NCBI RefSeq assembly: GCF_032190635.1
Contig: NZ_JAVLAS010000001.1
Coordinates: forward strand, 930,001-994,000
DNA length: 64,000 nt
Reading direction: 5' to 3'
DNA from: Levilactobacillus zymae
GTDB taxonomy: Bacteria; Bacillota; Bacilli; Lactobacillales; Lactobacillaceae
Below the pieces are notes generated by a model. The model was given only the letters and a program-made list of their open reading frames with translations, did not search any database and had not been told where the DNA came from. This document shows positions 1 through 64,000 of the stretch, one piece after another; the first letter of the stretch is position 1, and each line of letters opens with the position of its first letter. Made by a program: the position numbers and the translations under genes.

Positions 1-511
1 CGATATAGGCCCGTGCATTCCGGTGATAGAACTGCCGATAACGGGGCGCCTTTTGACCGAACCGCTGGGCGAGCGTCGTTGCGAGTTGGGCCATGGTCGT
101 GGGGCGGTACCAGACGTGAGGATTGGCCCCGTCTTTGAGCCGGCACACATCGTTACCAACCCGGAGATATTGGGGGTGTGACTGGGCACTACGACCTAAT
201 TTGTCGAGCCAGCCGTCGTAACCCAGACCGTTACCTAAGACAAAGGTTGCCTGAGTCACGGCCGCCGCATCGCGAGGCGTTGGTTCAAAATCATGGGGAT
301 CAACGGCCGGGTTCTGAATAATGGTCGTGACCCGACTATGCTGGCCCAAGACGGCCTGAGCCACTTCGCCATAGAAGTCGAGGGAAGCGACCACGTGAAT
401 TGGGCGTTGCGTCGTGGTCGCTGTGGGGGTTGGCCGCCCACAGGCCGCTAGCCCCATGAGCACCAGGCCGACCAAACCATAGAGTCCCAATCGCGAAAAC
501 TTATGTAACAT
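1..511 (-). CDS. Metal (probably zinc) ABC transporter substrate-binding lipoprotein, ZnuA/AdcA type (3' end off window)
   Basis: Extracellular lipoprotein that would capture Zn2+ (or Mn2+) and hand it to an ABC permease. Translated from ATG 511-509, preceded by AGAGGA. The N-terminus is a basic stretch, a hydrophobic segment and a lipobox (LAAC, Cys about residue 23), so a lipidated surface protein. Two family-typical metal-ligand regions are visible: a His in DPHDFEPTP and a second His in GANPHVWY. About 170 residues are present; the C-terminal lobe is beyond base 1, where the ATPase and permease genes probably follow. A Zur-like operator lies just upstream. Mn2+-specific SBPs of the same cluster look similar, so the metal is inferred from the operator. 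Confidence 0.85.
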   Translation of the reverse strand, partial: MLHKFSRLGLYGLVGLVLMGLAACGRPTPTATTTQRPIHVVASLDFYGEVAQAVLGQHSRVTTIIQNPAVDPHDFEPTPRDAAAVTQATFVLGNGLGYDGWLDKLGRSAQSHPQYLRVGNDVCRLKDGANPHVWYRPTTMAQLATTLAQRFGQKAPRYRQFYHRNARAYI

Positions 512-533
512 GAAAATTCCTCTTTTCCCTAAA

Positions 534-548
534 TAGTAATTATTACGA
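534..548. promoter_or_regulatory. Zur-type operator upstream of the metal lipoprotein gene
   Basis: The 15-mer TAGTAATTATTACGA matches the Bacillus Zur consensus TCGTAATNATTACGA at every defined position but one. It sits about 22 bp upstream of the lipoprotein start, where bound repressor would cover the promoter. Sequence match and position are seen; the identity of the repressor is inferred. Confidence 0.7.
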
Positions 549-644
549 TTTAGAAGTTTACCGGATTGGTTCCACTTTGACAAGGAAAAACTTAAAATCC
601 TCCGCCCCGGCGACCCGGGAACCCCAATGCGCGGGATAATTCCA

Positions 645-678
645 TAAAAAAACGGCCACTCCCGCAAGAGTGGCCGTT
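645..678 (-). terminator. Rho-independent terminator of the LCP gene
   Basis: Perfect 11-bp stem (AACGGCCACTC at 651-661 with GAGTGGCCGTT at 668-678) with a 6-nt loop. On the minus strand it is followed by a T-run (the A-run at 646-652). It lies directly after the LCP stop codon. Confidence 0.9.
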
Positions 679-690
679 GAAGCTGTTAAG

Positions 691-1824
691 TTAGTAACCG
701 TAGCCGTTACTGCCCGTGGTCGTGGTGCTAGCAGTATCCGTTGCTCCCGTATTATCACTGTCGCCGTTGATGGCGTCGGTGGTGAACTTAGTGGTGTTAG
801 CTAAGCCCAGCGTTTTACGAATGTGATTCGATACGCGCTTTAATTCCTTAGTGGTCGGGACCTGATACGATAACCCATCGATCATGGCATCTTGGCCTTG
901 CAGGGTTTCAGACTTAATGTGGTGCGAAGCGTCTCCGTATTTAGCCCGAATCTGCATTAAATCATCAAAGGTTAAATCGGTCTTCAAGTTTCCGTTTAAC
1001 GAGGTCAAAATTTGTTGGTAACGGGTGATGGACGATAGGCCAGCTGCCTTGACGACTAACTTCTGCAGAACCTGGCGTTGCCGCTTTTGCCGCCCGTAGT
1101 CCCCTTGGGGGTCATCGTAGCGCATCCGAGAATAGGAGAGGGCTTGTTTCCCGTTCAGGTGCACCTTAACCCCCTTCTTAACGTCGGCTTGGGCGTACTT
1201 GAAGGTCAGTGGTGGAACTACGTCAACCCCGCCGACCGCGTTGACCATCTTTTCCAGGCCACCCATGTTAATGATGGCGTAAAAGTCGATCGGAATGTCT
1301 AGGAGATTTTCTACCGTCTTGACGGCGGTGCTAGGACCACCGATGGTGTAGGCCGCGTTGATCTTTTGAATCGAAGCGTTGGCCCCGGAACCAACCGTGA
1401 CCCGCGTATCCCGTGGAATACTGGTCAGGTAGGCCGTCTCCGTGGTGGGGTTGATGGTGGCCACCATGATGGTATCGGTCCGGCCGACGTCGGATCGGCC
1501 TAAAGCCCCGGTGTCGGTCCCCAACATCAGAATCGAGAACGGTTTATTCTTCTTCAGAACGGAAGACACGTTTCGACTCTTGGAGATGTTCGAGGATTCG
1601 TAGGTTTGGTTGAACGTTTTTTTGGCGGACGACCAGGCCTGGTAGCCGTAAGCCAGTCCGGCGGAAAGCAAGACTAGCAAGACGGTCACAATCGTCCACA
1701 TAACGGGACGATGGGGATGAACTTCTGGCGCTTTAAAGTGTGAGTTACGGTCTGCACGTCGGTCATAGACTTGTTCAAAGTCCTCCGGTGACCGTTGCCG
1801 GCTACTTCCATTATCTTTCGGCAT
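691..1824 (-). CDS. LytR-CpsA-Psr (LCP) family cell-wall polymer ligase
   Basis: 377 aa. LCP enzymes transfer undecaprenyl-phosphate-linked teichoic acids or capsular glycans to peptidoglycan on the outer membrane face. Visible features: a basic cytoplasmic N-terminus of about 40 residues, one membrane segment (about 42-65), then an extracellular domain with the LCP hallmarks LMLGTDTG, GRSDVGRTDTIM and SIPRDTRV (Asp/Arg residues that bind the phosphate). A low-complexity Ser/Thr/Gly tail ends the protein. ATG at 1824 with AGGAAAT upstream. Monocistronic: own promoter (1860-1888, minus) and own terminator. LCP paralogues are hard to tell apart, so the acceptor polymer is unknown. Confidence 0.93.
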   Translation of the reverse strand: MPKDNGSSRQRSPEDFEQVYDRRADRNSHFKAPEVHPHRPVMWTIVTVLLVLLSAGLAYGYQAWSSAKKTFNQTYESSNISKSRNVSSVLKKNKPFSILMLGTDTGALGRSDVGRTDTIMVATINPTTETAYLTSIPRDTRVTVGSGANASIQKINAAYTIGGPSTAVKTVENLLDIPIDFYAIINMGGLEKMVNAVGGVDVVPPLTFKYAQADVKKGVKVHLNGKQALSYSRMRYDDPQGDYGRQKRQRQVLQKLVVKAAGLSSITRYQQILTSLNGNLKTDLTFDDLMQIRAKYGDASHHIKSETLQGQDAMIDGLSYQVPTTKELKRVSNHIRKTLGLANTTKFTTDAINGDSDNTGATDTASTTTTGSNGYGY

Positions 1825-1859
1825 AATTTATTTCCTCATCTTCGTCAAAATCTTTACAC

Positions 1860-1888
1860 ATTATAGAACGGAACCGTTCCAGATGAAA
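1860..1888 (-). promoter_or_regulatory. LCP gene promoter with a palindrome in its spacer
   Basis: On the minus strand a perfect TATAAT (1860-1865) has a weak -35 TTTCAT (1883-1888) at 17 bp. The spacer carries the palindrome GAACGG-AA-CCGTTC (1866-1879), a typical repressor position. No regulator can be named. Confidence 0.6.
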
Positions 1889-1933
1889 AGGTTCGGCCGT
1901 TCTTTAAGGGGATTTTAAGAAACCACCCCGTCA

Positions 1934-1952
1934 CACCGGGAGTCTCCCGGTG
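1934..1952. repeat. Perfect 19-bp palindrome between divergent genes
   Basis: CACCGGGAG-T-CTCCCGGTG: 9-bp arms around one base. It lies between the LCP promoter and the AEC transporter promoter and has no T-run, so it is not an intrinsic terminator. The rest of 1825-2192 shows only the two promoters. Confidence 0.6.
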
Positions 1953-2125
1953 ACCTCAATTCATCTATTACACCATAATTTTAATGATTCGTAAACGGGA
2001 CGACTTATCCCAGGGGTGACGGATTAATCCCTGCTGTCTGGCGGCTTGTGAAGTCGTCAAGGCCACGGGAGGACCGTCAAGCGGGGGTTTGTAACCGGTT
2101 ACTTATCAAGCCAATATAAAAATTA

Positions 2126-2134
2126 TGCTATAAT
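2126..2134 (+). promoter_or_regulatory. Extended -10 promoter of the AEC transporter gene
   Basis: TGCTATAAT is a perfect extended -10 element about 58 bp upstream of the start codon. No convincing -35 is seen, as expected for the extended -10 class. Confidence 0.65.
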
Positions 2135-2192
2135 GGGACCCGTTACTTAAGAAAGTCTAATTTTTTCTTATGATTGTCAAGGAGGGGCGAAA

Positions 2193-3140
2193 ATGGGCGT
2201 CTTTGTAAATAGTGTGTCGGGGGTGCTGATCATTCTAGTGATGATCACGCTGGGGTACGTCCTTGCTCGCCTAGGTTGGTTCGATGACCAGGCGCCCAAG
2301 CTCATCGCCCGGCTGGTAACCCAGATTGCGTTACCGGCTTATATGTTGGACACCATCATGTCTAAGTTTACGGCCGCTAAATTAAAAAGCACGTTACCGG
2401 ACTTACGTTTTCCGGTCGTTTCCATGCTGATTATGTTTGGCTTGTCCATTATCGCGTTTCATTTATTCCGGATTAACCCGAAACACCGGGGCCTTTTCGA
2501 ATCGATGTTTTTAAACTCCAATACGGTCTTTGTGGGGTTACCGGTGAACATGGCGCTATTTGGTGAAAAGAGTCTGCCGTTCGTGTTGGTCTACTACATG
2601 GCCAACACCACCTTTTTCTGGACGCTAGGGGTCTATTTGATCCAGCGTGACGGCCAGGGCAAGGGAGAATTTGACCTCAAAAATACGCTAAAGAAAGTCT
2701 TCTCACCGCCATTGTTGGGTTTCATGGTGGCGGTGGTGCTGGTCTTACTGGGCGTAAAGTTGCCGCATTGGATCATGATGGACTTTCAGTACATCGGGGG
2801 TCTCACGATTCCGTTATCGATGATTTTTATCGGCACAGCCATCGCTGGCGCCGGGTTGCGGAACATTCGGATTGATCGGGACAGCTTGGGGATCTTGCTG
2901 GGCCGATTCGTGATTGCCCCGCTATTGATGGCCTGCCTGGTCTTGCCAACGGGAATGCCGTTGTTGATGAAGCAGGTGTTTATCATCCAGGCGGCGATGC
3001 CCGTGATGACTAACGCCCCAGTGGTGTCCAAGCTCTATAACGCGGATTCCGATTATGCCGCGATTATGGTGACCGAAACGACCTTATTGAGTTTAGTGGT
3101 GATTCCCATTCTCATGGTGATTATCCAACATGTTGCTTAG
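2193..3140 (+). CDS. AEC (auxin efflux carrier) family transporter
   Basis: 315 aa integral membrane protein. AEC carriers in lactic acid bacteria move organic acids such as malate or other small solutes. About ten hydrophobic segments are seen in two halves, with the family's N-terminal repeat (LGYVLARLGWF, then ALPAYMLDTI) and a conserved NSNTVFVGLPV segment before the loop. ATG preceded by AAGGAGGGG at ideal spacing. The EamA gene follows after 28 bp and is probably co-transcribed. The substrate cannot be told from sequence; no malolactic genes are adjacent. Confidence 0.88.
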   Translation: MGVFVNSVSGVLIILVMITLGYVLARLGWFDDQAPKLIARLVTQIALPAYMLDTIMSKFTAAKLKSTLPDLRFPVVSMLIMFGLSIIAFHLFRINPKHRGLFESMFLNSNTVFVGLPVNMALFGEKSLPFVLVYYMANTTFFWTLGVYLIQRDGQGKGEFDLKNTLKKVFSPPLLGFMVAVVLVLLGVKLPHWIMMDFQYIGGLTIPLSMIFIGTAIAGAGLRNIRIDRDSLGILLGRFVIAPLLMACLVLPTGMPLLMKQVFIIQAAMPVMTNAPVVSKLYNADSDYAAIMVTETTLLSLVVIPILMVIIQHVA

Positions 3141-3168
3141 CTGATACAGAAGGAGAAGGTTTGTTGTT

Positions 3169-4218
3169 TTGAGAAAAACGATGCTGTACATTTTGTTTTC
3201 GACGTTGATGTTTAGTTCGATGGAGATTGCTTTGAAGGCCGCGGGTGGGGCGTTTAACCCCATCCAGCTAAACCTGATTCGCTTCTTCATCGGCGGGGTG
3301 GTGCTGTTACCCATTGCCTTAAAGGCTTTGGCCAAGCAACATCGGCGCTTGACGCGAAACGATTGGGCGTTGTTCGCCCTGACGGGGTTGGTCTGCGTCA
3401 TTATCAGCATGACGTTGTACCAATTGGCCATCACGGTCGACGAGGCGTCCACGGTGGCGGTGCTCTTTAGCTGCAATCCCGTGTTTGCCCTCATTTTCTC
3501 TTACCTAATCCTGCACGAACGGCTAGGCCGCGCTAACCTGATTGCGGTGCTAGTTTCCATCGCGGGACTGATCGTGATTGTGAACCCCGCTCACCTGACT
3601 AATCCGGTCGGGTTGGCGTTAGCCGTGGGGTCGGCCTTGACCTTTGGCCTGTACAGCATCGTTTCCCGGTGGGGCTCCGTGCGGCATCACTTTAATGGTA
3701 TTGTGATGACCTGTTTTACGTTTTTAGTCGGGTCCGTTGAGTTACTGGGGGTTATGCTGCTAACCCACGTCCCCGCCGTGGCGGCTAGAATGCAGCAAGT
3801 TGGTTGGCTACGCGACTTTGCAGCGTTACCAATTTTGAAAAACGTCAGTCTGACTTATTTCTGGTTGCTCTTCTTTGTGGGGGTCTGCGTCACCGGGGGT
3901 GGCTTTGCCTTTTACTTTTTGGCGATGGAACGTTCCGACGTCTCCACGGCCTCGTTGGTTTTCTTCATTAAACCCGGCTTGGCCCCCATTCTCGCGGCGG
4001 TGATAATTCATGAACAGATTCTACTTAATACCATTATCGGGATTGTGATCATCCTGATTGGTTCGGTGATTACCTTCATGGGTAACCGGGTCAAGTCACG
4101 TGAGTCTGATCTGGTGACGGCCTCGGCGACGGTACCGGTGAGTCAATTTCAGGCGCAAACGGCGGACGATGCCCAAGATGCCGATCAATCGGCGCCGGCG
4201 GATGACGACGAAGCTTAA
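3169..4218 (+). CDS. EamA/DMT superfamily transporter
   Basis: 349 aa with ten predicted membrane segments as two EamA repeats (roughly 5-135 and 155-300). These are drug/metabolite exporters or importers of unknown substrate. The second repeat ends with LVFFIKPGLAPILAAVI, typical of the family. The C-terminus is an acidic, Asp/Ala-rich cytoplasmic tail of about 45 residues, longer than usual. The start is TTG 3169, nine bases after AGGAGAAGG; the in-frame ATG at 3181 is an alternative. It follows the AEC gene closely and is ended by the terminator at 4228. Confidence 0.88.
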   Translation: MRKTMLYILFSTLMFSSMEIALKAAGGAFNPIQLNLIRFFIGGVVLLPIALKALAKQHRRLTRNDWALFALTGLVCVIISMTLYQLAITVDEASTVAVLFSCNPVFALIFSYLILHERLGRANLIAVLVSIAGLIVIVNPAHLTNPVGLALAVGSALTFGLYSIVSRWGSVRHHFNGIVMTCFTFLVGSVELLGVMLLTHVPAVAARMQQVGWLRDFAALPILKNVSLTYFWLLFFVGVCVTGGGFAFYFLAMERSDVSTASLVFFIKPGLAPILAAVIIHEQILLNTIIGIVIILIGSVITFMGNRVKSRESDLVTASATVPVSQFQAQTADDAQDADQSAPADDDEA

Positions 4219-4227
4219 GGATTACGG

Positions 4228-4252
4228 GCCGGGCAGGTTGCTCGGCTTTTTT
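4228..4252 (+). terminator. Terminator after the AEC-EamA pair
   Basis: GCCGGGCA (4228-4235) pairs with TGCTCGGC (4239-4246), one G-U pair, 3-nt loop, then six T. Confidence 0.8.
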
Positions 4253-4322
4253 CGGTTCAGCAACCGGTCCTTAAATTTGTCGTGAAAAAACGAACATGCG
4301 GGTCTGGATTTCCGGGGAGCTA

Positions 4323-4331
4323 TGGTATCAT
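4323..4331 (+). promoter_or_regulatory. Extended -10 promoter of the phosphoglycerate mutase gene
   Basis: TGGTATCAT is an extended -10 (TGn plus TATCAT) 38 bp upstream of the start codon. Confidence 0.55.
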
Positions 4332-4368
4332 GGGCAGTGGAAACCGGTAGAGAAAGGGAGTATGGCGG

Positions 4369-5040
4369 ATGGCAACGCTAGTCATTTTACGGCACGGCGA
4401 GAGTGTCGCGAATCGAGACAATATTTTTACGGGATGGAGCGACGTCCCGCTGACCGCTAAGGGCCGGCAACAGGCCCAGGCGGCCGGGAAGTTGGTCGCG
4501 CAAACGGGGTTACGCTTTGGGGCCTTACACACGTCACTGCTGCAGCGGGCCATTGTGACGTCTAATATCGTCTTGGAGTGTTTGGACCAGTTGGCCATTC
4601 CGGAATATAAATCCTGGCGGTTAAATGAACGCCACTACGGTGCTCTGCGGGGGAAAAACAAGGCCAAGGTGCGTGCGGCAGTGGGGGATCAACAACTCAT
4701 GATCTGGCGGCGCAGCTTTAAGGCCGTCCCCCCACTGCTCAGTACGGTGCACCAAGATCGGCGTTACGATCGTTATAGTCCGCACTTAGAACCGTTAGGG
4801 GAGAGTCTGGAGATGGCCTATCACCGTTTGATGCCTTATTGGACGAACCAAGTCGCGCCCCGCTTATTGAACGGTCAAAACCAGTTAATTGTTGCTCATG
4901 GCAGTACGTTACGGGCGTTAATCAAATACCTAGATCGGGTCCCCGATGCTGATATTGCTAAGGTTGAGGTGGCCAACGGGGAACCGATTCGTTATGACTT
5001 TGACGAGCGGTTACGCATCACTAGCAAAACGGTTCTATAA
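4369..5040 (+). CDS. gpmA: 2,3-bisphosphoglycerate-dependent phosphoglycerate mutase
   Basis: 223 aa, cytoplasmic histidine phosphatase fold; interconverts 3- and 2-phosphoglycerate in glycolysis. Catalytic landmarks: the phospho-acceptor His in RHGES near residue 9, [12 protein letters not shown], the acid in LNERHYGAL, and the second His in [10 protein letters not shown]. Usual GpmA length is about 228-230. Relative to well-conserved GpmA, the GLNKA segment reads GKNKA and AHGNS reads AHGST, so this may be a divergent paralogue rather than the main glycolytic enzyme. ATG 4369 is eight bases after AGGGAG. Monocistronic, with a strong terminator behind it. Confidence 0.85.
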
Positions 5041-5059
5041 CAGATATTATAATAAACTT

Positions 5060-5108
5060 AAGTTGGGTCAAACAATCGGGGGAAATGATTGTTTTTACCC
5101 AACTTTTT
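5060..5108 (+). terminator. Long-stem terminator after gpmA
   Basis: AAGTTGGGT (5060-5068) pairs with ACCCAACTT (5097-5105), and inner AAACAATC pairs with GATTGTTT; T-run follows. The outer arm ends just before the next gene's -10. Confidence 0.85.
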
Positions 5109-5116
5109 CGTATAAT
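5089..5116 (+). promoter_or_regulatory. Promoter of the serine hydrolase gene, embedded in the gpmA terminator
   Basis: TTGTTT (5089-5094), 16-bp spacer, perfect TATAAT (5111-5116). The -35 and spacer lie inside the 3' half of the upstream terminator. Confidence 0.55.
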
Positions 5117-5155
5117 CAGAAATAGAGTAGGCTGTTTCAATTGGGGGAAAGAAAA

Positions 5156-6385
5156 TTGAATACACGAAATCTAGGACATTGGTTAATTTTACTAGTGATT
5201 ATTGGGGGAATCGGTGGCGTGGTTTACGGGATGCACCGTTTAGACGCCAACGATAAGCAGGAAGTGGCGACAACCAACCGGAAGCACGCTAAGCAGTCAC
5301 GGCAGGCCATTAAAATTGCCGCGGCTCAGAGTAAAGCGCAACGGGCGGGCAAGGTCACCACGTTTGATAAGAAGAATTCGGGGAGCCGAACGCCCATTTT
5401 TACGGCTAAGGTGAACCGGGATCTAAAGGCCCGTCGGTTTGTCGGGACGGCCTTGGTGGTTAAGAACGATCGGGTGGTTTACCAAAAGGCGTTTGGCTAT
5501 GCTAACGCGGCCAAGCACCGGAAGAATAAGGTCACCACGCAGTATTTGATTAACTCGATTCAAAAGTCATTGACCGGTCAATTAGTCATGCGTGCGGCCC
5601 AATCTGGGCAGTTGCAGCTGACCGATCGGTTGAGTCAGTATTATCCTCAGATTAAAAATAGTAATAAGATTACGATTCGCCAGATGTTGGATATGATGGG
5701 TGGGGTCACCGGTGATATGGCGCCGGCGACCACGTTAACCGAAAAACAAGTCTACCAATATGCCCAACAGAACGCACAAATTAATCCTAAAAAGATTAAT
5801 CGATTTGACTACCAACCGATCAGTTATGTGTTGTTGGCCGGAATTTTGAACCAGGTGACGCACGAGTCGTATTACAAGTTGTTCTATCAGCAACTGGTGA
5901 CGCCACTGGACCTGAACCATACCAGCTTCGCCCAGCTTTGGCGTACTTCTGCTAAGCGGACCGTCAGTTATGGTGGCGCTCGGCCGGGGCAATACCAGAC
6001 CGCGCACACACCAGCCGCAAATGACATGGCCGCCCAGCTGGCGACTGGGAATGCGACCATGAGTGCCGGCGACCTCTTTCGGGCTGAACGGGCGGTTATT
6101 CAAGGTCAACTGTTAACCACGCCGGCGGGGGCGCAGGTCCTGCACCAAGCCACGACCAACCTCCACTATACCGGGGGGATGTACCATTATGACCAGACTG
6201 GCTACTACGGGCATGGCATGGGGGACTATTACGAAAGTACGTTTGTGATGAGCAAGAACGGGCGTACCGGGGTGATTTTTCTCTCGAACAGTTTCGAAAA
6301 GAAGACCATGTTCCCGAAATGGTCGACGGAACAATTGGCGATGGACCTGTTCCAAGAAGTGAATACCACTAAGAAGTTAGCCTAA
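5156..6385 (+). CDS. Secreted/membrane-anchored serine hydrolase of the beta-lactamase (class C-like) family
   Basis: About 409 aa. An N-terminal signal anchor (HWLILLVIIGGIGGVVYG) is followed by a basic, Lys/Gln-rich linker and a penicillin-binding-like hydrolase domain. The nucleophile motif SxxK is seen as SIQK in LINSIQKSLTG; the YxN position is degenerate (YQPISYVLLAGIL); a HGM near the C-terminus replaces KTG/HTG. Such proteins in lactobacilli act on cell-wall D-alanyl groups or peptides; the substrate here is unknown. Start: TTG 5156 has GGGGGAAAG close upstream; the in-frame TTG at 5141 lacks a good RBS. Monocistronic. Confidence 0.82.
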   Translation: MNTRNLGHWLILLVIIGGIGGVVYGMHRLDANDKQEVATTNRKHAKQSRQAIKIAAAQSKAQRAGKVTTFDKKNSGSRTPIFTAKVNRDLKARRFVGTALVVKNDRVVYQKAFGYANAAKHRKNKVTTQYLINSIQKSLTGQLVMRAAQSGQLQLTDRLSQYYPQIKNSNKITIRQMLDMMGGVTGDMAPATTLTEKQVYQYAQQNAQINPKKINRFDYQPISYVLLAGILNQVTHESYYKLFYQQLVTPLDLNHTSFAQLWRTSAKRTVSYGGARPGQYQTAHTPAANDMAAQLATGNATMSAGDLFRAERAVIQGQLLTTPAGAQVLHQATTNLHYTGGMYHYDQTGYYGHGMGDYYESTFVMSKNGRTGVIFLSNSFEKKTMFPKWSTEQLAMDLFQEVNTTKKLA

Positions 6386-6399
6386 ATTTACCAAATATC

Positions 6400-6437
6400 A
6401 AAAAGCTCACGACAACCGTAATTGTCGTGAGCTTTTT
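6400..6437. terminator. Bidirectional terminator between convergent genes
   Basis: AAAAAGCTCACGACAA and TTGTCGTGAGCTTTTT form a perfect 16-bp inverted repeat with a 6-nt loop, giving a U-run on both strands. Confidence 0.92.
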
Positions 6438-6480
6438 CGTGGTTAACTTAACGGTGGGACCACGGGCAGTGAGCTGTGAA

Positions 6481-7815
6481 TTAAGCTAAGGCGCCCATTG
6501 GATCCCAGGGTGCTAAGACCGTGGGTTCTTCGGTTTCTTGGATCTGACGCAGGTCGGCTGGCAAGAATTCCTTGTTCACCACGACCTGGTAGCAGTACTT
6601 ATCCATCCAGGCGTCGCTCATCACGAAGTAACCCTTGGTGCCGACTTTTTCACCCCAGGAGTTTTCAACCTTCCACTTGGTTGGCTTGCCATCGACCAAG
6701 TCTACGCCGGTCAGAACCATGGCGTGGGTCATCAGGCTCTCACCGTAGTCCAACTTTTCGGCCTTGGACATGTCGAAGTCGATGTTGAAAAGTTCGTCCT
6801 TGTGGTAGTAGTTGGTATCCATGATGCCCTTTTGGCGTTCGGAAGATTGACCAACATCACAGCCAAACCAGACGGATTGACCGGCCTTCAACTGCTTGAT
6901 GGCTAAGGACTTGAAGTCGTCCATGGAAACGTTTAAGTGCTTGACGGCTCGACCGCCCACCACGTTACCCAGCATTTCGATGGTGTAGGTGTGGTTGTAA
7001 GGCTTGTCAGCAGTTGGGGCGTTGATGATGGAGACGTAGTCGGATAAGTCCCAACCGACATACTTGTCGAAGAACGTCTTCGGGGTCAAGCCCTTGTCGA
7101 TGTGGTAGTTCTTGTCGTCGTCGCGGTATTCGAAGTCGAATTCGGAAACGGGTTCGCCTAACGTGTAGGCCAATAACCGGTAGTCTTCCTTTAACATCTT
7201 GTCCTTAGCGGCCGCGATGTCGTCGGCACTGGCGTTGTCGGCCACGAGCTTACGGAGCACGACGGCGTCCTTACGGAGTTTCAAGTTCAACGTACTGTTC
7301 AGTTCGCTGGACTTGGAACTGTTGTAGGTTTCAGGCATGACCGACTTCGGGACGATGCCGTACTTTTCGATGATGGCACACAGCATATCCCACTGGCCAC
7401 CGTCTTGTTGGGGCGTGGTCATCAGAAAGGCGACCTTCCGGCTGGACGTTGGTTGGTCCGCCGTAGCTAAGACGTTTTCGTAGAAGTAGTTGGCCTTCTC
7501 GAACTTGTCCCAGAAGTACGTGTAGTTTTGGGAAAGTTCAAAATCGCTCAACTTAAAGAGGTCGGCTAAGTGGTGCCGCATCGTGTTCAGTGCGGCAAAC
7601 ATCCAGCAACGACCACTTTGCTTTTGATTAGCGACCTTACCCGTGTCCAAATCAATGGAGAATACGGGGCTCATGTCAGCGGCGGAAGCGTAATCGGCCG
7701 CGGTGGCTAAAATCCCTTGATGGCTAACGGCCCGTTCAAGAACCTTGGCGGTTGGATCGTCCGTTAGTGCTTTTTGGTAACTGGCGGTTTGCGCCGCCGT
7801 AATTGCTTTACTCAA
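6481..7815 (-). CDS. pepC: Aminopeptidase C (bleomycin hydrolase family, C1B)
   Basis: 444 aa cytoplasmic thiol aminopeptidase that finishes peptide breakdown in lactic acid bacteria. Papain-type triad visible: Cys in KQSGRCWMFAALNT, His in LMTHAMVLTGV, Asn in KVENSWGEK. Length equals the usual PepC. Start chosen at TTG 7815 (MSKAITAAQ), nine bases after AGGAGA; a longer reading frame to 7902 has no RBS and no homology expected. Divergent from the membrane protein gene at 8033; a cre-like palindrome lies between them. Confidence 0.95.
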   Translation of the reverse strand: MSKAITAAQTASYQKALTDDPTAKVLERAVSHQGILATAADYASAADMSPVFSIDLDTGKVANQKQSGRCWMFAALNTMRHHLADLFKLSDFELSQNYTYFWDKFEKANYFYENVLATADQPTSSRKVAFLMTTPQQDGGQWDMLCAIIEKYGIVPKSVMPETYNSSKSSELNSTLNLKLRKDAVVLRKLVADNASADDIAAAKDKMLKEDYRLLAYTLGEPVSEFDFEYRDDDKNYHIDKGLTPKTFFDKYVGWDLSDYVSIINAPTADKPYNHTYTIEMLGNVVGGRAVKHLNVSMDDFKSLAIKQLKAGQSVWFGCDVGQSSERQKGIMDTNYYHKDELFNIDFDMSKAEKLDYGESLMTHAMVLTGVDLVDGKPTKWKVENSWGEKVGTKGYFVMSDAWMDKYCYQVVVNKEFLPADLRQIQETEEPTVLAPWDPMGALA

Positions 7816-7922
7816 ATTCGTCACTCTCCTAACTATTCTCTCATTGTACGCCAATTTTCTCATTTTTTGAATGGAAAGGTGGGGGTTCCTCGTGACGAAC
7901 AAAAAAATTCACTAAATAATAG

Positions 7923-7938
7923 AAGAAAACGTTTTCTT
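7923..7938. promoter_or_regulatory. Perfect 16-bp palindrome, cre-like (CcpA)
   Basis: AAGAAAACGTTTTCTT is fully self-complementary and fits the catabolite-responsive element WTGNAANCGNWNNCW with one mismatch (A for T at position 2). It is upstream of pepC and of the divergent gene, so it could control either. CcpA binding is inferred. Confidence 0.55.
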
Positions 7939-8032
7939 GAAGGCGATTGGCCCATTAATCGCCTGATTAGGGGGCAACCTATGCTACAATAGCTCGCAGT
8001 TTGTCTAAAATACTGAAGGGAAGTCGATCCGG

Positions 8033-8935
8033 ATGCACCTGACTCAACGCACAGTTTCTCATTATCTCGGCGGATTTGCGCTGGTTCTGATCATGGTCGC
8101 CAGTGCCACCTGGCTCCACGACAGCGAAATTATCTTACCCGAGGTGGGGGCCCTGACTGCGGGAACCTGGATTTACCAAAACCCGGGATGGATTCACCAA
8201 CCGTTTAAAATTTTTCTCGCGCCTTCTGGGACCGCTTTGATTGGTTTTTTAGCCAACCAGTTGGCCTGGCCCTACGCCGCTAAAGTGCTGGTCGGCTTAT
8301 TAGTGATGCTGGGATGGTTACGGGTGGTTCATTCAACCCTAGCCCCATCATTTGCGACGGGACTGTTACCACTCATTGTGAACGCCACCCACTGGTCGTT
8401 CATGCTGGCGATTTGTGTCCTGACGGGGTGCTTGATGCTGGGCACCTATTGTCAACGACAATACCCCAAGGCCCTGGCGCCCCGACCCACTACGGTCACC
8501 CAGATGAGCTGGTTTGCGGGCTTGGTGACGGTGTGGATCGGCACCGTAGCGTTGGTGGGGTTGCCGCAAATGGCGGCGGTCCCGCCGGTACTGGTCGTGT
8601 TCTTCGAAGTGCTGCAACGGCCCACGTACCCGGGGGCCCTGGCAATGCGTCACTGGCTCGCGTTAGTCGGGGCGGCCAGCCTGGGGGTGGGGATTCACCT
8701 GGTCATCGCGTCATGGCTACTGAGTACGGTCATCGCGTTGCCCCTGGTCTACGGGCTATTGGCGGGATTGCGCTTAAAGCTTCCCGCCGCGTACGCCTTT
8801 CCGTTGTTAGCCCTGGTATTACCCGCAAACATGTTCCGCATGCTGCCCGTAACGGCGGTATTGGCAGCGGGATTTTTCCTGGGAGCGGTCGTGATCTTAA
8901 AACGTCAACCGGTCACGGTGATGGAAAACGATTAG
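8033..8935 (+). CDS. Polytopic membrane protein of unknown function
   Basis: 300 aa, I do not recognise the family with confidence. About eight to nine hydrophobic segments are seen. The N-terminal part (ILPEVGALTAGTWIY, then FLAPSGTALIGFLANQL) vaguely recalls HPP-type membrane proteins, but this is weak. No extracytoplasmic domain or catalytic motif is visible. ATG 8033 is preceded by AAGGGA. Transcribed alone, divergent from pepC, and ended by a strong bidirectional hairpin shared with rpiA. Confidence 0.7.
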   Translation: MHLTQRTVSHYLGGFALVLIMVASATWLHDSEIILPEVGALTAGTWIYQNPGWIHQPFKIFLAPSGTALIGFLANQLAWPYAAKVLVGLLVMLGWLRVVHSTLAPSFATGLLPLIVNATHWSFMLAICVLTGCLMLGTYCQRQYPKALAPRPTTVTQMSWFAGLVTVWIGTVALVGLPQMAAVPPVLVVFFEVLQRPTYPGALAMRHWLALVGAASLGVGIHLVIASWLLSTVIALPLVYGLLAGLRLKLPAAYAFPLLALVLPANMFRMLPVTAVLAAGFFLGAVVILKRQPVTVMEND

Positions 8936-8940
8936 TCGGC

Positions 8941-8981
8941 AAAACGACCATTATTCCTGAATTTGGAATAATGGTCGTTTT
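8941..8981. terminator. Bidirectional terminator
   Basis: Perfect 17-bp stem (8941-8957 with 8965-8981; AAAACGACCATTATTCC and its complement) and 7-nt loop, with four A/T pairs at the base on each side. It separates the membrane protein gene from convergent rpiA. Confidence 0.85.
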
Positions 8982-9055
8982 GAGGTTAAGTGGAACTAAC
9001 CGCTGTGGGGTACCCGTTACGGCACCATGGTGAAAAATTGATAAATTTAACGATA

Positions 9056-9742
9056 TTAATCGCGCGCGTTTAAGACTTCCGGTCCGTCTTGACGACCCAC
9101 GATGACCGTGTTGACCGTGTCTAAGAACAACCCGTGTTCCACGACCCCGACGATGCCATTTAAGGTGTTGGCCAGTTCGTGGGGGTGATCAATGCGCCCC
9201 AAGTGCAGGTCGATGATGTAGTTCTTGGAGTCGGTGAGGACGTGTTGACCATTGTCTTGCATCCGGAAAGTGGGGTGCAAGCCCATCTTGTCTAGCTTTT
9301 CCAAAACGTGCGTAGAGCCGAAAGGAATGACTTCTAGGGGTAACGGGAACTTACCCAAGTGGTGGACTAACTTGCTTTCGTCCACAATCCACATGTTCTT
9401 CCGGGAGTTAATCGCCACAATCTTTTCCCATAAGTGAGCAGCGCCGCCACCCTTGATGCCTTGGAAATTGTCGTCAATTTCGTCGGCACCGTCGATGGTC
9501 AAGTCCAGGTGATCCACCTCATCTAATTGCTTGATGGTGATGCCCAGGGATTCGGCTTGCTTAGCGGAACGGTCGGAAGTGGCCACGCCAATAATGTGTA
9601 ACCCTTCCTTGGCAACCCGTTCGCCCAAAGCGTCAATCATATACTTGACGGTCGAACCGGTCCCAATTCCTAAAATCATGCCATCTTCCACGTACTTGAC
9701 GGCTTCTTGGCCTACGAGGGCCTTTAATGCGTTTTGATCCAT
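9056..9742 (-). CDS. rpiA: Ribose-5-phosphate isomerase A
   Basis: 228 aa; interconverts ribose 5-phosphate and ribulose 5-phosphate in the cytoplasm (pentose phosphate or phosphoketolase pathway). Family motifs: [13 protein letters not shown] (phosphate loop), [10 protein letters not shown] with the active-site acids, [14 protein letters not shown], and [20 protein letters not shown]. Full usual length. Second gene of a two-gene operon: the small acetyltransferase-like gene ends 7 bp upstream. Ends near the shared bidirectional hairpin at 8941. Confidence 0.96.
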
Positions 9743-9749
9743 GGTAGAA

Positions 9750-10085
9750 TTACTCCTCTTCTGTGTGGTGGTTTAAATCAACTGGCTGAACGGCCTGCGG
9801 ACCACTGACGGGCAGCTGGTGGGCTGCCAACAGGTTCGGGACCGGATGTTGGGTAAAGTAACGCTTGGCGTACGGATCCAGCACTTTAACGGTCACTTGC
9901 GCGGCCTGGGCACGGCTAGTAAAACGTTTAAGCAAGTCGACGGCCAGGCTGAGCGGCTGTTCGGGTCGAACAAAGAGTTGTTCCAAGACCCATTGATCCG
10001 GGCTTAAAACCAGGTAATGTAAGCTAGCCTTAAGCTGATCATGGTCCAGGATCGTTAAGGTGCCGGGTGCTTCACGGATTGTCAT
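9750..10085 (-). CDS. Small GNAT-like protein of the YidJ/NATD1 type
   Basis: 111 aa. The C-terminal half [15 protein letters not shown] resembles the CPYAKxxFxxHP signature of the short GNAT acetyltransferases (YidJ, human NATD1). The start [14 protein letters not shown] also fits. The central acetyl-CoA loop (QGxGxA/G) is not recognisable: the segment reads [17 protein letters not shown], so catalytic activity is doubtful. ATG at 10085. First gene of an operon with rpiA, from a consensus promoter at 10121-10149. Confidence 0.65.
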
Positions 10086-10120
10086 GGCGTTACTCCCTTC
10101 ATGACCAATTTCTACCTATG

Positions 10121-10149
10121 ATTTTGGTCTATCCAGCGTAGCTTGTCAA
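10121..10149 (-). promoter_or_regulatory. Promoter of the GNAT-like/rpiA operon
   Basis: On the minus strand: consensus TTGACA (10149-10144), 17-bp spacer, CAAAAT (10126-10121). Confidence 0.65.
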
Positions 10150-10285
10150 CTCCCATTTTTTAGCGGAGCTTTTTAACTGGTAATCTGGGAGCGAGTTGCT
10201 TATCCTAGTAACAGAAGCTACAACGTGACAGAGCCGTCGAGTCTCGTGACCAACAGCTACCATAAAAAAGACAAGGGAGTCGCTT

Positions 10286-10825
10286 ATGCTAAGAGGATTT
10301 GAAATTGTTAGTCGCTACGCTAATCAAGGGTTGAAGGTCCCCTACCGGACCACCCAGCAGTCTGCCGGGTACGATTTTGAGTGCGCCGAGGATTTTGTGT
10401 TACCGTCAATTTGGCGTCACGATGTCTTACACGCCTTCAAGCGGCTACGTCATCGTGAGCCATTGACCACCGAAGAGCTGGTAGCTGGTAACCATGACCT
10501 CCGACCATTTTTGGTGCCGACGGGGATTAAGGCCTACATGCAACCCGACGAGGTGCTGCTGTTGGCGAACCGGTCGAGTAATCCGCTCAAGCACGGGTTG
10601 ATCTTACCTAACGGGGTCGGCGTGATTGATGCGGACTATTATAATAATGAAAAGAATGAGGGCGAGATCTTCGTGCAACTCGTGAACGTGAGCCTGCACG
10701 ACGTGACCATTCCGAAGGGGCAGCGGATTGCCCAGGGGATTTTCATGCCGTTTCGGTTGGCGGACGGGGAACAGGCACCGCAGCAACAACGAACCGGTGG
10801 GTTTGGCTCATCCGATCATCGCTAA
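10286..10825 (+). CDS. dut: dUTP diphosphatase, trimeric type
   Basis: 179 aa; hydrolyses dUTP to dUMP and pyrophosphate, protecting DNA from uracil. All five dUTPase motifs appear in order: SAGYDF; RSSNPLKHGL; GVIDADYYNNEKNEGEI; KGQRIAQGIF; and the C-terminal arm RTGGFGSSD. It is longer than the usual 145-150 aa because about 35 residues (roughly 45-75, rich in His/Arg/Leu) are inserted between motif 1 and motif 2, as in other lactobacilli. ATG preceded by AAGGGAG. Lies directly before radA. Confidence 0.95.
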   Translation: MLRGFEIVSRYANQGLKVPYRTTQQSAGYDFECAEDFVLPSIWRHDVLHAFKRLRHREPLTTEELVAGNHDLRPFLVPTGIKAYMQPDEVLLLANRSSNPLKHGLILPNGVGVIDADYYNNEKNEGEIFVQLVNVSLHDVTIPKGQRIAQGIFMPFRLADGEQAPQQQRTGGFGSSDHR

Positions 10826-10866
10826 AATTTGCCTAACAGACTAGTGGGGGCTGGCCCCCGAGATAT

Positions 10867-10874
10867 GCTAGAAT
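10867..10874 (+). promoter_or_regulatory. Probable radA promoter (extended -10) next to a GC-rich hairpin
   Basis: TGCTAGAAT-type element (TG at 10866-10867, TAGAAT 10869-10874). GGGGGC-TG-GCCCCC (10846-10859) lies just upstream where a -35 would be; it has no T-run. Confidence 0.5.
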
Positions 10875-10909
10875 AAACTTAATCGTTAAGAACGAATAGG
10901 GGGATCCAC

Positions 10910-12283
10910 GTGGCCAAGGTTAAAACGAAATTTGTGTGTCAAAATTGTGATTACAGTTCCCCCCGGTATCTGGGACGCTGCCCAAACTGTGGGGAATGGA
11001 ACACCATGGTCGAGGAGACCATTACGCCGGAAGTTAAGCCCCAATCGACGCGGGTGACGCCAGCCGGTGAACATACCCGACCACAATTAATGAACGAGAT
11101 TAAACATACCACTGAAACCCGCGTTAAGACGCAGATGGAAGAGTTAAACCGAGTGTTGGGGGGCGGCATTGTGCCCGGTTCCCTGATTCTTATCGGGGGG
11201 GATCCCGGTATCGGTAAATCAACCCTGCTATTACAGGTCTCGGGCCAACTGAGCGCGACCGGGGGCAAGGTCTTGTACGTGTCCGGTGAAGAAAGTGCCA
11301 GTCAGATTAAGATGCGAGCAGACCGGTTAGTGGTCAACGCAGAGCACCTTTACCTATACCCGGAGACCGATATGGTCAGCATTCGGGCCAACATTGAAGA
11401 GATGCATCCGGATTACGTAATTATCGATTCCGTACAGACCATGCAGGCGCCCGGAATTGAATCGGCGATTGGGTCGGTTTCCCAGATTCGAGCGGTTACC
11501 GGCGAACTCATGCAAATCGCTAAGACCAACGGCATCACCATTTTTGTGGTGGGCCACGTCACCAAGGGCGGAGCCATCGCCGGCCCCAAGATTTTGGAGC
11601 ACATGGTGGATACGGTTCTGTATTTTGAAGGCGACCTACACCACACTTACCGGATTTTGCGGGCGGTTAAGAACCGGTTCGGATCGACTAACGAACTAGG
11701 AATCTTCGAAATGAAGGAAGGCGGTCTGTACGAGGTGGCTAACCCGTCGGAGATCTTCTTGGAAGAACGTCTGAAGGATGCCACCGGTTCGGCCATCGTG
11801 GTGTCGATGGAAGGGACCCGACCAATTCTGGTCGAAGTTCAGGCGTTAATTACACCATCGGTTTTCGGTAACGCCCAACGGACAGCCAGTGGCTTGGACC
11901 GTAACCGAGTTTCATTGCTGATGGCGGTCCTAGAAAAACGGGCCAACTTGATGTTGCAGAACCAGGACGCCTTCCTGAAGGCTGCCGGGGGCGTGAAGCT
12001 AGACGAGCCAGCCATCGACTTGGCGATTGCGTTAAGCATTGCTTCGAGTTACAAGGATACGGCGACGGCCCCCACGGATTGTTTCGTGGGGGAAGTTGGA
12101 TTGACCGGCGAGGTTCGGCGGGTCAGTCGCATCGAACAACGGGTGGCCGAAGCCAAGAAACTCGGTTTTCAACGCATTTTTGTCCCGAAGAACAACCTGC
12201 AGGGCTGGACACCGCCAGCCGGAATCGACGTGATTGGGGTGTCGACGTTGCGGCAGGCGCTGAAACTGGCTTTGGGCGTTTAA
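10910..12283 (+). CDS. radA: DNA repair protein RadA (Sms)
   Basis: 457 aa. A RecA-like helicase that helps branch migration and recombination repair. Domains: an N-terminal C4 zinc finger (CQNC...CPNC, residues 10-25), a RecA-type ATPase with Walker [11 protein letters not shown] (about 97-106) and the RadA-specific KNRFG motif, and a C-terminal Lon-protease-like domain (from about 280). Start GTG 10910 after AGGGGGA. YacL follows after 31 bp, the usual Bacillus/Lactobacillus order. Confidence 0.97.
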
Positions 12284-12314
12284 CGCCTAAGGCCCTGAAG
12301 GGAGGTGAATTTTT

Positions 12315-13484
12315 ATGAAAAATCGGAAACGAACAGTTATTTTAGCCCTATTCATCATCATTGGTGGGGTGCTGGGAGCGGCTTACTTACCCCGCACCTG
12401 GCAACTTTTAGGGATAACGAGTCCGTTCGTTGATAATATTCTGGTCAATATTTTGCTTGGTGCTATTATTTTCCTTATTCTGGGAGTGTTCTTTGCCAGC
12501 AGTTTGATCCGGGTGGTGAATCGCCTGGAGGCCTATTTAAACCGGCAGAACCCCATGACCTTAATTTTTGGAAGTTTATTAACGATCGTCGGTTTAGCGC
12601 TGGCGTTATTGATCTCACAATTTCTGTTTCGGGTACCCTCGTTCTTTATCAGTACGGTGATTCCCTGGCTCTTGATGCTGTTATTGGGGTATCTGGGCTT
12701 TCGGCTGGGAACGCGGCTGAGTAAGATCCGGGGCGAGGAATGGCGTAAGTTGTTCCAGTCGCGGACCAAGAAGGCCAACGATGAAGCGAGCGAAAAGGTC
12801 CTGGATAAGCAGGCGGAACCTAACTTTCACCACTACAAGATTTTGGATACCAACATCTTAATCGATGGGCGGATCTACGATCTGGCGAAGACGGGGTTCC
12901 TGGAAGGAACATTATTGGTACCCAATTTCGTGTTATACGAACTCCAATATATTGCTGATTCCAGTGACTCGGTCAAGCGGGTTCGGGGCCGGCGGGGGCT
13001 GGATATCTTAAATAAGTTGCAAAACGAACAAATTATGCCCATCGAGATGTACGAAGGCGACTTCGAAGACATTCCGGAGGTGGACAGTAAGTTAATCGCT
13101 CTGGCTAAGAAAAACGGTGGAGTGATTGTGACCAACGATTACAACTTAAACAAGGTGATCCAGTTCCAAAACGTACAGGTCTTGAACATTAATTCGTTAG
13201 CTAACGCGTTGAAACCACGGGTCATTCCGGGTGAAAACCTGCACGTGATGGTGGTCAAAAACGGGACCGAGCGTCAGCAAGGGGTGGCCTACCTCGACGA
13301 CGGCACCATGGTTGTGGTTGAAGATGGGAAATACTTCATCAATAAGCAATTAGATGTCGTGGTCACCAGCGCCATTCAGACGGATGCGGGGCGGATGATT
13401 TTCGCCAAGCCGGTACATTCCGACCGGGGAATCGAAGATCATAAGACCCAAGGTAAACGGCGTAATGGCGGGAAGAATAGCTAG
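12315..13484 (+). CDS. yacL: PIN-TRAM domain membrane protein YacL
   Basis: 389 aa. Four membrane segments in the first about 140 residues are followed by a PIN ribonuclease-like domain (YKILDTNILIDGRIYDL, with acidic residues DTN, E and D in VTNDYN) and a C-terminal TRAM RNA-binding domain (PGENLHVMVVKNG...). The presence of the PIN acids suggests RNase activity; the exact role in Firmicutes is not settled. ATG follows AAGGGAGGTG. Co-directional with radA, 31 bp apart. Confidence 0.93.
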   Translation: MKNRKRTVILALFIIIGGVLGAAYLPRTWQLLGITSPFVDNILVNILLGAIIFLILGVFFASSLIRVVNRLEAYLNRQNPMTLIFGSLLTIVGLALALLISQFLFRVPSFFISTVIPWLLMLLLGYLGFRLGTRLSKIRGEEWRKLFQSRTKKANDEASEKVLDKQAEPNFHHYKILDTNILIDGRIYDLAKTGFLEGTLLVPNFVLYELQYIADSSDSVKRVRGRRGLDILNKLQNEQIMPIEMYEGDFEDIPEVDSKLIALAKKNGGVIVTNDYNLNKVIQFQNVQVLNINSLANALKPRVIPGENLHVMVVKNGTERQQGVAYLDDGTMVVVEDGKYFINKQLDVVVTSAIQTDAGRMIFAKPVHSDRGIEDHKTQGKRRNGGKNS

Positions 13485-13769
13485 GGCTAGTGACCTAATA
13501 GCCGGTTCTTCGGCACACCCTGGCAGGGCCGATGACTTTCAAGGAAGCCATTAACCATGAGTGAACGGCCATGACGACCGTAGTGACTCTGCAAGATGAT
13601 GAGTTCAAAAGCCGGAACACGCACAGTGGACCGGTTTTTGGTGTCATTATGGGAACAAAACGGGGCTACCCCTTTATTTTTGGTGGTGGTCATTGTACAC
13701 TTAAAGCACTGTGGACGCATCGGGGTCACTCGGTGCCAACTAAAAAAACGAGAAAGAGGCGCAACCAAT
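13485..13769 (+). other. Long non-coding leader of gltX
   Basis: 285 bases between yacL and the gltX start. A terminator-like hairpin (AAAAGCCGG 13607-13615 with CCGGTTTTT 13631-13639, one G-U pair) and a shorter GGGG-CTA-CCCC followed by TTTATTTTT (about 13662-13680) are seen. I could not find the T-box core (GGTGGNACCGCG) nor a clear promoter. An open frame from 13596 fused to gltX is probably not translated. Attenuation is possible but unproven. Confidence 0.4.
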
Positions 13770-15260
13770 TTGGCTAAAAATGCAATTCGGGTTCGTTATG
13801 CTCCGAGCCCCACTGGACATCTGCACATCGGTAACGCGCGGACGGCGATCTTTAATTATCTGTTTGCCCGCCACAACAAAGGTAAGTTTATTATTCGGAT
13901 CGAAGACACGGATACTAAGCGTAACATCGCGGACGGTGAACGGAGCCAGTTGGAAAACTTAAAGTGGCTCGGTTTGGACTGGGATGAAGGTCCTGACGTT
14001 GGTGGGGACTACGGTCCGTACCGGCAATCCGAACGTCGCGACATTTACACGCCTCTCATTCAACAATTGATGGATGAAGGTAAGGCTTACGAATCTTACC
14101 GGACGGAAGAAGAACTCCAAGCCGACCGGGAAGCCCAAAAGGCCCGTAGCGAAATGCCCCACTACGAATACGAATACGCTGGCATGACCGAAGAAGAAAA
14201 GCAGGCCGCCATCGACGCCGCGAAGGCTAAGGGCTTAAAGCCGGTCATCCGCTTCCGCGTACCCAAGGATGAAGTCTTCGAATGGGACGACATGGTCAAG
14301 GGCCACGTGTCCTTCAACTCCGATACCATCGGGGGCGACTTCGTTATCGCTAAGCGCGACGGCATGCCAACCTACAACTTTGCCGTTGTGGTTGACGACC
14401 ACAAGATGGCCATCAGTCACGTCTTCCGGGGTGACGACCACGTGGCCAACACGCCTAAGCAATTGATGATTTACAAGGCCTTTGACTGGGACGCCCCAAA
14501 GTTCGGTCACATGAGCCTAATCATCAGCAAGGACACCGGGAAGAAGTTATCCAAGCGGGACGAATCCGTCTTACAATTCATCGAACAATATCGTGATTTG
14601 GGTTACTTACCAGAAGCCATGTTCAACTTTATTCTGTTGTTGGGCTGGTCACCGGTCGGCGAAGACGAAATCTTCACCCGTAAGCAATTCATCAAGATGT
14701 ACGACGAAACGCGGTTGAGCAAGTCGCCCGCAACGTTTGACATGGACAAGTTGGAATGGTTGAATAACCGTTACGTCAAGGACGCCGACGAAAGCACCGT
14801 AGCTGACTTGGCCATGAAGCAATTAATCAAGGCCGGCAACATCCCGGCTAACCCGGACACGGCCACGATTGAGTGGTCTCGGCAATTGATTAACTTGTAC
14901 AAATGCCAAATGAGCTACATGGCGCAAATCAACGACATGGCGTCCGTCTTCTTCGAAGAACCCGAAAAGGTTGAAGGGGATGCTTGGGACGAAATCAACA
15001 ACGAGACGGCACCGGTTGTCTTGAAGGCCTTCGCCGCTGAAATCAAGAAGCTCGACTTGTTCGATTCCGTGGAAATCTTCCACGTGATCAAGCGGGTCCA
15101 AGCCCAAACCGGCATCAAGGGCCGGCAACTCTGGATGCCAATCCGGATTGCTGTGACCCACGAAATGCACGGGCCAGAATTACCAGAATCCATCGAATTG
15201 GTCGGTCGCGAAACGGCCTTGAAGCACATCCAACAAACGTTGGACCAATTAGGTGCCTAA
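13770..15260 (+). CDS. gltX: Glutamyl-tRNA synthetase
   Basis: 496 aa class I aminoacyl-tRNA synthetase; in Firmicutes it charges both tRNA-Glu and tRNA-Gln, the latter being amidated by GatCAB. HIGH-type motif [13 protein letters not shown] (about residues 9-21), KMSKS-type motif KLSKRDES, and a C-terminal anticodon-binding helical region. Start TTG 13770 ([16 protein letters not shown]) ten bases after GAAAGAGG. The reading frame is open further upstream to 13596 but that extension is basic, low-quality sequence. Followed by a terminator and then cysS. Confidence 0.96.
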
Positions 15261-15274
15261 ATTTAGTATGGTGG

Positions 15275-15306
15275 AAAAGTCTGAAATTACGGTTTCAGGC
15301 TTTTTT
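15275..15306 (+). terminator. gltX terminator
   Basis: AAAAGTCTGAAA (15275-15286) pairs with TTTCAGGCTTTT (15293-15304), one G-T pair, followed by more T. Confidence 0.88.
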
Positions 15307-15481
15307 ATTGTCCAGATTGACGGTGGGCTTTGCTCACGACAGAAAGTGGTCTGGGAACACTGGGAGGCCTAAATTAGTCACCGAAGATGGGGGCTAGTCT
15401 CCTGGAATTAACGATTTTGTAAAGAAGCCGCTAACTGGGGCGCTTGGCCGCGGTTTCGGCTTCTTAGTTCTGGGGGGAATA

Positions 15482-15489
15482 TGCTACAA
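15482..15489 (+). promoter_or_regulatory. Promoter of the cysS-mrnC-rlmB-yacP operon
   Basis: Extended -10 TGCTACAAT, 43 bp before cysS, with a poor -35 (TTCTTA at 15461). A hairpin with ends AGAAGCCG/CGGCTTCT (15423-15464) precedes it and is not followed by a U-run. Confidence 0.6.
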
Positions 15490-15531
15490 TGGACCTAACT
15501 ATTGTTTAGTGACGTGAAGGGAGCCTCGGGA

Positions 15532-16947
15532 ATGCTCAAAGTTTTTAACACCATGACGCGACAAAAAGAAACGTTCGAGCCGATCACACCGGGCGTGGTC
15601 AACATGTACGTCTGCGGGACGACCGTTTATAACTACATTCATATTGGCAATGCCCGGAGTGTGATTGCCTTTGATACAATCCGCCGGTACTTCGAATACC
15701 GCGGTTATCAGGTGAAGTACGTGTCCAACTTTACCGACGTTGACGATAAGATGATCAACGAAGCCCACAAGGAAGGCATTACGGTGCCGGAATTGGGGGA
15801 TAAGTTCATTCAGGCCTTTAAGGAAGATACCGCGGCCTTGAACATTGAACCGGCCACGGCCAATCCCCGGGCCACCGACTACATCCAAGAGATTATTGAA
15901 TTTGTCCAAAAATTAATTGATAAGGGCTACGCGTACCCGGCCGCCGGCGACGTTTACTACCGGGCCCGGAAGTTTAGCGACTACGGTCAGCTGGCCCACC
16001 AAAACATCGACGAGTTGGAGGAGGGCGCTTCGCAACACACCAACGACGAAGAGACCGCTCGCAAAGAAGACCCCGTCGATTTTGCCCTGTGGAAGGGCGC
16101 CAAGCCGGGCGAAATCTCCTGGCCGTCACCGTGGGGGGCCGGTCGTCCCGGGTGGCACATCGAGTGCTCCGTGATGTCGACGCACCTACTGGGGGACACC
16201 TTTGACATCCACGGTGGGGGCGAAGACCTGATTTTCCCGCACCACCAAAACGAAATTGCGCAGAGTGAAGCCGAAACCGGTAAACCCTTCGTGCACTATT
16301 GGTTACACAACGGCTTTGTGACGGTCGGGGATGAGAACCAGAAGATGAGTAAGTCGCTAGGGAACTTCGTGACGGTCCACGATTTGCTGCAGACCGTCGA
16401 CCCGCGGGCCCTACGCTTCTTCATGGCCACCACCCAGTACCGGCGGCCGATTCAGTACACCCAGCAAAACTTAGAGACCGCCACGCGCAACCTCGAGCGT
16501 CTGCAAACGGCCTACGACAACATGGGTTACCGTTTGCAGGACGCCGAGGCCGGTAACGACCCCAAGGTGGAACAGGAGGTCCGTCAGATCACGGCCGACT
16601 ACACCGACGCCATGGACGACGACTTTAACGTGCAAAACGGGGTCGCTGAGGTCCACGAACTGGCCCGGTTGGGGAACGTCTACGCCGAACGGCCGGTGGT
16701 CTTTAAGGACACACTGGAATTCATGCGCCGGACGTTAGGCGAACTTTTAAGCGTCTTTGGCGTTAACTTGACGGAAGCCGCCGGACTCGACGACGACCGG
16801 ATTGAAGCATTAATCAACGAACGCGTGGCAGCACGCAAGAACCGGGATTTTCAACGGAGCGATGAAATTCGTGAGCAGTTGAAGGCCCAGGGGATCATCC
16901 TTGAGGATACCCCGCAAGGCACCCGGTGGAAGAAAGGAAATTCATGA
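15532..16947 (+). CDS. cysS: Cysteinyl-tRNA synthetase
   Basis: 471 aa class I synthetase, monomeric, cytoplasmic. Zinc ligands: Cys in [10 protein letters not shown], Cys in WHIECSVMS, and His/Glu in [19 protein letters not shown] motif as [14 protein letters not shown] as KMSKSLGNF. Start ATG 15532, eight bases after AAGGGAG; an upstream extension to 15502 lacks an RBS. Translationally coupled to mrnC by an ATGA overlap (16944-16947). Confidence 0.97.
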
Positions 16948-17348
16948 CAAACACAGCTTACCAACAGTTAAACGGGGTGGCCTTAGCCTACATGGGCGAT
17001 GCCGCTTACGAAGTCATCATTCGCCGGCACCTGATCGAAGAGGGCTTGGCTAAGCCGAACCATTTACAACGCACGGCCACCCACTACGTGTCGGCTAAGG
17101 CCCAGGCAGCGTTGATTGCGTTGATGGAGCAGGACAAGCTTTTGAGCGACGACGAATGGGCCGTCTTCAAGCGCGGCCGTAACGCCAAGAGTTACACCCA
17201 CGCCAAGAACACCGACGTGGTGACCTACCGAATTTCCACGGGCTTCGAAGCCCTAATGGGGTATCTGGCCTTGAGTGACCAGCAGGACCGAGTCGACGAA
17301 TTAAGTCAATGGTGCATCCAACAAGTAGAAGCGGGGCGGACAGAATAA
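16944..17348 (+). CDS. mrnC: Mini-ribonuclease III
   Basis: 134 aa. An RNase III catalytic domain without the double-stranded RNA-binding domain; matures 23S rRNA ends in Firmicutes. The catalytic acid lies in [16 protein letters not shown], and a basic segment follows ([13 protein letters not shown]). Start ATG 16944 overlaps the cysS stop and has AAAGGAA upstream. Its stop codon shares one base with the rlmB start, so cysS, mrnC and rlmB are tightly coupled. Confidence 0.93.
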
Positions 17349-18100
17349 TGGCAGAAGAACAAACTGATTTCGTGATTGGTCGGCACCCGGCCGTGGCCGC
17401 CTTGCGCAGCCAACAAGCCATCAACAAGGTTTTCTTACAGAGTGGGCTGAAGTCCGAGGCCATTGATGAGATTCGTCAACTGGCCCAACGCCGCCACCTG
17501 GTGATCTCCGAAGTGCCCAAGCAGAAGTTAGACCAACTGACGGACCACCAGAACCACCAGGGAGTGGCGTTAGGCGTCGCGGCGTTTGAGTACGCCAGCA
17601 TCGACGACCTTTACGCCAACGCCGAGAAGAAGGGGGAGGAACCGTTCTTCTTAATTCTCGATAACATCGAAGACCCGCATAACCTGGGGTCCATCTTACG
17701 GACCGCCGATGCCAGTGGGGTTCACGGGGTGATCATTCCCAAACGTCGGGCCGTGGGCTTAACCTCCACGGTGGCGAAGACCTCGACGGGGGCCATCGAA
17801 ACGGTTCCCGTGGCCCGGGTGACTAACCTGGTCAACACGGTCAATGAGCTGAAGCAACGCGGGATGTGGATCTTTGGGACCGACATGGCCGGCACCGACT
17901 ACCGCGATTGGAACGCTAAGGGCGCCGTTGGGCTGATTATCGGGAACGAAGGCAAGGGCATTTCGCGCCTGCTGAAGGAAACCGTGGACCAGACGCTGAC
18001 CATTCCGATGGTTGGCACGGTTCAAAGTCTCAACGCCAGTGTGGCGGCGGGCTTATTGATGTACCAAGGCTTCAACTCACGGCATCCGGTTCAACACTAA
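17348..18100 (+). CDS. rlmB: 23S rRNA (guanosine-2'-O-)-methyltransferase RlmB
   Basis: 250 aa SpoU/TrmH-family enzyme that methylates the ribose of G2251-type 23S rRNA. N-terminal L30e-like RNA-binding domain (FVIGRHPAVAAL), then the knotted SPOUT domain with its three motifs: NIEDPHNLGSILRTAD, IIGNEGKGISRL, and IPMVGTVQSLNASVAAG. ATG 17348 overlaps the mrnC stop by one base. It is followed by the YacP nuclease gene. Confidence 0.93.
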   Translation: MAEEQTDFVIGRHPAVAALRSQQAINKVFLQSGLKSEAIDEIRQLAQRRHLVISEVPKQKLDQLTDHQNHQGVALGVAAFEYASIDDLYANAEKKGEEPFFLILDNIEDPHNLGSILRTADASGVHGVIIPKRRAVGLTSTVAKTSTGAIETVPVARVTNLVNTVNELKQRGMWIFGTDMAGTDYRDWNAKGAVGLIIGNEGKGISRLLKETVDQTLTIPMVGTVQSLNASVAAGLLMYQGFNSRHPVQH

Positions 18101-18107
18101 GTTAGCG

Positions 18108-18127
18108 AAAGGAGGGGACGGGCCATC
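18108..18127 (+). promoter_or_regulatory. Strong Shine-Dalgarno site that points to an ATC start codon
   Basis: AAAGGAGG (18108-18115) is followed after 9 bases by ATC (18125-18127). Between the rlmB stop (18098-18100, same frame) and ATG 18161 there is no ATG, GTG or TTG in the yacP frame. Confidence 0.65.
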
Positions 18128-18691
18128 AAACAGGATATTTTAATTGTCGATGCCTACAACATGATCGGCAACTGGCCCGAACTCGGCCGGCTAAAGCAGC
18201 AAGAACGGTTACCGGAAGCCCGTGACCAACTGTTAAACATGTTGGCTAACTACCATAAGTTACGGGAGTCCATCATTTACGTGGTGTTCGACGCGATGTA
18301 TGTGCCGGGCATCTCGAAGAGTTATCAGCAATACGACCTGCACATTACCTGGACCAACCGGGACGAGACGGCGGATAGTTACATCGAGAAATTGGCCAAG
18401 AAGCTCCAAACCCGGTTCACCCAGGTGACCGTGGCTACCAGCGACCAGGCCGAACAATGGACCATCTTCTCGGAGGGAACGCTGCGGATTCCGGCGGGCG
18501 AACTCTTACGCGACATTGAACGGGCGCAAAACGAAGTCAAGCAGACCGCCCGGGAGTTCGCCGATAAGGGACTGGTGCGCAAATCTCCTTGGAACGATCA
18601 ACAACTATACAAGTTAGAGAAGTTACGTGACCAATTGATGGGTCCCCAGGCACCGACACGCCAAAAATTAAAACGTAAACGGAAGAAATAA
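18125..18691 (+). CDS. yacP: NYN-domain ribonuclease of the YacP/Rae1 family, probable ATC start
   Basis: About 188 aa if started at ATC 18125. The B. subtilis homologue Rae1 is a ribosome-associated mRNA endonuclease of the A site. The conserved N-terminus is visible only when translation starts upstream of ATG 18161: from the ATC the frame reads KQDILIVDAYNMIGNWPEL, which holds the first catalytic Asp of the NYN/PIN fold. Further acids appear in DETADSYIEKLA and the Ser/Asp loop VATSDQAEQW. C-terminus is basic. Starting at 18161 would delete the beta-strand and the Asp. Last gene of the cysS operon. Confidence 0.88.
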   Translation: MKQDILIVDAYNMIGNWPELGRLKQQERLPEARDQLLNMLANYHKLRESIIYVVFDAMYVPGISKSYQQYDLHITWTNRDETADSYIEKLAKKLQTRFTQVTVATSDQAEQWTIFSEGTLRIPAGELLRDIERAQNEVKQTAREFADKGLVRKSPWNDQQLYKLEKLRDQLMGPQAPTRQKLKRKRKK

Positions 18692-18763
18692 ACATCCGTT
18701 CGCTTAGCACCATCAAGCCCACCCGGTAGACTAAAACTAGTTTACTAGGGGAGGGCTTTTCAG

Positions 18764-19327
18764 ATGGAACAGTTAGATGACCTGCAATTAATTGACTTGA
18801 TTCGGACCCAGGGCGATTCGTTGGCCATTCAGGAACTTTTCGGTCGGTATCGTCCAGTGATGCTACGCTTGCGACAACGCTATTATCTACCGGGGCACGA
18901 GCTAGATGATTGGGAACAAGAAGCGCGGCTGGTTCTGTGTACGGTGGTTCGTCAGTTTCGAGCAGAGCGTTCCCCTAGTTTTGGGGCCTTTTATAAGCTC
19001 AATCTGACGCACCGCGTTTACGATCTGATTCGCCAGAGCCAAGCGCAAAAGCGGCACGCCCAGTTGGTGTCGTTTGACGCGCAGCAGACGTATTTTGCGG
19101 ACACACTGGTGGATACGCGCGCCCAAGTTCGTGCCGGTTTAGAGTGCCAGGAAGCCCTTCAGCAGGTGCTCCCCCGGCTATCGGCGGTAGAACGGGCGGT
19201 ATTTGTCGAGTTATTAGGGAACGCTACTCCGGAAGAAATCAGCCGAAAGTTTGGGTGGCCGGCCCAACGGGTGGTGGCCGCACTGCATCGTTGTCGGCAA
19301 AAGCTCCGGCAATTGCTCGCGGAATGA
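18764..19327 (+). CDS. sigH: Sigma-70 family factor, SigH/ComX type
   Basis: 187 aa. Region 2 (about 20-80: AIQELFGRYRPVMLRLRQRYYLPGHELDDWEQEARLVL) and region 4 with a helix-turn-helix (about 140-185: LSAVERAVFVELLGNATPEEISRKFGWPAQRVVAALHRCRQKL) are both seen. The position between yacP and rpmG-secE-nusG is that of B. subtilis sigH. In lactobacilli this factor is thought to drive late competence-like genes; that role is inferred. ATG after GGGGAGGG. No terminator is visible between yacP and sigH. Confidence 0.85.
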   Translation: MEQLDDLQLIDLIRTQGDSLAIQELFGRYRPVMLRLRQRYYLPGHELDDWEQEARLVLCTVVRQFRAERSPSFGAFYKLNLTHRVYDLIRQSQAQKRHAQLVSFDAQQTYFADTLVDTRAQVRAGLECQEALQQVLPRLSAVERAVFVELLGNATPEEISRKFGWPAQRVVAALHRCRQKLRQLLAE

Positions 19328-19370
19328 TTGACGCTAGGAAAAAACGATGGTAAGCTATTGCAGTATTCGT

Positions 19371-19376
19371 TATACT
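19371..19376 (+). promoter_or_regulatory. Possible rpmG-secE promoter
   Basis: TATACT 24 bp upstream of rpmG; the -35 (TGGTAA at 19348) is weak. Confidence 0.4.
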
Positions 19377-19399
19377 AGTAAGATGAAGGTGGTGGCAGG

Positions 19400-19549
19400 A
19401 TGGCTCAACGCAAGATCGCTTTGGTCTGTTCAGTTTGCGGGTCCCGGAACTACACCATCGCAGCAAGCGCGACCCGTACCCAACGGTTAGAAGTTAAGAA
19501 ATTTTGTAAGCATTGTGGGAAGTACACGTTGCATCGCGAAACGCGGTAA
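19400..19549 (+). CDS. rpmG: 50S ribosomal protein L33
   Basis: 49 aa, from ATG 19400. Sequence starts [18 protein letters not shown] and carries two CxxC pairs (CSVC and CKHC), so it is the zinc-binding C+ form of L33. The C+ type is often one of several L33 copies; the zinc-free form would be elsewhere. RBS AGGTGG. Upstream of secE as in other Firmicutes. Confidence 0.95.
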
Positions 19550-19580
19550 CCCCACACACATTGTTTAGGGAGGCAACACC

Positions 19581-19757
19581 ATGCGGTTATTCCGATTCTT
19601 TAAGGCGGTCGGTCAAGAAATGAAACAGGTTTCCTGGCCCGGCGTTAAGCAAACCCGGCACGACACGGGAACGGTTGTCGGCATTTCAGTGCTGTTCGCA
19701 GTCTTCTTTGCGATCGTGGACTGGATTGTCCAATTTGGTTTGAAGTTCATTTCCTAA
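19581..19757 (+). CDS. secE: Preprotein translocase subunit SecE
   Basis: 58 aa, from ATG 19581. The conserved amphipathic start (FFKAVGQEMKQVSWPGVKQT) precedes a single membrane helix (VVGISVLFAVFFAIVDWIVQF), as in the short Gram-positive SecE. Part of the SecYEG channel. RBS TTAGGGAGG. nusG follows, but from its own promoter and leader. Confidence 0.95.
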   Translation: MRLFRFFKAVGQEMKQVSWPGVKQTRHDTGTVVGISVLFAVFFAIVDWIVQFGLKFIS

Positions 19758-19791
19758 GGGGAAGGTTCGAGTGGCCAAATACTGAAAAATA

Positions 19792-19838
19792 TGCTATATT
19801 GAATCTAACGGGAACTTCGTGTAGTGCGGAGTTTTTTT
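19792..19838 (+). promoter_or_regulatory. nusG promoter followed by a terminator-like leader hairpin
   Basis: Extended -10 TGCTATATT (19792-19800). About 13 bases later AACTTCG (19813-19819) pairs with CGGAGTT (19827-19833, one G-U pair), followed by seven T. The hairpin is about 30 nt upstream of the nusG start, so most transcripts could stop before the gene. Confidence 0.6.
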
Positions 19839-19870
19839 ATTTTGTCTAAAAAAAGGAGTGCGCCAACAAA

Positions 19871-20422
19871 ATGGTCGAATCAGAAGAAAAACAATGGTAC
19901 GTGCTGCATACCTACGCCGGTTACGAAAACAAAGTGAAGGCAAACCTGGAATCCCGGTCGGAATCCATGGGGATGCAAGATAACATCTTCCGCGTGGTTG
20001 TGCCGGAAGAAGAGGAACACGAAGTGAAGAACGGTAAGGACAAGGTGACCATGGAAAAGACCTTCCCGGGCTACGTGCTCATCGAAATGGTCATGAGTGA
20101 CCAAGCTTGGTACATCGTGCGGAATACGCCGGGCGTTACCGGGTTCTTGGGCTCTCACGGGCAAGGAAGTAAGCCCACGCCATTGTTGCCAGACGAAGTG
20201 GAACGCATCATGCGAACGATTGGGATCTCGGCGCGGCATGCTAACCTGGACGTTGAGGTTGGCGATTCGGTTACGATTGTGGACGGTGCCTTCAGCGGCT
20301 TGGTCGGTAAGATTACCGAAGTCGATAACGAAAAGATGAAGCTCAAGGTCAACATCGACATGTTCGGGCGGGAAACCAGTACCGAATTGAACTTCGACCA
20401 AGTCGACCCGATCGTGGCCTAA
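19871..20422 (+). CDS. nusG: Transcription termination/antitermination protein NusG
   Basis: 183 aa. NGN domain (WYVLHTYAGYENKVKANLESR, FPGYVLIEMVMSDQAWYIVRNTPGVTGFLG) and C-terminal KOW domain (VGDSVTIVDGAFSGLVGKITEVD). Binds RNA polymerase and couples transcription to translation or pausing. ATG after AAAGGAGTG. Own promoter with an attenuator-like hairpin; rplK follows from a separate promoter. Confidence 0.97.
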   Translation: MVESEEKQWYVLHTYAGYENKVKANLESRSESMGMQDNIFRVVVPEEEEHEVKNGKDKVTMEKTFPGYVLIEMVMSDQAWYIVRNTPGVTGFLGSHGQGSKPTPLLPDEVERIMRTIGISARHANLDVEVGDSVTIVDGAFSGLVGKITEVDNEKMKLKVNIDMFGRETSTELNFDQVDPIVA

Positions 20423-20480
20423 CCTTTTTAGGGTTACCCGGTAAGGCACGGGATACCAACTGGTAAAACTGAAAAAGCAC

Positions 20481-20509
20481 TTGTGACGGTAGATAATGTG
20501 TGGTAAACT
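20481..20509 (+). promoter_or_regulatory. rplK-rplA promoter
   Basis: TTGTGA (20481-20486), 17-bp spacer, TAAACT (20504-20509). The roughly 90-nt leader contains an inverted repeat (GGAACC 20554-20559 with GGTTCC 20569-20574) that may be the ribosomal-protein feedback site. Confidence 0.65.
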
Positions 20510-20608
20510 CTTCAAGTATGCGTACTGGTTACGCATGTGTTAAACGTGGGAGGAACCTAAATTGACCGGTTCCAGTTACCACACACGGACTTAAGGAGGT
20601 ATTGTCTC

Positions 20609-21034
20609 GTGGCTAAAAAAGTAGCTAACGTAGTTAAATTGCAGATTCCTGCAGGCAAAGCAACCCCAGCTCCCCCAGTTGGACCAGCACTGGGTCAAGC
20701 AGGGATCAACATCATGGGCTTCACTAAGGAATTCAACGCTCGTACCGCTGACCAAGCTGGTATGATCATTCCTGTTGTGATCAGCGTCTATGAAGATCGT
20801 TCCTTTGATTTCATCACCAAGACTCCCCCAGCAGCAACGCTGTTGAAGAAGGCCGCTGGTGTTGAACATGGTTCTGGCGAACCTAACACGAACAAGGTTG
20901 CTAAGGTAACCAAGGATCAAGTTAAGCAAATCGCTGAAACTAAAATGCAAGATCTAAACGCAGCTGACGTTGAAGCAGCTATGCGCATGATTGAAGGTAC
21001 TGCCCGGAGCATGGGCTTCACGGTCGAAGGTTAA
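20609..21034 (+). CDS. rplK: 50S ribosomal protein L11
   Basis: 141 aa, full length. N-terminal domain [29 protein letters not shown] (shown in part by its Pro-rich core) and the C-terminal rRNA-binding domain ending RSMGFTVEG. Part of the GTPase-associated centre. Start GTG 20609 after TAAGGAGGT. In one transcript with rplA. Confidence 0.97.
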
Positions 21035-21132
21035 GCTCAGTTTTCGGATAGTCGGACACTTCACGAAAATGAAATGTGTCAAGTGGGAGGTTTATCCGTT
21101 ACAACCACATTTGCAAGGAGGAATACACAAAC

Positions 21133-21831
21133 ATGGCTCACAAACGAGGTAAAAAGTATCAAGACGCTGTTAAGCAGGTCGAAGCCGGTAAGGTTTACGC
21201 TGCTAACGACGCCGTTGAGTTAGTAAAGAAGATTGATTTCGCTAAGTTTGATGCAACGGTTGAAATTGCATTCAAGCTTAACGTGGACACTAAGCAAGCC
21301 GACCAACAATTACGTGGCGCCTTAGTCCTGCCTAACGGTACGGGTAAGGAAACCACGGTGATCGTCTTCGCTAAGGGTGACCAAGCTAAGGCCGCAGAAG
21401 CTGCCGGTGCCGACGTTGTCGGTGAACAAGACTTGGTTGAACGTATCCAAGACGGCTGGTTAGACTTTGACGTTGCCATTGCAACGCCAGACATGATGGC
21501 CCAAGTTGGTCGTTTAGGTCGGGTCTTAGGTCCTAAGGGCTTAATGCCAAATCCTAAGACGGGTACGGTTACCATGAACGTCACCAAGGCCGTTTCCGAC
21601 GCTAAGAACGGGCAAGTTACTTACCGGACTGACCGGGATGGTAACGTGGCTGTTCCTGTCGGCAAGGTTTCCTTTGACGCTGACAAGTTAGTTGGTAACT
21701 TGAAGTCCATCGCTGAAACGATCGTTCGTGCCCGTCCAGCTTCTGTTCGGGGGACTTACGTCCAACACGTTTCCATCGCGTCAACGTTTGGCCCAAGTGT
21801 CAACATTGACTTGGCTACTTTAGTAGACTAA
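21133..21831 (+). CDS. rplA: 50S ribosomal protein L1
   Basis: 232 aa. [15 protein letters not shown] start, and the conserved [21 protein letters not shown] loop in the middle domain. Binds 23S rRNA at the L1 stalk and, in many bacteria, its own mRNA. ATG 21133 follows AAGGAGGAA; the frame extends upstream to 21076 without an RBS. Confidence 0.97.
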
Positions 21832-21864
21832 GTTCATTTGGAATCAAAAAAATCCCTCATCAAT

Positions 21865-21895
21865 AGTTGACACCAGTGTCAACTTATTGTATGCT
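21865..21895 (+). promoter_or_regulatory. rplJ-rplL promoter with an inverted repeat over the -35
   Basis: TTGACA (21867-21872), 17-bp spacer, TATGCT (21890-21895). AGTTGACA (21865-21872) and TGTCAACT (21877-21884) form a perfect 8-bp inverted repeat over the -35. Confidence 0.65.
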
Positions 21896-22050
21896 ATTGA
21901 AGTTGTGAATAGATCTACCTAAGACTCAGGTGACGGATTCGTCTTAAACTAGCCTGCCGAGGAAGAAGTTTATTATTGAACTTTTAACTCTCTATGTCTG
22001 GGTGGCATGGGGATTTTTTTATCCCACCAAACTACTCTGGGAGGTGAACA
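21896..22050 (+). ncRNA. L10 leader (autoregulatory mRNA element bound by L10-L7/L12)
   Basis: The leader between the promoter and rplJ carries the conserved blocks of the Firmicute L10 leader: the kink-turn-like region around AGACTCAGGTG (about 21922), CTAGCCTGCCGAGGAAG (about 21951), and a closing terminator-like hairpin GGTGGCATGGGGA...TTTTTTTATCCCACC (22000-22027). Binding of excess L10 would favour termination before rplJ. Identified by recognition of motif and context, not by covariance search. Confidence 0.8.
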
Positions 22051-22052
22051 GT

Positions 22053-22559
22053 TTGAGTGAACAAGCTATTGCTGTTAAAGCAAAGAAGGTTGATGCCGTC
22101 GTTGAAAAGTTCAACGCCGCCACCAGCGCAATCGTTGTTGATTACCGTGGGTTAACGGTTGAACAAGTCACTGACTTACGGAAGCAATTACGTGATGCAG
22201 GCGTTCAGATGAACGTCATCAAGAACAAGATCTTGACGCGGGCAGCGGAAAAGGCAGGTTACGGCGACTTAAACGATGTTTTTGCTGGCCCTACTGCCGT
22301 TGCGTTTTCTAACGAAGACCCAATTGCTCCAGCTAAGATTTTGAAGAAGTTCTCCGATAGCGTTGATGCCTTGGAAATCAAGGGTGGTTACATCGAAGAC
22401 AAGATCATGTCTGTTGATGAAATCAACGTTTACGCTACCTTGCCTAGTCGTGAAGACTTGCTCTCCATGCTGGCTAGCGAACTTCAAGCTCCTATCCGTA
22501 ACGTGGCTTACGCAATTAAGGCCGTTGCTGAAAAGGGCGATGATGGTGAAGCCGCATAA
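22053..22559 (+). CDS. rplJ: 50S ribosomal protein L10
   Basis: 168 aa, start TTG 22053 ([17 protein letters not shown]) after GGGAGGTGA. N-terminal RNA-binding part with [21 protein letters not shown]-terminal helix that carries L7/L12 dimers. An apparent extension to 22002 is the leader hairpin read as protein and is rejected. rplL follows after 60 bp. Confidence 0.97.
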
Positions 22560-22619
22560 GCGACTCCCGTTATCACTAGTAACATAAAATATAAAACCCA
22601 ATTATTGGAGGAAAATAAC

Positions 22620-22985
22620 ATGGCTTTTGATAAAGATGCTATCATTGCTTCTCTTAAAGAAGCATCCATTACTGACCTTAACGACCTTGTTAAGGCTATC
22701 GAAGACGAATTTGGCGTTTCTGCTGCTGCCCCAGTTGCTGCAGCCGGTGCCGCTGGTGGCGACGCTGCTGCCAAGGACTCATTCGATGTTGAATTGACTG
22801 AATCCGGTGACGCTAAGGTTAAGGCTATCAAGGCTGTTCGTGAAATCACTGGCCTTGGTTTGAAGGACGCTAAGGGTCTTGTTGACAACGTACCATCCGT
22901 CATCAAGGAAGGCGTTTCCGAAGACGAAGCTAACGACATCAAGGAAAAGCTTGAAGCCGTTGGTGGTGTCGTAACTCTTAAGTAG
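22620..22985 (+). CDS. rplL: 50S ribosomal protein L7/L12
   Basis: 121 aa, ATG 22620 after TTGGAGG. N-terminal dimerisation helix ([22 protein letters not shown]), Ala/Gly hinge (about 40-55), C-terminal factor-binding domain ([25 protein letters not shown]). Codon use is that of a very highly expressed gene. Ends the rplJL operon. Confidence 0.98.
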
Positions 22986-23009
22986 TTACAACCAACTCGT
23001 TAATAAATA

Positions 23010-23041
23010 ACGGTGTTCCCATTTTGGGAGCGCCGTTTTTT
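23010..23041 (+). terminator. rplJL terminator
   Basis: ACGGTGTTCCC (23010-23020) pairs with GGGAGCGCCGT (23026-23036) with G-U pairs; T-run follows. Confidence 0.9.
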
Positions 23042-23163
23042 TGTGGTCTAAACTCGGGCTTAAACATGATGGTAAGGGATTGTGGCCAGTCATTCTAAAA
23101 GTGGCGTAACTTGGTAAATAAACCGTTAAACCGGGAGACTGTACGGAGGATAGGCCGTTTTTT

Positions 23164-23172
23164 TGGTATACT
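23164..23172 (+). promoter_or_regulatory. mprF extended -10 promoter
   Basis: TGGTATACT about 100 bp upstream of the mprF start. The rest of 23042-23275 shows nothing else I recognise. Confidence 0.5.
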
Positions 23173-23275
23173 TAACCCAATTAACACCATAAAGTGACAC
23201 AACCAACTTCGGGATAAACGGGGAAAAGCGTTGGCTTTTAAGCTCGGAGTTAAGATAATAAAGGGGGAAATTGTT

Positions 23276-25900
23276 TTGGGGGTGGCAAGTGTGTGGCAAC
23301 GATTCCAAGCGTGGATTCAAAAGCGACTGACGTTGATTAAGGGCGTCTTTCTGCTGTCCGTTCTCTTGTTAGTGATTCGTGAATTAGGCCGAATCGGTCA
23401 TGAAATTAGTGGGGCGCAGCTGCGTGCTGCGTTGGGTAATTTAGACTTTAGTACCAGTATCATGTTAGCCGTGGTGGGGTTTATCGCGGTGTTACCCATG
23501 CTGGTCTATGATTTTACAATTGTGGAATTCTTACCGGGTCATTTCTCCACGGGTTATATCATCCGTAGTGGTTGGGTGACCAATACGTTCACCAACCTCG
23601 CCGGCATGGGGGGACTGTTGGGCGCCAGTCTGCGCGCTAACTTTTATTCGGCGTCGGCGTCGAAAAAGCAGGTACTCTATGCAATTTCTAAGATTGCGCT
23701 GTTCTTGTTGGCCGGGTTATCCCTGTCCTGCTGGGTAGCGTTGGTGATGTTGTTTGGGTTCGATATTGGTGCGCCATACCGGGGGTATTGGTTCTGGCTG
23801 TTGGGTGGGGGCCTGTACTTTCCAGTTCTGTTTCTTTTCACGCGGTTTAACGACGGTGAATTCTTTCAGGACCTGACCTGGCCGCGCGAATTACGCTTGA
23901 TTATCGGGTCCAGCCTGGAATGGGGGAGCTGTGCGCTCTTCTTCCTGTTGATTGGCTGGGCGTTACGCCTGCCATTAGACTTTGCAGCGGTCTTTCCGAT
24001 GTTCGTGGTAGCTTCCGTCGCCGGGGTGGTCTCGATGATCCCCGGGGGCTTAGGGTCCTTTGACGTTTTCATGATTTTCGGGTTGGGCCTGTTGGGCGTT
24101 AGTCGGGCCGATGCCGTGGGTTGGCTACTACTCTATCGGTTGTTCTACTATCTGTTGCCGTTCTGTGTGGGGGTTGGGTTGTTCGTCCACGACGCCGGCC
24201 ACCGGTTAAATCAATTTTTAGCGGGTCTGCCCGTGGCGATTCTCCGCCGGGGGGCCCACCTCTTCGTGGTGACCTTCATGTACTTCTCGGGAGTCATGAT
24301 GCTGCTATACGCCACGATTCCGGACGTGGTCTTGGCGAACCGGTTATACATGCGGCTGATTCCGTTCATGTTCTACTTCCTCAGTCAAGTCACCAACCTG
24401 ATCATGGCCTTTCTATTGATTGGCTTGGCCCGGGGCGTGGGGTCCCGGGTGGCGCGGTCGTTTTGGCCAACCCTGGTGGTTCTTTTGCTCGCAATTGGCA
24501 ACACGTTGTGGCGGGAAAACTTCCCGGGTGGGTTAGCCGCCCTGCTGGGATTAGTATTACTTTGCCTGATTTTAGCCAAGCCGGAATTGTCGCGGCAGAG
24601 CTTCCATTATTCGTGGGGGGGACTGCTAACGGATGGGAGCATCTACGTGGTAACCTTCGTGTTGTACACCATTCTGGGATTCCTAGCTCGGAGTCCGCAT
24701 CGCCGGCCGCAGTTCTTGCAGGCTTGGCTGCCGCCGTCGACGCAGGTTTGGTTAAACGGTCTCGGGGGGCTCTTAATTGCGTTACTCATTCTACTGACCA
24801 TTAACCGTTATCTTTCGGCTCCTCAGGTGGCCTGGCTCAAACAGCCATTTGACGCCCAACGCGTCCGTAACTTGATCATCAAGTACGGTGGTAATGAGGT
24901 CAGTCACCTGGCCTTTCTCCAGGATAAGCGAACGTTCTTCTACCAGGATAATGGCGAAGATCAGCTGATGATCCTGTTTCGTCAAAAGGCCGATAAGCTG
25001 TTAGTCATGGGCGAACCGATTGGTAATCAGGACTACCTGTTACCGGCCCTTCAAACGTTTATGCGGGACACCGATCGAGCCGGCTTACGGCCAGTCTTCT
25101 ACGAAATCAGTGAAGAACTGACGCTACGGTTACACGAAATGGGGTTTGACTTCATCAAGGTTGGTGAAGAGGGTCACGTCGACCTGACGACCTTCAGCCT
25201 GGCCGGGAAACCGCACCGTGGCGAACGGGCCCTGGTCAATAAATTTAAGCGTGAAGGCTACGAATTTAAGCTGCTTCAACCGCCATTAAGCGACGCGCAG
25301 TACCAGGAACTCAAAGTCATTTCCGATTCCTGGTTGGGAGACGAGACCGAAAAGAGCTTCTCGATGGGCTTCTTTAATCGTGACTACCTCAACGAAGCCC
25401 CCATCGCGGTGATGACCGACGCGCAAGGCAAGATGGTGGCCTTTGCTAACCTGATGCCGACCGGCGACCGAAAAATGACGTCGATCGACCTGATGCGTAG
25501 CAGCCATGACGCGCCGTCTGGCATCATGGACGGGTTGTTCGTATACTTGTTTCTGACTTGCCGCGAGCAAGGCTACACCAGCTTTAATTTAGGCATGGCG
25601 CCCCTAGCAAACGTGGGGGTCTCCGAATTCAGCTTTATTGAAGAACGGGTGGCCCACCTGATCTACGAATATGGGTCGAACTTCTACAGTTTCCAAGGAC
25701 TGCGGGCTTATAAGGAAAAGTATGTCTCGGTCTGGCAGCCGAAGTATTTGGCTTACCGCCGGCGTGAATCGCTAATCTTTACCATGCTTCAACTGATGCA
25801 GGTGATTAACCGCCCCGAAACGGGAGAAAAGGCCAAGTTCCTGCCGCGTTGGTTGGATCATTGGTTGGTCGATGAGGTCGATTGGGAAAATCACGACTAG
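23276..25900 (+). CDS. mprF: Phosphatidylglycerol lysyltransferase / flippase MprF
   Basis: About 874 aa. Adds lysine (or alanine) from aminoacyl-tRNA to phosphatidylglycerol and flips the product outward, lowering surface negative charge and protecting from cationic peptides. About 14 membrane segments fill the first about 520 residues, with the UPF0104-type motif GGLGSFDVFMIFGLGLLG; the cytosolic C-terminal DUF2156 GNAT-like domain spans about 525-850 (NEVSHLAFLQDKRTFFY, SFNLGMAPLANVG). Start chosen at TTG 23276, 8 bases after AAGGGGG; TTG 23231 gives 889 aa. Monocistronic. Confidence 0.93.
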   Translation: MGVASVWQRFQAWIQKRLTLIKGVFLLSVLLLVIRELGRIGHEISGAQLRAALGNLDFSTSIMLAVVGFIAVLPMLVYDFTIVEFLPGHFSTGYIIRSGWVTNTFTNLAGMGGLLGASLRANFYSASASKKQVLYAISKIALFLLAGLSLSCWVALVMLFGFDIGAPYRGYWFWLLGGGLYFPVLFLFTRFNDGEFFQDLTWPRELRLIIGSSLEWGSCALFFLLIGWALRLPLDFAAVFPMFVVASVAGVVSMIPGGLGSFDVFMIFGLGLLGVSRADAVGWLLLYRLFYYLLPFCVGVGLFVHDAGHRLNQFLAGLPVAILRRGAHLFVVTFMYFSGVMMLLYATIPDVVLANRLYMRLIPFMFYFLSQVTNLIMAFLLIGLARGVGSRVARSFWPTLVVLLLAIGNTLWRENFPGGLAALLGLVLLCLILAKPELSRQSFHYSWGGLLTDGSIYVVTFVLYTILGFLARSPHRRPQFLQAWLPPSTQVWLNGLGGLLIALLILLTINRYLSAPQVAWLKQPFDAQRVRNLIIKYGGNEVSHLAFLQDKRTFFYQDNGEDQLMILFRQKADKLLVMGEPIGNQDYLLPALQTFMRDTDRAGLRPVFYEISEELTLRLHEMGFDFIKVGEEGHVDLTTFSLAGKPHRGERALVNKFKREGYEFKLLQPPLSDAQYQELKVISDSWLGDETEKSFSMGFFNRDYLNEAPIAVMTDAQGKMVAFANLMPTGDRKMTSIDLMRSSHDAPSGIMDGLFVYLFLTCREQGYTSFNLGMAPLANVGVSEFSFIEERVAHLIYEYGSNFYSFQGLRAYKEKYVSVWQPKYLAYRRRESLIFTMLQLMQVINRPETGEKAKFLPRWLDHWLVDEVDWENHD

Positions 25901-25977
25901 CCACTTAAGCTCATTTCAATTGATCCGTTAACGTGACAGTCGGCTGACTTTAGGCTAGCTGAGATCTAATTAAAAAT

Positions 25978-26010
25978 CGCGAGACCCTTAGTGCGGGTCT
26001 CGCGGTTTTT
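25978..26010. terminator. Bidirectional terminator between mprF and the LOG gene
   Basis: Perfect 10-bp stem (CGCGAGACCC 25978-25987; GGGTCTCGCG 25995-26004), flanked by AAAAA and TTTTT. Confidence 0.92.
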
Positions 26011-26047
26011 GACCATAGTGGCAGGTCATTAATCCCGCCGTGGTCGT

Positions 26048-26626
26048 TTAATTCGTATATTTGTAAGGCAGTTGATGGTGGAAACTATCGAATTGGGCGA
26101 AGATGTCATCGATGGTGTCGGCGTCGATGAACAAATCCATGTTGGCTTGCGGCGCAAACCCCTGGTCGCAACAGGTCTGCATCATCTCTACGAGGCTGTC
26201 GAAATAATGGTTGATGTTGAACAGCGCGATGGGCTTTTGGTGAACGTTGAGCTGACTCCAAGACAGCATGGTGGTGAATTCTTCGAAAGTCCCGAAGCCA
26301 CCAGGCAAGACGATAAAGGCGTCGGCTTGACGCAACATTTCGTCCTTGCGTTCGTCCATGGTGGCGGTTTCGATGAGCCTTGTGACGTTCGTTTCGGCTA
26401 GGTCCATTTGTTTGAGGAAGGTTGGGATGATGCCGATGACCTCGCCACCGGCCGCCATGGTCGACTCGGCAATGGTGCCCATCAGCCCTTCTTTGCCACC
26501 ACCGTAGACCACCGGGTGGTGATGAGCGGCTAGGTATTGGCCTAGGGCCCGGGTTTGTTGCTCGTAGGCAGGGTCTAATCCATGGTTGGACCCGCAAAAG
26601 ACGCAGACGTTTTTGATCGTTGGCAT
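26048..26626 (-). CDS. LOG family protein (TIGR00730, cytokinin-activating-enzyme-like)
   Basis: 192 aa Rossmann-fold protein. Plant and fungal LOG enzymes remove ribose 5-phosphate from nucleotide monophosphates; bacterial members may act as nucleoside monophosphate glycosidases. Signature PGGFGTFEEFTTMLSW holds the catalytic Arg/Glu region (PGGxGTxxE) and DERKDEMLRQADAFIVL precedes it; N-terminus VCVFCGSNHG is typical. Complete length. Lies between two regulators/operons without obvious partner. Confidence 0.92.
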   Translation of the reverse strand: MPTIKNVCVFCGSNHGLDPAYEQQTRALGQYLAAHHHPVVYGGGKEGLMGTIAESTMAAGGEVIGIIPTFLKQMDLAETNVTRLIETATMDERKDEMLRQADAFIVLPGGFGTFEEFTTMLSWSQLNVHQKPIALFNINHYFDSLVEMMQTCCDQGFAPQANMDLFIDADTIDDIFAQFDSFHHQLPYKYTN

Positions 26627-26689
26627 ATGAAGAACCCCCGTTTGACTAGAATATTCTCATTATACCTCACTTGGCGTTGCTGGTACCGA

Positions 26690-27628
26690 TTAGTGGGACG
26701 GCGCGTCGCCAATAATGGTAAAGCCGTACCCGCGAATGTGGGCCTTGAGCATGGTTAGGTAGGCCTGGGCCAACGGACTTAGCTCGATTTGACGGTGCTT
26801 GAGCCAGCCTAGCGTCATCGCGTCGTCGACGGCCAGCGGGATGGCCACAATCTTGTCGTCGTTGAGTTGGCTACTGATGATTCCCGAGCTAATGGTGTAG
26901 CCGTTCAAGCCGACCATCAGGTTAAAGATGGTTGCCCGGTCACTGACCTGGATGGTCTTCTGCCGATCGAGGGTGCTGAGAATTTCCTCGGAGAAGTAAA
27001 ACGAGTGGTTGTCTCCCTGTTCGTAAGACAAGTAGGGGTAGGCGGTCAGGTCGGCTAACGTGACCACTTTCTTTTGGGTCAACGGATTCTGCCGTCCCAC
27101 GAAAACGTGTGGTTTAGCGGTGAAGAGTGGGGTGAAAACCAGGTCCTGCTCTCTGAATAATTTTTGCATGACCTGGCGATTAAAAGAATTGAGGTATAAG
27201 ATACCAAGCTCGCTTTTGAAGCTGGTTAGGTCGCTTAGGATGTTGCGAGTTTCCGTTTCCCGTAACGTGAAGTGGTATTCATCGGCCTGCACCGTCTTCA
27301 AGAGGTCGACGAAGGCGTGAACCACGAAGGCGTAGTGTTGGGCCGACACGGAAAAGGCCTGCTTGCGCAAGGGTTGCTTGGCGTAACGGCCCTCCAACAG
27401 CCGAACCTGATCTAAGACTTGGCGGGCGTAGACCATGAATTCTCGGCCGTCATTGGTCAGGGTCACACCGAGTTTGCTGCGTAACAGGATTTGGATGCCC
27501 ATTTCTTGCTCCAGGTCCTTGATGGCGCTGGAGAGGCTGGGCTGAGTCAGGTAGAGCCGTTTGGCGGCCTCGTTGATTGAGCCGGTTTTAACGATGGTTT
27601 CCAGATAGGTAAGTTGTTGGATGCGCAT
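26690..27628 (-). CDS. LysR family regulator, probably of methionine genes (MetR/MtaR/CmbR-like)
   Basis: 312 aa. N-terminal winged helix-turn-helix (RIQQLTYLETIVKTGSINEAAKRLYLTQPSLSSAIKDLE, residues about 1-60, shown in part) and a C-terminal ligand-binding domain. It is divergent from metE-metF with a MET-box in the 141-bp gap, so it is likely the activator of these genes; homocysteine or O-acetylserine-type co-inducers are known for relatives. The MET-box overlaps the region of its own -35, pointing to autoregulation. Exact orthology is not certain. Confidence 0.88.
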   Translation of the reverse strand: MRIQQLTYLETIVKTGSINEAAKRLYLTQPSLSSAIKDLEQEMGIQILLRSKLGVTLTNDGREFMVYARQVLDQVRLLEGRYAKQPLRKQAFSVSAQHYAFVVHAFVDLLKTVQADEYHFTLRETETRNILSDLTSFKSELGILYLNSFNRQVMQKLFREQDLVFTPLFTAKPHVFVGRQNPLTQKKVVTLADLTAYPYLSYEQGDNHSFYFSEEILSTLDRQKTIQVSDRATIFNLMVGLNGYTISSGIISSQLNDDKIVAIPLAVDDAMTLGWLKHRQIELSPLAQAYLTMLKAHIRGYGFTIIGDAPSH

Positions 27629-27667
27629 GGGAGGCCTCCTAGGTATTTCCTTTATTATAAATCTTCT

Positions 27668-27684
27668 TATAGCGAGAAACTATA
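27668..27684. promoter_or_regulatory. MET-box between the LysR gene and metE
   Basis: TATAGCGAGAAACTATA fits the Lactobacillales MET-box TATAGTTTSAAACTATA at 14 of 17 positions with exact spacing. On the minus strand a TATAAT at 27653-27658 gives the LysR promoter, whose -35 region is covered by the box. Confidence 0.75.
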
Positions 27685-27769
27685 ACGGGTTCTTAATTTT
27701 AAGCGTTAGCCAAGTCGTCGTGCTGGTGGTAGTTTAGAACCAAGCCATAACCGTTGAGGGGGATTTTAA

Positions 27770-30031
27770 ATGACAACATCAATCATTGGTTTTCCACGCA
27801 TTGGGGAGAACCGCGAACTCAAATTCAACACCGAAAAATACTGGCGCCACCAACTGACCGCCGAGCAGCTGCAACAAGCCGCCCACGACCTGCGCTTAAA
27901 GCACTGGCAACTGATCAAGCAAGCGGGGATTGACGGAATTCCCAGCAACGACTTTTCGTTTTTTGACACGACGCTAGACACTGCCACGTTGTTCAACGTG
28001 GTGCCCGCGGCGGCCAAGACACTCGACCTGTCGTCGCTAGATCGCTACTTCGCGTTAGCCCGGGGGTATCAGGGCGATCACGGGGACCTCAAGGCGTTAC
28101 CCATGAAGAAGTGGTACAACACCAACTACCATTACCTGGTGCCGCAATTTACGGCGACGACGCGGGTCAAGTTGGTGGGAACCAAGATTTTTGACGAATA
28201 CCAGGAAGCCCAGGACGCGGGAATTCAGACGCGCCCGGTCATCGTGGGTCCGTTCACGTTTTTGAGCCTGAGTGAATTTCACGATTGCCAACCGGCAGAC
28301 TTTGTGACCGACCTGGTTGCGGCCTACCAAGCGGTCTTCGCCAAGCTGGCTGCGCAGGGCGCCGAGTGGATTCAACTCGACGAACCCGAACTGGTCAAGG
28401 ACGTGACCGGGCAACGGCGCGAGTTGTTTAACGCGATTTATGACCAGTTATTGACCGCAAAATCCGGTCTGAAGGTGCTGGTACAGACCTACTTTGGCGA
28501 CGTACGTGACGTGTATACCGACCTGGTTGACTTGCCCATCGAAGGCCTGGGACTAGACTTTCACGAGGGACGTCAAACCGCGCAACTGGTGCAATCTGGG
28601 TTTCCGGCGGATAAGACCTTGTTCGCGGGGGTGGTCAACGGTAAGAATATCTGGCGTAACCATTACGCGCAAACGTTAGCCCTGTTGAAGACGTTACCGG
28701 TTCAGCACCTGGTGATTTCGACGTCGTGTTCGCTGCTCCACGTGCCGTTTACGGTGGCTAACGAGGCCTTTCCCGACCAGGTCAAACAACATTTTGCCTT
28801 TGCCACGGAAAAGTTGGGCGAATTGACCGACTTACAGGCCAGCCTGACAGACCCTGCCACACCCGCGTTGGCGCGCAACCAAGCACTATTTGCCCAGCCG
28901 CGGGTGCAACCCAATCCCCAGGTCCACGACCGCATCGCTAAGTTAACCGCCGATTCGTTCGTCCGGCACCCGGCCTTAGCCCAGCGCGCGCAAATCCAGC
29001 AGGTGGAATTTCACCTGCCACTCTTACCGACCACCACGATTGGCTCGTTTCCCCAGACCAGAGAGGTCAAACGGACCCGGGCGCGGTTCCGCAAACACGA
29101 GATTTCGCAGGTCGACTACGATCACTTCATTGGAGAACACATCAAAGAGTGGCTCAAGTGGCAAGAAGACATCGGCCTGGACGTGTTGGTTCACGGCGAA
29201 TTCGAACGGAACGACATGGTCGAGTACTTCGGCCAACACTTAGACGGCTACCTGTTCAGTCGAAACGGGTGGGTTCAATCCTACGGGACCCGCGGAGTTA
29301 AGCCCCCCATCATCTGGGGGGACGTGGCACGCAAGCACCCGATCACGGTCAAGTGGTCGACCTTTGCTCGGCGGCAAACCAGTAAGTTGGTCAAGGGGAT
29401 GCTGACCGGGCCAGTGACGATTCTGAACTGGTCATTCCCCCGTGAGGATATTTCGCAGCGCGAATCGACGATTCAGATCGCCCTGGCCATTCAAGACGAG
29501 GTTCTCAATTTGGAACGAAAAGGAATCAAGATCATTCAAATTGACGAGGCCGCATTACGGGAAAAGTTGCCGTTACGGCAATCCGACTGGTACAGCGAAT
29601 ATCTGGATTGGGCCGTGCCCGCCTTTCGGTTGGTCCACAGTCAGGTTAAGCCAGAAACCCAGATTCACACCCATATGTGCTATTCCGAGTTCACCGACAT
29701 CATCCCGGCCATTCAGGATCTCGATGCCGACGTGATTTCGTTTGAAGCGTCGCGGTCGAATCTGGAAATTCTCGACGCGTTACAAAAGGAACATTTTCAA
29801 CTTCAGGTGGGGCCGGGCGTCTACGATATCCACTCGCCCCGGATTCCTTCGGTGGCCGAAATCACGACCACGATTCACCAGATCTTGGCGAAGGTCCCCG
29901 AACAAAGGGTCTGGATCAATCCCGACTGTGGGCTAAAGACCCGGGGCATCACTGAAGCCAAGGCCAGTGTGGAACATTTGACCGCCGCGGCGCAAGCAGT
30001 TCGGGCCGAACTAACGGCAAAGGGGGACTAA
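27770..30031 (+). CDS. metE: Cobalamin-independent methionine synthase
   Basis: 753 aa; transfers the methyl of 5-methyl-tetrahydropteroyl-polyglutamate to homocysteine. Two barrel halves: the N-terminal one starts [24 protein letters not shown] (in part), the C-terminal one holds the zinc site with His and Cys in HTHMCYSEF, Glu in [10 protein letters not shown] and Cys in [12 protein letters not shown]. Usual length of MetE. ATG after GAGGGGGA. metF follows after 3 bp, which supplies the methyl donor. Confidence 0.97.
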
Positions 30032-30034
30032 GCG

Positions 30035-30898
30035 ATGGACCCAGCCAAACCAGAATTATCGTTTGAGGTCTTTCCGCCTAGTTCACCGGCGGGAACGGCG
30101 AAACTCACGCAGACGCTGGCCCAACTGAAGGGTATCGCCCCCAGCTTCGTCAGTGTGACCTGTAGTAATCATCAATTGAACTACGAACAAAGTACCATTG
30201 CGTTGGCCCAGGCCGTGCACCGAGACCTCCGGTGTGCGACCATGGTCCACATGCCAGCGGCTTACGTGACGAAGGCGCAGGTGCGGCAGATCCTCGACCA
30301 GCTCGAGGCGGCGCACATCCAGCAGGTGTTAGCGTTGCGTGGGGACTTGGACGGGGCGGCGCCGGAAACGGACTTCACCCACGCCAGCGACCTGGTTCGG
30401 TTTATCAAACGGGTCAAACCACAGTTTCGGGTGACGGGGGCCTGCTACCCCGAGGTCCATCCGGATTCCCCGGACCGGGTCGCCGATATTCGCAACCTGA
30501 AGGCCAAAGTTGACGCGGGGTGTGACCAGCTGATCACCCAACTCTTCTACGACAACGCCCAGTTCTATCGGTTTCAGGAAGCCTGCGCGATTGCCGGGAT
30601 CACCGTGCCAATCCTGGCGGGCATCATGCCGATTACCAACCGGCAACAGGCCCTCCACGTGGTCCAAAATTGTGCGGCTAGTCTGCCCCCGAAATTCAGG
30701 GCGATTCTGGATAAGTACCGGGATAATCCGGTGGCGTTACGAGAAGCCGGCTTGGCCTACGCGGTGGATCAGATTGTCGATCTGGTCACCCATGACGTGG
30801 CGGGGATTCATCTGTACACGTTGAATCAGGCGGCGACGGCTCAACACATATACGACAACACGGCGTCGTTATTTGCCCCGGTGCCGGTGGCAGATTAA
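30035..30898 (+). CDS. metF: 5,10-methylenetetrahydrofolate reductase
   Basis: 287 aa FAD enzyme that makes 5-methyl-THF for MetE. TIM-barrel with SFEVFPPSSPAGTAKL start, conserved VTCSNHQLNYE, LALRGDLDG and ACYPEVHPDSP segments, and QLFYDNAQFYRF. ATG 30035 starts just after the metE stop with AAAGGGGGA inside metE, so the pair is coupled. Confidence 0.95.
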   Translation: MDPAKPELSFEVFPPSSPAGTAKLTQTLAQLKGIAPSFVSVTCSNHQLNYEQSTIALAQAVHRDLRCATMVHMPAAYVTKAQVRQILDQLEAAHIQQVLALRGDLDGAAPETDFTHASDLVRFIKRVKPQFRVTGACYPEVHPDSPDRVADIRNLKAKVDAGCDQLITQLFYDNAQFYRFQEACAIAGITVPILAGIMPITNRQQALHVVQNCAASLPPKFRAILDKYRDNPVALREAGLAYAVDQIVDLVTHDVAGIHLYTLNQAATAQHIYDNTASLFAPVPVAD

Positions 30899-30914
30899 CT
30901 CACTCACGTTTAAA

Positions 30915-30956
30915 AAATGGCCCCGCTTAAGCAACTGTGCTTAGGCGGGGCCATTT
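30915..30956. terminator. Bidirectional terminator between metF and nrdF
   Basis: AAATGGCCCCGCTTAAGCA (30915-30933) pairs with TGCTTAGGCGGGGCCATTT (30938-30956) with one mismatch; 4-nt loop; A-run on the left gives the U-run for nrdF. Confidence 0.9.
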
Positions 30957-30969
30957 AGTCATGGTGTGA

Positions 30970-31977
30970 TTATTTTTGTTGGGGATCTTCCGGGTCGTCC
31001 GGTTCACCAATTTGGTAGTCACTGTCGTTCATGGCTTCCACGTTGCCTAACAGGTAACCGTTACCGACTTGCGAGAAGAAGTCGTGGTTGGCCGTGGAGG
31101 TTGAAATCCCATTCATCACGATGGGGTTCACGTCCTCGGCCGTGTCGGGGAAGAGGGGATCTTGCCCCAGGTTCATCAGCGCCTTGTTCGCATTGTAGCG
31201 AATAAAGGTCAGGACTTCTTCGGTCCAGCCGACTTGGTCGTACATCAGATGGGTGTACTTTTCTTCGTTGGCGTAGAGCTTGTACAGAAAGTCGTACATC
31301 CAGTCCTTCATGGCCTGTTGTTCGTTGTCGCCCAGTTCCTTCATGCCTAACTGGAACTTGTAGCCAATGTAGGTACCGTGGACGGATTCGTCCCGTAAAA
31401 TCAACTTGATGATTTCGGCCACGTTGGCGAGTTTGTTATGCCCCAGGTAGTACAGCGGCGTGAAGAAGCCGGAGTAGAACAGGAAGGTTTCCAGGAAGAC
31501 GCTGGAGATTTTTTTCTTCAGGGGATGTTCGTCGTCGTGGTAGAGCGTGTAAATCCGCTTGGTCTTATTCTGCAAGAATTCTTCGGTATCGCTCCAGTTG
31601 AAGATTTCGTCGATCTCGTCCGGCGTGTTCAACGTCGAGAAGATGGTCGAGTAGCTCTTGGCGTGGACGGATTCCATGAATTGAATGTTGTTGAGGACCG
31701 CCGTTTCGTGCTTGGTCCGTACGTCTCGCCGCAAGGCCGCCATGCCGTCTTGGGACTGCAGGGTGTCTAGTAAGGTCAGCCCGCCGAAAACGTGACCCAC
31801 GACCCATTGATGGTCGGTGTCTAAGGTCCGCCAGTCGTCCAAGTCGTTGGACACGGGGATCCGGGTGTCGAGCCAGAATTGTTCGGTTAGTTTTTCCCAG
31901 GTCGCCTTGTCGATCTCGTCGGACACGGCGTTCCAGTTAATCGCTTCGTAGTTACCGTCTTGATTCATTGCTGCCAT
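30970..31977 (-). CDS. nrdF: Class Ib ribonucleoside-diphosphate reductase, beta subunit
   Basis: 335 aa. Houses the dimetal-tyrosyl radical cofactor that starts nucleotide reduction in NrdE. Ligand-bearing segments: DWRTLDTDHQ, MESVHAKSYSTIF (Glu and His), ETFLFYSGFFTPLYY and RDESVHGTYIG. Start ATG 31977, eight bases after AAAGGAG; the nearest upstream in-frame start is a GTG at 31986. Last gene of the nrdHEF transcript, 21 bp behind nrdE. NrdI, needed for manganese cofactor assembly, is not in this window. Confidence 0.96.
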   Translation of the reverse strand: MAAMNQDGNYEAINWNAVSDEIDKATWEKLTEQFWLDTRIPVSNDLDDWRTLDTDHQWVVGHVFGGLTLLDTLQSQDGMAALRRDVRTKHETAVLNNIQFMESVHAKSYSTIFSTLNTPDEIDEIFNWSDTEEFLQNKTKRIYTLYHDDEHPLKKKISSVFLETFLFYSGFFTPLYYLGHNKLANVAEIIKLILRDESVHGTYIGYKFQLGMKELGDNEQQAMKDWMYDFLYKLYANEEKYTHLMYDQVGWTEEVLTFIRYNANKALMNLGQDPLFPDTAEDVNPIVMNGISTSTANHDFFSQVGNGYLLGNVEAMNDSDYQIGEPDDPEDPQQK

Positions 31978-31998
31978 AGTTTGCACTCCTTTACCGTC

Positions 31999-34164
31999 CT
32001 AGATAACACAACTTTCACATTGGTTGGCGCCGACTTCGTTATTGTCGTCGGTAAACGTCCGCACGTAGTAGATCGACTTGATGCCCTTACGGTAAGCGTA
32101 GTTCCGCAGGATACTGAGGTCCCGCGTGGTCATCTTGTCGGTCCGGCCGTTCTTCCATTCGTACAGGCCGGCGGGAATCGTGGACCGCATAAATAGCGTG
32201 AGGCTCATCCCTTGGTCCACGTGCTTTTGAGCGGCCGCGTAGACGTCGATGACCCGGCGCATGTCGGTATCGTAGGCTGACTTGTAGTACGGCATGGTGT
32301 CGTTACTCAGGTACGGTGCCGGGTAGTAGATCTTCCCAATCTTCTTTTCCTGACGTTCCTCGATCCGGTTGATGATCGGGTGCAGGCTGGCCGTGGTGTC
32401 GTTGATGTAAGAAATCGACCCGTTGGGAGCGACGGCCATGCGGTTCTGGTGGTATAACCCGTCACGCATGACGTCGGCCTTGAGTTGAGCCCAGTCTTCA
32501 GGCGACGGTAACCAAACGTCACTAAAGAGGCCTTGCACCTTGGCGTTATCCGGTCGCCAATCGTGTTCCGTGTAGCGATCGAAGTAGGAGCCGTCGGCGT
32601 ATTTGCTGGCTTCGAAGTTGTGGAAGGTTTCGTGCCGTTCCTTGGCAATCTGGTTGGAGGCCTTTAACGTCCAGTAGTTCAGTAACATGAAGTAGACACT
32701 GGTAAAGTCGATACTGTCCTTGGAACCATACATCATGTGGTTCTTGGCGAAGTAACTGTGCAGTCCCATAGCACCCAGGCCAATGGTGTGGGCTAACCGG
32801 TTACCGTGTTGGATGGACGGGACCACGTCGATGTCGGAGTGGTCGGTCACGAAGGTCAGTGCCCGGACCATGGTTTCCACGGAGTGCCCGAAGTCGGGGG
32901 AGGCCATCAGGTTAACGATGTTGGTCGACCCCAGGTTGCAGGAAATATCCGTCCCCAGTTTTTCGTATTCTTGCTTGTTGTCGTAGGTGGTTGGTGTTTG
33001 GACCTGCATAATTTCGGAACACAGGTTACTCATCACGATGCGGCCCTGGATGGGGTTTTCGCGGTTAGCCGTGTCGATGTTAACGATGTAGGGGTAACCG
33101 GATTCTTGCTGCAGTTTACCGATTTCCGTTTCCAGTTCCCGGGCCTTCAGCCGCTTCTTGCGAATGTCCGGGTTGGCGACCATCTTATCGTATTCGGCGG
33201 TGATGTCCACGTAGGAGAATGGTTTGCCGTAGATCCGTTCGACGTCGTACGGGCTGAAGAGGTACATGTCGGCGTCTTGTTCACAGAGTTGGTAGAACTT
33301 GTCGGGGACCGTGACCCCGAGTGACAAGGTCTTCAACCGGATCTTTTCGTCGGCGTTTTCTTTCTTAGCGCCCAAAAAGGCGATGATGTCGGGATGGAAG
33401 ACGCTCAGGTAGACCACACCGGCCCCTTGGCGTTGTCCAAGTTGGTTAGAGTAGGAGAAGCTGTCTTCGAGGAGCTTCATGACGGGCACGACCCCGGAAG
33501 CGGCCCCTTCGATGTGCTTGATCGGGTCACCGGCCCCCCGCAGATTGGACAGGCTGATGCCGACCCCACCACCGATACGGGACAGTTGCAGCGCGGAGTT
33601 GATGGTCCGCCCGATGGTGTTCATGTCGTCGGTGGATTGAATCAGAAAACAGGAGACCAGTTCCCCACGCCGGGCCCGGCCAGCGTTTAAGAAGCTAGGG
33701 GTGGCCGGTTGGTAACGTTGGTGAACAATTTCGTCGGCCAAGTCGTGGGCCAACTGTTGGTCGCCACCGGCAAAGTCGAGGGCGTTCATCGCCACGCGGT
33801 CGATGAAGTTTTCCAGGTAGTAGGCGTTGTCATCGGTCTTTAAGGCGTATTGCGCGTAGAATTTGTACGCGGCCATAAAGGACTTGAAGTGGAAGTTTTG
33901 AGCCTTCAGGTAGGCGTAGAGGTCTTCGATGAAGCTCAACGGGTACTGGTTGATGACTTGCGGTTCCACGTAGTTCCCGGCGATCAGGTAGTCGAACCGG
34001 TCCTTTAAGGACGCGAAGGTCTTGGTGTTGGGTGCCACGTTTTCTTTGAGGAAGGCCTGTAAAGCTTCCTGGTCCTTGTTCAACGGAATCTGGCCATCCA
34101 CGGGGATGTTGATCTCGTTATTTAAATCGTAATAAGTGACGTCTTTGAGGTTCTTGAGGCTCAT
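31999..34164 (-). CDS. nrdE: Class Ib ribonucleoside-diphosphate reductase, alpha subunit
   Basis: 721 aa catalytic subunit that reduces NDPs to dNDPs. Active-site cysteines: Cys in ELVSCFLIQSTDD and Cys in SNLCSEIMQVQTP (with the nearby NLCSE Cys/Glu), plus the redox pair in the C-terminal tail NQCESCVI, which is reduced by NrdH. N-terminus lacks the ATP cone, as expected for class Ib. Start ATG 34164 after AAAGGAAGAG; the longer frame begins at GTG 34170. Confidence 0.96.
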   Translation of the reverse strand: MSLKNLKDVTYYDLNNEINIPVDGQIPLNKDQEALQAFLKENVAPNTKTFASLKDRFDYLIAGNYVEPQVINQYPLSFIEDLYAYLKAQNFHFKSFMAAYKFYAQYALKTDDNAYYLENFIDRVAMNALDFAGGDQQLAHDLADEIVHQRYQPATPSFLNAGRARRGELVSCFLIQSTDDMNTIGRTINSALQLSRIGGGVGISLSNLRGAGDPIKHIEGAASGVVPVMKLLEDSFSYSNQLGQRQGAGVVYLSVFHPDIIAFLGAKKENADEKIRLKTLSLGVTVPDKFYQLCEQDADMYLFSPYDVERIYGKPFSYVDITAEYDKMVANPDIRKKRLKARELETEIGKLQQESGYPYIVNIDTANRENPIQGRIVMSNLCSEIMQVQTPTTYDNKQEYEKLGTDISCNLGSTNIVNLMASPDFGHSVETMVRALTFVTDHSDIDVVPSIQHGNRLAHTIGLGAMGLHSYFAKNHMMYGSKDSIDFTSVYFMLLNYWTLKASNQIAKERHETFHNFEASKYADGSYFDRYTEHDWRPDNAKVQGLFSDVWLPSPEDWAQLKADVMRDGLYHQNRMAVAPNGSISYINDTTASLHPIINRIEERQEKKIGKIYYPAPYLSNDTMPYYKSAYDTDMRRVIDVYAAAQKHVDQGMSLTLFMRSTIPAGLYEWKNGRTDKMTTRDLSILRNYAYRKGIKSIYYVRTFTDDNNEVGANQCESCVI

Positions 34165-34200
34165 AAGCACGCTCTTCCTTTCTCACACCGAATTTTAGTC

Positions 34201-34234
34201 AAAATAAAAGCGACGTCAGCCGAAACGACGTCGC
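34201..34234 (-). terminator. Intrinsic terminator between nrdH and nrdE
   Basis: GCGACGTC (34210-34217) and GACGTCGC (34227-34234) form a perfect 8-bp stem with a 9-nt loop; on the minus strand it is followed by TTTTATTTT. It lies in the 95-bp gap inside the operon. Confidence 0.75.
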
Positions 34235-34259
34235 CAAGACGGGGTTGTCGGAACGTTAA

Positions 34260-34487
34260 TTAACCCGCAATTTGTTGCAGTTGGTCAGGCCGGAAACCAA
34301 AAAAGGCCTTGTGACCGGGTGCTTCCACGACCGGTAGAGATTGAAATCCCTGTGCCTTTAAGTAGGTGACATATTCGGGATTTTGGTTAATATTACGTTC
34401 TTCAAAGGCCACGTTGTGTTCGGTAAGGAAACGCTTGGTCATTTTGCATTGCATACAGTTGTTCTTGGAATAAATCGTTACTTTCAT
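34260..34487 (-). CDS. nrdH: Glutaredoxin-like protein NrdH
   Basis: 75 aa redox partner of NrdE. Thioredoxin fold with the redox motif CMQC in KNNCMQCKMTKRFL, EERNINQNPEYV, the cis-Pro in LPVVEAPG and a C-terminal FGFRPDQL typical of NrdH. Reduced by thioredoxin reductase. Start ATG 34487 after AGAGGA. First gene of the nrdHEF operon. Confidence 0.95.
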   Translation of the reverse strand: MKVTIYSKNNCMQCKMTKRFLTEHNVAFEERNINQNPEYVTYLKAQGFQSLPVVEAPGHKAFFGFRPDQLQQIAG

Positions 34488-34525
34488 GGTTGCCACATCC
34501 TCTAAAATTTGTTTCTAATGTGTTT

Positions 34526-34553
34526 AGTGTACACCAGATTGGCGAAATTTCAA
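34526..34553 (-). promoter_or_regulatory. nrdHEF promoter
   Basis: Minus strand: TTGAAA (34553-34548), 16-bp spacer, TACACT (34531-34526). Confidence 0.65.
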
Positions 34554-34562
34554 TCGAAAAAA

Positions 34563-34610
34563 GCACCATATTTAGTGGTTGAAGGATACAATAACTACTA
34601 AATATAGTGC
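34563..34610. promoter_or_regulatory. Tandem NrdR boxes
   Basis: Box 1 (34563-34578) GCACCATATTTAGTGG and box 2 (34595-34610), on the minus strand GCACTATATTTAGTAG, each match the NrdR consensus ACACWATATNTWGTGT at about 13 of 16 positions. Their centres are 32 bp apart, i.e. three helical turns, the arrangement known for the NrdR repressor. They lie just upstream of the nrdH -35. Confidence 0.85.
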
Positions 34611-34686
34611 TCAGCGCGTTAATTTTATTTTATTGCCCACCAGTCCAAAAACTACGGTAAAATAAACCTAAAAGGTGGTCGAGAAA

Positions 34687-35292
34687 ATGACTAATCACTA
34701 TTATACACAAAATCCGGATGTTGTACACGAAGAACGCCACTGGCCGTTCACCCTATTAGGTAACGAATTGTTGTTTACCACCGACAACGGGGTCTTCTCA
34801 AAATCCCGCGTGGATTACGGCTCACGAGTTTTACTCGATGCGTTTAACGCCGACAAGACCCCGGCCGGTGCTTGGTTGGATCTGGGCTGTGGGTACGGTC
34901 CGATTGGCCTGGCCCTAGCCAAGAAATACCCGGACCGGCAGGTGACACTGGCCGACGTCAACGAACTGGCGTTGTCGTTGGCGCACCAAAACGCAACGGC
35001 GAACCAGATTACTAACGCTCGGATCATCGAATCCGACCGGTATGCGGCTTTAGGTGCCGCCAAGTATGCGGCCATTTTGACCAACCCACCGGTGCGAGCG
35101 GGGAAGGAAGTGGTCACCAGCATGTTAACCGGGGCCGCCCAACACCTGTTGCCGGGGGGCACGCTGACCGTGGTGCTCCAGAAGAAACAGGGAGCCCCGT
35201 CGGCTAAGAAGCACATGACCGAAACGTTTGGTAACTGTCAGATCCTCAAGAAGGACAAAGGGTATTACATCTTGGAAAGTACGCAAAACTAA
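34687..35292 (+). CDS. Class I SAM methyltransferase, RsmC/YbxB-like
   Basis: 201 aa. Methyltransferase small domain with LDLGCGYGPIGLALA (SAM-binding motif I), ADVNELALSLAHQNA, and a catalytic TNPPVRAG (NPPxR, typical of guanine-N2 methyltransferases). E. coli RsmC methylates G1207 of 16S rRNA; this short form matches B. subtilis YbxB. The N-terminus HYYTQNPDVVHEERHWPFTLLG is typical of that group. ATG 34687 after AAGGTGG. tadA follows after 24 bp. Confidence 0.9.
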   Translation: MTNHYYTQNPDVVHEERHWPFTLLGNELLFTTDNGVFSKSRVDYGSRVLLDAFNADKTPAGAWLDLGCGYGPIGLALAKKYPDRQVTLADVNELALSLAHQNATANQITNARIIESDRYAALGAAKYAAILTNPPVRAGKEVVTSMLTGAAQHLLPGGTLTVVLQKKQGAPSAKKHMTETFGNCQILKKDKGYYILESTQN

Positions 35293-35316
35293 CCTAGGAC
35301 GAGGAGGTGGGCACGA

Positions 35317-35856
35317 ATGCGTCAGATAACTTATTCTGCCGAACAACGGCACTACATGGAAGAAGCGTTATTCGAAGCCGACCGCGCGGCTTGGATTGGG
35401 GAAGTGCCAATTGGTGCGGTGATCGTCCACGAGGGACGGATCATCGGTCGGGGGCACAACCTCCGTGAACACGCCAACGATGCGACTTTACACGCCGAGA
35501 TTCGCGCCATCGAAGAGGCCTGTGCGACCTTAGGGAGTTGGCGGTTGGAAGATTGCCAACTCTACGTGACCATCGAGCCGTGTTTGATGTGTAGTGGGGC
35601 GATTATTAACTCCCGGATTCCCACGGTGTTTTACGGCGCCCGTGACCCCAAGGCGGGGGCGGTGGATAGTCTGTACAACACGCTGACGGATTCGCGGTTG
35701 AACCACACGGTCACGGTCTACGAGGGCTTAATGGCGAAGGCGGCCGGTGAACGACTGGTGACCTTTTTCAAGGAAGCTCGGCGCCGGCAAAAGGCGGCCA
35801 AGCAGGCCCGCAAAGCGGCGGCTGAAAAGTCGCTAGACAGTCTTTCCGAATCATGA
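35317..35856 (+). CDS. tadA: tRNA adenosine(34) deaminase
   Basis: 179 aa. Converts the wobble adenosine of tRNA-Arg(ACG) to inosine. Zinc site: His and catalytic Glu in LHAEIRAI, Cys pair in PCLMCSGAI. ATG after GAGGAGGTG. C-terminus is a basic Ala/Lys/Arg tail. Its 3' end contains the promoter of the SRP RNA gene, and the order tadA-ffs-dnaX is that of B. subtilis. Confidence 0.95.
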   Translation: MRQITYSAEQRHYMEEALFEADRAAWIGEVPIGAVIVHEGRIIGRGHNLREHANDATLHAEIRAIEEACATLGSWRLEDCQLYVTIEPCLMCSGAIINSRIPTVFYGARDPKAGAVDSLYNTLTDSRLNHTVTVYEGLMAKAAGERLVTFFKEARRRQKAAKQARKAAAEKSLDSLSES

Positions 35857-35862
35857 TACACT
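35834..35862 (+). promoter_or_regulatory. SRP RNA promoter inside the tadA 3' end
   Basis: TAGACA (35834-35839), 17-bp spacer, extended -10 TGATACACT (TACACT 35857-35862). The predicted start site is about 35869. Confidence 0.75.
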
Positions 35863-35868
35863 AGTATT

Positions 35869-35970
35869 TGCCGTTAAGGCCTTGAAGCAAGGGTGGGCTC
35901 ACGAATCGTGTCAGGTCCGGAAGGAAGCAGCACTAAGTCTGTTTCACTTTGTGCTTCAAGTTATTGAGCC
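35869..35970 (+). ncRNA. ffs: Signal recognition particle RNA, small (4.5S-like) type
   Basis: Contains the invariant SRP domain IV core GTCAGGTCCGGAAGGAAGCAGC (here 35919-35940, cited in part) with the GGAA tetraloop and asymmetric loop, closed by the long helix CTTGAAGCA (35881-35889) with TGCTTCAAG (35952-35960). It binds Ffh and targets ribosomes to the membrane. The 5' end is set from the promoter, the 3' end is approximate; the terminator follows at 35978. No Alu domain of the long Bacillus type is seen. Confidence 0.92.
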
Positions 35971-35977
35971 ATTAAGC

Positions 35978-36010
35978 ACGTCCGTTTCCGAGAGGGAATG
36001 GACGTTTTTT
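35978..36010 (+). terminator. SRP RNA terminator
   Basis: ACGTCCGTTTCC pairs with GGGAATGGACGT across a short loop; six T follow (36005-36010). Confidence 0.9.
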
Positions 36011-36014
36011 ATAT

Positions 36015-36300
36015 TATAAGAGTGCGTCCAGGGGCGGTCAGCGGGTGAGCATTAACGCCATTGTGGTGATTAGCCCGGGCCTGGCTAATTGCCAAAATGG
36101 GGTTAAGCGGAACCCGTTGCCCCTGGAAAGCACGTTTTGGCTATGGTAGCGGAGAAGCTGAGGTTAATTGCCACCCTAGTGGCCTTAAGCGGAACCGGCT
36201 GCCCGTCAGGAACACGTTTCGGCTACGGTAATGGATAAGTCGGGGATAGCCGCCAACGCGAGCAGGATTAAGCGGAGTCGATTTTAGCCCCAGTCGACCA
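36015..36300. repeat. Structured intergenic repeat, locus 1 (three modules)
   Basis: Begins right after the SRP RNA terminator. The 112-bp core (36022-36133) has 8 differences by my count from 59683-59794. It folds back on itself: GTGC/GCAC and CCAGGGGC/GCCCCTGG at the ends, CATTGTGG/CCAAAATG inside, ATTAGCC (36069-36075)/GGCTAAT (36083-36089) at the tip. Two more degenerate modules follow; TTAAGCGG recurs at 36103, 36185 and 36268 (period 82-83). No reading frame or transposase. I do not recognise the family. The remaining 36301-36539 holds the dnaX promoter and nothing else I recognise. Confidence 0.85.
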
Positions 36301-36460
36301 TAGCAACGACCCGATTCTTTTTGTTGCGCGGCTTAACTTAATGGGAAGCGGGCCACGTTTTTAACCGTAATGTTTGCTATACTGGGGATAATGAACGGTT
36401 GTGGACGGAGTCACTTGACGGGTTAGGAGTTAAGTTCCCCTAAATTGGCTGGGCGAAGAC

Positions 36461-36490
36461 GTGACAGCACCCCCGGAAAAAGGCTATAAT
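36461..36490 (+). promoter_or_regulatory. dnaX promoter
   Basis: GTGACA (36461-36466), 18-bp spacer, perfect TATAAT (36485-36490), 49 bp before the start codon. Confidence 0.7.
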
Positions 36491-36539
36491 AGTGAGCAGC
36501 GAATTTTTAACGAATTAAAGGTAGAAAGGAACAGATGAT

Positions 36540-38351
36540 ATGGCGTATCAAGCACTTTATCGGGTCTGGCGACCGCAACGTTTCGACGATATGATCGGTC
36601 AGGAAGTCATCACCCGCACCCTCAAGAACGCGATTACCACCAATCAAATCAGTCACGCCTATCTGTTCGCCGGTCCGCGGGGAACCGGGAAGACTTCGGC
36701 CGCAAAGATTTTTGCTAAGGCCATTAACTGTCATCATCAACAGGACGGTGAGCCCTGCAACGAGTGCGAGACCTGCAAGGCCATCACGGCCGGGACGTTA
36801 AACGACGTGATCGAAATCGACGCGGCGTCCAACAACGGGGTCGAAGAGATTCGCGACATCCGCGATAAGGTCAAGTACGCACCCACGGTGGCCGATTACA
36901 AGGTCTACATTATCGATGAAGTGCATATGCTCTCGACCGGGGCGTTTAACGCGTTATTGAAAACCCTGGAAGAACCGCCGGCCAACGTCATCTTTATTCT
37001 GGCCACCACCGAACCGCACAAGATTCCGGCGACCATTATTTCACGGGTCCAGCGGTTCGATTTCAAACGCATCGCGGCCAGCGATAGCTATCAGCGGATG
37101 ACCTATATCCTGGATCAAAAGCACGTGACTTACGATGAACAGGCCATCAAAGTGATTGCCAAGGCCGCCGAAGGGGGAATGCGCGACGCCCTGAGCATCT
37201 TAGACCAGGCGCTCTCCTTCGGGGATAATGAGATTACCTTGGATAACGCGCTTTTGGTTACCGGAAGCGTCACCCACGAGTTACTTGCAACCTACGTCCA
37301 ACAGGTTTTAAGCGGTGATACCAAGGCGGCATTGGCGACACTCCAATCGGTCTTAGAGGCTGGTAAGGACGCCGAACGCTTCACCGAAGACATTATTAGC
37401 TATGCGCGGGACCTGTTGCTGTATCAACAAGCCCCCAAGCTGGTGGAAGAAGCCGAGATGGGCAGTGTCAGCGATGCTTTCCAAGCGCTGGCCGCCAAGA
37501 CCCCAGCGGCGACCATGTATGCCATGATTAACGAACTTAACGCCATTCAACAGCAGATGCGCTTTACCACGCATCCCGACGTTTACCTGGAAATTCTGAC
37601 CATTAAGTTGGCCGAGATTGGGCGGACGCAGGGCGCAAGTGCCAGTCCAGCTGCGGTCCCAACCGGTGAGACGCCTAGTACCCCGGCCGCGGCTGATGCG
37701 GTCACGGCGTTGCAACATCAGGTGGATCAGCTCAAGGTCGCCGTGCAACAATTGGAACAATCTCCGGTGGCTAAACCCGCTGCGCGGCCTGCGGTGAAAC
37801 CGCGAGTGAACGCGACGCGGACCCAGGAGGTTAACCTCGCCAAGATCAATCCGGTCTTGGGCGCGGCAACCCGGGAAAAACTCAATCAGCTCCAGGAGGT
37901 TTGGCCGGACCTGTTGAACAGTCTGACCGTCACCCAGCGGGCCGTGATGAAGGTGTCCCAGCCCGTTGCGGCGGCTGATTCCGGGGTTATCGTAGCGTTC
38001 GACTATTCGTTTTTGTACCAGAAGGCCACGACGGATCAGGAATTAACCGATGCGTTGGAAAATGGGCTGGACCGAATGGTGGGGACGGCACTACCGATTG
38101 TGTTCGTGCCCAAAGACCAGTGGCCGGAGATTCGTAAGAATTATTTGGCTGCACACAAGGGTGAATTGAAGGCCCATGCGGGGGGACAACCGGCAGCGGG
38201 TCCAGTGGGCCCAACGTCGGCGGCCCCAGCAACTGGGACCCCGGACACGGCCCCTACCGATACGGGGCCGCAGCCGCCGCAGGACAACCCCGTGGTGACT
38301 AAAGCCGAGGAACTTTTTGGTAAGGATATTGTTGATATCAAAACTGATTAA
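36540..38351 (+). CDS. dnaX: DNA polymerase III subunits gamma/tau
   Basis: 603 aa clamp-loader ATPase. N-terminal AAA+ domain with Walker [18 protein letters not shown] (about 45-61), C4 zinc module ([16 protein letters not shown]), Walker [14 protein letters not shown]-like arginine finger in SRVQRFDF. The Ala/Pro-rich linkers (about 370-440 and 540-580) precede and follow the tau-type C-terminal region. No frameshift slippery site is seen, as usual in Firmicutes. ATG 36540. First gene of dnaX-ebfC-recR-yaaL. Confidence 0.96.
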
Positions 38352-38371
38352 ATTTGAAGGGATGGATGACC

Positions 38372-38698
38372 ATGCGGAACATGGGCAATATGGGTAACAT
38401 GGGTAGTATGATGAAACAAATGCGGCAAATGCAAAAGAAGATGGCGGAGGACCAAGCTGAATTAAATGCGCAAACCTTCACCGGCACCTCACCAGACGAC
38501 ATGGTGAAGGCGACCTTTACCGGGGAACGGAAGATGACGGACTTGACCATCAAGCCCGAAGCCATCGATCCGGACGATCCCGATATGTTAGCCGACTTGG
38601 TTGTGGCGGCCGTAAACGACGCTCTGGGTCAAGTCGAGGCCCAAACTAAGCAAACTTTAGGCAAATACACCCAGGGGATGAACATCCCCGGCATGTAA
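38372..38698 (+). CDS. ebfC: Nucleoid-associated protein, YbaB/EbfC family
   Basis: 108 aa dimeric DNA-binding protein. The N-terminus is a Met/Asn/Gly repeat ([17 protein letters not shown]) running into the amphipathic helix, then the conserved core [32 protein letters not shown] (in part). Start ATG 38372, nine bases after AAGGGA; other Met codons at 38354-38366 are closer to or before the RBS. Between dnaX and recR as in nearly all bacteria. Confidence 0.93.
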
Positions 38699-38731
38699 GC
38701 CACTCACGAGTTAAGTTGAAAGGACGAGACT

Positions 38732-39331
38732 ATGCAGTATCCAGAACCTATTGCGCAGCTGATTGATAGTTACATGAAGCTCCCCGGCATCGGGCAAAAG
38801 TCGGCCACGCGGTTGGCGTTTTTTACCATTGATATGGCGCAAGATGACGTGACGGCGTTTTCTAAGGCCCTCATCTCGGCGAAACGGGATCTGCACTTTT
38901 GTTCGATTTGTGGCAATATCACCGAAAGTGATCCGTGTACCATCTGTGCCGATAAGACCCGTGATCAATCGCACGTCTTGGTGGTTGAACAGGCTAAGGA
39001 TATCATGGTGATGGAACGCATGAAGGAGTACCACGGCCTGTACCACGTCTTACACGGGGTCATGTCGCCAATCGAGGGTAAGGGACCGGAAGACTTGAAT
39101 ATCACCAGTCTGATTAACCGGCTGCAGAAGAACCCGGCGATTAAGGAAGTCATTATTGCCACTAATGCGACGCCGGAAGGGGAAGCCACGGCCATGTACC
39201 TGTCGCGGTTGATCAAGCCGGCAGGTATCAAGGTCACCCGGTTGGCTCACGGCTTGTCCGTCGGGAGCGATATTGAATACGCTGATGAGATGACGTTATT
39301 TAAGGCCGTCGAGGGCCGGACCGAGATGTAA
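38732..39331 (+). CDS. recR: Recombination mediator RecR
   Basis: 199 aa. Works with RecO and RecF to load RecA at gaps. Helix-hairpin-helix ([15 protein letters not shown]), C4 zinc finger ([16 protein letters not shown]), Toprim domain ([14 protein letters not shown]...) and Walker-like C-terminus ([20 protein letters not shown]). Complete length. Confidence 0.97.
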
Positions 39332-39344
39332 GGAGGTTATACCC

Positions 39345-39608
39345 ATGTTTGGACAGAAAAAGCGAAAGCAGCAACGCCACTTGAAGGCCTTGCGCAGCAC
39401 GTATGATGACCAGCTTTTGGCGGAAATTGATGCCGCTAAGGATAACTGGGATCACGCCAAGCAGACCCAAGAGGCCATTGCCGATGCCGATAACGAAATG
39501 ACGGCTAATACGGCATTGGCCCGCCAGGTTTACCTCTTCTTATACCGGGAGGCCCGGCGGCGTAACGTCCGCAGCAAGCACATTGCGGCGACAGTATTTC
39601 AGGATTAA
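39345..39608 (+). CDS. yaaL: YaaL family protein (DUF2508)
   Basis: 87 aa, acidic and helical; function unknown, always found behind recR in bacilli and lactobacilli. Sequence starts MFGQKKRKQQRHLKALRST, with a coiled-coil-like middle. ATG after AAGGAGG. The last 18 bases of the gene, with its stop codon, are part of a 19-bp tandem duplication. This is the last gene before the EPS operon. Confidence 0.88.
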   Translation: MFGQKKRKQQRHLKALRSTYDDQLLAEIDAAKDNWDHAKQTQEAIADADNEMTANTALARQVYLFLYREARRRNVRSKHIAATVFQD

Positions 39609-39628
39609 TACAGTATTTCAGGATTAAT
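39591..39628. repeat. Perfect 19-bp tandem duplication across the yaaL stop codon
   Basis: ACAGTATTTCAGGATTAAT occurs at 39591-39609 and again at 39610-39628 without a mismatch. The first copy includes the yaaL stop (39606-39608). Confidence 0.9.
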
Positions 39629-39654
39629 AATGAAGTGATGCGATTTTTGCGTCG

Positions 39655-39700
39655 AAAGCCGGTTGGCCAGCCCTAGGGGTTGGTCAACCGGCTTTTTTTT
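39655..39700 (+). terminator. Terminator of the dnaX-yaaL operon
   Basis: AAGCCGGTTGGCCAGCCC pairs with GGGTTGGTCAACCGGCTT with few mismatches; eight T follow. A second AAGCCGGCTTT occurs at 39714. Confidence 0.92.
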
Positions 39701-39800
39701 CGGTAAACTAACTAAGCCGGCTTTCTTTACGGTATTAATCATGTTACGGTGGATGCAGAAAACAAAAAGTTATGTGTAAGAATAATTAGGGGGGCATTCA

Positions 39801-40940
39801 ATGGTCAGAAAACGGGTTTTAGCGGTACTGGGGGGGCTGATGCTCCTGTTGCTCCTCGGGGGATGTCGGAGTCGGCCCCAAACCATGGCGGCCCCCCGAC
39901 AGTCACCCCAGGCGTTTATTGAAACCGATGAAGTTCTACATACGAAGACGGATCGCCGCCACCAGGCCGCACTAGCTACCTTTGTGACTAAGCGGTTGGT
40001 GACCCAAGACGGCATCTATACCAACTACGTGGATACTGCCACGCGGCGGGCCGGCAGTGCGACCGGCCACGAAATGTTGAGTGAATCGGCGGGACTGTGG
40101 CTGATCTATCTGGCTCGACATCACCAATTTGCGGCGTTTCGCCAGTTTTACCGGGCGACGGCCAAGACCTTTGGCGACCACGGCCAGTTTAGCTACCGGT
40201 ACGATCCGCGTAGCCGGAAGCGCTTTGCGGTCAATGCCACGTTAGATGATTTACGGATCATCAAGGCACTCAATATCTATGATGCATTGACCCAGACGAC
40301 GCGTTATCGCCAAGTGGCCGCTAATCACTTTGCGGCGCTTAAGGCGGGAGCCCTTAAGGACGGTAAGGTTTACGACTACTACAATCCCCAGATAGGCCAG
40401 ACGGCTCAGACTAGCAGTCTGGCCTATCTGGACTTTAAGACGCTAGGCTTTTACGAACGGGGAAGTGCTAGCGGGCGTAAGGCTTATCGTGAGTAGCTGA
40501 AGGTGGTTCGGGGCGGCTATTTGGGCGACGTTTTTCCGTTGTATGCGGCTAGCTTTAATTGGACGCACCTCACTTATAGCGATCGGAACTTGAATACGTC
40601 CGAAGCGCTCGAAACCCTGTTACATCTAGCCCAGATTGGCAAGCTCAAAGCGGCCAGTCGGGGTTGGCTGCAACAGCAGATTAAGGATCGAAAGCTCTAT
40701 AACGGGTACACCACTGCCGGGAGCATCAGTGATTCGGGGCAGTCAGCGGCGAATTATGCGCTAGCCGCCATGATTTTTGCGACGGTCAACGATCGGGCCA
40801 ACTACCACCGGGCGATGGCCCTAGTCTGGCAGGATCAGGTCACCAGCCACGTGGCGATTCAGGGGGGGATTGGTCATGCGCAGAGCGGCCAAAGCTATTC
40901 TTTTAATAACTTGACGGCGTTGAATGCGGCTGATTATTAA
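39801..40940 (+). pseudogene. GH8-type glycoside hydrolase lipoprotein, interrupted by an in-frame amber stop
   Basis: Two open segments (39801-40496 and 40497-40940) are in the same frame, split only by TAG 40494-40496 (KAYRE-stop-LKVVRGGYLGDVFPLY). Together they make 379 residues, the normal size of these enzymes. Lipobox LLGGC (Cys about 22). A GH8-like donor Glu in MLSESAGLWL (about 95) and an acid in NATLDDLRIIKAL (about 149-150) fit the family. Homologues such as Listeria PssZ cleave the operon's own exopolysaccharide. Either a recent nonsense mutation (CAG to TAG is one step) or readthrough. First gene of the EPS operon; assignment to GH8 is by motif only. Confidence 0.8.
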
Positions 40941-40968
40941 TGATTATTTTTACGAGGAGGGGAGCAAC

Positions 40969-42456
40969 GTGTCATCAATCCAATTAGTCAGTCGGCGGGG
41001 GCTCCGGTGGTTATCACCGGCGATTTTTGCCATGTTGTTAGCCGCCATCGTGGTGGGCGGTTTGTTGTTTATCGCGCCCATTCACGGCTTAGCCGACAAC
41101 GGTGGTTTTGCGCAAACGTTAGCTAATAACGGGTTATATCCACTCACCGGTTACCAGACGGTGGGCTATCTCAATCCTCGGTTGGGGTTAATGCGTTACT
41201 ACGACGAGGTTCGGGCGACGGGGTTGGGTGGGTTCTCATCGCAACGATTATTTGTGGGACTGGCCATCGGGTTGAATAAACTTTTCTTTAGTGCGAGTCA
41301 GTTTGATTTACGTTTTTTGGGATTAGTCTATTACCTGCCTTTCGTGGGGGCGGTAGGCTTGCTAACCCGGGCGTTGACGCAACCGTATCGACGGATTCGC
41401 AGCTACGTGCTAGCGGTGGTCATCGTATTGGTGTTTGCCGATACGTCGTTGACCCTGACCTTCAATTCCTTCTACGTAGCGCCCATTCTGTTGATTGCCG
41501 CCATGACCATGGTGGGGAGTTTACTGCTCTTACCACGAACCACGACTCACCGGGGGCGGTTGATGAGCCTGTACTTTTTCAGTGCGGCACTGCTGATTAC
41601 CAGCCAACCGCAAAATGCGACGTTGACGGTGAGTTACTTGATCATGGCCGTGGGGGGCTTCTTCGTCTTTCGCCATCCCGCCCAACGTCTGGGACTCGTG
41701 CTGGGGTTCACGGGGTTGGTGGTCTGCGGAGTGACCATGGCCTGGGCTTTGACGCCACAGCAACGGAGTATCAATCGTTATCAGGCCTTTACTCACGGAG
41801 TTTTGCACGACACCAAGGATCCGAGTCGTTCGTTGACCCGGCAGGGCGTGAGCCAGCAGTTTGCTCTGATGCGTGCAAACGACTACTACCCGGTTAGCTT
41901 TACCGAGTTGAGTCCGGATACCCGCTACGTCCGCCAGCATCTGACGCGTTACGTGGGGACTGGTTGGGTGCTAACCTACTACGTTCACCATTGGCGACAG
42001 TTACGGCAATTGCTTGACCAGGCGGCGGCTAACCTGATGGTCACCCAGGATAAATCGGTGGGAAACTACCCGCCCCACAGTGGCCACGCCCAGGGGGCCC
42101 AGGTGAAGTTCTTTACTCTGGCCAGTACGACGGCCGGGGCCTTCTTCCCCCGGCGGTTCGCGTTCGATGCGTTGTTGGTGATCGCCCTGGTCTTGGTCTT
42201 TGGCGTCGGGGCCTATAACGACTTACGCCAACAGCGAACCTACGGGGTGGTGCGGTTCTTTCTGGTAGCGGGCTTGTTACTGAACCTCTTGTTGGTGCCG
42301 CTACTGGTCATTTTAACTACCGGGATGACCAACTTGACGCAGAACCTTCTTTTGGCCCCCATCAGCTTAAACTTAGCGTTATTGATTCTGGTGGCGGATC
42401 TCTTGAATCACCGTCTCTGGCACGTGGACGATCGGCAGGTGATTGACGATGACTAG
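40969..42456 (+). CDS. Polytopic membrane protein of the EPS operon (PssA-like, WsfD-type)
   Basis: 495 aa with about eleven membrane segments and one large extracytoplasmic loop (about 250-390) that contains a conserved Ala/Asp/Asn-rich region (LADNGGFAQTLANN near the start). Similar in layout to glycan-associated membrane proteins encoded first in Listeria pss operons; function unproven. GTG 40969 after GAGGAGGGG; ATG 40924 would overlap the upstream gene and has no RBS. Overlaps the next gene by 8 bases. Confidence 0.7.
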   Translation: MSSIQLVSRRGLRWLSPAIFAMLLAAIVVGGLLFIAPIHGLADNGGFAQTLANNGLYPLTGYQTVGYLNPRLGLMRYYDEVRATGLGGFSSQRLFVGLAIGLNKLFFSASQFDLRFLGLVYYLPFVGAVGLLTRALTQPYRRIRSYVLAVVIVLVFADTSLTLTFNSFYVAPILLIAAMTMVGSLLLLPRTTTHRGRLMSLYFFSAALLITSQPQNATLTVSYLIMAVGGFFVFRHPAQRLGLVLGFTGLVVCGVTMAWALTPQQRSINRYQAFTHGVLHDTKDPSRSLTRQGVSQQFALMRANDYYPVSFTELSPDTRYVRQHLTRYVGTGWVLTYYVHHWRQLRQLLDQAAANLMVTQDKSVGNYPPHSGHAQGAQVKFFTLASTTAGAFFPRRFAFDALLVIALVLVFGVGAYNDLRQQRTYGVVRFFLVAGLLLNLLLVPLLVILTTGMTNLTQNLLLAPISLNLALLILVADLLNHRLWHVDDRQVIDDD

Positions 42457-44020
42457 ACGTGACTGGGGCTTGGTCGGCCTAGTCGTCGGCTTATTGTTGG
42501 GACTGGTCTTTGTGACTGGGTCCGTGGCCCACGCCCAATCCCAGATTAAGACGCAGCGGGTCCTCATCGTCTACGATGCCCGTAATCCACGGGCGGGTGG
42601 ACCGGCTAAGATTGCCACGTTACAGCGGTTACTGGCGGGCGTCGGGGTGCCGACCCAGACCGAAGCGTTAAGCGACTACCATGCCGGTCAATTGACTACC
42701 CAGAAATATCAGGGGGTGGTCACGTTGGTCGACTGGCCGTCCGGTCACGGCCATAACGCGGCGTTTACTAGGGACCGGGACCGCTTCACGGGACGGCAGT
42801 TACATATTGGTCAAAACTTGAGTCCCACGGAAGCCCGCCACCTTCACGTGACGCCGAAAACGCGATACCACCAACAGTTCACGCTGCGTGCAGGAAACAG
42901 TTGGCAACTCTTGCCGTTTAGCGAAAATCTGATGGTGTTACCGGGGCAAACGGATCACCAGTTGGGCCAATTACAAGCTCAGGGCACCGACCGGACGACC
43001 TACGCCTACGGAACGGTGCGGGGCCGTTACGGGTACTTGCCGTATCTGGCCAACGATGGTCTGAGTCTAATTCTAGCCATGCGGACGGTGGCCACGCTGT
43101 TCCAGCAAACGGGGAGCCAGCGACCGTTATTAACGATTACCGGGATAACGCCGTATAGTGACTTGCGCCGGCTACGCCAGTTGGGCCGACAATTAGCGGC
43201 CGCTAACATTCCGTTTGCAATTAGCACCACCACCGTGGCCAATAACACGGCACTACAGGGCTTCAGTGCGTTTACCAAAACCTTGCGGGCCATCGAACGG
43301 GATAACGGGGTGATTTTTCTCCAAACGCCGACGGTCCACGCCACGGATGCCCAGAGTGGTAACACGTTGGAACAGTTAATGGTGGCGCAGTTGAATCAAC
43401 TGGGCCAACGTCAGGTGATTCCGGTGGGACTCAGCGCGCCGGCATATTGGAACCAGGATAAGTTGTTACGGCGCCATGGCCTCCAACGGGCTAGTGACGT
43501 CTTGTTGTTGCCCAACCCGACCGGACCGGTCTACGCCCAACGGGATAATTTGGGTGCAACCTACGAGAGAACCTGGTTTGGCCTATCGTTGCGGTCGTTG
43601 CAGACCCAACGCGACGGCCAACTCACGCCGGATCAATTGGCCCTCCCGACGGCCATCACCACGCCCATGCCGACCTCGGCACGGCAGTTAGCGGCTACGT
43701 TGCGCCAGATCAAAGCGTTACCCGTCACCTGGTATGATCCGCAGCAACGGTTGCAAACCAGCTTAACCAGTGCTTCGGCGACCTTTGCCTATCGCCGGGG
43801 AACCTACTTGCTGAATGGACAAGCCGTCACGATTGGCGAAGAAGCGACGGGTGTCCCACGTTACCGGTTCACCCGTAAGAATAAGGTGGTCCTAGGCAAT
43901 TACTTTAAGTATCAGGGCTGGGCGCTACTGATTTTCTTTACCGGCACCACGGTGGTGTTAGTCACGTTTCTGGTGGTGGGCCGGCGGATCTACCGGCGAA
44001 AGTTTATGCGCCAACGGTAG
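42449..44020 (+). CDS. DUF2334-like (polysaccharide deacetylase-fold) exported membrane protein of the EPS operon
   Basis: 523 aa. N-terminal signal/anchor (LVGLVVGLLLGLVFVTGSVAHA), long external domain, C-terminal membrane helix (GWALLIFFTGTTVVLVTFLVVG, in part) and basic tail. The segment ITGITPYSDLRRLRQLGRQL then IPFAIST matches the DUF2334 pattern of a TIM-barrel deacetylase-like fold, but clear metal ligands are not seen. Start ATG 42449 lies inside the previous gene's end; AGGTGA upstream. Would act on the polymer outside the membrane, by analogy with Listeria PssB. Confidence 0.68.
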   Translation: MTRRDWGLVGLVVGLLLGLVFVTGSVAHAQSQIKTQRVLIVYDARNPRAGGPAKIATLQRLLAGVGVPTQTEALSDYHAGQLTTQKYQGVVTLVDWPSGHGHNAAFTRDRDRFTGRQLHIGQNLSPTEARHLHVTPKTRYHQQFTLRAGNSWQLLPFSENLMVLPGQTDHQLGQLQAQGTDRTTYAYGTVRGRYGYLPYLANDGLSLILAMRTVATLFQQTGSQRPLLTITGITPYSDLRRLRQLGRQLAAANIPFAISTTTVANNTALQGFSAFTKTLRAIERDNGVIFLQTPTVHATDAQSGNTLEQLMVAQLNQLGQRQVIPVGLSAPAYWNQDKLLRRHGLQRASDVLLLPNPTGPVYAQRDNLGATYERTWFGLSLRSLQTQRDGQLTPDQLALPTAITTPMPTSARQLAATLRQIKALPVTWYDPQQRLQTSLTSASATFAYRRGTYLLNGQAVTIGEEATGVPRYRFTRKNKVVLGNYFKYQGWALLIFFTGTTVVLVTFLVVGRRIYRRKFMRQR

Positions 44021-44052
44021 GGTGCGGGCGTCCAGTTTATAAAGGAGCGGTT

Positions 44053-45306
44053 ATGAGTATTTTAGATGTCTTTGTCTTTATTGCGATTCTGGCCATCTGG
44101 GGCATCCTGGTGGTGAACCTGATCTTGACTATGGCCGGTTACACCCAGTACCTGAAGGATGTGCGCACACCCGCACCGGAATTACCGGCGGTGCCACCGT
44201 TCGTGACCATCATGGTCCCCGCCCATAACGAGGGGGTGGTGATTGTTAAAACGGTGCTGGCGTTGCTGAACTTCGACTACCCCCATGACCGGTACGAAAT
44301 TATCGTGATTAACGACAATTCCAGTGATAATTCGGCTGAGTTGTTGGCCCGGATTCAGGCGACCTATCCTCAGCGAAACCTGGAAGTGATCAACACGGAT
44401 AAGCAAACAGGGGGGAAGGGAAAATCCAACGCCCTCAACATCGCCCTCAAGCAGGCGAAGGGAAGCATCATTTCGGTCTATGATGCGGATAATACGCCCG
44501 AACGTCCGGCGTTACGGATTCTGGTCGCCGAGTTATTGCAAAACGATCAGTATGGCGCCGTTATCGGTAAGTTTCGGACGCGGAATAAAAACGCATCGTT
44601 GCTGACCCGGTTCATCAACGTTGAAACGCTGTCGTTTCAATGGATGGCGCAAGCCGGGCGATTACGGCTCTTCAAACTTTGTACGATTCCCGGGACCAAC
44701 TACGTGATTCGTCGTTCACTACTAGAACGCGTGGGGGGCTGGGACACCAAGGCCTTGGCCGAAGATACGGAAATCAGTTTTCGGATCTATCGCCTGGGGT
44801 ACCGGATTAATTTCCAGCCCAAGGCGGTGACCTGGGAGCAGGAACCGCAGACACTCGACGTTTGGTTTCACCAGCGCACCCGGTGGGTCAAGGGGAACAT
44901 TTACGTGATTTTAAAGAACTTGCCGCTGATTTTTCGGAAGACGGGCCGCGCGATTCGGTTCGATTTAATTTATTTTTTGTCGGTTTATTTCTTATTGATG
45001 ACGTCACTTTTGTTGTCCGATTCGGTCTTTGTCCTGTCGGTCGCGGGCGTCGCACATTCGAACTTACGGGGATTCAACAATACGCTGTGGCTGTTCGCCA
45101 TCGTCCTCTTCGTGATCAGCACGTTTGTGACGATTACCACGGAAAAGGGGGAGATGACGTTGAGCAATCTGCTCATCATTATTTTCATGTACGTGGTTTA
45201 CAGTCAGATGTGGTTAGCCGTCGCAGCATACGGAATGGTGGGGTATATTCGTGAACAAGTTTTTCATCAACAAGCAAAGTGGTATAAGACCAAGCGTTAC
45301 CAGTAA
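44053..45306 (+). CDS. Processive family 2 glycosyltransferase (BcsA/HasA-like, PssC-like)
   Basis: 417 aa. Polymerises a polysaccharide from nucleotide sugars and probably extrudes it. One N-terminal helix, cytosolic GT-A domain with VPAHNEG, NDNSSD, DxD-like YDADNTPE, the acceptor-binding region AEDTEISFR and the processivity motif QRTRWVKG, then about four C-terminal helices. There is no PilZ domain, so c-di-GMP control must come from another protein, consistent with the degenerate GGDEF gene two genes downstream. Product sugar unknown. Overlaps the next gene by 56 bases. Confidence 0.9.
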   Translation: MSILDVFVFIAILAIWGILVVNLILTMAGYTQYLKDVRTPAPELPAVPPFVTIMVPAHNEGVVIVKTVLALLNFDYPHDRYEIIVINDNSSDNSAELLARIQATYPQRNLEVINTDKQTGGKGKSNALNIALKQAKGSIISVYDADNTPERPALRILVAELLQNDQYGAVIGKFRTRNKNASLLTRFINVETLSFQWMAQAGRLRLFKLCTIPGTNYVIRRSLLERVGGWDTKALAEDTEISFRIYRLGYRINFQPKAVTWEQEPQTLDVWFHQRTRWVKGNIYVILKNLPLIFRKTGRAIRFDLIYFLSVYFLLMTSLLLSDSVFVLSVAGVAHSNLRGFNNTLWLFAIVLFVISTFVTITTEKGEMTLSNLLIIIFMYVVYSQMWLAVAAYGMVGYIREQVFHQQAKWYKTKRYQ

Positions 45307-47404
45307 CGTCTGGCAAGTGCTAGTGGGACTTTTAGTGGTGGCGATCAGCTTACTCAGTGGGCCGTACAGCACTGCTGCGGCCAAAGATACCAAGGCCAAG
45401 ACGCCCACGCAGACCTACACGCAGCCGCTACAAAACACGACCATGAGTCTGTCGGGGCAAGCGGTTGAGACCAGTAGTTACTTCATCAAGGTCGATTATT
45501 GGCGGATGAAGCACGCGACTTTAAACCTGAACTATCAGGTTTCCCAATTGGCAGATCGACAGCTTTCCGATATCACGGTGGCCGTGAACGGGACCAAGTT
45601 CTATTCGTTCCGGCCGGTGGCGCAAAGCGGTCTACAGACCAAGCAGATCACGATTCCGTTGCGGCTCTTGCGGAGCAGTAATTCGCTAAAAATTAGTGGC
45701 CAGATCCTGACGCGTGACGGGAAACACGATTATCGGTTGGCCCAGACGCCGGCGAATTGGTTGACCGTTGATGCTCGGTCGAACGTGAATTGTGAGTATA
45801 CGTTAAAGCAACCCAACGCCAACGTGAATTCGTTTTACGACCACTTTTCGGGCCCGGATACCGTCGTCAATCAGCAGTCGGCCATCGAGGTTCCCGCGCA
45901 GGCTAGTAACGCGGAGCTGACGGCTAGTATGGCGGCACTGGCCGGTGAAGCGCGGGTCATTACCACCGAGACTCAGCAGATTCCAGTGACCACGCTCACC
46001 GACCGCACCGCCCAACGTGCTGACTATCAGCTGATCGTGGCGACCTACGACCACTTGCCGGTTCGGTTTAAGCGCCACGTTTCCACCCAAGAAGTGACCA
46101 AGCAGGCCGTGATCAAGCGTTACGATGCGCAGGGGAAGCATTACCTAATCGTCACGGCCCCCACGGGCGACTTGTTGATCAAGGCCGGACGCTACGTGGC
46201 CAACGCCGAACTGATGCAAGAGACCGCTCATCCCAGTGAGACCGTGCGGGCCGACAATCAGACGTTCACGTCGTCACTCAATTACGATGGGCACTACCAG
46301 TTGACCACCACGGCCGATCGTTTAGTGGGGGCCAATCATCAGGAACGCAGCTACTTCGTTAGTCTGCCGGTCGACCGCAATAATGCGGATGGCTCGACCA
46401 TTAAGGTGGCCTTACGTTACGCAAAAAACTTAGATTTTCGCTCGGCACTAGCGACCGTTTACATCAACGATACCGCCATTGGCAGTCACAAGCTGACGGC
46501 GCGGCGAGCGGACAACGACACATTTACCGTAAAGCTGCCCAAGGGGCTGGCCCTTACTAACAGCTTTACCGTCCGCATTGCGTTAGACTTGCCGGTTCAA
46601 ACGACGGCTAACAGCACCAACGCCCAGACGCCCTGGGCCAGCATCGAGCCTAGCAGTCGCGCCAACATTCAATCGGCACCGGGCAACGATCTTTTATTTA
46701 GCAACTACCCGAATTTATTTTTACAAAACTCGACTTATGATCACCTAGCCGTGGTCCGGCCCAAGACCATGACGTTGGCGGATTACCGCACGTTGAGTAG
46801 CTTGTTCAACCTGATTGGTAACTACGCGCGGAGTAACCAGGGACAGATCACCTTCTACCAGGACCGGCCCAGCCAACAGGTCCTGACCCACGATAACGTG
46901 ATTGCCCTGGGCACGCCGCAACAAAATACGTTCATTCGTGCGTTAAACGATAAGCTGTATTTCCAATTCGATGCCGCGGGAACCCGCTTGATTTCAAATG
47001 AAAAATTGAGCATCGAACCGCGTTATGGCGCCACGTTGGGGACGGCACAACTGCTTCGGTCGCCATATAACGCTAAGAAGGGGTTACTAGTAGTCACGGG
47101 GGCCACCCCGGACGACGTCGCTCGAGCGGCCGGGCAGATTAGTAACCAGAAAAACGTCGCTCAGTACACGGGGGATGCCGTGGTGGTGGATCGCGATAAC
47201 CAGCATCGTGGTTACCGATTCAAGAAGAACAAGTTGATCGATACGCAGGTCAATTTGAGCCAACGGGTCCACCGCAACCGCCAACTCTTGGTGTACCTGG
47301 GAATTGCCCTAGGGATCATCGTGATCTTATTAGTGGCGATTTTGATGTTACTGAATAAGCACGGTGCTTTACACCGGTCACGAAGGGGGAAGCCACATGC
47401 ATAA
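45251..47404 (+). CDS. BcsB-like EPS synthase partner (PssD-like)
   Basis: 717 aa. N-terminal signal segment (VWQVLVGLLVVAISLLSG), large extracytoplasmic domain with repeated carbohydrate-binding jelly-roll-like parts (VAVNGTKFYSF, VYINDTAIGSHKLT), C-terminal membrane helix (LLVYLGIALGIIVILLVAIL) and basic tail. This layout is that of cellulose synthase subunit B, which guides the emerging polymer. Start GTG 45251 after GGTGGGG; the 56-base overlap with the glycosyltransferase gene is unusual but later starts fall inside the signal segment. Confidence 0.8.
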   Translation: MNKFFINKQSGIRPSVTSNVWQVLVGLLVVAISLLSGPYSTAAAKDTKAKTPTQTYTQPLQNTTMSLSGQAVETSSYFIKVDYWRMKHATLNLNYQVSQLADRQLSDITVAVNGTKFYSFRPVAQSGLQTKQITIPLRLLRSSNSLKISGQILTRDGKHDYRLAQTPANWLTVDARSNVNCEYTLKQPNANVNSFYDHFSGPDTVVNQQSAIEVPAQASNAELTASMAALAGEARVITTETQQIPVTTLTDRTAQRADYQLIVATYDHLPVRFKRHVSTQEVTKQAVIKRYDAQGKHYLIVTAPTGDLLIKAGRYVANAELMQETAHPSETVRADNQTFTSSLNYDGHYQLTTTADRLVGANHQERSYFVSLPVDRNNADGSTIKVALRYAKNLDFRSALATVYINDTAIGSHKLTARRADNDTFTVKLPKGLALTNSFTVRIALDLPVQTTANSTNAQTPWASIEPSSRANIQSAPGNDLLFSNYPNLFLQNSTYDHLAVVRPKTMTLADYRTLSSLFNLIGNYARSNQGQITFYQDRPSQQVLTHDNVIALGTPQQNTFIRALNDKLYFQFDAAGTRLISNEKLSIEPRYGATLGTAQLLRSPYNAKKGLLVVTGATPDDVARAAGQISNQKNVAQYTGDAVVVDRDNQHRGYRFKKNKLIDTQVNLSQRVHRNRQLLVYLGIALGIIVILLVAILMLLNKHGALHRSRRGKPHA

Positions 47405-48254
47405 AAATACGCGAGAAAGTTGGCTGACCGACATCTACCTGATTGCCTTTCTGGGCTGGCTGAGTGTGCTCGCCATTGGGATGGCCGCCACGCGCCCCCA
47501 TTACCTGCTGCTGAACGCCATTTTCTTGGGCGTGACCGTTTGTCTGATTCTGATGACCTATTTTTGGGGCCTAATTACGGGGTTATTGAGTAACCTCGCG
47601 TTTATTTTCGCGCAGTTACTGACCGTGATCTACGAAAATCAGATTAAGGCGAATTTGGTGCCCTGGGTGTTGGTCTATTGGTTGTTTATTCCGTTACTGT
47701 TGTCGTTAACGTTTTACGGGATGACGGCCCATGCGCGGCGCTTGCAGGCCCAGAACGCCAAGCTGCAAAGCGACCTGGTAGAACGGGGCGCTTTTGACGA
47801 GGATACCAACCTACGAACCACGGTCTCCTATATCGAAGATACGGCGGTGTTTACGGAAACCAACCGGCGCTTTGACTTGCCGGTGACCACCATGATTGTC
47901 CGTATTCGGTATTTCCAAGAAATGCGTAACATGTTGAGCGATGCGCAATTACGAGCACTCCTCCAGCTGGTGTCGCAGACCATCAAAGAGGCCATGCGGA
48001 CTAACGACATCACTTATCTATTGGATCGGAGTAATCCTACTTGGGCGGTCTTGCTGTTTACGGATGCTGGCGGGGCAGGGATTGCCGCTAACCGGATTAA
48101 GGGTAACTTTGCCAAGGCGTTAACTAACGATGAGGATTTATCGAGTCTGGACGTTCGCTTGGTCGTCGGGGTGGCTAGTTGGGACGCCAAGCAGATGCAG
48201 TCGCCGTATGACCTGATGAACGCGGGAATCAAAGAAACCGAATACGATGTTTAA
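47397..48254 (+). CDS. Membrane-anchored degenerate GGDEF protein, candidate c-di-GMP receptor (PssE-like)
   Basis: 285 aa. Four membrane helices (about 12-120) and a GGDEF-fold domain (about 130-280). Where GGDEF is expected the sequence reads SNPTW in LLDRSNPTWAVLLF, so it cannot make c-di-GMP. An RxxD (RTND) lies upstream and could be an inhibitory-site remnant, though the spacing is two residues longer than usual. By analogy with Listeria PssE it would bind c-di-GMP and activate the synthase. ATG 47397 after AAGGGGGAAG, overlapping bcsB-like by 8 bases. Its stop codon lies within the IS target duplication. Confidence 0.8.
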   Translation: MHKNTRESWLTDIYLIAFLGWLSVLAIGMAATRPHYLLLNAIFLGVTVCLILMTYFWGLITGLLSNLAFIFAQLLTVIYENQIKANLVPWVLVYWLFIPLLLSLTFYGMTAHARRLQAQNAKLQSDLVERGAFDEDTNLRTTVSYIEDTAVFTETNRRFDLPVTTMIVRIRYFQEMRNMLSDAQLRALLQLVSQTIKEAMRTNDITYLLDRSNPTWAVLLFTDAGGAGIAANRIKGNFAKALTNDEDLSSLDVRLVVGVASWDAKQMQSPYDLMNAGIKETEYDV

Positions 48255-48256
48255 TT
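48249..48256. repeat. 8-bp target site duplication, left copy (GTTTAATT)
   Basis: GTTTAATT at 48249-48256 is repeated exactly at 49739-49746, flanking the IS. It contains the stop codon of the degenerate GGDEF gene. Confidence 0.95.
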
Positions 48257-48353
48257 GGTTCTAAAATATCTGTTGTTGGTAATCAAATGAATTTGATTAC
48301 TGGCAACGGATATTTTTGTATAATCAAAGAATGTAAAAAAATGTACAAAAAAG

Positions 48354-48418
48354 GGATATAGTCGCAGACCTATATCCATCCACTACCACATTTCAAGAAA
48401 GAGAAAGTGACTATATCC
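48354..48418 (+). promoter_or_regulatory. Alternative hairpins ahead of the transposase start
   Basis: GGATATAGTC (48354-48363) can pair with CTATATCC (48370-48377) or with GACTATATCC (48409-48418), which ends one base before the ATG. Possible translational control of transposition. Confidence 0.45.
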
Positions 48419-48419
48419 T

Positions 48420-49694
48420 ATGACTAATGATACTAAAATTATCCTGGGGATAAAAGACCCCAACATCAAAAAGTTAAAAGTGATGAACCCCTTGGAAATG
48501 ATGGGCCCACTTAAAGTGCAGGCAATTTTGGACTATCGTCCAAAAGCATGCCCCAAATGTGGTGTCTTAAACCAAAAAAGTATTATCAAATATGGCTGGC
48601 GCTGGGCCAATGTTAAATTGCCTCGAACTGCCGAACGGGATGTCCAGCTTCATCTTAAAAAGCGGGACTTCAAGTGTAAGCACTGCCTACAATACTTTCT
48701 TGCGGAAACACCACTAGTTCAACGAAACCACACCATCTCTAACACAAGCAAACTTGCCTGTTTTCTAAAATTAAGTGAAACAGTTTCGATGCGTCATGTC
48801 GCTACCGAATTAAGCATCTCAAGTACAACGGTCCTGCGAATCATGAGAAGCTATCAGGGCAACGTCAAAACGCGTTTTGACTGGTTACCGGCTGTAATTA
48901 ACATGGATGAGGTCAAGTCTACCAAAGACGCAAAGGGATCCATGAGCTTTGTATTTATGGATGGTATTCGGTGTGAATTCTTGGACATTCTGGAATCGCG
49001 GACACTCTATGATTTGGAGAATTACTTTAAACGTTATACGAAGAAAGCTAGAGAAAGCGTCAAAGTCATTGTGACAGATATGAACTACACTTATCCCAAA
49101 CTAGCTGAATCTATTTTTCCAAATGCGATTGTGGTAACCGATCGGTTCCACATCGTTAACTCCGTGATGCGGGGATTCACTCGAGTAAGGATTCGTATCA
49201 TGAAATCCTATGCGCCTTCAAACATGAAATATAAGGCTTTAAAGCGTTACTGGCGACTGTTCTTTAAGCCCAACGAGAAGTTGGACTTAAAGAAGTACTC
49301 TAATTACACTAACATTCCTGGAAGCCAAACTGAGAATAGCGTAGTCGAATATCTTCTTGATATCAACGAAGAATTACGCGAAGCATATAACCAGTTACAG
49401 ACGGTCATGAGTGCCGTTAGGTACCGTGACATCGCTCGACTAGAAACAGTTCTAGACGGAAAAGACAATGGCTCAGAAGAAATGACGAAGGCGTTGAACG
49501 CACTGGTTGAGAACCGAGAATCGGTTGATAATGCATTGAGATATGAATTCTCAAATGGTCCAATGGAGGGTATTAATAACAAAATCAAGGTAATAAAGCG
49601 AGTTGCGTACGGCTTTGGCTGTTTCACAAGCTTTAGATTAAGGATTCATCTGGCATTTGGGCTCAAAAAAAATTGCCTAATCTCAAAGGATTAG
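48420..49694 (+). CDS. ISL3 family transposase
   Basis: 424 aa, complete. N-terminal zinc-finger-like pair (CPKCG and CKHC), helix-turn-helix (MRHVATELSISSTTVLRIMRS), and the DDE catalytic domain with Asp in NMDEVKS, Asp in VIVTDMNYTYP and the C-terminal Glu in SNGPMEGINNKIKVIKR. No frameshift or stop. Codon use is AT-richer than the neighbours. ATG 48420; a weak purine-rich RBS precedes it. Confidence 0.95.
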   Translation: MTNDTKIILGIKDPNIKKLKVMNPLEMMGPLKVQAILDYRPKACPKCGVLNQKSIIKYGWRWANVKLPRTAERDVQLHLKKRDFKCKHCLQYFLAETPLVQRNHTISNTSKLACFLKLSETVSMRHVATELSISSTTVLRIMRSYQGNVKTRFDWLPAVINMDEVKSTKDAKGSMSFVFMDGIRCEFLDILESRTLYDLENYFKRYTKKARESVKVIVTDMNYTYPKLAESIFPNAIVVTDRFHIVNSVMRGFTRVRIRIMKSYAPSNMKYKALKRYWRLFFKPNEKLDLKKYSNYTNIPGSQTENSVVEYLLDINEELREAYNQLQTVMSAVRYRDIARLETVLDGKDNGSEEMTKALNALVENRESVDNALRYEFSNGPMEGINNKIKVIKRVAYGFGCFTSFRLRIHLAFGLKKNCLISKD

Positions 49695-49738
49695 ACAATT
49701 TTATAAATGGAATTACCAACAACAGTTGACATAGAACC

Positions 49739-49746
49739 GTTTAATT
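49739..49746. repeat. 8-bp target site duplication, right copy (GTTTAATT)
   Basis: Identical to 48249-48256. Joining the two flanks restores the original sequence through the EPS operon terminator. Confidence 0.95.
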
Positions 49747-49759
49747 ATCGTGCCGAAAG

Positions 49760-49790
49760 GTCAGAACCCGCTATGCGTTCTGGCTTTTTT
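49760..49790 (+). terminator. Original EPS operon terminator, now behind the IS
   Basis: GTCAGAAC and GTTCTGGC pair around CCGCTATGC, followed by six T. Before the insertion it lay about 7 bases after the GGDEF-like gene's duplicated site. Confidence 0.85.
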
Positions 49791-49902
49791 GCAAATCTAA
49801 AAATGAAGGCGCTCACCCCAAGATTTACGCTAGCCCGTAAATAGACATCATTTCTGAATTAAAGTACAATAGATTTATCAATGCCCAGATAGGGCTAGTT
49901 TC

Positions 49903-49908
49903 TATAAT
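49903..49908 (+). promoter_or_regulatory. Possible tmk promoter
   Basis: Perfect TATAAT 28 bp upstream of tmk; no clear -35. The rest of 49791-49936 shows nothing else. Confidence 0.45.
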
Positions 49909-49936
49909 ATATGCCAAAAAATGGGGTCGAAAAATT

Positions 49937-50590
49937 TTGTCAGGAACGTTTATTAGTTTTGAAGGTCCGGACGGGGCGGGCAAGACCAGTGCGCTAAAGG
50001 CCATTACTGCAGCGATTCAACCCGTTTTGGGTGATCGGCTCACGGTAACCCGCGAACCCGGAGGCAACGCCATCTCCGAAAGCATCCGCGCGATTATTTT
50101 AGATCGGGCCAATACGGCGATGGACTACCGGACCGAAGCCTTACTCTACGCGGCCGCCCGTCGGCAACATCTGGCCGAGACCATCTTACCGGCCTTAGCC
50201 GCTGACCAACTGGTCTTGTGTGACCGGTACGTCGATAGTTCCGTGGCCTACCAGGGGGCTGGTCGTCAGATCGGTGAGCAGGCCGTGGCGCAGATGAATG
50301 AATTTGCGACCGATGGGTTGTTGCCGGAGCTGACCATCTACTTTGACGTTCCCGCCGAGGTGGGCTTACAACGGATTCAAGCTCACCGTGATCCCCAAAA
50401 GGTCGACCGGTTAGACGTCGAGAAAACGGCCTTTCATGACCGAGTGCGCGCGGCGTACTTACGCTTGCAGGCGGCTAACCCACAACGAATCAAGTTAATC
50501 GATGCGACCCAAACGCCTGACCAGGTGGTCGCCGCCGCGTTGACCTTGATTAAGCAAACGGCCAGCAAGTACTTTACTGCTGGTGCTTAA
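49937..50590 (+). CDS. tmk: Thymidylate kinase
   Basis: 217 aa; phosphorylates dTMP to dTDP. P-loop FEGPDGAGKTSALKAI, TREPGG, DRYVDSSVAYQG (LID/DRY motif). Start TTG 49937 with only a weak RBS (TGGGG). In B. subtilis and many lactobacilli tmk is near recR-yaaL; here an exopolysaccharide operon and an IS lie between. Confidence 0.95.
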   Translation: MSGTFISFEGPDGAGKTSALKAITAAIQPVLGDRLTVTREPGGNAISESIRAIILDRANTAMDYRTEALLYAAARRQHLAETILPALAADQLVLCDRYVDSSVAYQGAGRQIGEQAVAQMNEFATDGLLPELTIYFDVPAEVGLQRIQAHRDPQKVDRLDVEKTAFHDRVRAAYLRLQAANPQRIKLIDATQTPDQVVAAALTLIKQTASKYFTAGA

Positions 50591-50603
50591 GGGAGGAACC
50601 CAT

Positions 50604-50933
50604 ATGAAAATGCTTATTGCCATTGTTCAGGATAAGGACGCTAATCGCCTGAGCAATCAGTTTATTGATCACGATATTCGGGCTACGCGGCTGTCAACCA
50701 CCGGTGGTTTTCTTAAATCCGGCAACACGACCTACATGATTGGGTTGGAGGATGACCGGGTGGAAGAAGTCTTAGACCTCATCAAGACCGCCAGTCATAC
50801 GCGGCAGCAATTTATGACGCCGCCAGTTAACCTGGATGCCCAGCTTGACAACACTTCGTCGTATCCAGTCGAAGTGCAGGTAGGGGGCGCAACGGTCTTT
50901 GTACTGCCAGTTGAGCAGTTTCACCAATTTTAG
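50604..50933 (+). CDS. darA: PII-like cyclic di-AMP receptor (DarA/PstA, YaaQ)
   Basis: 109 aa. Trimeric PII-like fold that binds c-di-AMP; the effector partner is unknown in most species. Motif VTRLSTTGGF-type (ATRLSTTGGFLKSGNTTYMIG) and the long loop about 75-90 are seen. ATG 50604 after GGGAGGAA. Between tmk and holB as usual. Confidence 0.95.
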   Translation: MKMLIAIVQDKDANRLSNQFIDHDIRATRLSTTGGFLKSGNTTYMIGLEDDRVEEVLDLIKTASHTRQQFMTPPVNLDAQLDNTSSYPVEVQVGGATVFVLPVEQFHQF

Positions 50934-50942
50934 GGGATGGCT

Positions 50943-51959
50943 ATGACCGAAGAAACGCCGATTACGACCGCCCAACGGCTGCAACCGCAGCTAGTTAATC
51001 ATTTTATGCACCTGATTGGGACCCAGCGGCTCTCACACGCTTACTTATTTAACGGAATGGACGGCACCGGCCGACAAGAACTGGCTCAAACGATTGCGTT
51101 GCGGCTCTTCTGTCAAAACGTTACGTCGGCCGGCTTACCCTGCGGCCAGTGTGCTGAGTGCCGACGGATTATGGCTGGTGACCATCCCGATGTGATCCGG
51201 GTGGTTCCGGACGGTCAACGCATCAAGGTTGATCAAGTTCGTTACTTGAAAGCCGAGTTCACTAAGAGTGCGGTCGAGGGTAACCAGAAGATCTTTATCG
51301 TCGATCAGATTGAACGGATGACCACGGGAGCGGCCAATAGTCTGTTGAAGTTTATCGAGGAGCCCGTGGGCAATACGGTAGCTTTGCTGTTAACGGCCAA
51401 CAAGAACCTCATCTTGCCGACCATCCTATCCCGGACCCAAATTGTCGACCTATTGCCGGTGGCCCCCAAGGAGTTAGCAGCCGCATTAGCCGAGGTGGGC
51501 GTGGCCCCTAGTCAACGCAATCTGTTGGCGACGTTGACCGAAAGCGTGACGGCGGCTCAGGATTTAATGGTGGATGACTGGTTGGCGACCGCACAAAAGA
51601 GTCTGGAACATTGGTTTACGGCTTGCTGCCAGGGTGATGAACGAGCCTTCGTGCGAGTCCAAACCGAGCTGGTCCCGTTAGCCACTAACCGGGATCGCCA
51701 GCGAATTGTGCTGGATATGATTGTGCAAATCTGGCACGATGCCTTGCGCCAGCAAACGGGCGCCGTTGACGCACAAACGTTGACCTACCCCCAGGTGGCG
51801 GCGACTAGTCGCCAGATTGCCCAGCGCCTAGGGGTCGATCGCCTGGTTAACGTGGTGACGTTGACCCTGGCAACGCGGGGCCAATTGGCAGGTAACCTGA
51901 ATTTTCAAGCAATTCTAGAAGCTTTAACGTTACAAATCCTAGCGCAGATACCGCGCTAA
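50943..51959 (+). CDS. holB: DNA polymerase III subunit delta-prime
   Basis: 338 aa from ATG 50943 (340 from ATG 50937). Clamp-loader stator. AAA+ fold with a degenerate P-loop (GMDGTGRQE, Lys replaced by Arg) as expected for an inactive ATPase, C4 zinc module (CQNVTSAGLPCGQCAEC), SRC motif reading SRTQ. AGGGGA precedes 50943 by 5 bases. No yaaT (PSP1) gene follows. Confidence 0.92.
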   Translation: MTEETPITTAQRLQPQLVNHFMHLIGTQRLSHAYLFNGMDGTGRQELAQTIALRLFCQNVTSAGLPCGQCAECRRIMAGDHPDVIRVVPDGQRIKVDQVRYLKAEFTKSAVEGNQKIFIVDQIERMTTGAANSLLKFIEEPVGNTVALLLTANKNLILPTILSRTQIVDLLPVAPKELAAALAEVGVAPSQRNLLATLTESVTAAQDLMVDDWLATAQKSLEHWFTACCQGDERAFVRVQTELVPLATNRDRQRIVLDMIVQIWHDALRQQTGAVDAQTLTYPQVAATSRQIAQRLGVDRLVNVVTLTLATRGQLAGNLNFQAILEALTLQILAQIPR

Positions 51960-51982
51960 ATTATTGAAAAAGGGGTGGCAAT

Positions 51983-52324
51983 TTGGATAAACAAGCAGTT
52001 TACGATCAACTAAAGGAATTAAAGAGCCAGTTGGAAACCACATTGACTCAGTTTAGCGACCTGCAAACCGAACTCACGCAGGTCTTTGAGCAAAACGCCG
52101 AGCTCGAAATTGAAAATCAACACCTGCGTGATCTACTGCGTGAGCTCCAGCGTACCTTGCCAGAAGCCCCAGAAACCACGCAACAGGGGCTTTCCAAGTC
52201 GCGGCAAATTTTGGAAAAACTCTACGAAGAGGGGTTTCACGTCTGCCGAGAATTCTACGGGACGCGCCGTAAGCAAGACGAAGAATGTGCCTTTTGTTTA
52301 GAAGTTATTTATCGCGATCAGTAG
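51983..52324 (+). CDS. yabA: Replication initiation control protein YabA
   Basis: 113 aa. Binds DnaA and the sliding clamp and prevents over-initiation. N-terminal leucine-zipper coiled coil (about 5-60), C-terminal zinc module (CREFYGTRRKQDEECAFC). Start TTG 51983 after AAGGGGTGG. Confidence 0.93.
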   Translation: MDKQAVYDQLKELKSQLETTLTQFSDLQTELTQVFEQNAELEIENQHLRDLLRELQRTLPEAPETTQQGLSKSRQILEKLYEEGFHVCREFYGTRRKQDEECAFCLEVIYRDQ

Positions 52325-52334
52325 GAGGAATTTT

Positions 52335-53243
52335 GTGACGATGCAACGACAACGGAGTTTTCAAGCCGAGACGGTCGGACGCCTGTACCTGGTGCCCACG
52401 CCCATTGGTAACCTCGATGACATGACGTTTCGGGCCGTTAAGACCCTTAAGGACGTTGACCTGATTGCCGCCGAAGATACGCGGAACACGCAGAAACTAT
52501 TAAATCACTTTGACATTACCACCAAGCAGATTAGTTTTCACGAACACAACACGCAAGAACGGATCCCGCAGCTATTGGCCAAGCTTCAATCTGGGGCACA
52601 GATTGCCCAGGTTAGCGATGCGGGGATGCCGTCGATCAGCGATCCGGGCCATGAACTCGTCGTGGCCTGTGCCCAAGCGCAGATCCCGGTGGTGCCGTTG
52701 CCCGGGGCCAACGCCGGATTGACGGCGTTGATTGCGTCCGGCTTAGCGACCCAACCCTTCTACTTTTACGGTTTTTTGGACCGCAAACCCAAGGACCAAA
52801 AGGCCGAGATTGGGGAATTAGCCCAACGTCCGGAAACCCTGATTTTTTACGAGGCACCCCACCGGTTGAAGAAGACGCTAGCAAACTTAGCGGCCGGGTT
52901 AGGTGCGGAGCGGCCAGCAGTCCTATGTCGGGAGTTGACCAAACGCTACGAGGAGTTTTTGCGGGGCAGCTTAAGCGAGCTAGCCGACTGGGCGGCAACC
53001 GACACCGTCCGTGGCGAGTTCGTGGTCTTAGTGGGCGGTAACCCGCACCCAACCACGGTGGAAGACACCGTAGATTTAAGTGAACCGATTCCAGTACAGG
53101 TGGACCGACTGATTGCCGCCGGGGAGAAGCCTAATGCTGCGATTAAGGAAGTGGCGAACTTGCGCCACTTGAAGAAACAAGATGTTTACCGTATTTATCA
53201 TCACCTAGACTCAGAGCAGGAGGCCCCGACGAATGAGCGCTAA
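52335..53243 (+). CDS. rsmI: 16S rRNA (cytidine(1402)-2'-O)-methyltransferase
   Basis: 302 aa tetrapyrrole-methylase-fold enzyme modifying the ribosomal P site. Motifs: LVPTPIGNLDDMTFRAV, AAEDTRNTQKLL, VSDAGMPSISDPGHEL, LPGANAGLTALIASGL. GTG 52335, six bases after AGGAGG (ATG 52341 is 12 away). Its end overlaps the thioesterase start by 11 bases. Confidence 0.95.
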   Translation: MTMQRQRSFQAETVGRLYLVPTPIGNLDDMTFRAVKTLKDVDLIAAEDTRNTQKLLNHFDITTKQISFHEHNTQERIPQLLAKLQSGAQIAQVSDAGMPSISDPGHELVVACAQAQIPVVPLPGANAGLTALIASGLATQPFYFYGFLDRKPKDQKAEIGELAQRPETLIFYEAPHRLKKTLANLAAGLGAERPAVLCRELTKRYEEFLRGSLSELADWAATDTVRGEFVVLVGGNPHPTTVEDTVDLSEPIPVQVDRLIAAGEKPNAAIKEVANLRHLKKQDVYRIYHHLDSEQEAPTNER

Positions 53244-53973
53244 AGCCTATACAGAACCCCACCGCGTGGTCTATTATGAAGCCGACGATACCGGCCACTT
53301 AACCGTGGCAATGCTGATTAACCTCTTTGTTTTGGTTTCTGATGACCAGAGTATCGACTTGGGATTACCGACCGACTTTATTCAAAGCTTCGGTGTGGGG
53401 TGGGTCGTTACCCAGTACCACGTCCAAATCACCCGGTTACCCCAAACCGGCGAAACGGTGACCTTAAAGACCCGGGCGACGGCCTATAACCGGTACTTTG
53501 CCTACCGGGAATATTGGTTACTAGACGCTCATGGTGAAACCCTGGCGTACGGCGAGGGGATCTGGGTCACCATGAGCTATGCCAACCGCAAGATCACCAC
53601 GATTCCGGCCGAAATTATGGCGCCCTATCAGAGTGAAGAAACCGGTCGTTTACCACGGCTGCCCCGTCCCAAGCGCTTAGATGAAGCGGCCACGCTGACC
53701 ACTAAGCCGTACCGGGTACGGTACTTTGACATCGACAATAACGGTCACGTGAACAACGCTCACTATTTCGACTGGCTACTCGACAGCTTACCAGCCGACT
53801 TCTTACGGACGCATCAGCCGGTTGACGTCCAGATCCGGTTTGAAAATGAAGTGCAGTATGGGCATCAGGTAGCTAGTCAGGTTGTGCACAGCGACGCTAC
53901 GACCACGCAACACCGAATCATGATTGGCGAGACCATTGCGGCCATCGCCACGGTTGGGTGGCAGAACGTCTAA
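53233..53973 (+). CDS. Acyl-ACP thioesterase (FatA/FatB-like)
   Basis: 246 aa, two hot-dog domains in tandem. Releases fatty acids from acyl carrier protein. Second domain carries the catalytic-loop pattern DNNGHVNNAHYFDWL; first domain GWVVTQYHVQITRLPQ is typical. ATG 53233 inside the rsmI end, so translationally coupled. The role in lactobacilli (lipid turnover or free fatty acid release) is not established. Confidence 0.9.
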   Translation: MSAKAYTEPHRVVYYEADDTGHLTVAMLINLFVLVSDDQSIDLGLPTDFIQSFGVGWVVTQYHVQITRLPQTGETVTLKTRATAYNRYFAYREYWLLDAHGETLAYGEGIWVTMSYANRKITTIPAEIMAPYQSEETGRLPRLPRPKRLDEAATLTTKPYRVRYFDIDNNGHVNNAHYFDWLLDSLPADFLRTHQPVDVQIRFENEVQYGHQVASQVVHSDATTTQHRIMIGETIAAIATVGWQNV

Positions 53974-54173
53974 AATTTGCCTAAACGCCCGTAATGGGTG
54001 TGGCCGACCAGACTTTGTGGTAGTATAGTAAACTGAATAAATAGAATGAACTGGTCCTGAACTACCGGTGCGGGGCCACCAGCGCGAAATAGTTGACGGA
54101 GCGGTGCAGCGAATTTAGCGCGCCGCTCTTAGCATCTGGTCGCGTTAATACGTTGAGGGGGACCCAGTAAAAG
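53974..54173 (+). other. Non-coding gap before tsaB
   Basis: 200 bases. A plausible -10 (TATAGT about 54024) is present without a good -35. A GC-rich segment with GCGCG repeats (54085-54125) has no clear hairpin. Nothing else I can support. Confidence 0.3.
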
Positions 54174-54896
54174 ATGAAAGTTTTAGCAATTGATACGTCT
54201 AATCGACCGTTAAGTGTCGCCGTTTTAGAAGATGAGACGGTCTTGGCGACGATTACGGTAACGGTCCACCAAAAGCACGCGGAATACTTGTTACCCGAGA
54301 TTGAGCGGTTATTAAAGATGGCGGATCTCCAGCCCACCGATCTCGATCGGATCGTGGTGGCGGCGGGACCGGGTTCCTATACGGGCATTCGGATTGCTGT
54401 GACGACGGCCAAGACGTTGGCCTCGACGTTAAATATCGATTTGGTGGCCGTATCGAGTTTGGCGACCTTAGCGGCTAACGTGCCGGTTGAGGGCGCTCTG
54501 GTGGCCCCCATGTTTGACGCGCGGAACCAAAACGTCTTTGCGGGGCTCTACCGAATTCACGAAGGGGCTCCCGTGCCAGTTATTGCGGATGCCCATACCG
54601 ACGTGACGGCCTTTTTGGCGGCCGTTAAGGAATACGCGGAACCCGTCTGGTTCTTAGGTGATGCCAGTCACTTTAGCGACCTGATTGCCACCACTATTTC
54701 GGCGGCTACGCCCACCGTCAGTGCGTGGGTGAACCTGCCCCAGGTGGCCACCATCGGTCTGTTGGGACAACACCTAGCGCCGGTTAAGGATGTCGATCGG
54801 TTCGTACCGAATTATTTGCGTTTGACCCAAGCGGAAGCCGAATGGCGCGCGAAGAACCCAAAAGAGGATAACCAATCATATGTTGAAAAAATTTAA
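54174..54896 (+). CDS. tsaB: tRNA threonylcarbamoyladenosine biosynthesis protein TsaB
   Basis: 240 aa. Partner and scaffold of TsaD in t6A37 synthesis. ASKHA fold with AIDTSNRPLSVAVLED and the conserved GPGSYTGIRIAV. ATG 54174 after GAGGGGGA. Overlaps rimI by 17 bases; rimI and tsaD follow. Confidence 0.95.
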   Translation: MKVLAIDTSNRPLSVAVLEDETVLATITVTVHQKHAEYLLPEIERLLKMADLQPTDLDRIVVAAGPGSYTGIRIAVTTAKTLASTLNIDLVAVSSLATLAANVPVEGALVAPMFDARNQNVFAGLYRIHEGAPVPVIADAHTDVTAFLAAVKEYAEPVWFLGDASHFSDLIATTISAATPTVSAWVNLPQVATIGLLGQHLAPVKDVDRFVPNYLRLTQAEAEWRAKNPKEDNQSYVEKI

Positions 54897-55497
54897 AATT
54901 TGGTATAAAAACGTTTTTGGTAGTCGGCGGGAAATCGTACGGGAAGAAGCCCTGGGCGTCAAAAATCATCAGGTTGAGATTAACGGAGTCACGTATTTTG
55001 TGGCGAAGGCCCTGTTTACCGACATTCCAGAGATGATTGAAATTGAACGGGCCGTTTACGCCGGTAAGGCCCCCTGGGATTCGACGGCCTTTGCGAATGA
55101 ATTGCGACGAGACAAGGACCGCTTGTATCTGGTTATTCGGAAGAACGACCGGTTACTAGCGTTTATTGGGAGTACTTTTGATGAACGGACCAGAGACGCC
55201 CACATCACCAACATTGCGGTGCTACCGGATTATCAAAACCGGGGATTGGGACGCTTTCTGCTCAATATCATGATTAAAAAGGCGCAACGTCTCAATTACA
55301 AGACCGTTAGTCTGGGAGTGCGGGTCTCGAATCAGCAGGCCCAACACCTGTATCAGGATCTGAGCTTTCAACAAACGGGGATCAAGCGGGGGTATTACTT
55401 CGGTGATCACGAAGATGCAGCGGATATGGTCTTAAACTTGGAAACGGCTAAAGTCTCGGACACCCAAAACGCACAGGAAGCACAAGCTCATAACTAG
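54880..55497 (+). CDS. rimI: Ribosomal-protein-alanine N-acetyltransferase, RimI
   Basis: 205 aa. GNAT domain with acetyl-CoA loop [11 protein letters not shown], and [21 protein letters not shown]. It is longer than classical RimI (about 150) because of a 40-residue basic N-terminus and a Gln/Ala-rich tail. ATG 54880 inside tsaB. A terminator follows. Confidence 0.9.
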
Positions 55498-55506
55498 GCA
55501 TAGATT

Positions 55507-55533
55507 ACGCGCGGCAGCGTCCGCGCGTTTTTT
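55507..55533 (+). terminator. Intrinsic terminator between rimI and tsaD
   Basis: ACGCGCGG (55507-55514) pairs perfectly with CCGCGCGT (55521-55528), 6-nt loop, six T. It is 20 bases before the tsaD start, with no promoter visible after it. Confidence 0.82.
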
Positions 55534-55552
55534 CCGGAGAAAATTAGAAGGA

Positions 55553-56596
55553 GTGAGTCCAACGGATAAGCGAAATTTAATTCTAGCGTTTGAATCAAGT
55601 TGTGATGAAACCAGTGTGGCCGTGATCGAAGACGGTCACAAGATCTTGTCCAACATTGTGGCGACTCAAATCAAGAGTCACCAACGATTTGGCGGGGTGG
55701 TTCCCGAAGTGGCTAGTCGGCATCACATCGAAGAGGTCACCTTGTGCATCAAGGATGCGCTGCAGGAAGCGGGCGTCACTTACGCCGACCTCGATGCCGT
55801 GGCCGTCACGTACGGACCCGGCCTGGTGGGCGCGTTGCTCATTGGGGTGACCGCCGCTAAAACGGTAGCCTTTGCGCATAATTTACCGTTGATTCCGGTT
55901 AACCACATGGCTGGCCATATCTATGCGGCCCGCTACGTGGAACCCATCGAGTTTCCGGCCATGGCGTTGTTGGTTTCCGGAGGGCATACGGAACTAGTTT
56001 ACATGCCCGCCGAAAACCAATTCGAAATCATCGGGGAGACCCGTGATGACGCGGCTGGTGAAGCCTATGACAAGGTCGGTCGGGTGATGGGGGTCAACTA
56101 TCCGGCGGGAAAGACGGTCGACGAATGGGCTCACCAGGGGCACGACACCTTCCACTTCCCGCGGGCGATGGAGAAGGACGATAACTTCGACTTTAGCTTT
56201 AGTGGGTTGAAGAGTGCCTTCATCAATACCACCCACCACGCCGACCAGATTGGTGAAACGCTTGATAAGCACGACTTGGCGGCGAGCTTCCAGCAGGCCG
56301 TAGTTGACGTGCTAGCCGAAAAAACTTTGCGGGCTTTACGGGACTATCCGGTTCACCAGCTGATCTTAGCCGGTGGGGTGGCCGCTAATCGGGGCCTGCG
56401 AGAACGGTTGGACCACGACCTGGCAACCGTTAACGGAACCCACTTGGTCAAAGCACCGTTGAAGTTATGTGGCGATAACGCCGCGATGATCGGTGCCTTT
56501 GCCAATGTGGCGTACCGGCACGGGGTCTTCGCGGACGCGACGTTAAATGCCGATCCGAGTCTGGAATTTGACTGGGTCGCGGACGCGGCGAAGTAA
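55553..56596 (+). CDS. tsaD: tRNA N6-adenosine threonylcarbamoyltransferase
   Basis: About 347 aa. Transfers threonylcarbamoyl to A37 with TsaB/TsaE. Metal-binding HxxxH in [21 protein letters not shown] start, VSGGHTELV and [13 protein letters not shown]. Start is uncertain: GTG 55553 sits on top of its only good SD (AGAAGGAG 55547-55554), whereas an in-frame ACG at 55562 has ideal spacing. Preceded by a terminator, so its expression depends on readthrough from tsaB-rimI or on a promoter I do not see. Confidence 0.93.
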
Positions 56597-56616
56597 GTTT
56601 AAGTTAAAATAGGTAC

Positions 56617-56670
56617 TAAAAAAGGTCAGCCCCTCGCGAGAACTACTCTCGGGAGGGGTTGACCTTTTTG
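56617..56670. terminator. Bidirectional terminator between tsaD and the ABC-F gene
   Basis: AAAAAAGGTCAGCCCCTC and GAGGGGTTGACCTTTTT-type arms pair around an inner GAGA/TCTC; A-run left, T-run right. Confidence 0.9.
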
Positions 56671-56680
56671 GCGTTAAGGA

Positions 56681-58633
56681 TTAATCGGTAAAGTCTTCGA
56701 GTTCTAAGCTTTTATTGGTCCAGTCGTCTTCGACGGTGTTGAGTTCCTGGTTGGTGGCGTCCAACTGTTGCTGCAGGTCTCCCAGTTTCTCGACGTCGTT
56801 AAAGTAGTCGGGCTGACTCATGGTTTTTTCGATATCGGCCTTTTGGGCTTCCAATTTGGCCATCTGTGCTTCGAGGGCGTCGACCTGTCGGGATAGCTTG
56901 CGTTTGACTTTTTGGTGTTCTTTTTGTTGCTGGTAGTCGACCTGCGTTTGCTTGGGTGCGGCGACCGTGGGGTGGGCCGCTTCGGCTTCGGCGGCTTCTT
57001 TGGCCGCGTAAGCGTCCTGCTCGGCCTTTTTGTCCACGTAGTAGTCGTAGTTCCCCAGGTAACGGGTCGTCCCGTCTGGACTCAGTTCGATGACCTGGTT
57101 GGCCACCTGGTTGATGAAGTACCGGTCGTGAGAGACGAACAGGATGGTGCCGTCAAATTCGTTTAAAGCCGTTTCCAAAACCTCGCGGCTGTCGATGTCC
57201 AAGTGGTTGGTGGGTTCGTCGAGCATCAAGAAGTTGTCGTGACGCAGGGCCAGCTTAGTCAAAAGTAACCGAGCTTTTTCGCCCCCACTTAGGCTGTGAA
57301 CGGTCTTGTCGACGTCGGCGCCGGTAAACAGGAAGCTACCCAGGATCGAGCGGATATCGCCCTCGGGTGTCGTGGGGTGGTCGTCCCAAAGCTCGTGCAA
57401 AACGGTCTTCTTGTCGTGCAAGTTGGCCTGGTCCTGGTCGTAGTAACCGGTGTCCACGCCGGTACCGAAGATGATCTGGCCCTTGAGTGCCGGAATCTTC
57501 CCGAGAATCGTTTTGAGTAGGGTGGATTTGCCCACCCCGTTAGGCCCCACGATGGCGATGGCCTGGTGTTTCTTGATGTCGAGGTTGATGGGCGAGCACA
57601 AGGTCTGGCCGTCGTACCCGACCGCGGCGTTGACCACGTCGAGGACCACGTTGCCGCTTTGACGGTGGGGCCGAAAGGTGAAGCGGGCAACCTTCTCGTC
57701 CCCTTCGGGTTTATCCAGCCGGTCCATTTTCTCCAATTGTTTGCGCCGCGCTTGGGCCCGTTTAGTAGTGGAAGCACGGACAATGTTGCGGTTGACAAAG
57801 TCTTCAAGTTTCGAGATTTCGGTCTGCTGCTTGTCGTATTCCTTCCATTCCTGTTGGAGTCGTTGGGCCTTTTCGTCGATGAAGTGCGAATAATTTCCCG
57901 GGTAATGATGGAGACTGCCACGGGCCATATCGTAGACTTCGGTGGCCACGTGGTCCAGAAAGTAACGGTCATGGGAAACCACGAGCAAGGCTCCCGGATA
58001 GCCTTGGAGGTAACCTTCTAGCCAGGTCAGCGTCTCGACGTCTAAGTGGTTGGTGGGTTCGTCCAGGATGAGGAGATCGGGTTTTTCCAGCAGGCGTTTG
58101 GCCAAGGCCAGTTGCGTGCGTTGGCCCCCGGAGAGTTCGCTGATGGGTTTATCGTAGAATTCCTCGCCAAATTCAAATCCGTGCAACACGCCGCGAATTT
58201 CGGCTTGATAACCGTAGCCGTTCTGATCACTAAAGTCCTGTTGGAGTTGATCGTAGGTTTTGGTGATCTGGTCGAACTGTTCGGTGTCGGCAATCACGCT
58301 GGGATCACTCATTTGGGCTTCCAGGTCGTGAATCTTGCGTTCCATGGCGCGCTGCTTGGCAAAGACGGTGAGCATTTCGTCCCAGACCGATTTATCGGAA
58401 TTTAGTCCCGCATTTTGGGCTTGATACCCCACGGTCAGGCCCCGTTTACGGGTAATTTGACCTTCGTCGGGGGTGGTTTCCCCGGCAATCATTTTAATCA
58501 GGGTGGATTTACCAGCCCCGTTGCGCCCGACTAAGGCGACCCGTCCGTGTTCGGCGACGTCGAGATTGACATCGTGGAAGAGGACGGTGGCCCCGAAACG
58601 CCGGGTCACTTGTTGGACTTGTAAGAGAATCAC
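56681..58633 (-). CDS. ABC-F family ATPase, YdiF-like
   Basis: 650 aa soluble protein with two ABC domains and no membrane part. ABC-F proteins act on the ribosome (stalled or drug-bound). Walker A: GRNGAGKSTLIKM and GPNGVGKSTLLKT; signatures LSGGQRTQLALAK and LSGGEKARLLLTK; Walker B LLILDEPTNHLD and FLMLDEPTNHLD; the linker about 245-310 and a C-terminal coiled coil (about 560-645). Start GTG 58633 after AAAGGAGG; the frame is open to 58687. Between tsaD and rex as in B. subtilis. Confidence 0.93.
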   Translation of the reverse strand: MILLQVQQVTRRFGATVLFHDVNLDVAEHGRVALVGRNGAGKSTLIKMIAGETTPDEGQITRKRGLTVGYQAQNAGLNSDKSVWDEMLTVFAKQRAMERKIHDLEAQMSDPSVIADTEQFDQITKTYDQLQQDFSDQNGYGYQAEIRGVLHGFEFGEEFYDKPISELSGGQRTQLALAKRLLEKPDLLILDEPTNHLDVETLTWLEGYLQGYPGALLVVSHDRYFLDHVATEVYDMARGSLHHYPGNYSHFIDEKAQRLQQEWKEYDKQQTEISKLEDFVNRNIVRASTTKRAQARRKQLEKMDRLDKPEGDEKVARFTFRPHRQSGNVVLDVVNAAVGYDGQTLCSPINLDIKKHQAIAIVGPNGVGKSTLLKTILGKIPALKGQIIFGTGVDTGYYDQDQANLHDKKTVLHELWDDHPTTPEGDIRSILGSFLFTGADVDKTVHSLSGGEKARLLLTKLALRHDNFLMLDEPTNHLDIDSREVLETALNEFDGTILFVSHDRYFINQVANQVIELSPDGTTRYLGNYDYYVDKKAEQDAYAAKEAAEAEAAHPTVAAPKQTQVDYQQQKEHQKVKRKLSRQVDALEAQMAKLEAQKADIEKTMSQPDYFNDVEKLGDLQQQLDATNQELNTVEDDWTNKSLELEDFTD

Positions 58634-58790
58634 AAAACCAACCTCCTTTACGCAATTTGCGGTTATTAATACTCTACATTTTAGCATATTGTGCAGTTAA
58701 GCCGAAATATTGTCAGGTTAATTGCCCGCATTTTCCCATCGTGTCGCCCCTGAACGGCTCAGTAAATAAAAAATTGCGTTTTGGATGACT

Positions 58791-58808
58791 TTGTGAAATA
58801 ATTTAAAG
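58791..58808. promoter_or_regulatory. Rex operator-like site
   Basis: TTGTGAAATAATTTAAAG fits TTGTGAAWWWWTTCACAA at 15 of 18 positions. Further half-sites TTGTGAAA (58828-58835), TTTCACAA (58861-58868) and TTTCACAA (58905-58912) surround the rex promoter. Confidence 0.6.
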
Positions 58809-58880
58809 CGCTGCTCACCGATGCAGATTGTGAAAGCTGATAATAATTATTTGCAATTTCTTTCACAAGATTAGCTGATA

Positions 58881-58889
58881 TGCTATAAT
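58881..58889 (+). promoter_or_regulatory. rex promoter
   Basis: TGCTATAAT extended -10; the TTTCACAA half-site falls where a -35 would be, so Rex could repress its own gene. No other features are seen in 58688-58998. Confidence 0.6.
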
Positions 58890-58998
58890 CTATAGGAAAT
58901 GAGGTTTCACAATTGTCGAATAAGTTAAGCCTATAAGTCGTGGGGACTGATGTGGTTTTAGCGATGACCGGCAATAATTGATTAGGAGGTAACATGCT

Positions 58999-59637
58999 TT
59001 GACAGAACAAAAAATTCCACGCGCGACGGCGAAACGATTGCCGATTTATTATCGCTACTTAAACATCCTACTAGATGCCGATAAAACGCGGGTCTCTTCG
59101 ACGGAGCTTTCTGAAGCCGTAAAGGTCGACTCGGCCACCATTCGGCGGGACTTTTCCTACTTCGGCGCCCTAGGAAAGCGGGGTTACGGCTACGACGTTG
59201 AAAGCCTGATTAAGTTCTTCCGCAAGATTTTAAATCAGGACCGGCTGACCAACGTGGCGTTGATCGGGGTCGGAAATATGGGTCACGCGTTGTTGAACTT
59301 TAACTTTCACCAAGATAGCAACGTACGGATTAGTGCGGCGTTCGATATTAACGAGGATATTGCGAACACGATCCAAAGCGGGGTTCCAATTTATCCGATG
59401 ACGGATTTACGGACGCAACTGGAAGAGCAACAAATCCAAGTGGCCATCTTGACGGTCCCATCGGACGTGGCCCAAGAGGTCACAAACGAAGCGGTCGCGG
59501 GGGGCATCAAGGGAATCTTGAACTTCACGCCGCTACGCATCACGGTACCTAAGGGCGTGCGGGTCCAAAACGTGGATCTGACCAACGAATTACAAACCTT
59601 GATTTACTTCTTGGAACATTACAATCACAAAGATTAA
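58999..59637 (+). CDS. rex: Redox-sensing transcriptional repressor Rex
   Basis: 212 aa. Winged-helix DNA-binding domain (about 1-80: [25 protein letters not shown]) and Rossmann NADH-binding domain with [10 protein letters not shown]. Represses fermentation and redox genes when NADH is low. TTG 58999, 8 bases after TTAGGAGGT; the ATG at 58994 is out of frame. Confidence 0.96.
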
Positions 59638-59642
59638 ACAAG

Positions 59643-59674
59643 AGTCGTAGTCTGAAAGGATTACGGCTTTTTTT
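59643..59674 (+). terminator. rex terminator
   Basis: AGTCGTA (59643-59649) pairs with TACGGCT (59662-59668) with one G-U pair; seven T follow. Confidence 0.85.
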
Positions 59675-59676
59675 GT

Positions 59677-60040
59677 ATAAGAGTGCGTCCAGGGGCGGTC
59701 AGCGGGCGAGCATTAACGTCATTTCGGTGATTAGCCTGGGCTTGGCTAATTGCCGAAATGGGGTTAAGCGGAACCCGTTGCCCCTGGTAAGCACGTTTCA
59801 GCGGCCGCAGATGGCGATAATTTTAAGGCAAAAATCCAGCACCTGTTAATGACAACGCACTTGGCTAATCGGGGTTAAGCGGAACCGGCTGCCCGTCAGT
59901 CGCACGTTTCAGCAGCCGCAGATGGCGATAGTTTCAGGACAAAAATCCAGCACCTGTTAATGGCAACGCACTTGGCTAATCGGGTTTAAGCGGAACCCGT
60001 TGCCCCTGGTAAGCACGTTTCGGCGATGGCGCAGTGTAAG
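59677..60040. repeat. Structured intergenic repeat, locus 2 (three modules, 111-bp period)
   Basis: Begins directly after the rex terminator at the same TATAAGAGTGCG junction as locus 1. The 112-bp core is 59683-59794, with the same fold and CATTTCGG (59720-59727)/CCGAAATG (59753-59760) in place of CATTGTGG/CCAAAATG. It is followed by tandem modules of exactly 111 bp: GCACGTTTC begins at 59791, 59902 and 60013, and TTAAGCGG at 59764, 59875 and 59986. No reading frame. Beyond 60040, to 60147, nothing else is recognised. Confidence 0.85.
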
Positions 60041-60194
60041 CGAGAATTTTCCAGCTGAATTAGACTGAAGGTCTAGGGAAAGGTAAGCAAAACCTTAAGT
60101 TTCTCAGATTCCGGGTGAAATAAGTGGGGACGTTGCCGGAGTTTAGGTAGAATAGGGACAAATTAGCACTCACCAAGAAAGTTTGCCAAATTCC

Positions 60195-60223
60195 TTGATT
60201 TTTAAAACAAAAAATCATATATT
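60195..60223 (+). promoter_or_regulatory. groESL promoter
   Basis: TTGATT (60195-60200), 17-bp spacer, TATATT (60218-60223). A second possible -10 (TAGAAT 60148-60153) lies upstream near a CIRCE half-site (60163-60171). Confidence 0.7.
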
Positions 60224-60234
60224 AGAAACTGTGA

Positions 60235-60261
60235 TTAGCACTTATGTTAGTCAAGTGCTAA
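60235..60261. promoter_or_regulatory. CIRCE element (HrcA operator)
   Basis: TTAGCACTT-N9-AAGTGCTAA, the canonical 9-9-9 layout with T for C at the inner position of each arm. It begins 12 bp after the -10. Additional half-sites: TTAGCACTC at 60163-60171 and AGTGCTAA at 60264-60271. Confidence 0.95.
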
Positions 60262-60308
60262 TAGTGCTAAAACTAAAGTTAATTAGTCAGTTTATTGGAG
60301 GGATTCAA

Positions 60309-60593
60309 GTGTTAAAACCATTAGGAGACCGCGTCATTTTAGACCAACCACAAGAACAAGAAGAAACGGTTGGCGGCATTGTGTTAGCAAGTAATGCCCA
60401 GGAAAAGCCTCAAACGGCCAACGTCGTTGCAGTCGGTGACGGCCGGGTGTTGGACAATGGCGAAAAGGTTGCGCCAAGCGTCAAGGTTGGCGACAAGGTT
60501 TTGTTTGACAAGTATTCCGGTACTGAAGTGAAGTACCAAGACAAGACTTACCTTGTTTTACACGAAAAGGACTTAGTTGCGATTATCGACTAA
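60309..60593 (+). CDS. groES: Co-chaperonin GroES
   Basis: 94 aa cap of the GroEL chamber. [27 protein letters not shown] start (in part), conserved [17 protein letters not shown]. Start GTG 60309 after TTGGAGGG; the upstream open frame to 60183 runs through CIRCE and is rejected. groEL follows after 66 bp. Confidence 0.97.
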
Positions 60594-60650
60594 TTCTTTC
60601 CCAACGATTGATCCAAAAACTCATTTTTAAAAAAATTTTGTATGAGGTGA

Positions 60651-62285
<1,635 letters not shown>

Positions 62286-62317
62286 AACCGTTCTTAACGC
62301 ATAACAATGTGTCACAG

Positions 62318-62346
62318 ACACCCTCGTCATTGGCGGGGGTGTTTTT
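62318..62346 (+). terminator. groESL terminator
   Basis: ACACCCTCG (62318-62326) pairs with CGGGGGTGT (62334-62342); T-run follows. Confidence 0.85.
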
Positions 62347-62729
62347 GTGTGCCGTGAGAACGTGGGTACGGAATTGCCGATAATTTAAATGATTATAACG
62401 GCAGATAGTTCGGCCTAAGCACCGTCGGTTAACCGGCGAGGTTGCGCGAATCCGTGAGATAATTAAGCGGAAATTTAGTTAGTGCGGAGTCACGATTAGC
62501 CTTACGGGGACGGGGGATAACGGCATTGCTTTTTATGAGAGCGCTTTATTTTTTCGGTTGGCAAAATGGGTCCCAAAATTGCAGCTTGCTTACGCTAAGA
62601 ATTGTGGTAATGTTGAGCTAGAAGTAGTAGAATGACGTTTGCATTCGCAAAAGCGAGTGGTGTTGAATAGCCCGGCCAATGACCGGATTTTCGAATTATT
62701 ATTTTCGTGGAGATAAGGAGTAAATAGTC
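62347..62729 (+). other. Non-coding region before the KimA-like gene
   Basis: 383 bases. An imperfect hairpin TGCCGATAAT/ATTATAACGGCA (62373-62403) and a palindrome CGGTTAACCG (62427-62436) are seen. ATTAAGCGGAA at about 62464 and GATTAGCC at about 62495 recall the repeat modules but are short. TAGAAT at about 62629 could be the promoter. I see no c-di-AMP (ydaO) riboswitch core. Confidence 0.35.
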
Positions 62730-64000
62730 ATGTGGCATTATTTAAAGCGGGTTTTGATTGGAAAACCCCTCAAGACCATGGACGAAGGCGGTCAGGCGCT
62801 CACTAAGTTTAAAGCCTTAGCGTTGCTATCCTCTGATGCCTTATCCTCCGTGGCTTATGGTACTGAGCAAATTACCACAGTCCTAATTACTTTATCCGCT
62901 GCAGCCTTGATGTATCAGTTATGGATTGCTGCGTTGGTTTTAGTTCTGTTATTTGCGATCACGCTTTCTTACCAGCAAATTATTCATGCTTACCCGTCCG
63001 GTGGAGGGGCCTATGCGGTCGCTAGCACCAATTGGGGGCAATCGGCTGGTTTGGTCGCTGGTGGTTCGCTACTGGTTGATTACATGTTAACGGTGGCCGT
63101 ATCAACCACTTCCGGGACCGAGGCGATTACGTCGGCGATCCCTGCGTTATATCCGTATTCAGTTTTAATCTCAGTGTTAATTGTTATTGGGATTATGCTG
63201 TTGAACTTGCGGGGGATGCGGGAATCGGCGGCCTTTCTGACCGTGCCGGTCTACTTCTTCATCCTCATGATTCTGGTGATGGTCGGTGTTGGGTTTTACA
63301 ACATCGTAACGGGTCACGTGACTTACCACGCTGCGGCAGCGATTGGCGCACCGGTGCAGGGGATGACACTCCTACTGTTCTTAAGAGCTTTCTCCTCCGG
63401 GTCATCGTCCTTAACCGGGGTGGAAGCCATCAGTAACGCGGTGCCGAACTTTAAGCAGCCTAAGCGGCACAATGCCGCGGCGACGCTAGCCATGATGGCC
63501 ATCATTTTAGCCATCTTCTTCTCGGGGATCACTTACCTGAGTTACTACATGGGCATTCGGCCCCAGTCTAATCAGACGGTGCTGTCCCAGATTGCCGGTG
63601 GTGTTTTCGGCCACGGCGTGTTGTATTACCTGTTACAACTCTCAACGGCTTTAATTTTAGCGGTGGCTGCCAACACGGGGTTCTCGGCGTTTCCAATCTT
63701 GGCCTACAATTTGGCCAAGGATAAGTTCTTACCACACGCGTATCTCGACCGAGGGGATCGCTTGGGGTATTCTAACGGGATTATTTCGTTAGCCATTGGG
63801 GCGATTATCCTGATTCTGATTTTCCACGGGCAAACCACGCTCCTGATTCCGCTATACGCGATTGGGGTGTTCGTACCCTTTACCTTATCCCAATCCGGGA
63901 TGATCATTCACTGGTTCCGGACGCGGGAAGGCTGGTGGTTGGGGAAAGCCGCCATTAACCTTCTGGGGGCCTTAATCTCAGTGGTCCTCGTGGGCATTTT
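62730..64000 (+). CDS. kimA: KimA-like potassium importer, APC superfamily (3' end off window)
   Basis: About 423 residues are present; the usual length is about 600, so the C-terminal part lies beyond the window. The N-terminus MWHYLKRVLIGKPLKTMDEG, LTKFKALALLSSDALSSVAYG and SYQQIIHAYPSGGGAYAVAS match KimA (YdaO), a high-affinity K+/H+ symporter inhibited by c-di-AMP. About ten membrane segments are visible. ATG 62730, nine bases after ATAAGGAG. Annotated families often call such genes amino acid permease; KimA identity is by recognition. Confidence 0.88.
   Translation, partial: MWHYLKRVLIGKPLKTMDEGGQALTKFKALALLSSDALSSVAYGTEQITTVLITLSAAALMYQLWIAALVLVLLFAITLSYQQIIHAYPSGGGAYAVASTNWGQSAGLVAGGSLLVDYMLTVAVSTTSGTEAITSAIPALYPYSVLISVLIVIGIMLLNLRGMRESAAFLTVPVYFFILMILVMVGVGFYNIVTGHVTYHAAAAIGAPVQGMTLLLFLRAFSSGSSSLTGVEAISNAVPNFKQPKRHNAAATLAMMAIILAIFFSGITYLSYYMGIRPQSNQTVLSQIAGGVFGHGVLYYLLQLSTALILAVAANTGFSAFPILAYNLAKDKFLPHAYLDRGDRLGYSNGIISLAIGAIILILIFHGQTTLLIPLYAIGVFVPFTLSQSGMIIHWFRTREGWWLGKAAINLLGALISVVLVGI

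Follow-up and report, generated by a model that had tools for sequence, protein, structure and literature searches.

Two intergenic stretches in the window, the whole 64,000-nt segment of the Levilactobacillus zymae genome analysed here, are interpreted as copies, with truncated tandem modules behind them, of a high-copy family of hairpins of about 125 nt that occurs across the Lactobacillales, has spread in a MITE-like manner and has a role as RNA at the 3′ ends of transcripts. Taken as a whole, this statement has in our judgement an even chance of being right, and its parts differ in strength. We are confident of the family and of a constraint on its sense strand, a MITE-like mode of spread is somewhat favored, and for an RNA role at the 3′ end the chance falls a little short of even. 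The element is real and belongs to a large family of a known kind, the structured MITE-like intergenic repeats; what is unusual about it is the order-wide spread, the strand-specific fold, the anchoring at stop codons and the apparent swapping of stems.

In the mechanism that we propose, a non-autonomous MITE-like repeat would spread and settle beside stop codons and terminator hairpins. Once settled, it would become part of the transcribed 3′ UTR, and as folded RNA it might act at the transcript end by protecting it from exonucleases, by providing a cut site for RNase III or by aiding termination, the latter in both directions between convergent genes. Exchange from copy to copy would swap whole stems at some sites, with the pairing preserved.

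Copies in the window and in the Lactobacillaceae

The first full-length copy is located at 36017..36142 (G000:C1:966017-966142) and the second at 59678..59803 (G000:C1:989678-989803), both on the + strand, as are all features of the window described below unless another strand is given. They scored 133.6 and 139.5 bits, respectively, with R1, a covariance model built from 19 oriented and aligned BLAST hits (alignment A1), and 116.5 and 120.3 bits with the family-wide model R2. Copy 1 folds into a single imperfect hairpin of 42 pairs, with AGAGUG...GUUU ends, a C-GGUC-AG bulge and a core in which GAGC-A-UUAACG faces GGGUUAAGCGGA. As noted in the initial annotation, the 112-nt cores are nearly identical, with differences at 8 of 112 positions between 36022-36133 and 59683-59794 (93.5% identity over 123 aligned bases), and one pair is changed on both sides, T36064-A36094 in copy 1 vs. 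C59725-G59755 in copy 2. The next pair, which had been overlooked, is broken in copy 1 (G36063 vs. A36095) and intact in copy 2 (T59724-A59756).

Two degenerate modules of the 3′ half follow copy 1 in tandem (36143..36300; direct repeat with a step of 82), and the spacing of 82-83 nt that had been described for them was recovered with TTAAGCGG at 36103, 36185 and 36268 (steps of 82 and 83). Behind copy 2, two further 3′-half modules (59804..60024; repeats D1 and D2) are arranged in steps of 111 nt, with TTAAGCGG at 59764, 59875 and 59986. Both full-length copies do begin just past a terminator-like hairpin and T-run, with the shared junction TATAAGAGTGCG at 36015-36026 and 59676-59687. The first of these hairpins (35978..36010) stands behind a small SRP RNA (35879..35965; Rfam RF00169, 57.8 bits) and ends about 6 nt before copy 1; the second (59643..59674) precedes copy 2, and judging by their shape both would function as terminators. 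The neighboring genes are, as far as we recognize them from their sequences, presumably a tadA-like gene, dnaX, rex and groES.

A degenerate third copy, comprising the inner hairpin and the 3′ half, is found at 8898..9024 (R2 32.0 bits, E 6.2e-6; R1 37.7 bits in the genome search) and is apparently eroded at its 5′ end. It adjoins the stop codon of an open reading frame at 8033-8935 (+), and the next open reading frame at 9056-9742 (-) is convergent. The window also contains an ordinary ribosomal protein L10 leader (21900-22028; RF00557, 77 bits).

The initial annotation had proposed a dispersed element with a conserved fold and had named the alternative, a simple duplication of one intergenic stretch within the L. 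zymae genome, of which just two copies free of covariation would be the mark. The two window copies are indeed 93% identical, as expected from a duplication, but the genome contains about 30 clear copies, covariation is far above the controls (see below), and the spread is genus- and family-wide, so that simple duplication was rejected and retains next to no probability. BLAST of the region against the genome gave 23 matches at E 0.001 or better, and R1 gave 74 matches at E 0.01 or better (best E 1.9e-37), 28 of them above 90 bits. Only high R1 scores were trusted because some matches represent the opposite strand of the same palindrome; such antisense cross-hits score up to 45.8 bits in this genome and up to 57 bits elsewhere.

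Among the 35 genomes of the genus, 34 had R1 matches, as compared with none of 23 genomes of other families. Within the genus, G021 has no copy and G015 has one weak match, whereas their close relatives have tens; since these two genomes manage with none or one weak match, the role of the element cannot be essential, and they provide natural element-free comparisons. In the Lactobacillaceae, matches at E 1e-5 were obtained in 172 of 378 genomes, which represent 21 of 40 genera, with at most nine candidates scored per genome, and 20 chosen genomes of 18 genera had 1 to 107 matches each at E 1e-8, antisense cross-hits included. A fixed-pattern search of named genomes returned 37 stretches, all titled Levilactobacillus except for two titled Lactobacillus sp.

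Fold, covariation and the strand that is kept

Folding of the 19-copy alignment with RNAalifold yielded one hairpin of 42 pairs, 25 of which have changed on both sides. The same hairpin is retained in A5, an alignment of 84 rows (82 distinct) from 75 loci chosen to span genera, in which 96.2% of 3435 cells are paired, 40 of the 42 pairs show two-sided change, and the covariation score is 0.811, as compared with 0.182 for shuffled and at most 0.155 for slid controls. In A3 (115 rows, including nine antisense cross-hits that were dropped from the placement counts presented below), 96.3% of the cells are paired and the covariation score is 0.656 vs. 0.167. For the most part, conserved letters lie outside the pairs or close to internal loops, with variable stems between them. 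They comprise the GAGUG and GUUU ends, the C-GGUU-AG bulge and GAGC-A-UUAAC against GUUAAGCGGA. Within single genomes, the mean column entropy of the inner and outer stems was 1.27 and 0.69 in G098, 1.30 and 1.01 in G117, and 1.26 and 0.74 in G392, while in G182 the inner stem was hardly more variable than the outer (0.77 vs. 0.69).

It had been suggested from the one compensated pair that the structure, and not just the sequence, is kept. The family alignments bear out that a folded form is kept, and it is from them that the strong evidence comes, a single covarying pair between two copies being weak. Covariation alone is nevertheless a weaker proof than was thought, because whole stems appear to have been exchanged at a few orthologous sites. 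Among 22 orthologous pairs with full elements, the mean identity was 0.87 in the outer stems, 0.98 in the core and 0.89 in the inner stems. The identity fell below 0.7 for the inner stem in five pairs and for the outer stem in four, and the inner stems were at least 85% paired. Cleanly one-sided swaps, in which one stem is below 0.7 and the other at least 0.85, were seen for two inner stems and one outer stem. We read the low-identity stems as the result of exchange between copies, to judge from these sequence comparisons; similar inner sequences occur in other copies, among which an exact donor for the swapped inner stems was not found. Part of the covariation may thus come from exchange rather than from point compensation. 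Swapping of stems mimics compensatory change, which is a warning for covariation tests.

With covariation possibly stemming in part from exchanged stems, the argument for RNA rests on a test of the strand. If a palindrome is maintained as DNA alone, G-T mismatches should be no better tolerated than A-C mismatches. In the sense strand, the ratio of G-T to A-C was 27:12 in A1, 42:13 in A2, 124:19 in A4 and 141:22 in A5, counted without the columns whose commonest pair is a wobble. In A6, an alignment of sequences from outside the Lactobacillaceae, 52 G-T and 11 A-C mismatches were counted over all columns. A sign test per pair was significant for A5 (27 vs. 5, p 0.00011) and not for the 19 rows of A1 (14 vs. 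5, p 0.064), which were gathered by BLAST and not by structure; all other alignments were both gathered and aligned by means of a structure model, which rewards G-U and may thereby inflate the wobble excess. The preponderance of G-T wobbles over A-C mismatches indicates that the folded sense strand is kept, and the kept form is probably, and most simply, RNA. The element thereby combines the two marks of a structured RNA, covariation beyond the controls and strand-specific tolerance of G-U, with the caveat of the exchanged stems.

Placement at transcript 3′ ends and turnover between species

The placement was studied in 216 distinct copies with crude open reading frame calls (at least 80 amino acids), 16 of which lacked a neighbor on one side, leaving 200. 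The copies are strongly placed in the sense direction at transcript 3′ ends, at stop codons as well as behind SRP RNA and tRNA genes. A sense gene was located upstream of 159 of the 200 copies, with a distance to its stop codon of -12 to +45 nt in 116 of the 159 and of -3 to +12 nt in 75. Codirectional gaps contained 78 sense vs. 32 antisense copies (p 1.4e-5), convergent gaps 81 of the 200 and divergent gaps nine. Copies behind a sense gene left a median of 4% of the free gap on their upstream side (KS 2.7e-41); these p-values are optimistic because copies at orthologous sites are not independent. Two copies (L060, L096) begin 6-7 nt behind a tRNA-Arg gene. Among named records, a copy on a L. 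plantarum plasmid starts 21 nt behind aspT and a copy in E. faecalis overlaps with a stop codon; a copy on an E. faecium plasmid is located about 400 nt past the nearest annotated gene.

A comparison of related species showed that the presence of the element is patchy. In the gap between rex and groES, examined at 16 of 30 loci, it is present in G000, G005, G013 (another subtype) and G033 (seen in part) and absent from G004, G006, G021, G022 and G024, among others. The SRP RNA is present in 12 of the 16 loci listed and is followed by the element only in G000, G003 and G033 and not in the other nine, of which G030 is covered for 138 nt. The 2.2 kb upstream of dnaX in G005, G013 and G021 contained neither the SRP RNA nor an exact-like core motif, and the contig of G024 ends earlier. 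We further compared seventeen sites of G022 and G009 with G024, G032 and G007 (L340 and L341 in part), and most of the G009 sites read are also occupied in G032 and G007. Site L338 is empty in the latter two genomes, with flanks that match at 97.9% and 94%, and has a plain terminator instead; its left junction directly follows the stop codon and coincides with the base of the terminator in the empty relatives. Left junctions of the same kind were found at L334 and L329 (G022 vs. G024) and, in comparison with the more distant G024, at L059 and L348. Truncated orthologous copies were identified at L365, L379 and L390, and full-length copies in tandem at L126, L204 and L242. Neither a target duplication, at the few empty sites with their diverged right junctions, nor a mobilizing protein was seen; only the comparison of L334 with L357 points to a possible direct repeat in the flanks.

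Junctions at the base of terminator hairpins in empty relatives, sense orientation at transcript ends, RNA-like wobbles and the 5′-truncated tandem modules would all suit an RNA-templated, reverse-transcribed mobile element that, in the manner of group IIC introns, inserts next to terminator hairpins. The truncations may however be ordinary deletions in a palindrome, and exchange between copies explains much. We consider such a mechanism very unlikely.

Long intergenic repeats of a different family, which measure several hundred bases and contain GGCTGAG/TAGCC-like palindromes, occur near the same gaps at L141, L142 and L172 (in G003, G033 and G030) and in other relatives, for example before dnaX and groES. 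At L376 and L377 (in G032 and G007), which correspond to the site of L333, the element has been invaded or displaced by yet another long repeat (CAACCAGCCAGAACCCCC...).

We also considered the possibility that the element takes the place of terminators. A home-made scan identified another terminator at 56 of 116 element-bearing and 68 of 153 element-free gene ends (p 0.54), and given these equal frequencies replacement was rejected as a rule; single sites (L329, L338, L059) do look like replacements. With a somewhat stricter scan, 72 of 215 copies vs. 35 of 430 random windows had a terminator-like structure in the sense direction 6-150 nt downstream, and 21 of 215 copies had one within 60 nt upstream. 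The hairpin of the element is not directly followed by the U-rich tract of an intrinsic terminator: the conserved letters at its 3′ end are GUUU followed by C or A, and this GUUU is too short for a canonical U-tract. The 5′ flank is A-rich, with A at position -1 in 113 of 132 copies, and would read CUCUUUU in the opposite direction, a sequence that might serve a convergent gene.

Many dispersed copies with a patchy presence in close relatives and, by crude lists of open reading frames, no coding capacity are what is expected of a MITE. The element could be a purely parasitic MITE-like DNA repeat of no use to the host, placed at 3′ ends because it does least harm there or because terminator hairpins are its preferred target, and folded for recognition by a transposase. 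The high copy number, the tandem copies and the element-free relatives fit such a parasite, and PMC3733652 classes EFAR (a MITE of Enterococci) with ERIC and others among the MITEs. On the other hand, the asymmetry of about 6 to 1 between G-T and A-C favors a folded sense strand, the sense bias of 78 vs. 32 in codirectional gaps comes with clustering at the stop codon and not across the whole gap, and no general terminal inverted repeat was seen. The unit is itself a palindrome; inverted-repeat matches further out, with a score of at least 11, were found for 33 of 209 copies vs. 1 of 209 shuffled queries, some of them being neighboring copies of the element, so that a longer unit bounded by inverted repeats is indicated for a subset at most. 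We regard pure parasitism as a serious but less probable explanation. Even if the element is only a parasite, it is missing from Rfam or from repeat annotation and is a hazard when genomes of lactic acid bacteria are assembled and their terminators and small RNAs are called.

A strand-specific hairpin with a bias in orientation could also be moved, like REP sequences, as the single-stranded DNA substrate of a RAYT or of a Y1 transposase of the IS200/IS605 type, and of the 34 genomes examined in the genus 23 have Y1 transposases. Their distribution does not follow that of the element: G021 has a Y1 gene and no elements, while elements occur without a Y1 match in G002, G005, G012, G016, G029, G030 and G032. 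Dependence on such an enzyme was rejected on these grounds, although dependence in the past is still conceivable, and we give the explanation very little probability.

Should the RNA role at the 3′ end be real, one repeat family would rework dozens of transcript 3′ ends per genome in Lactobacillales from food, gut and clinical settings, and genes that have the element in one species and lack it in a close one would constitute a natural experiment. A more far-reaching hypothesis, which we think rather improbable, is that the hairpins form an order-wide, undescribed family of structured RNAs in 3′ UTRs. A shared trans-acting factor would read the movable module through its fixed unpaired letters (the C-GUUU/GGUU-AG bulge, the GAGC-A-UUAA / UUAAGCGGA core and the CGUUU end), and the module, settling at stop codons and with its stems reshuffled as cassettes, would control the transcript ends of tens to perhaps a hundred genes per genome.

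Known kin and relatives outside the Lactobacillaceae

The claim that the element is undescribed and matches no known family stood in one part and fell in another. None of the 4227 Rfam families matched the window copy up to E 5; in 18 related loci there were nine matches up to E 1, none of them at the gathering score, and literature and motif-string searches turned up described kin and, among the papers listed, none on copies in the Lactobacillaceae. The element is nonetheless of a known kind, and is perhaps kin to EFAR and Efa-1 of Enterococcus faecalis, to which it was compared by description and under which it was not filed. What follows refers to those parts of the cited papers that were available. 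The element resembles EFAR and Efa-1 in being intergenic, structured, present in tens of copies and found in the Lactobacillales, and its Enterococcus-type members share a GAG ... C-GUUU-AG ... CUG ... GUUU skeleton. Efa-1, with 65 intergenic copies of 163 bp, is longer and consists of two adjacent stem-loops (PMC2267715), as opposed to the one hairpin here, and the Lactobacillaceae subtype has its own core (GAGCAUUAAC/GUUAAGCGGA), which is met only in part outside the family. Lac-1, the only L. johnsonii family in these parts of PMC2267715, is located within coding sequence, and the words Lactobacillus, Enterococcus and EFAR are absent from the main text of a review of MITEs (PMC10969869).

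Of the repeats described for S. pneumoniae in PMC3049150, namely BOX, RUP and SPRITE, the first is likewise a modular intergenic repeat with a variable number of an inner module, folded and transcribed, and differs, as compared by description only, in its boxA-boxB-boxC build. SPRITE is a dispersed repeat with a terminator-like hairpin, but its 18-bp duplex and U-rich tract contrast with the 42 pairs and mere GUUU of the present element (PMC3049150). REP and BIME sequences with their RAYTs also occur as many palindromic copies in intergenic space, whereas the present element does not track the Y1 transposase. ERIC, about 127 bp in length, belongs to other bacteria and has another sequence, again compared by description only. 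Like the element studied here, it is a long imperfect intergenic palindrome, and its copies at 3′ ends can affect mRNA decay (PMC10969869); anchoring at stop codons is absent from the available description of ERIC. REP sequences are shorter, at 20-40 bp (PMC3733652). The similarity of some core letters to the GTTRRRY of integron attC sites suggested a site of that kind, an idea that was dropped because the ends of the element do not fit.

In the order, R2 matched 67 of 295 genomes and 29 of 74 genera, with 20 of these genomes in the Lactobacillaceae and 47 outside. The best outsiders among the matches listed, with scores of 81-103 bits, are from genus g67 (family f5) and have retained a large part of the core. 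The other outside relatives score 50-81 bits and retain the GAG ... C-GUUU-AG ... CUG ... GUUU skeleton, on which the rows below about 60 bits rest and among which there may be plain palindromes. In the 39 rows of A6, exact CG[GT]TTAG was present in 22 and terminal GTTT in 33, compared with 0 and 2 for shuffled letters. When fitted to the model, 92.2% of the cells pair and the covariation score is 0.929 vs. 0.194; the count of 40 two-sided pairs is uninformative because it was reached by 43 of 500 shuffles. The core letters of the Lactobacillaceae are rare outside the family, with the 5′ core motif in 9, the 3′ core in 8 and both in 2 of the 24 rows listed, allowing up to two mismatches in each.

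The subtype of the window had no match on phages or plasmids, while relatives of the Enterococcus and L. plantarum types are present on plasmid records, which in the BLAST search came from Enterococcus, Lactiplantibacillus, Lacticaseibacillus and Lactococcus. The G117 subtype is matched by one record of Latilactobacillus curvatus. Single records labeled Escherichia, Pseudomonas or Streptococcus also match by BLAST and may be mislabeled or reflect transfer; two of them, OL539428.1 (E. coli) and NZ_CP151545.1 (P. aeruginosa), contain an Enterococcus-type element at 77-80% identity and are possibly mislabeled Enterococcus plasmids.
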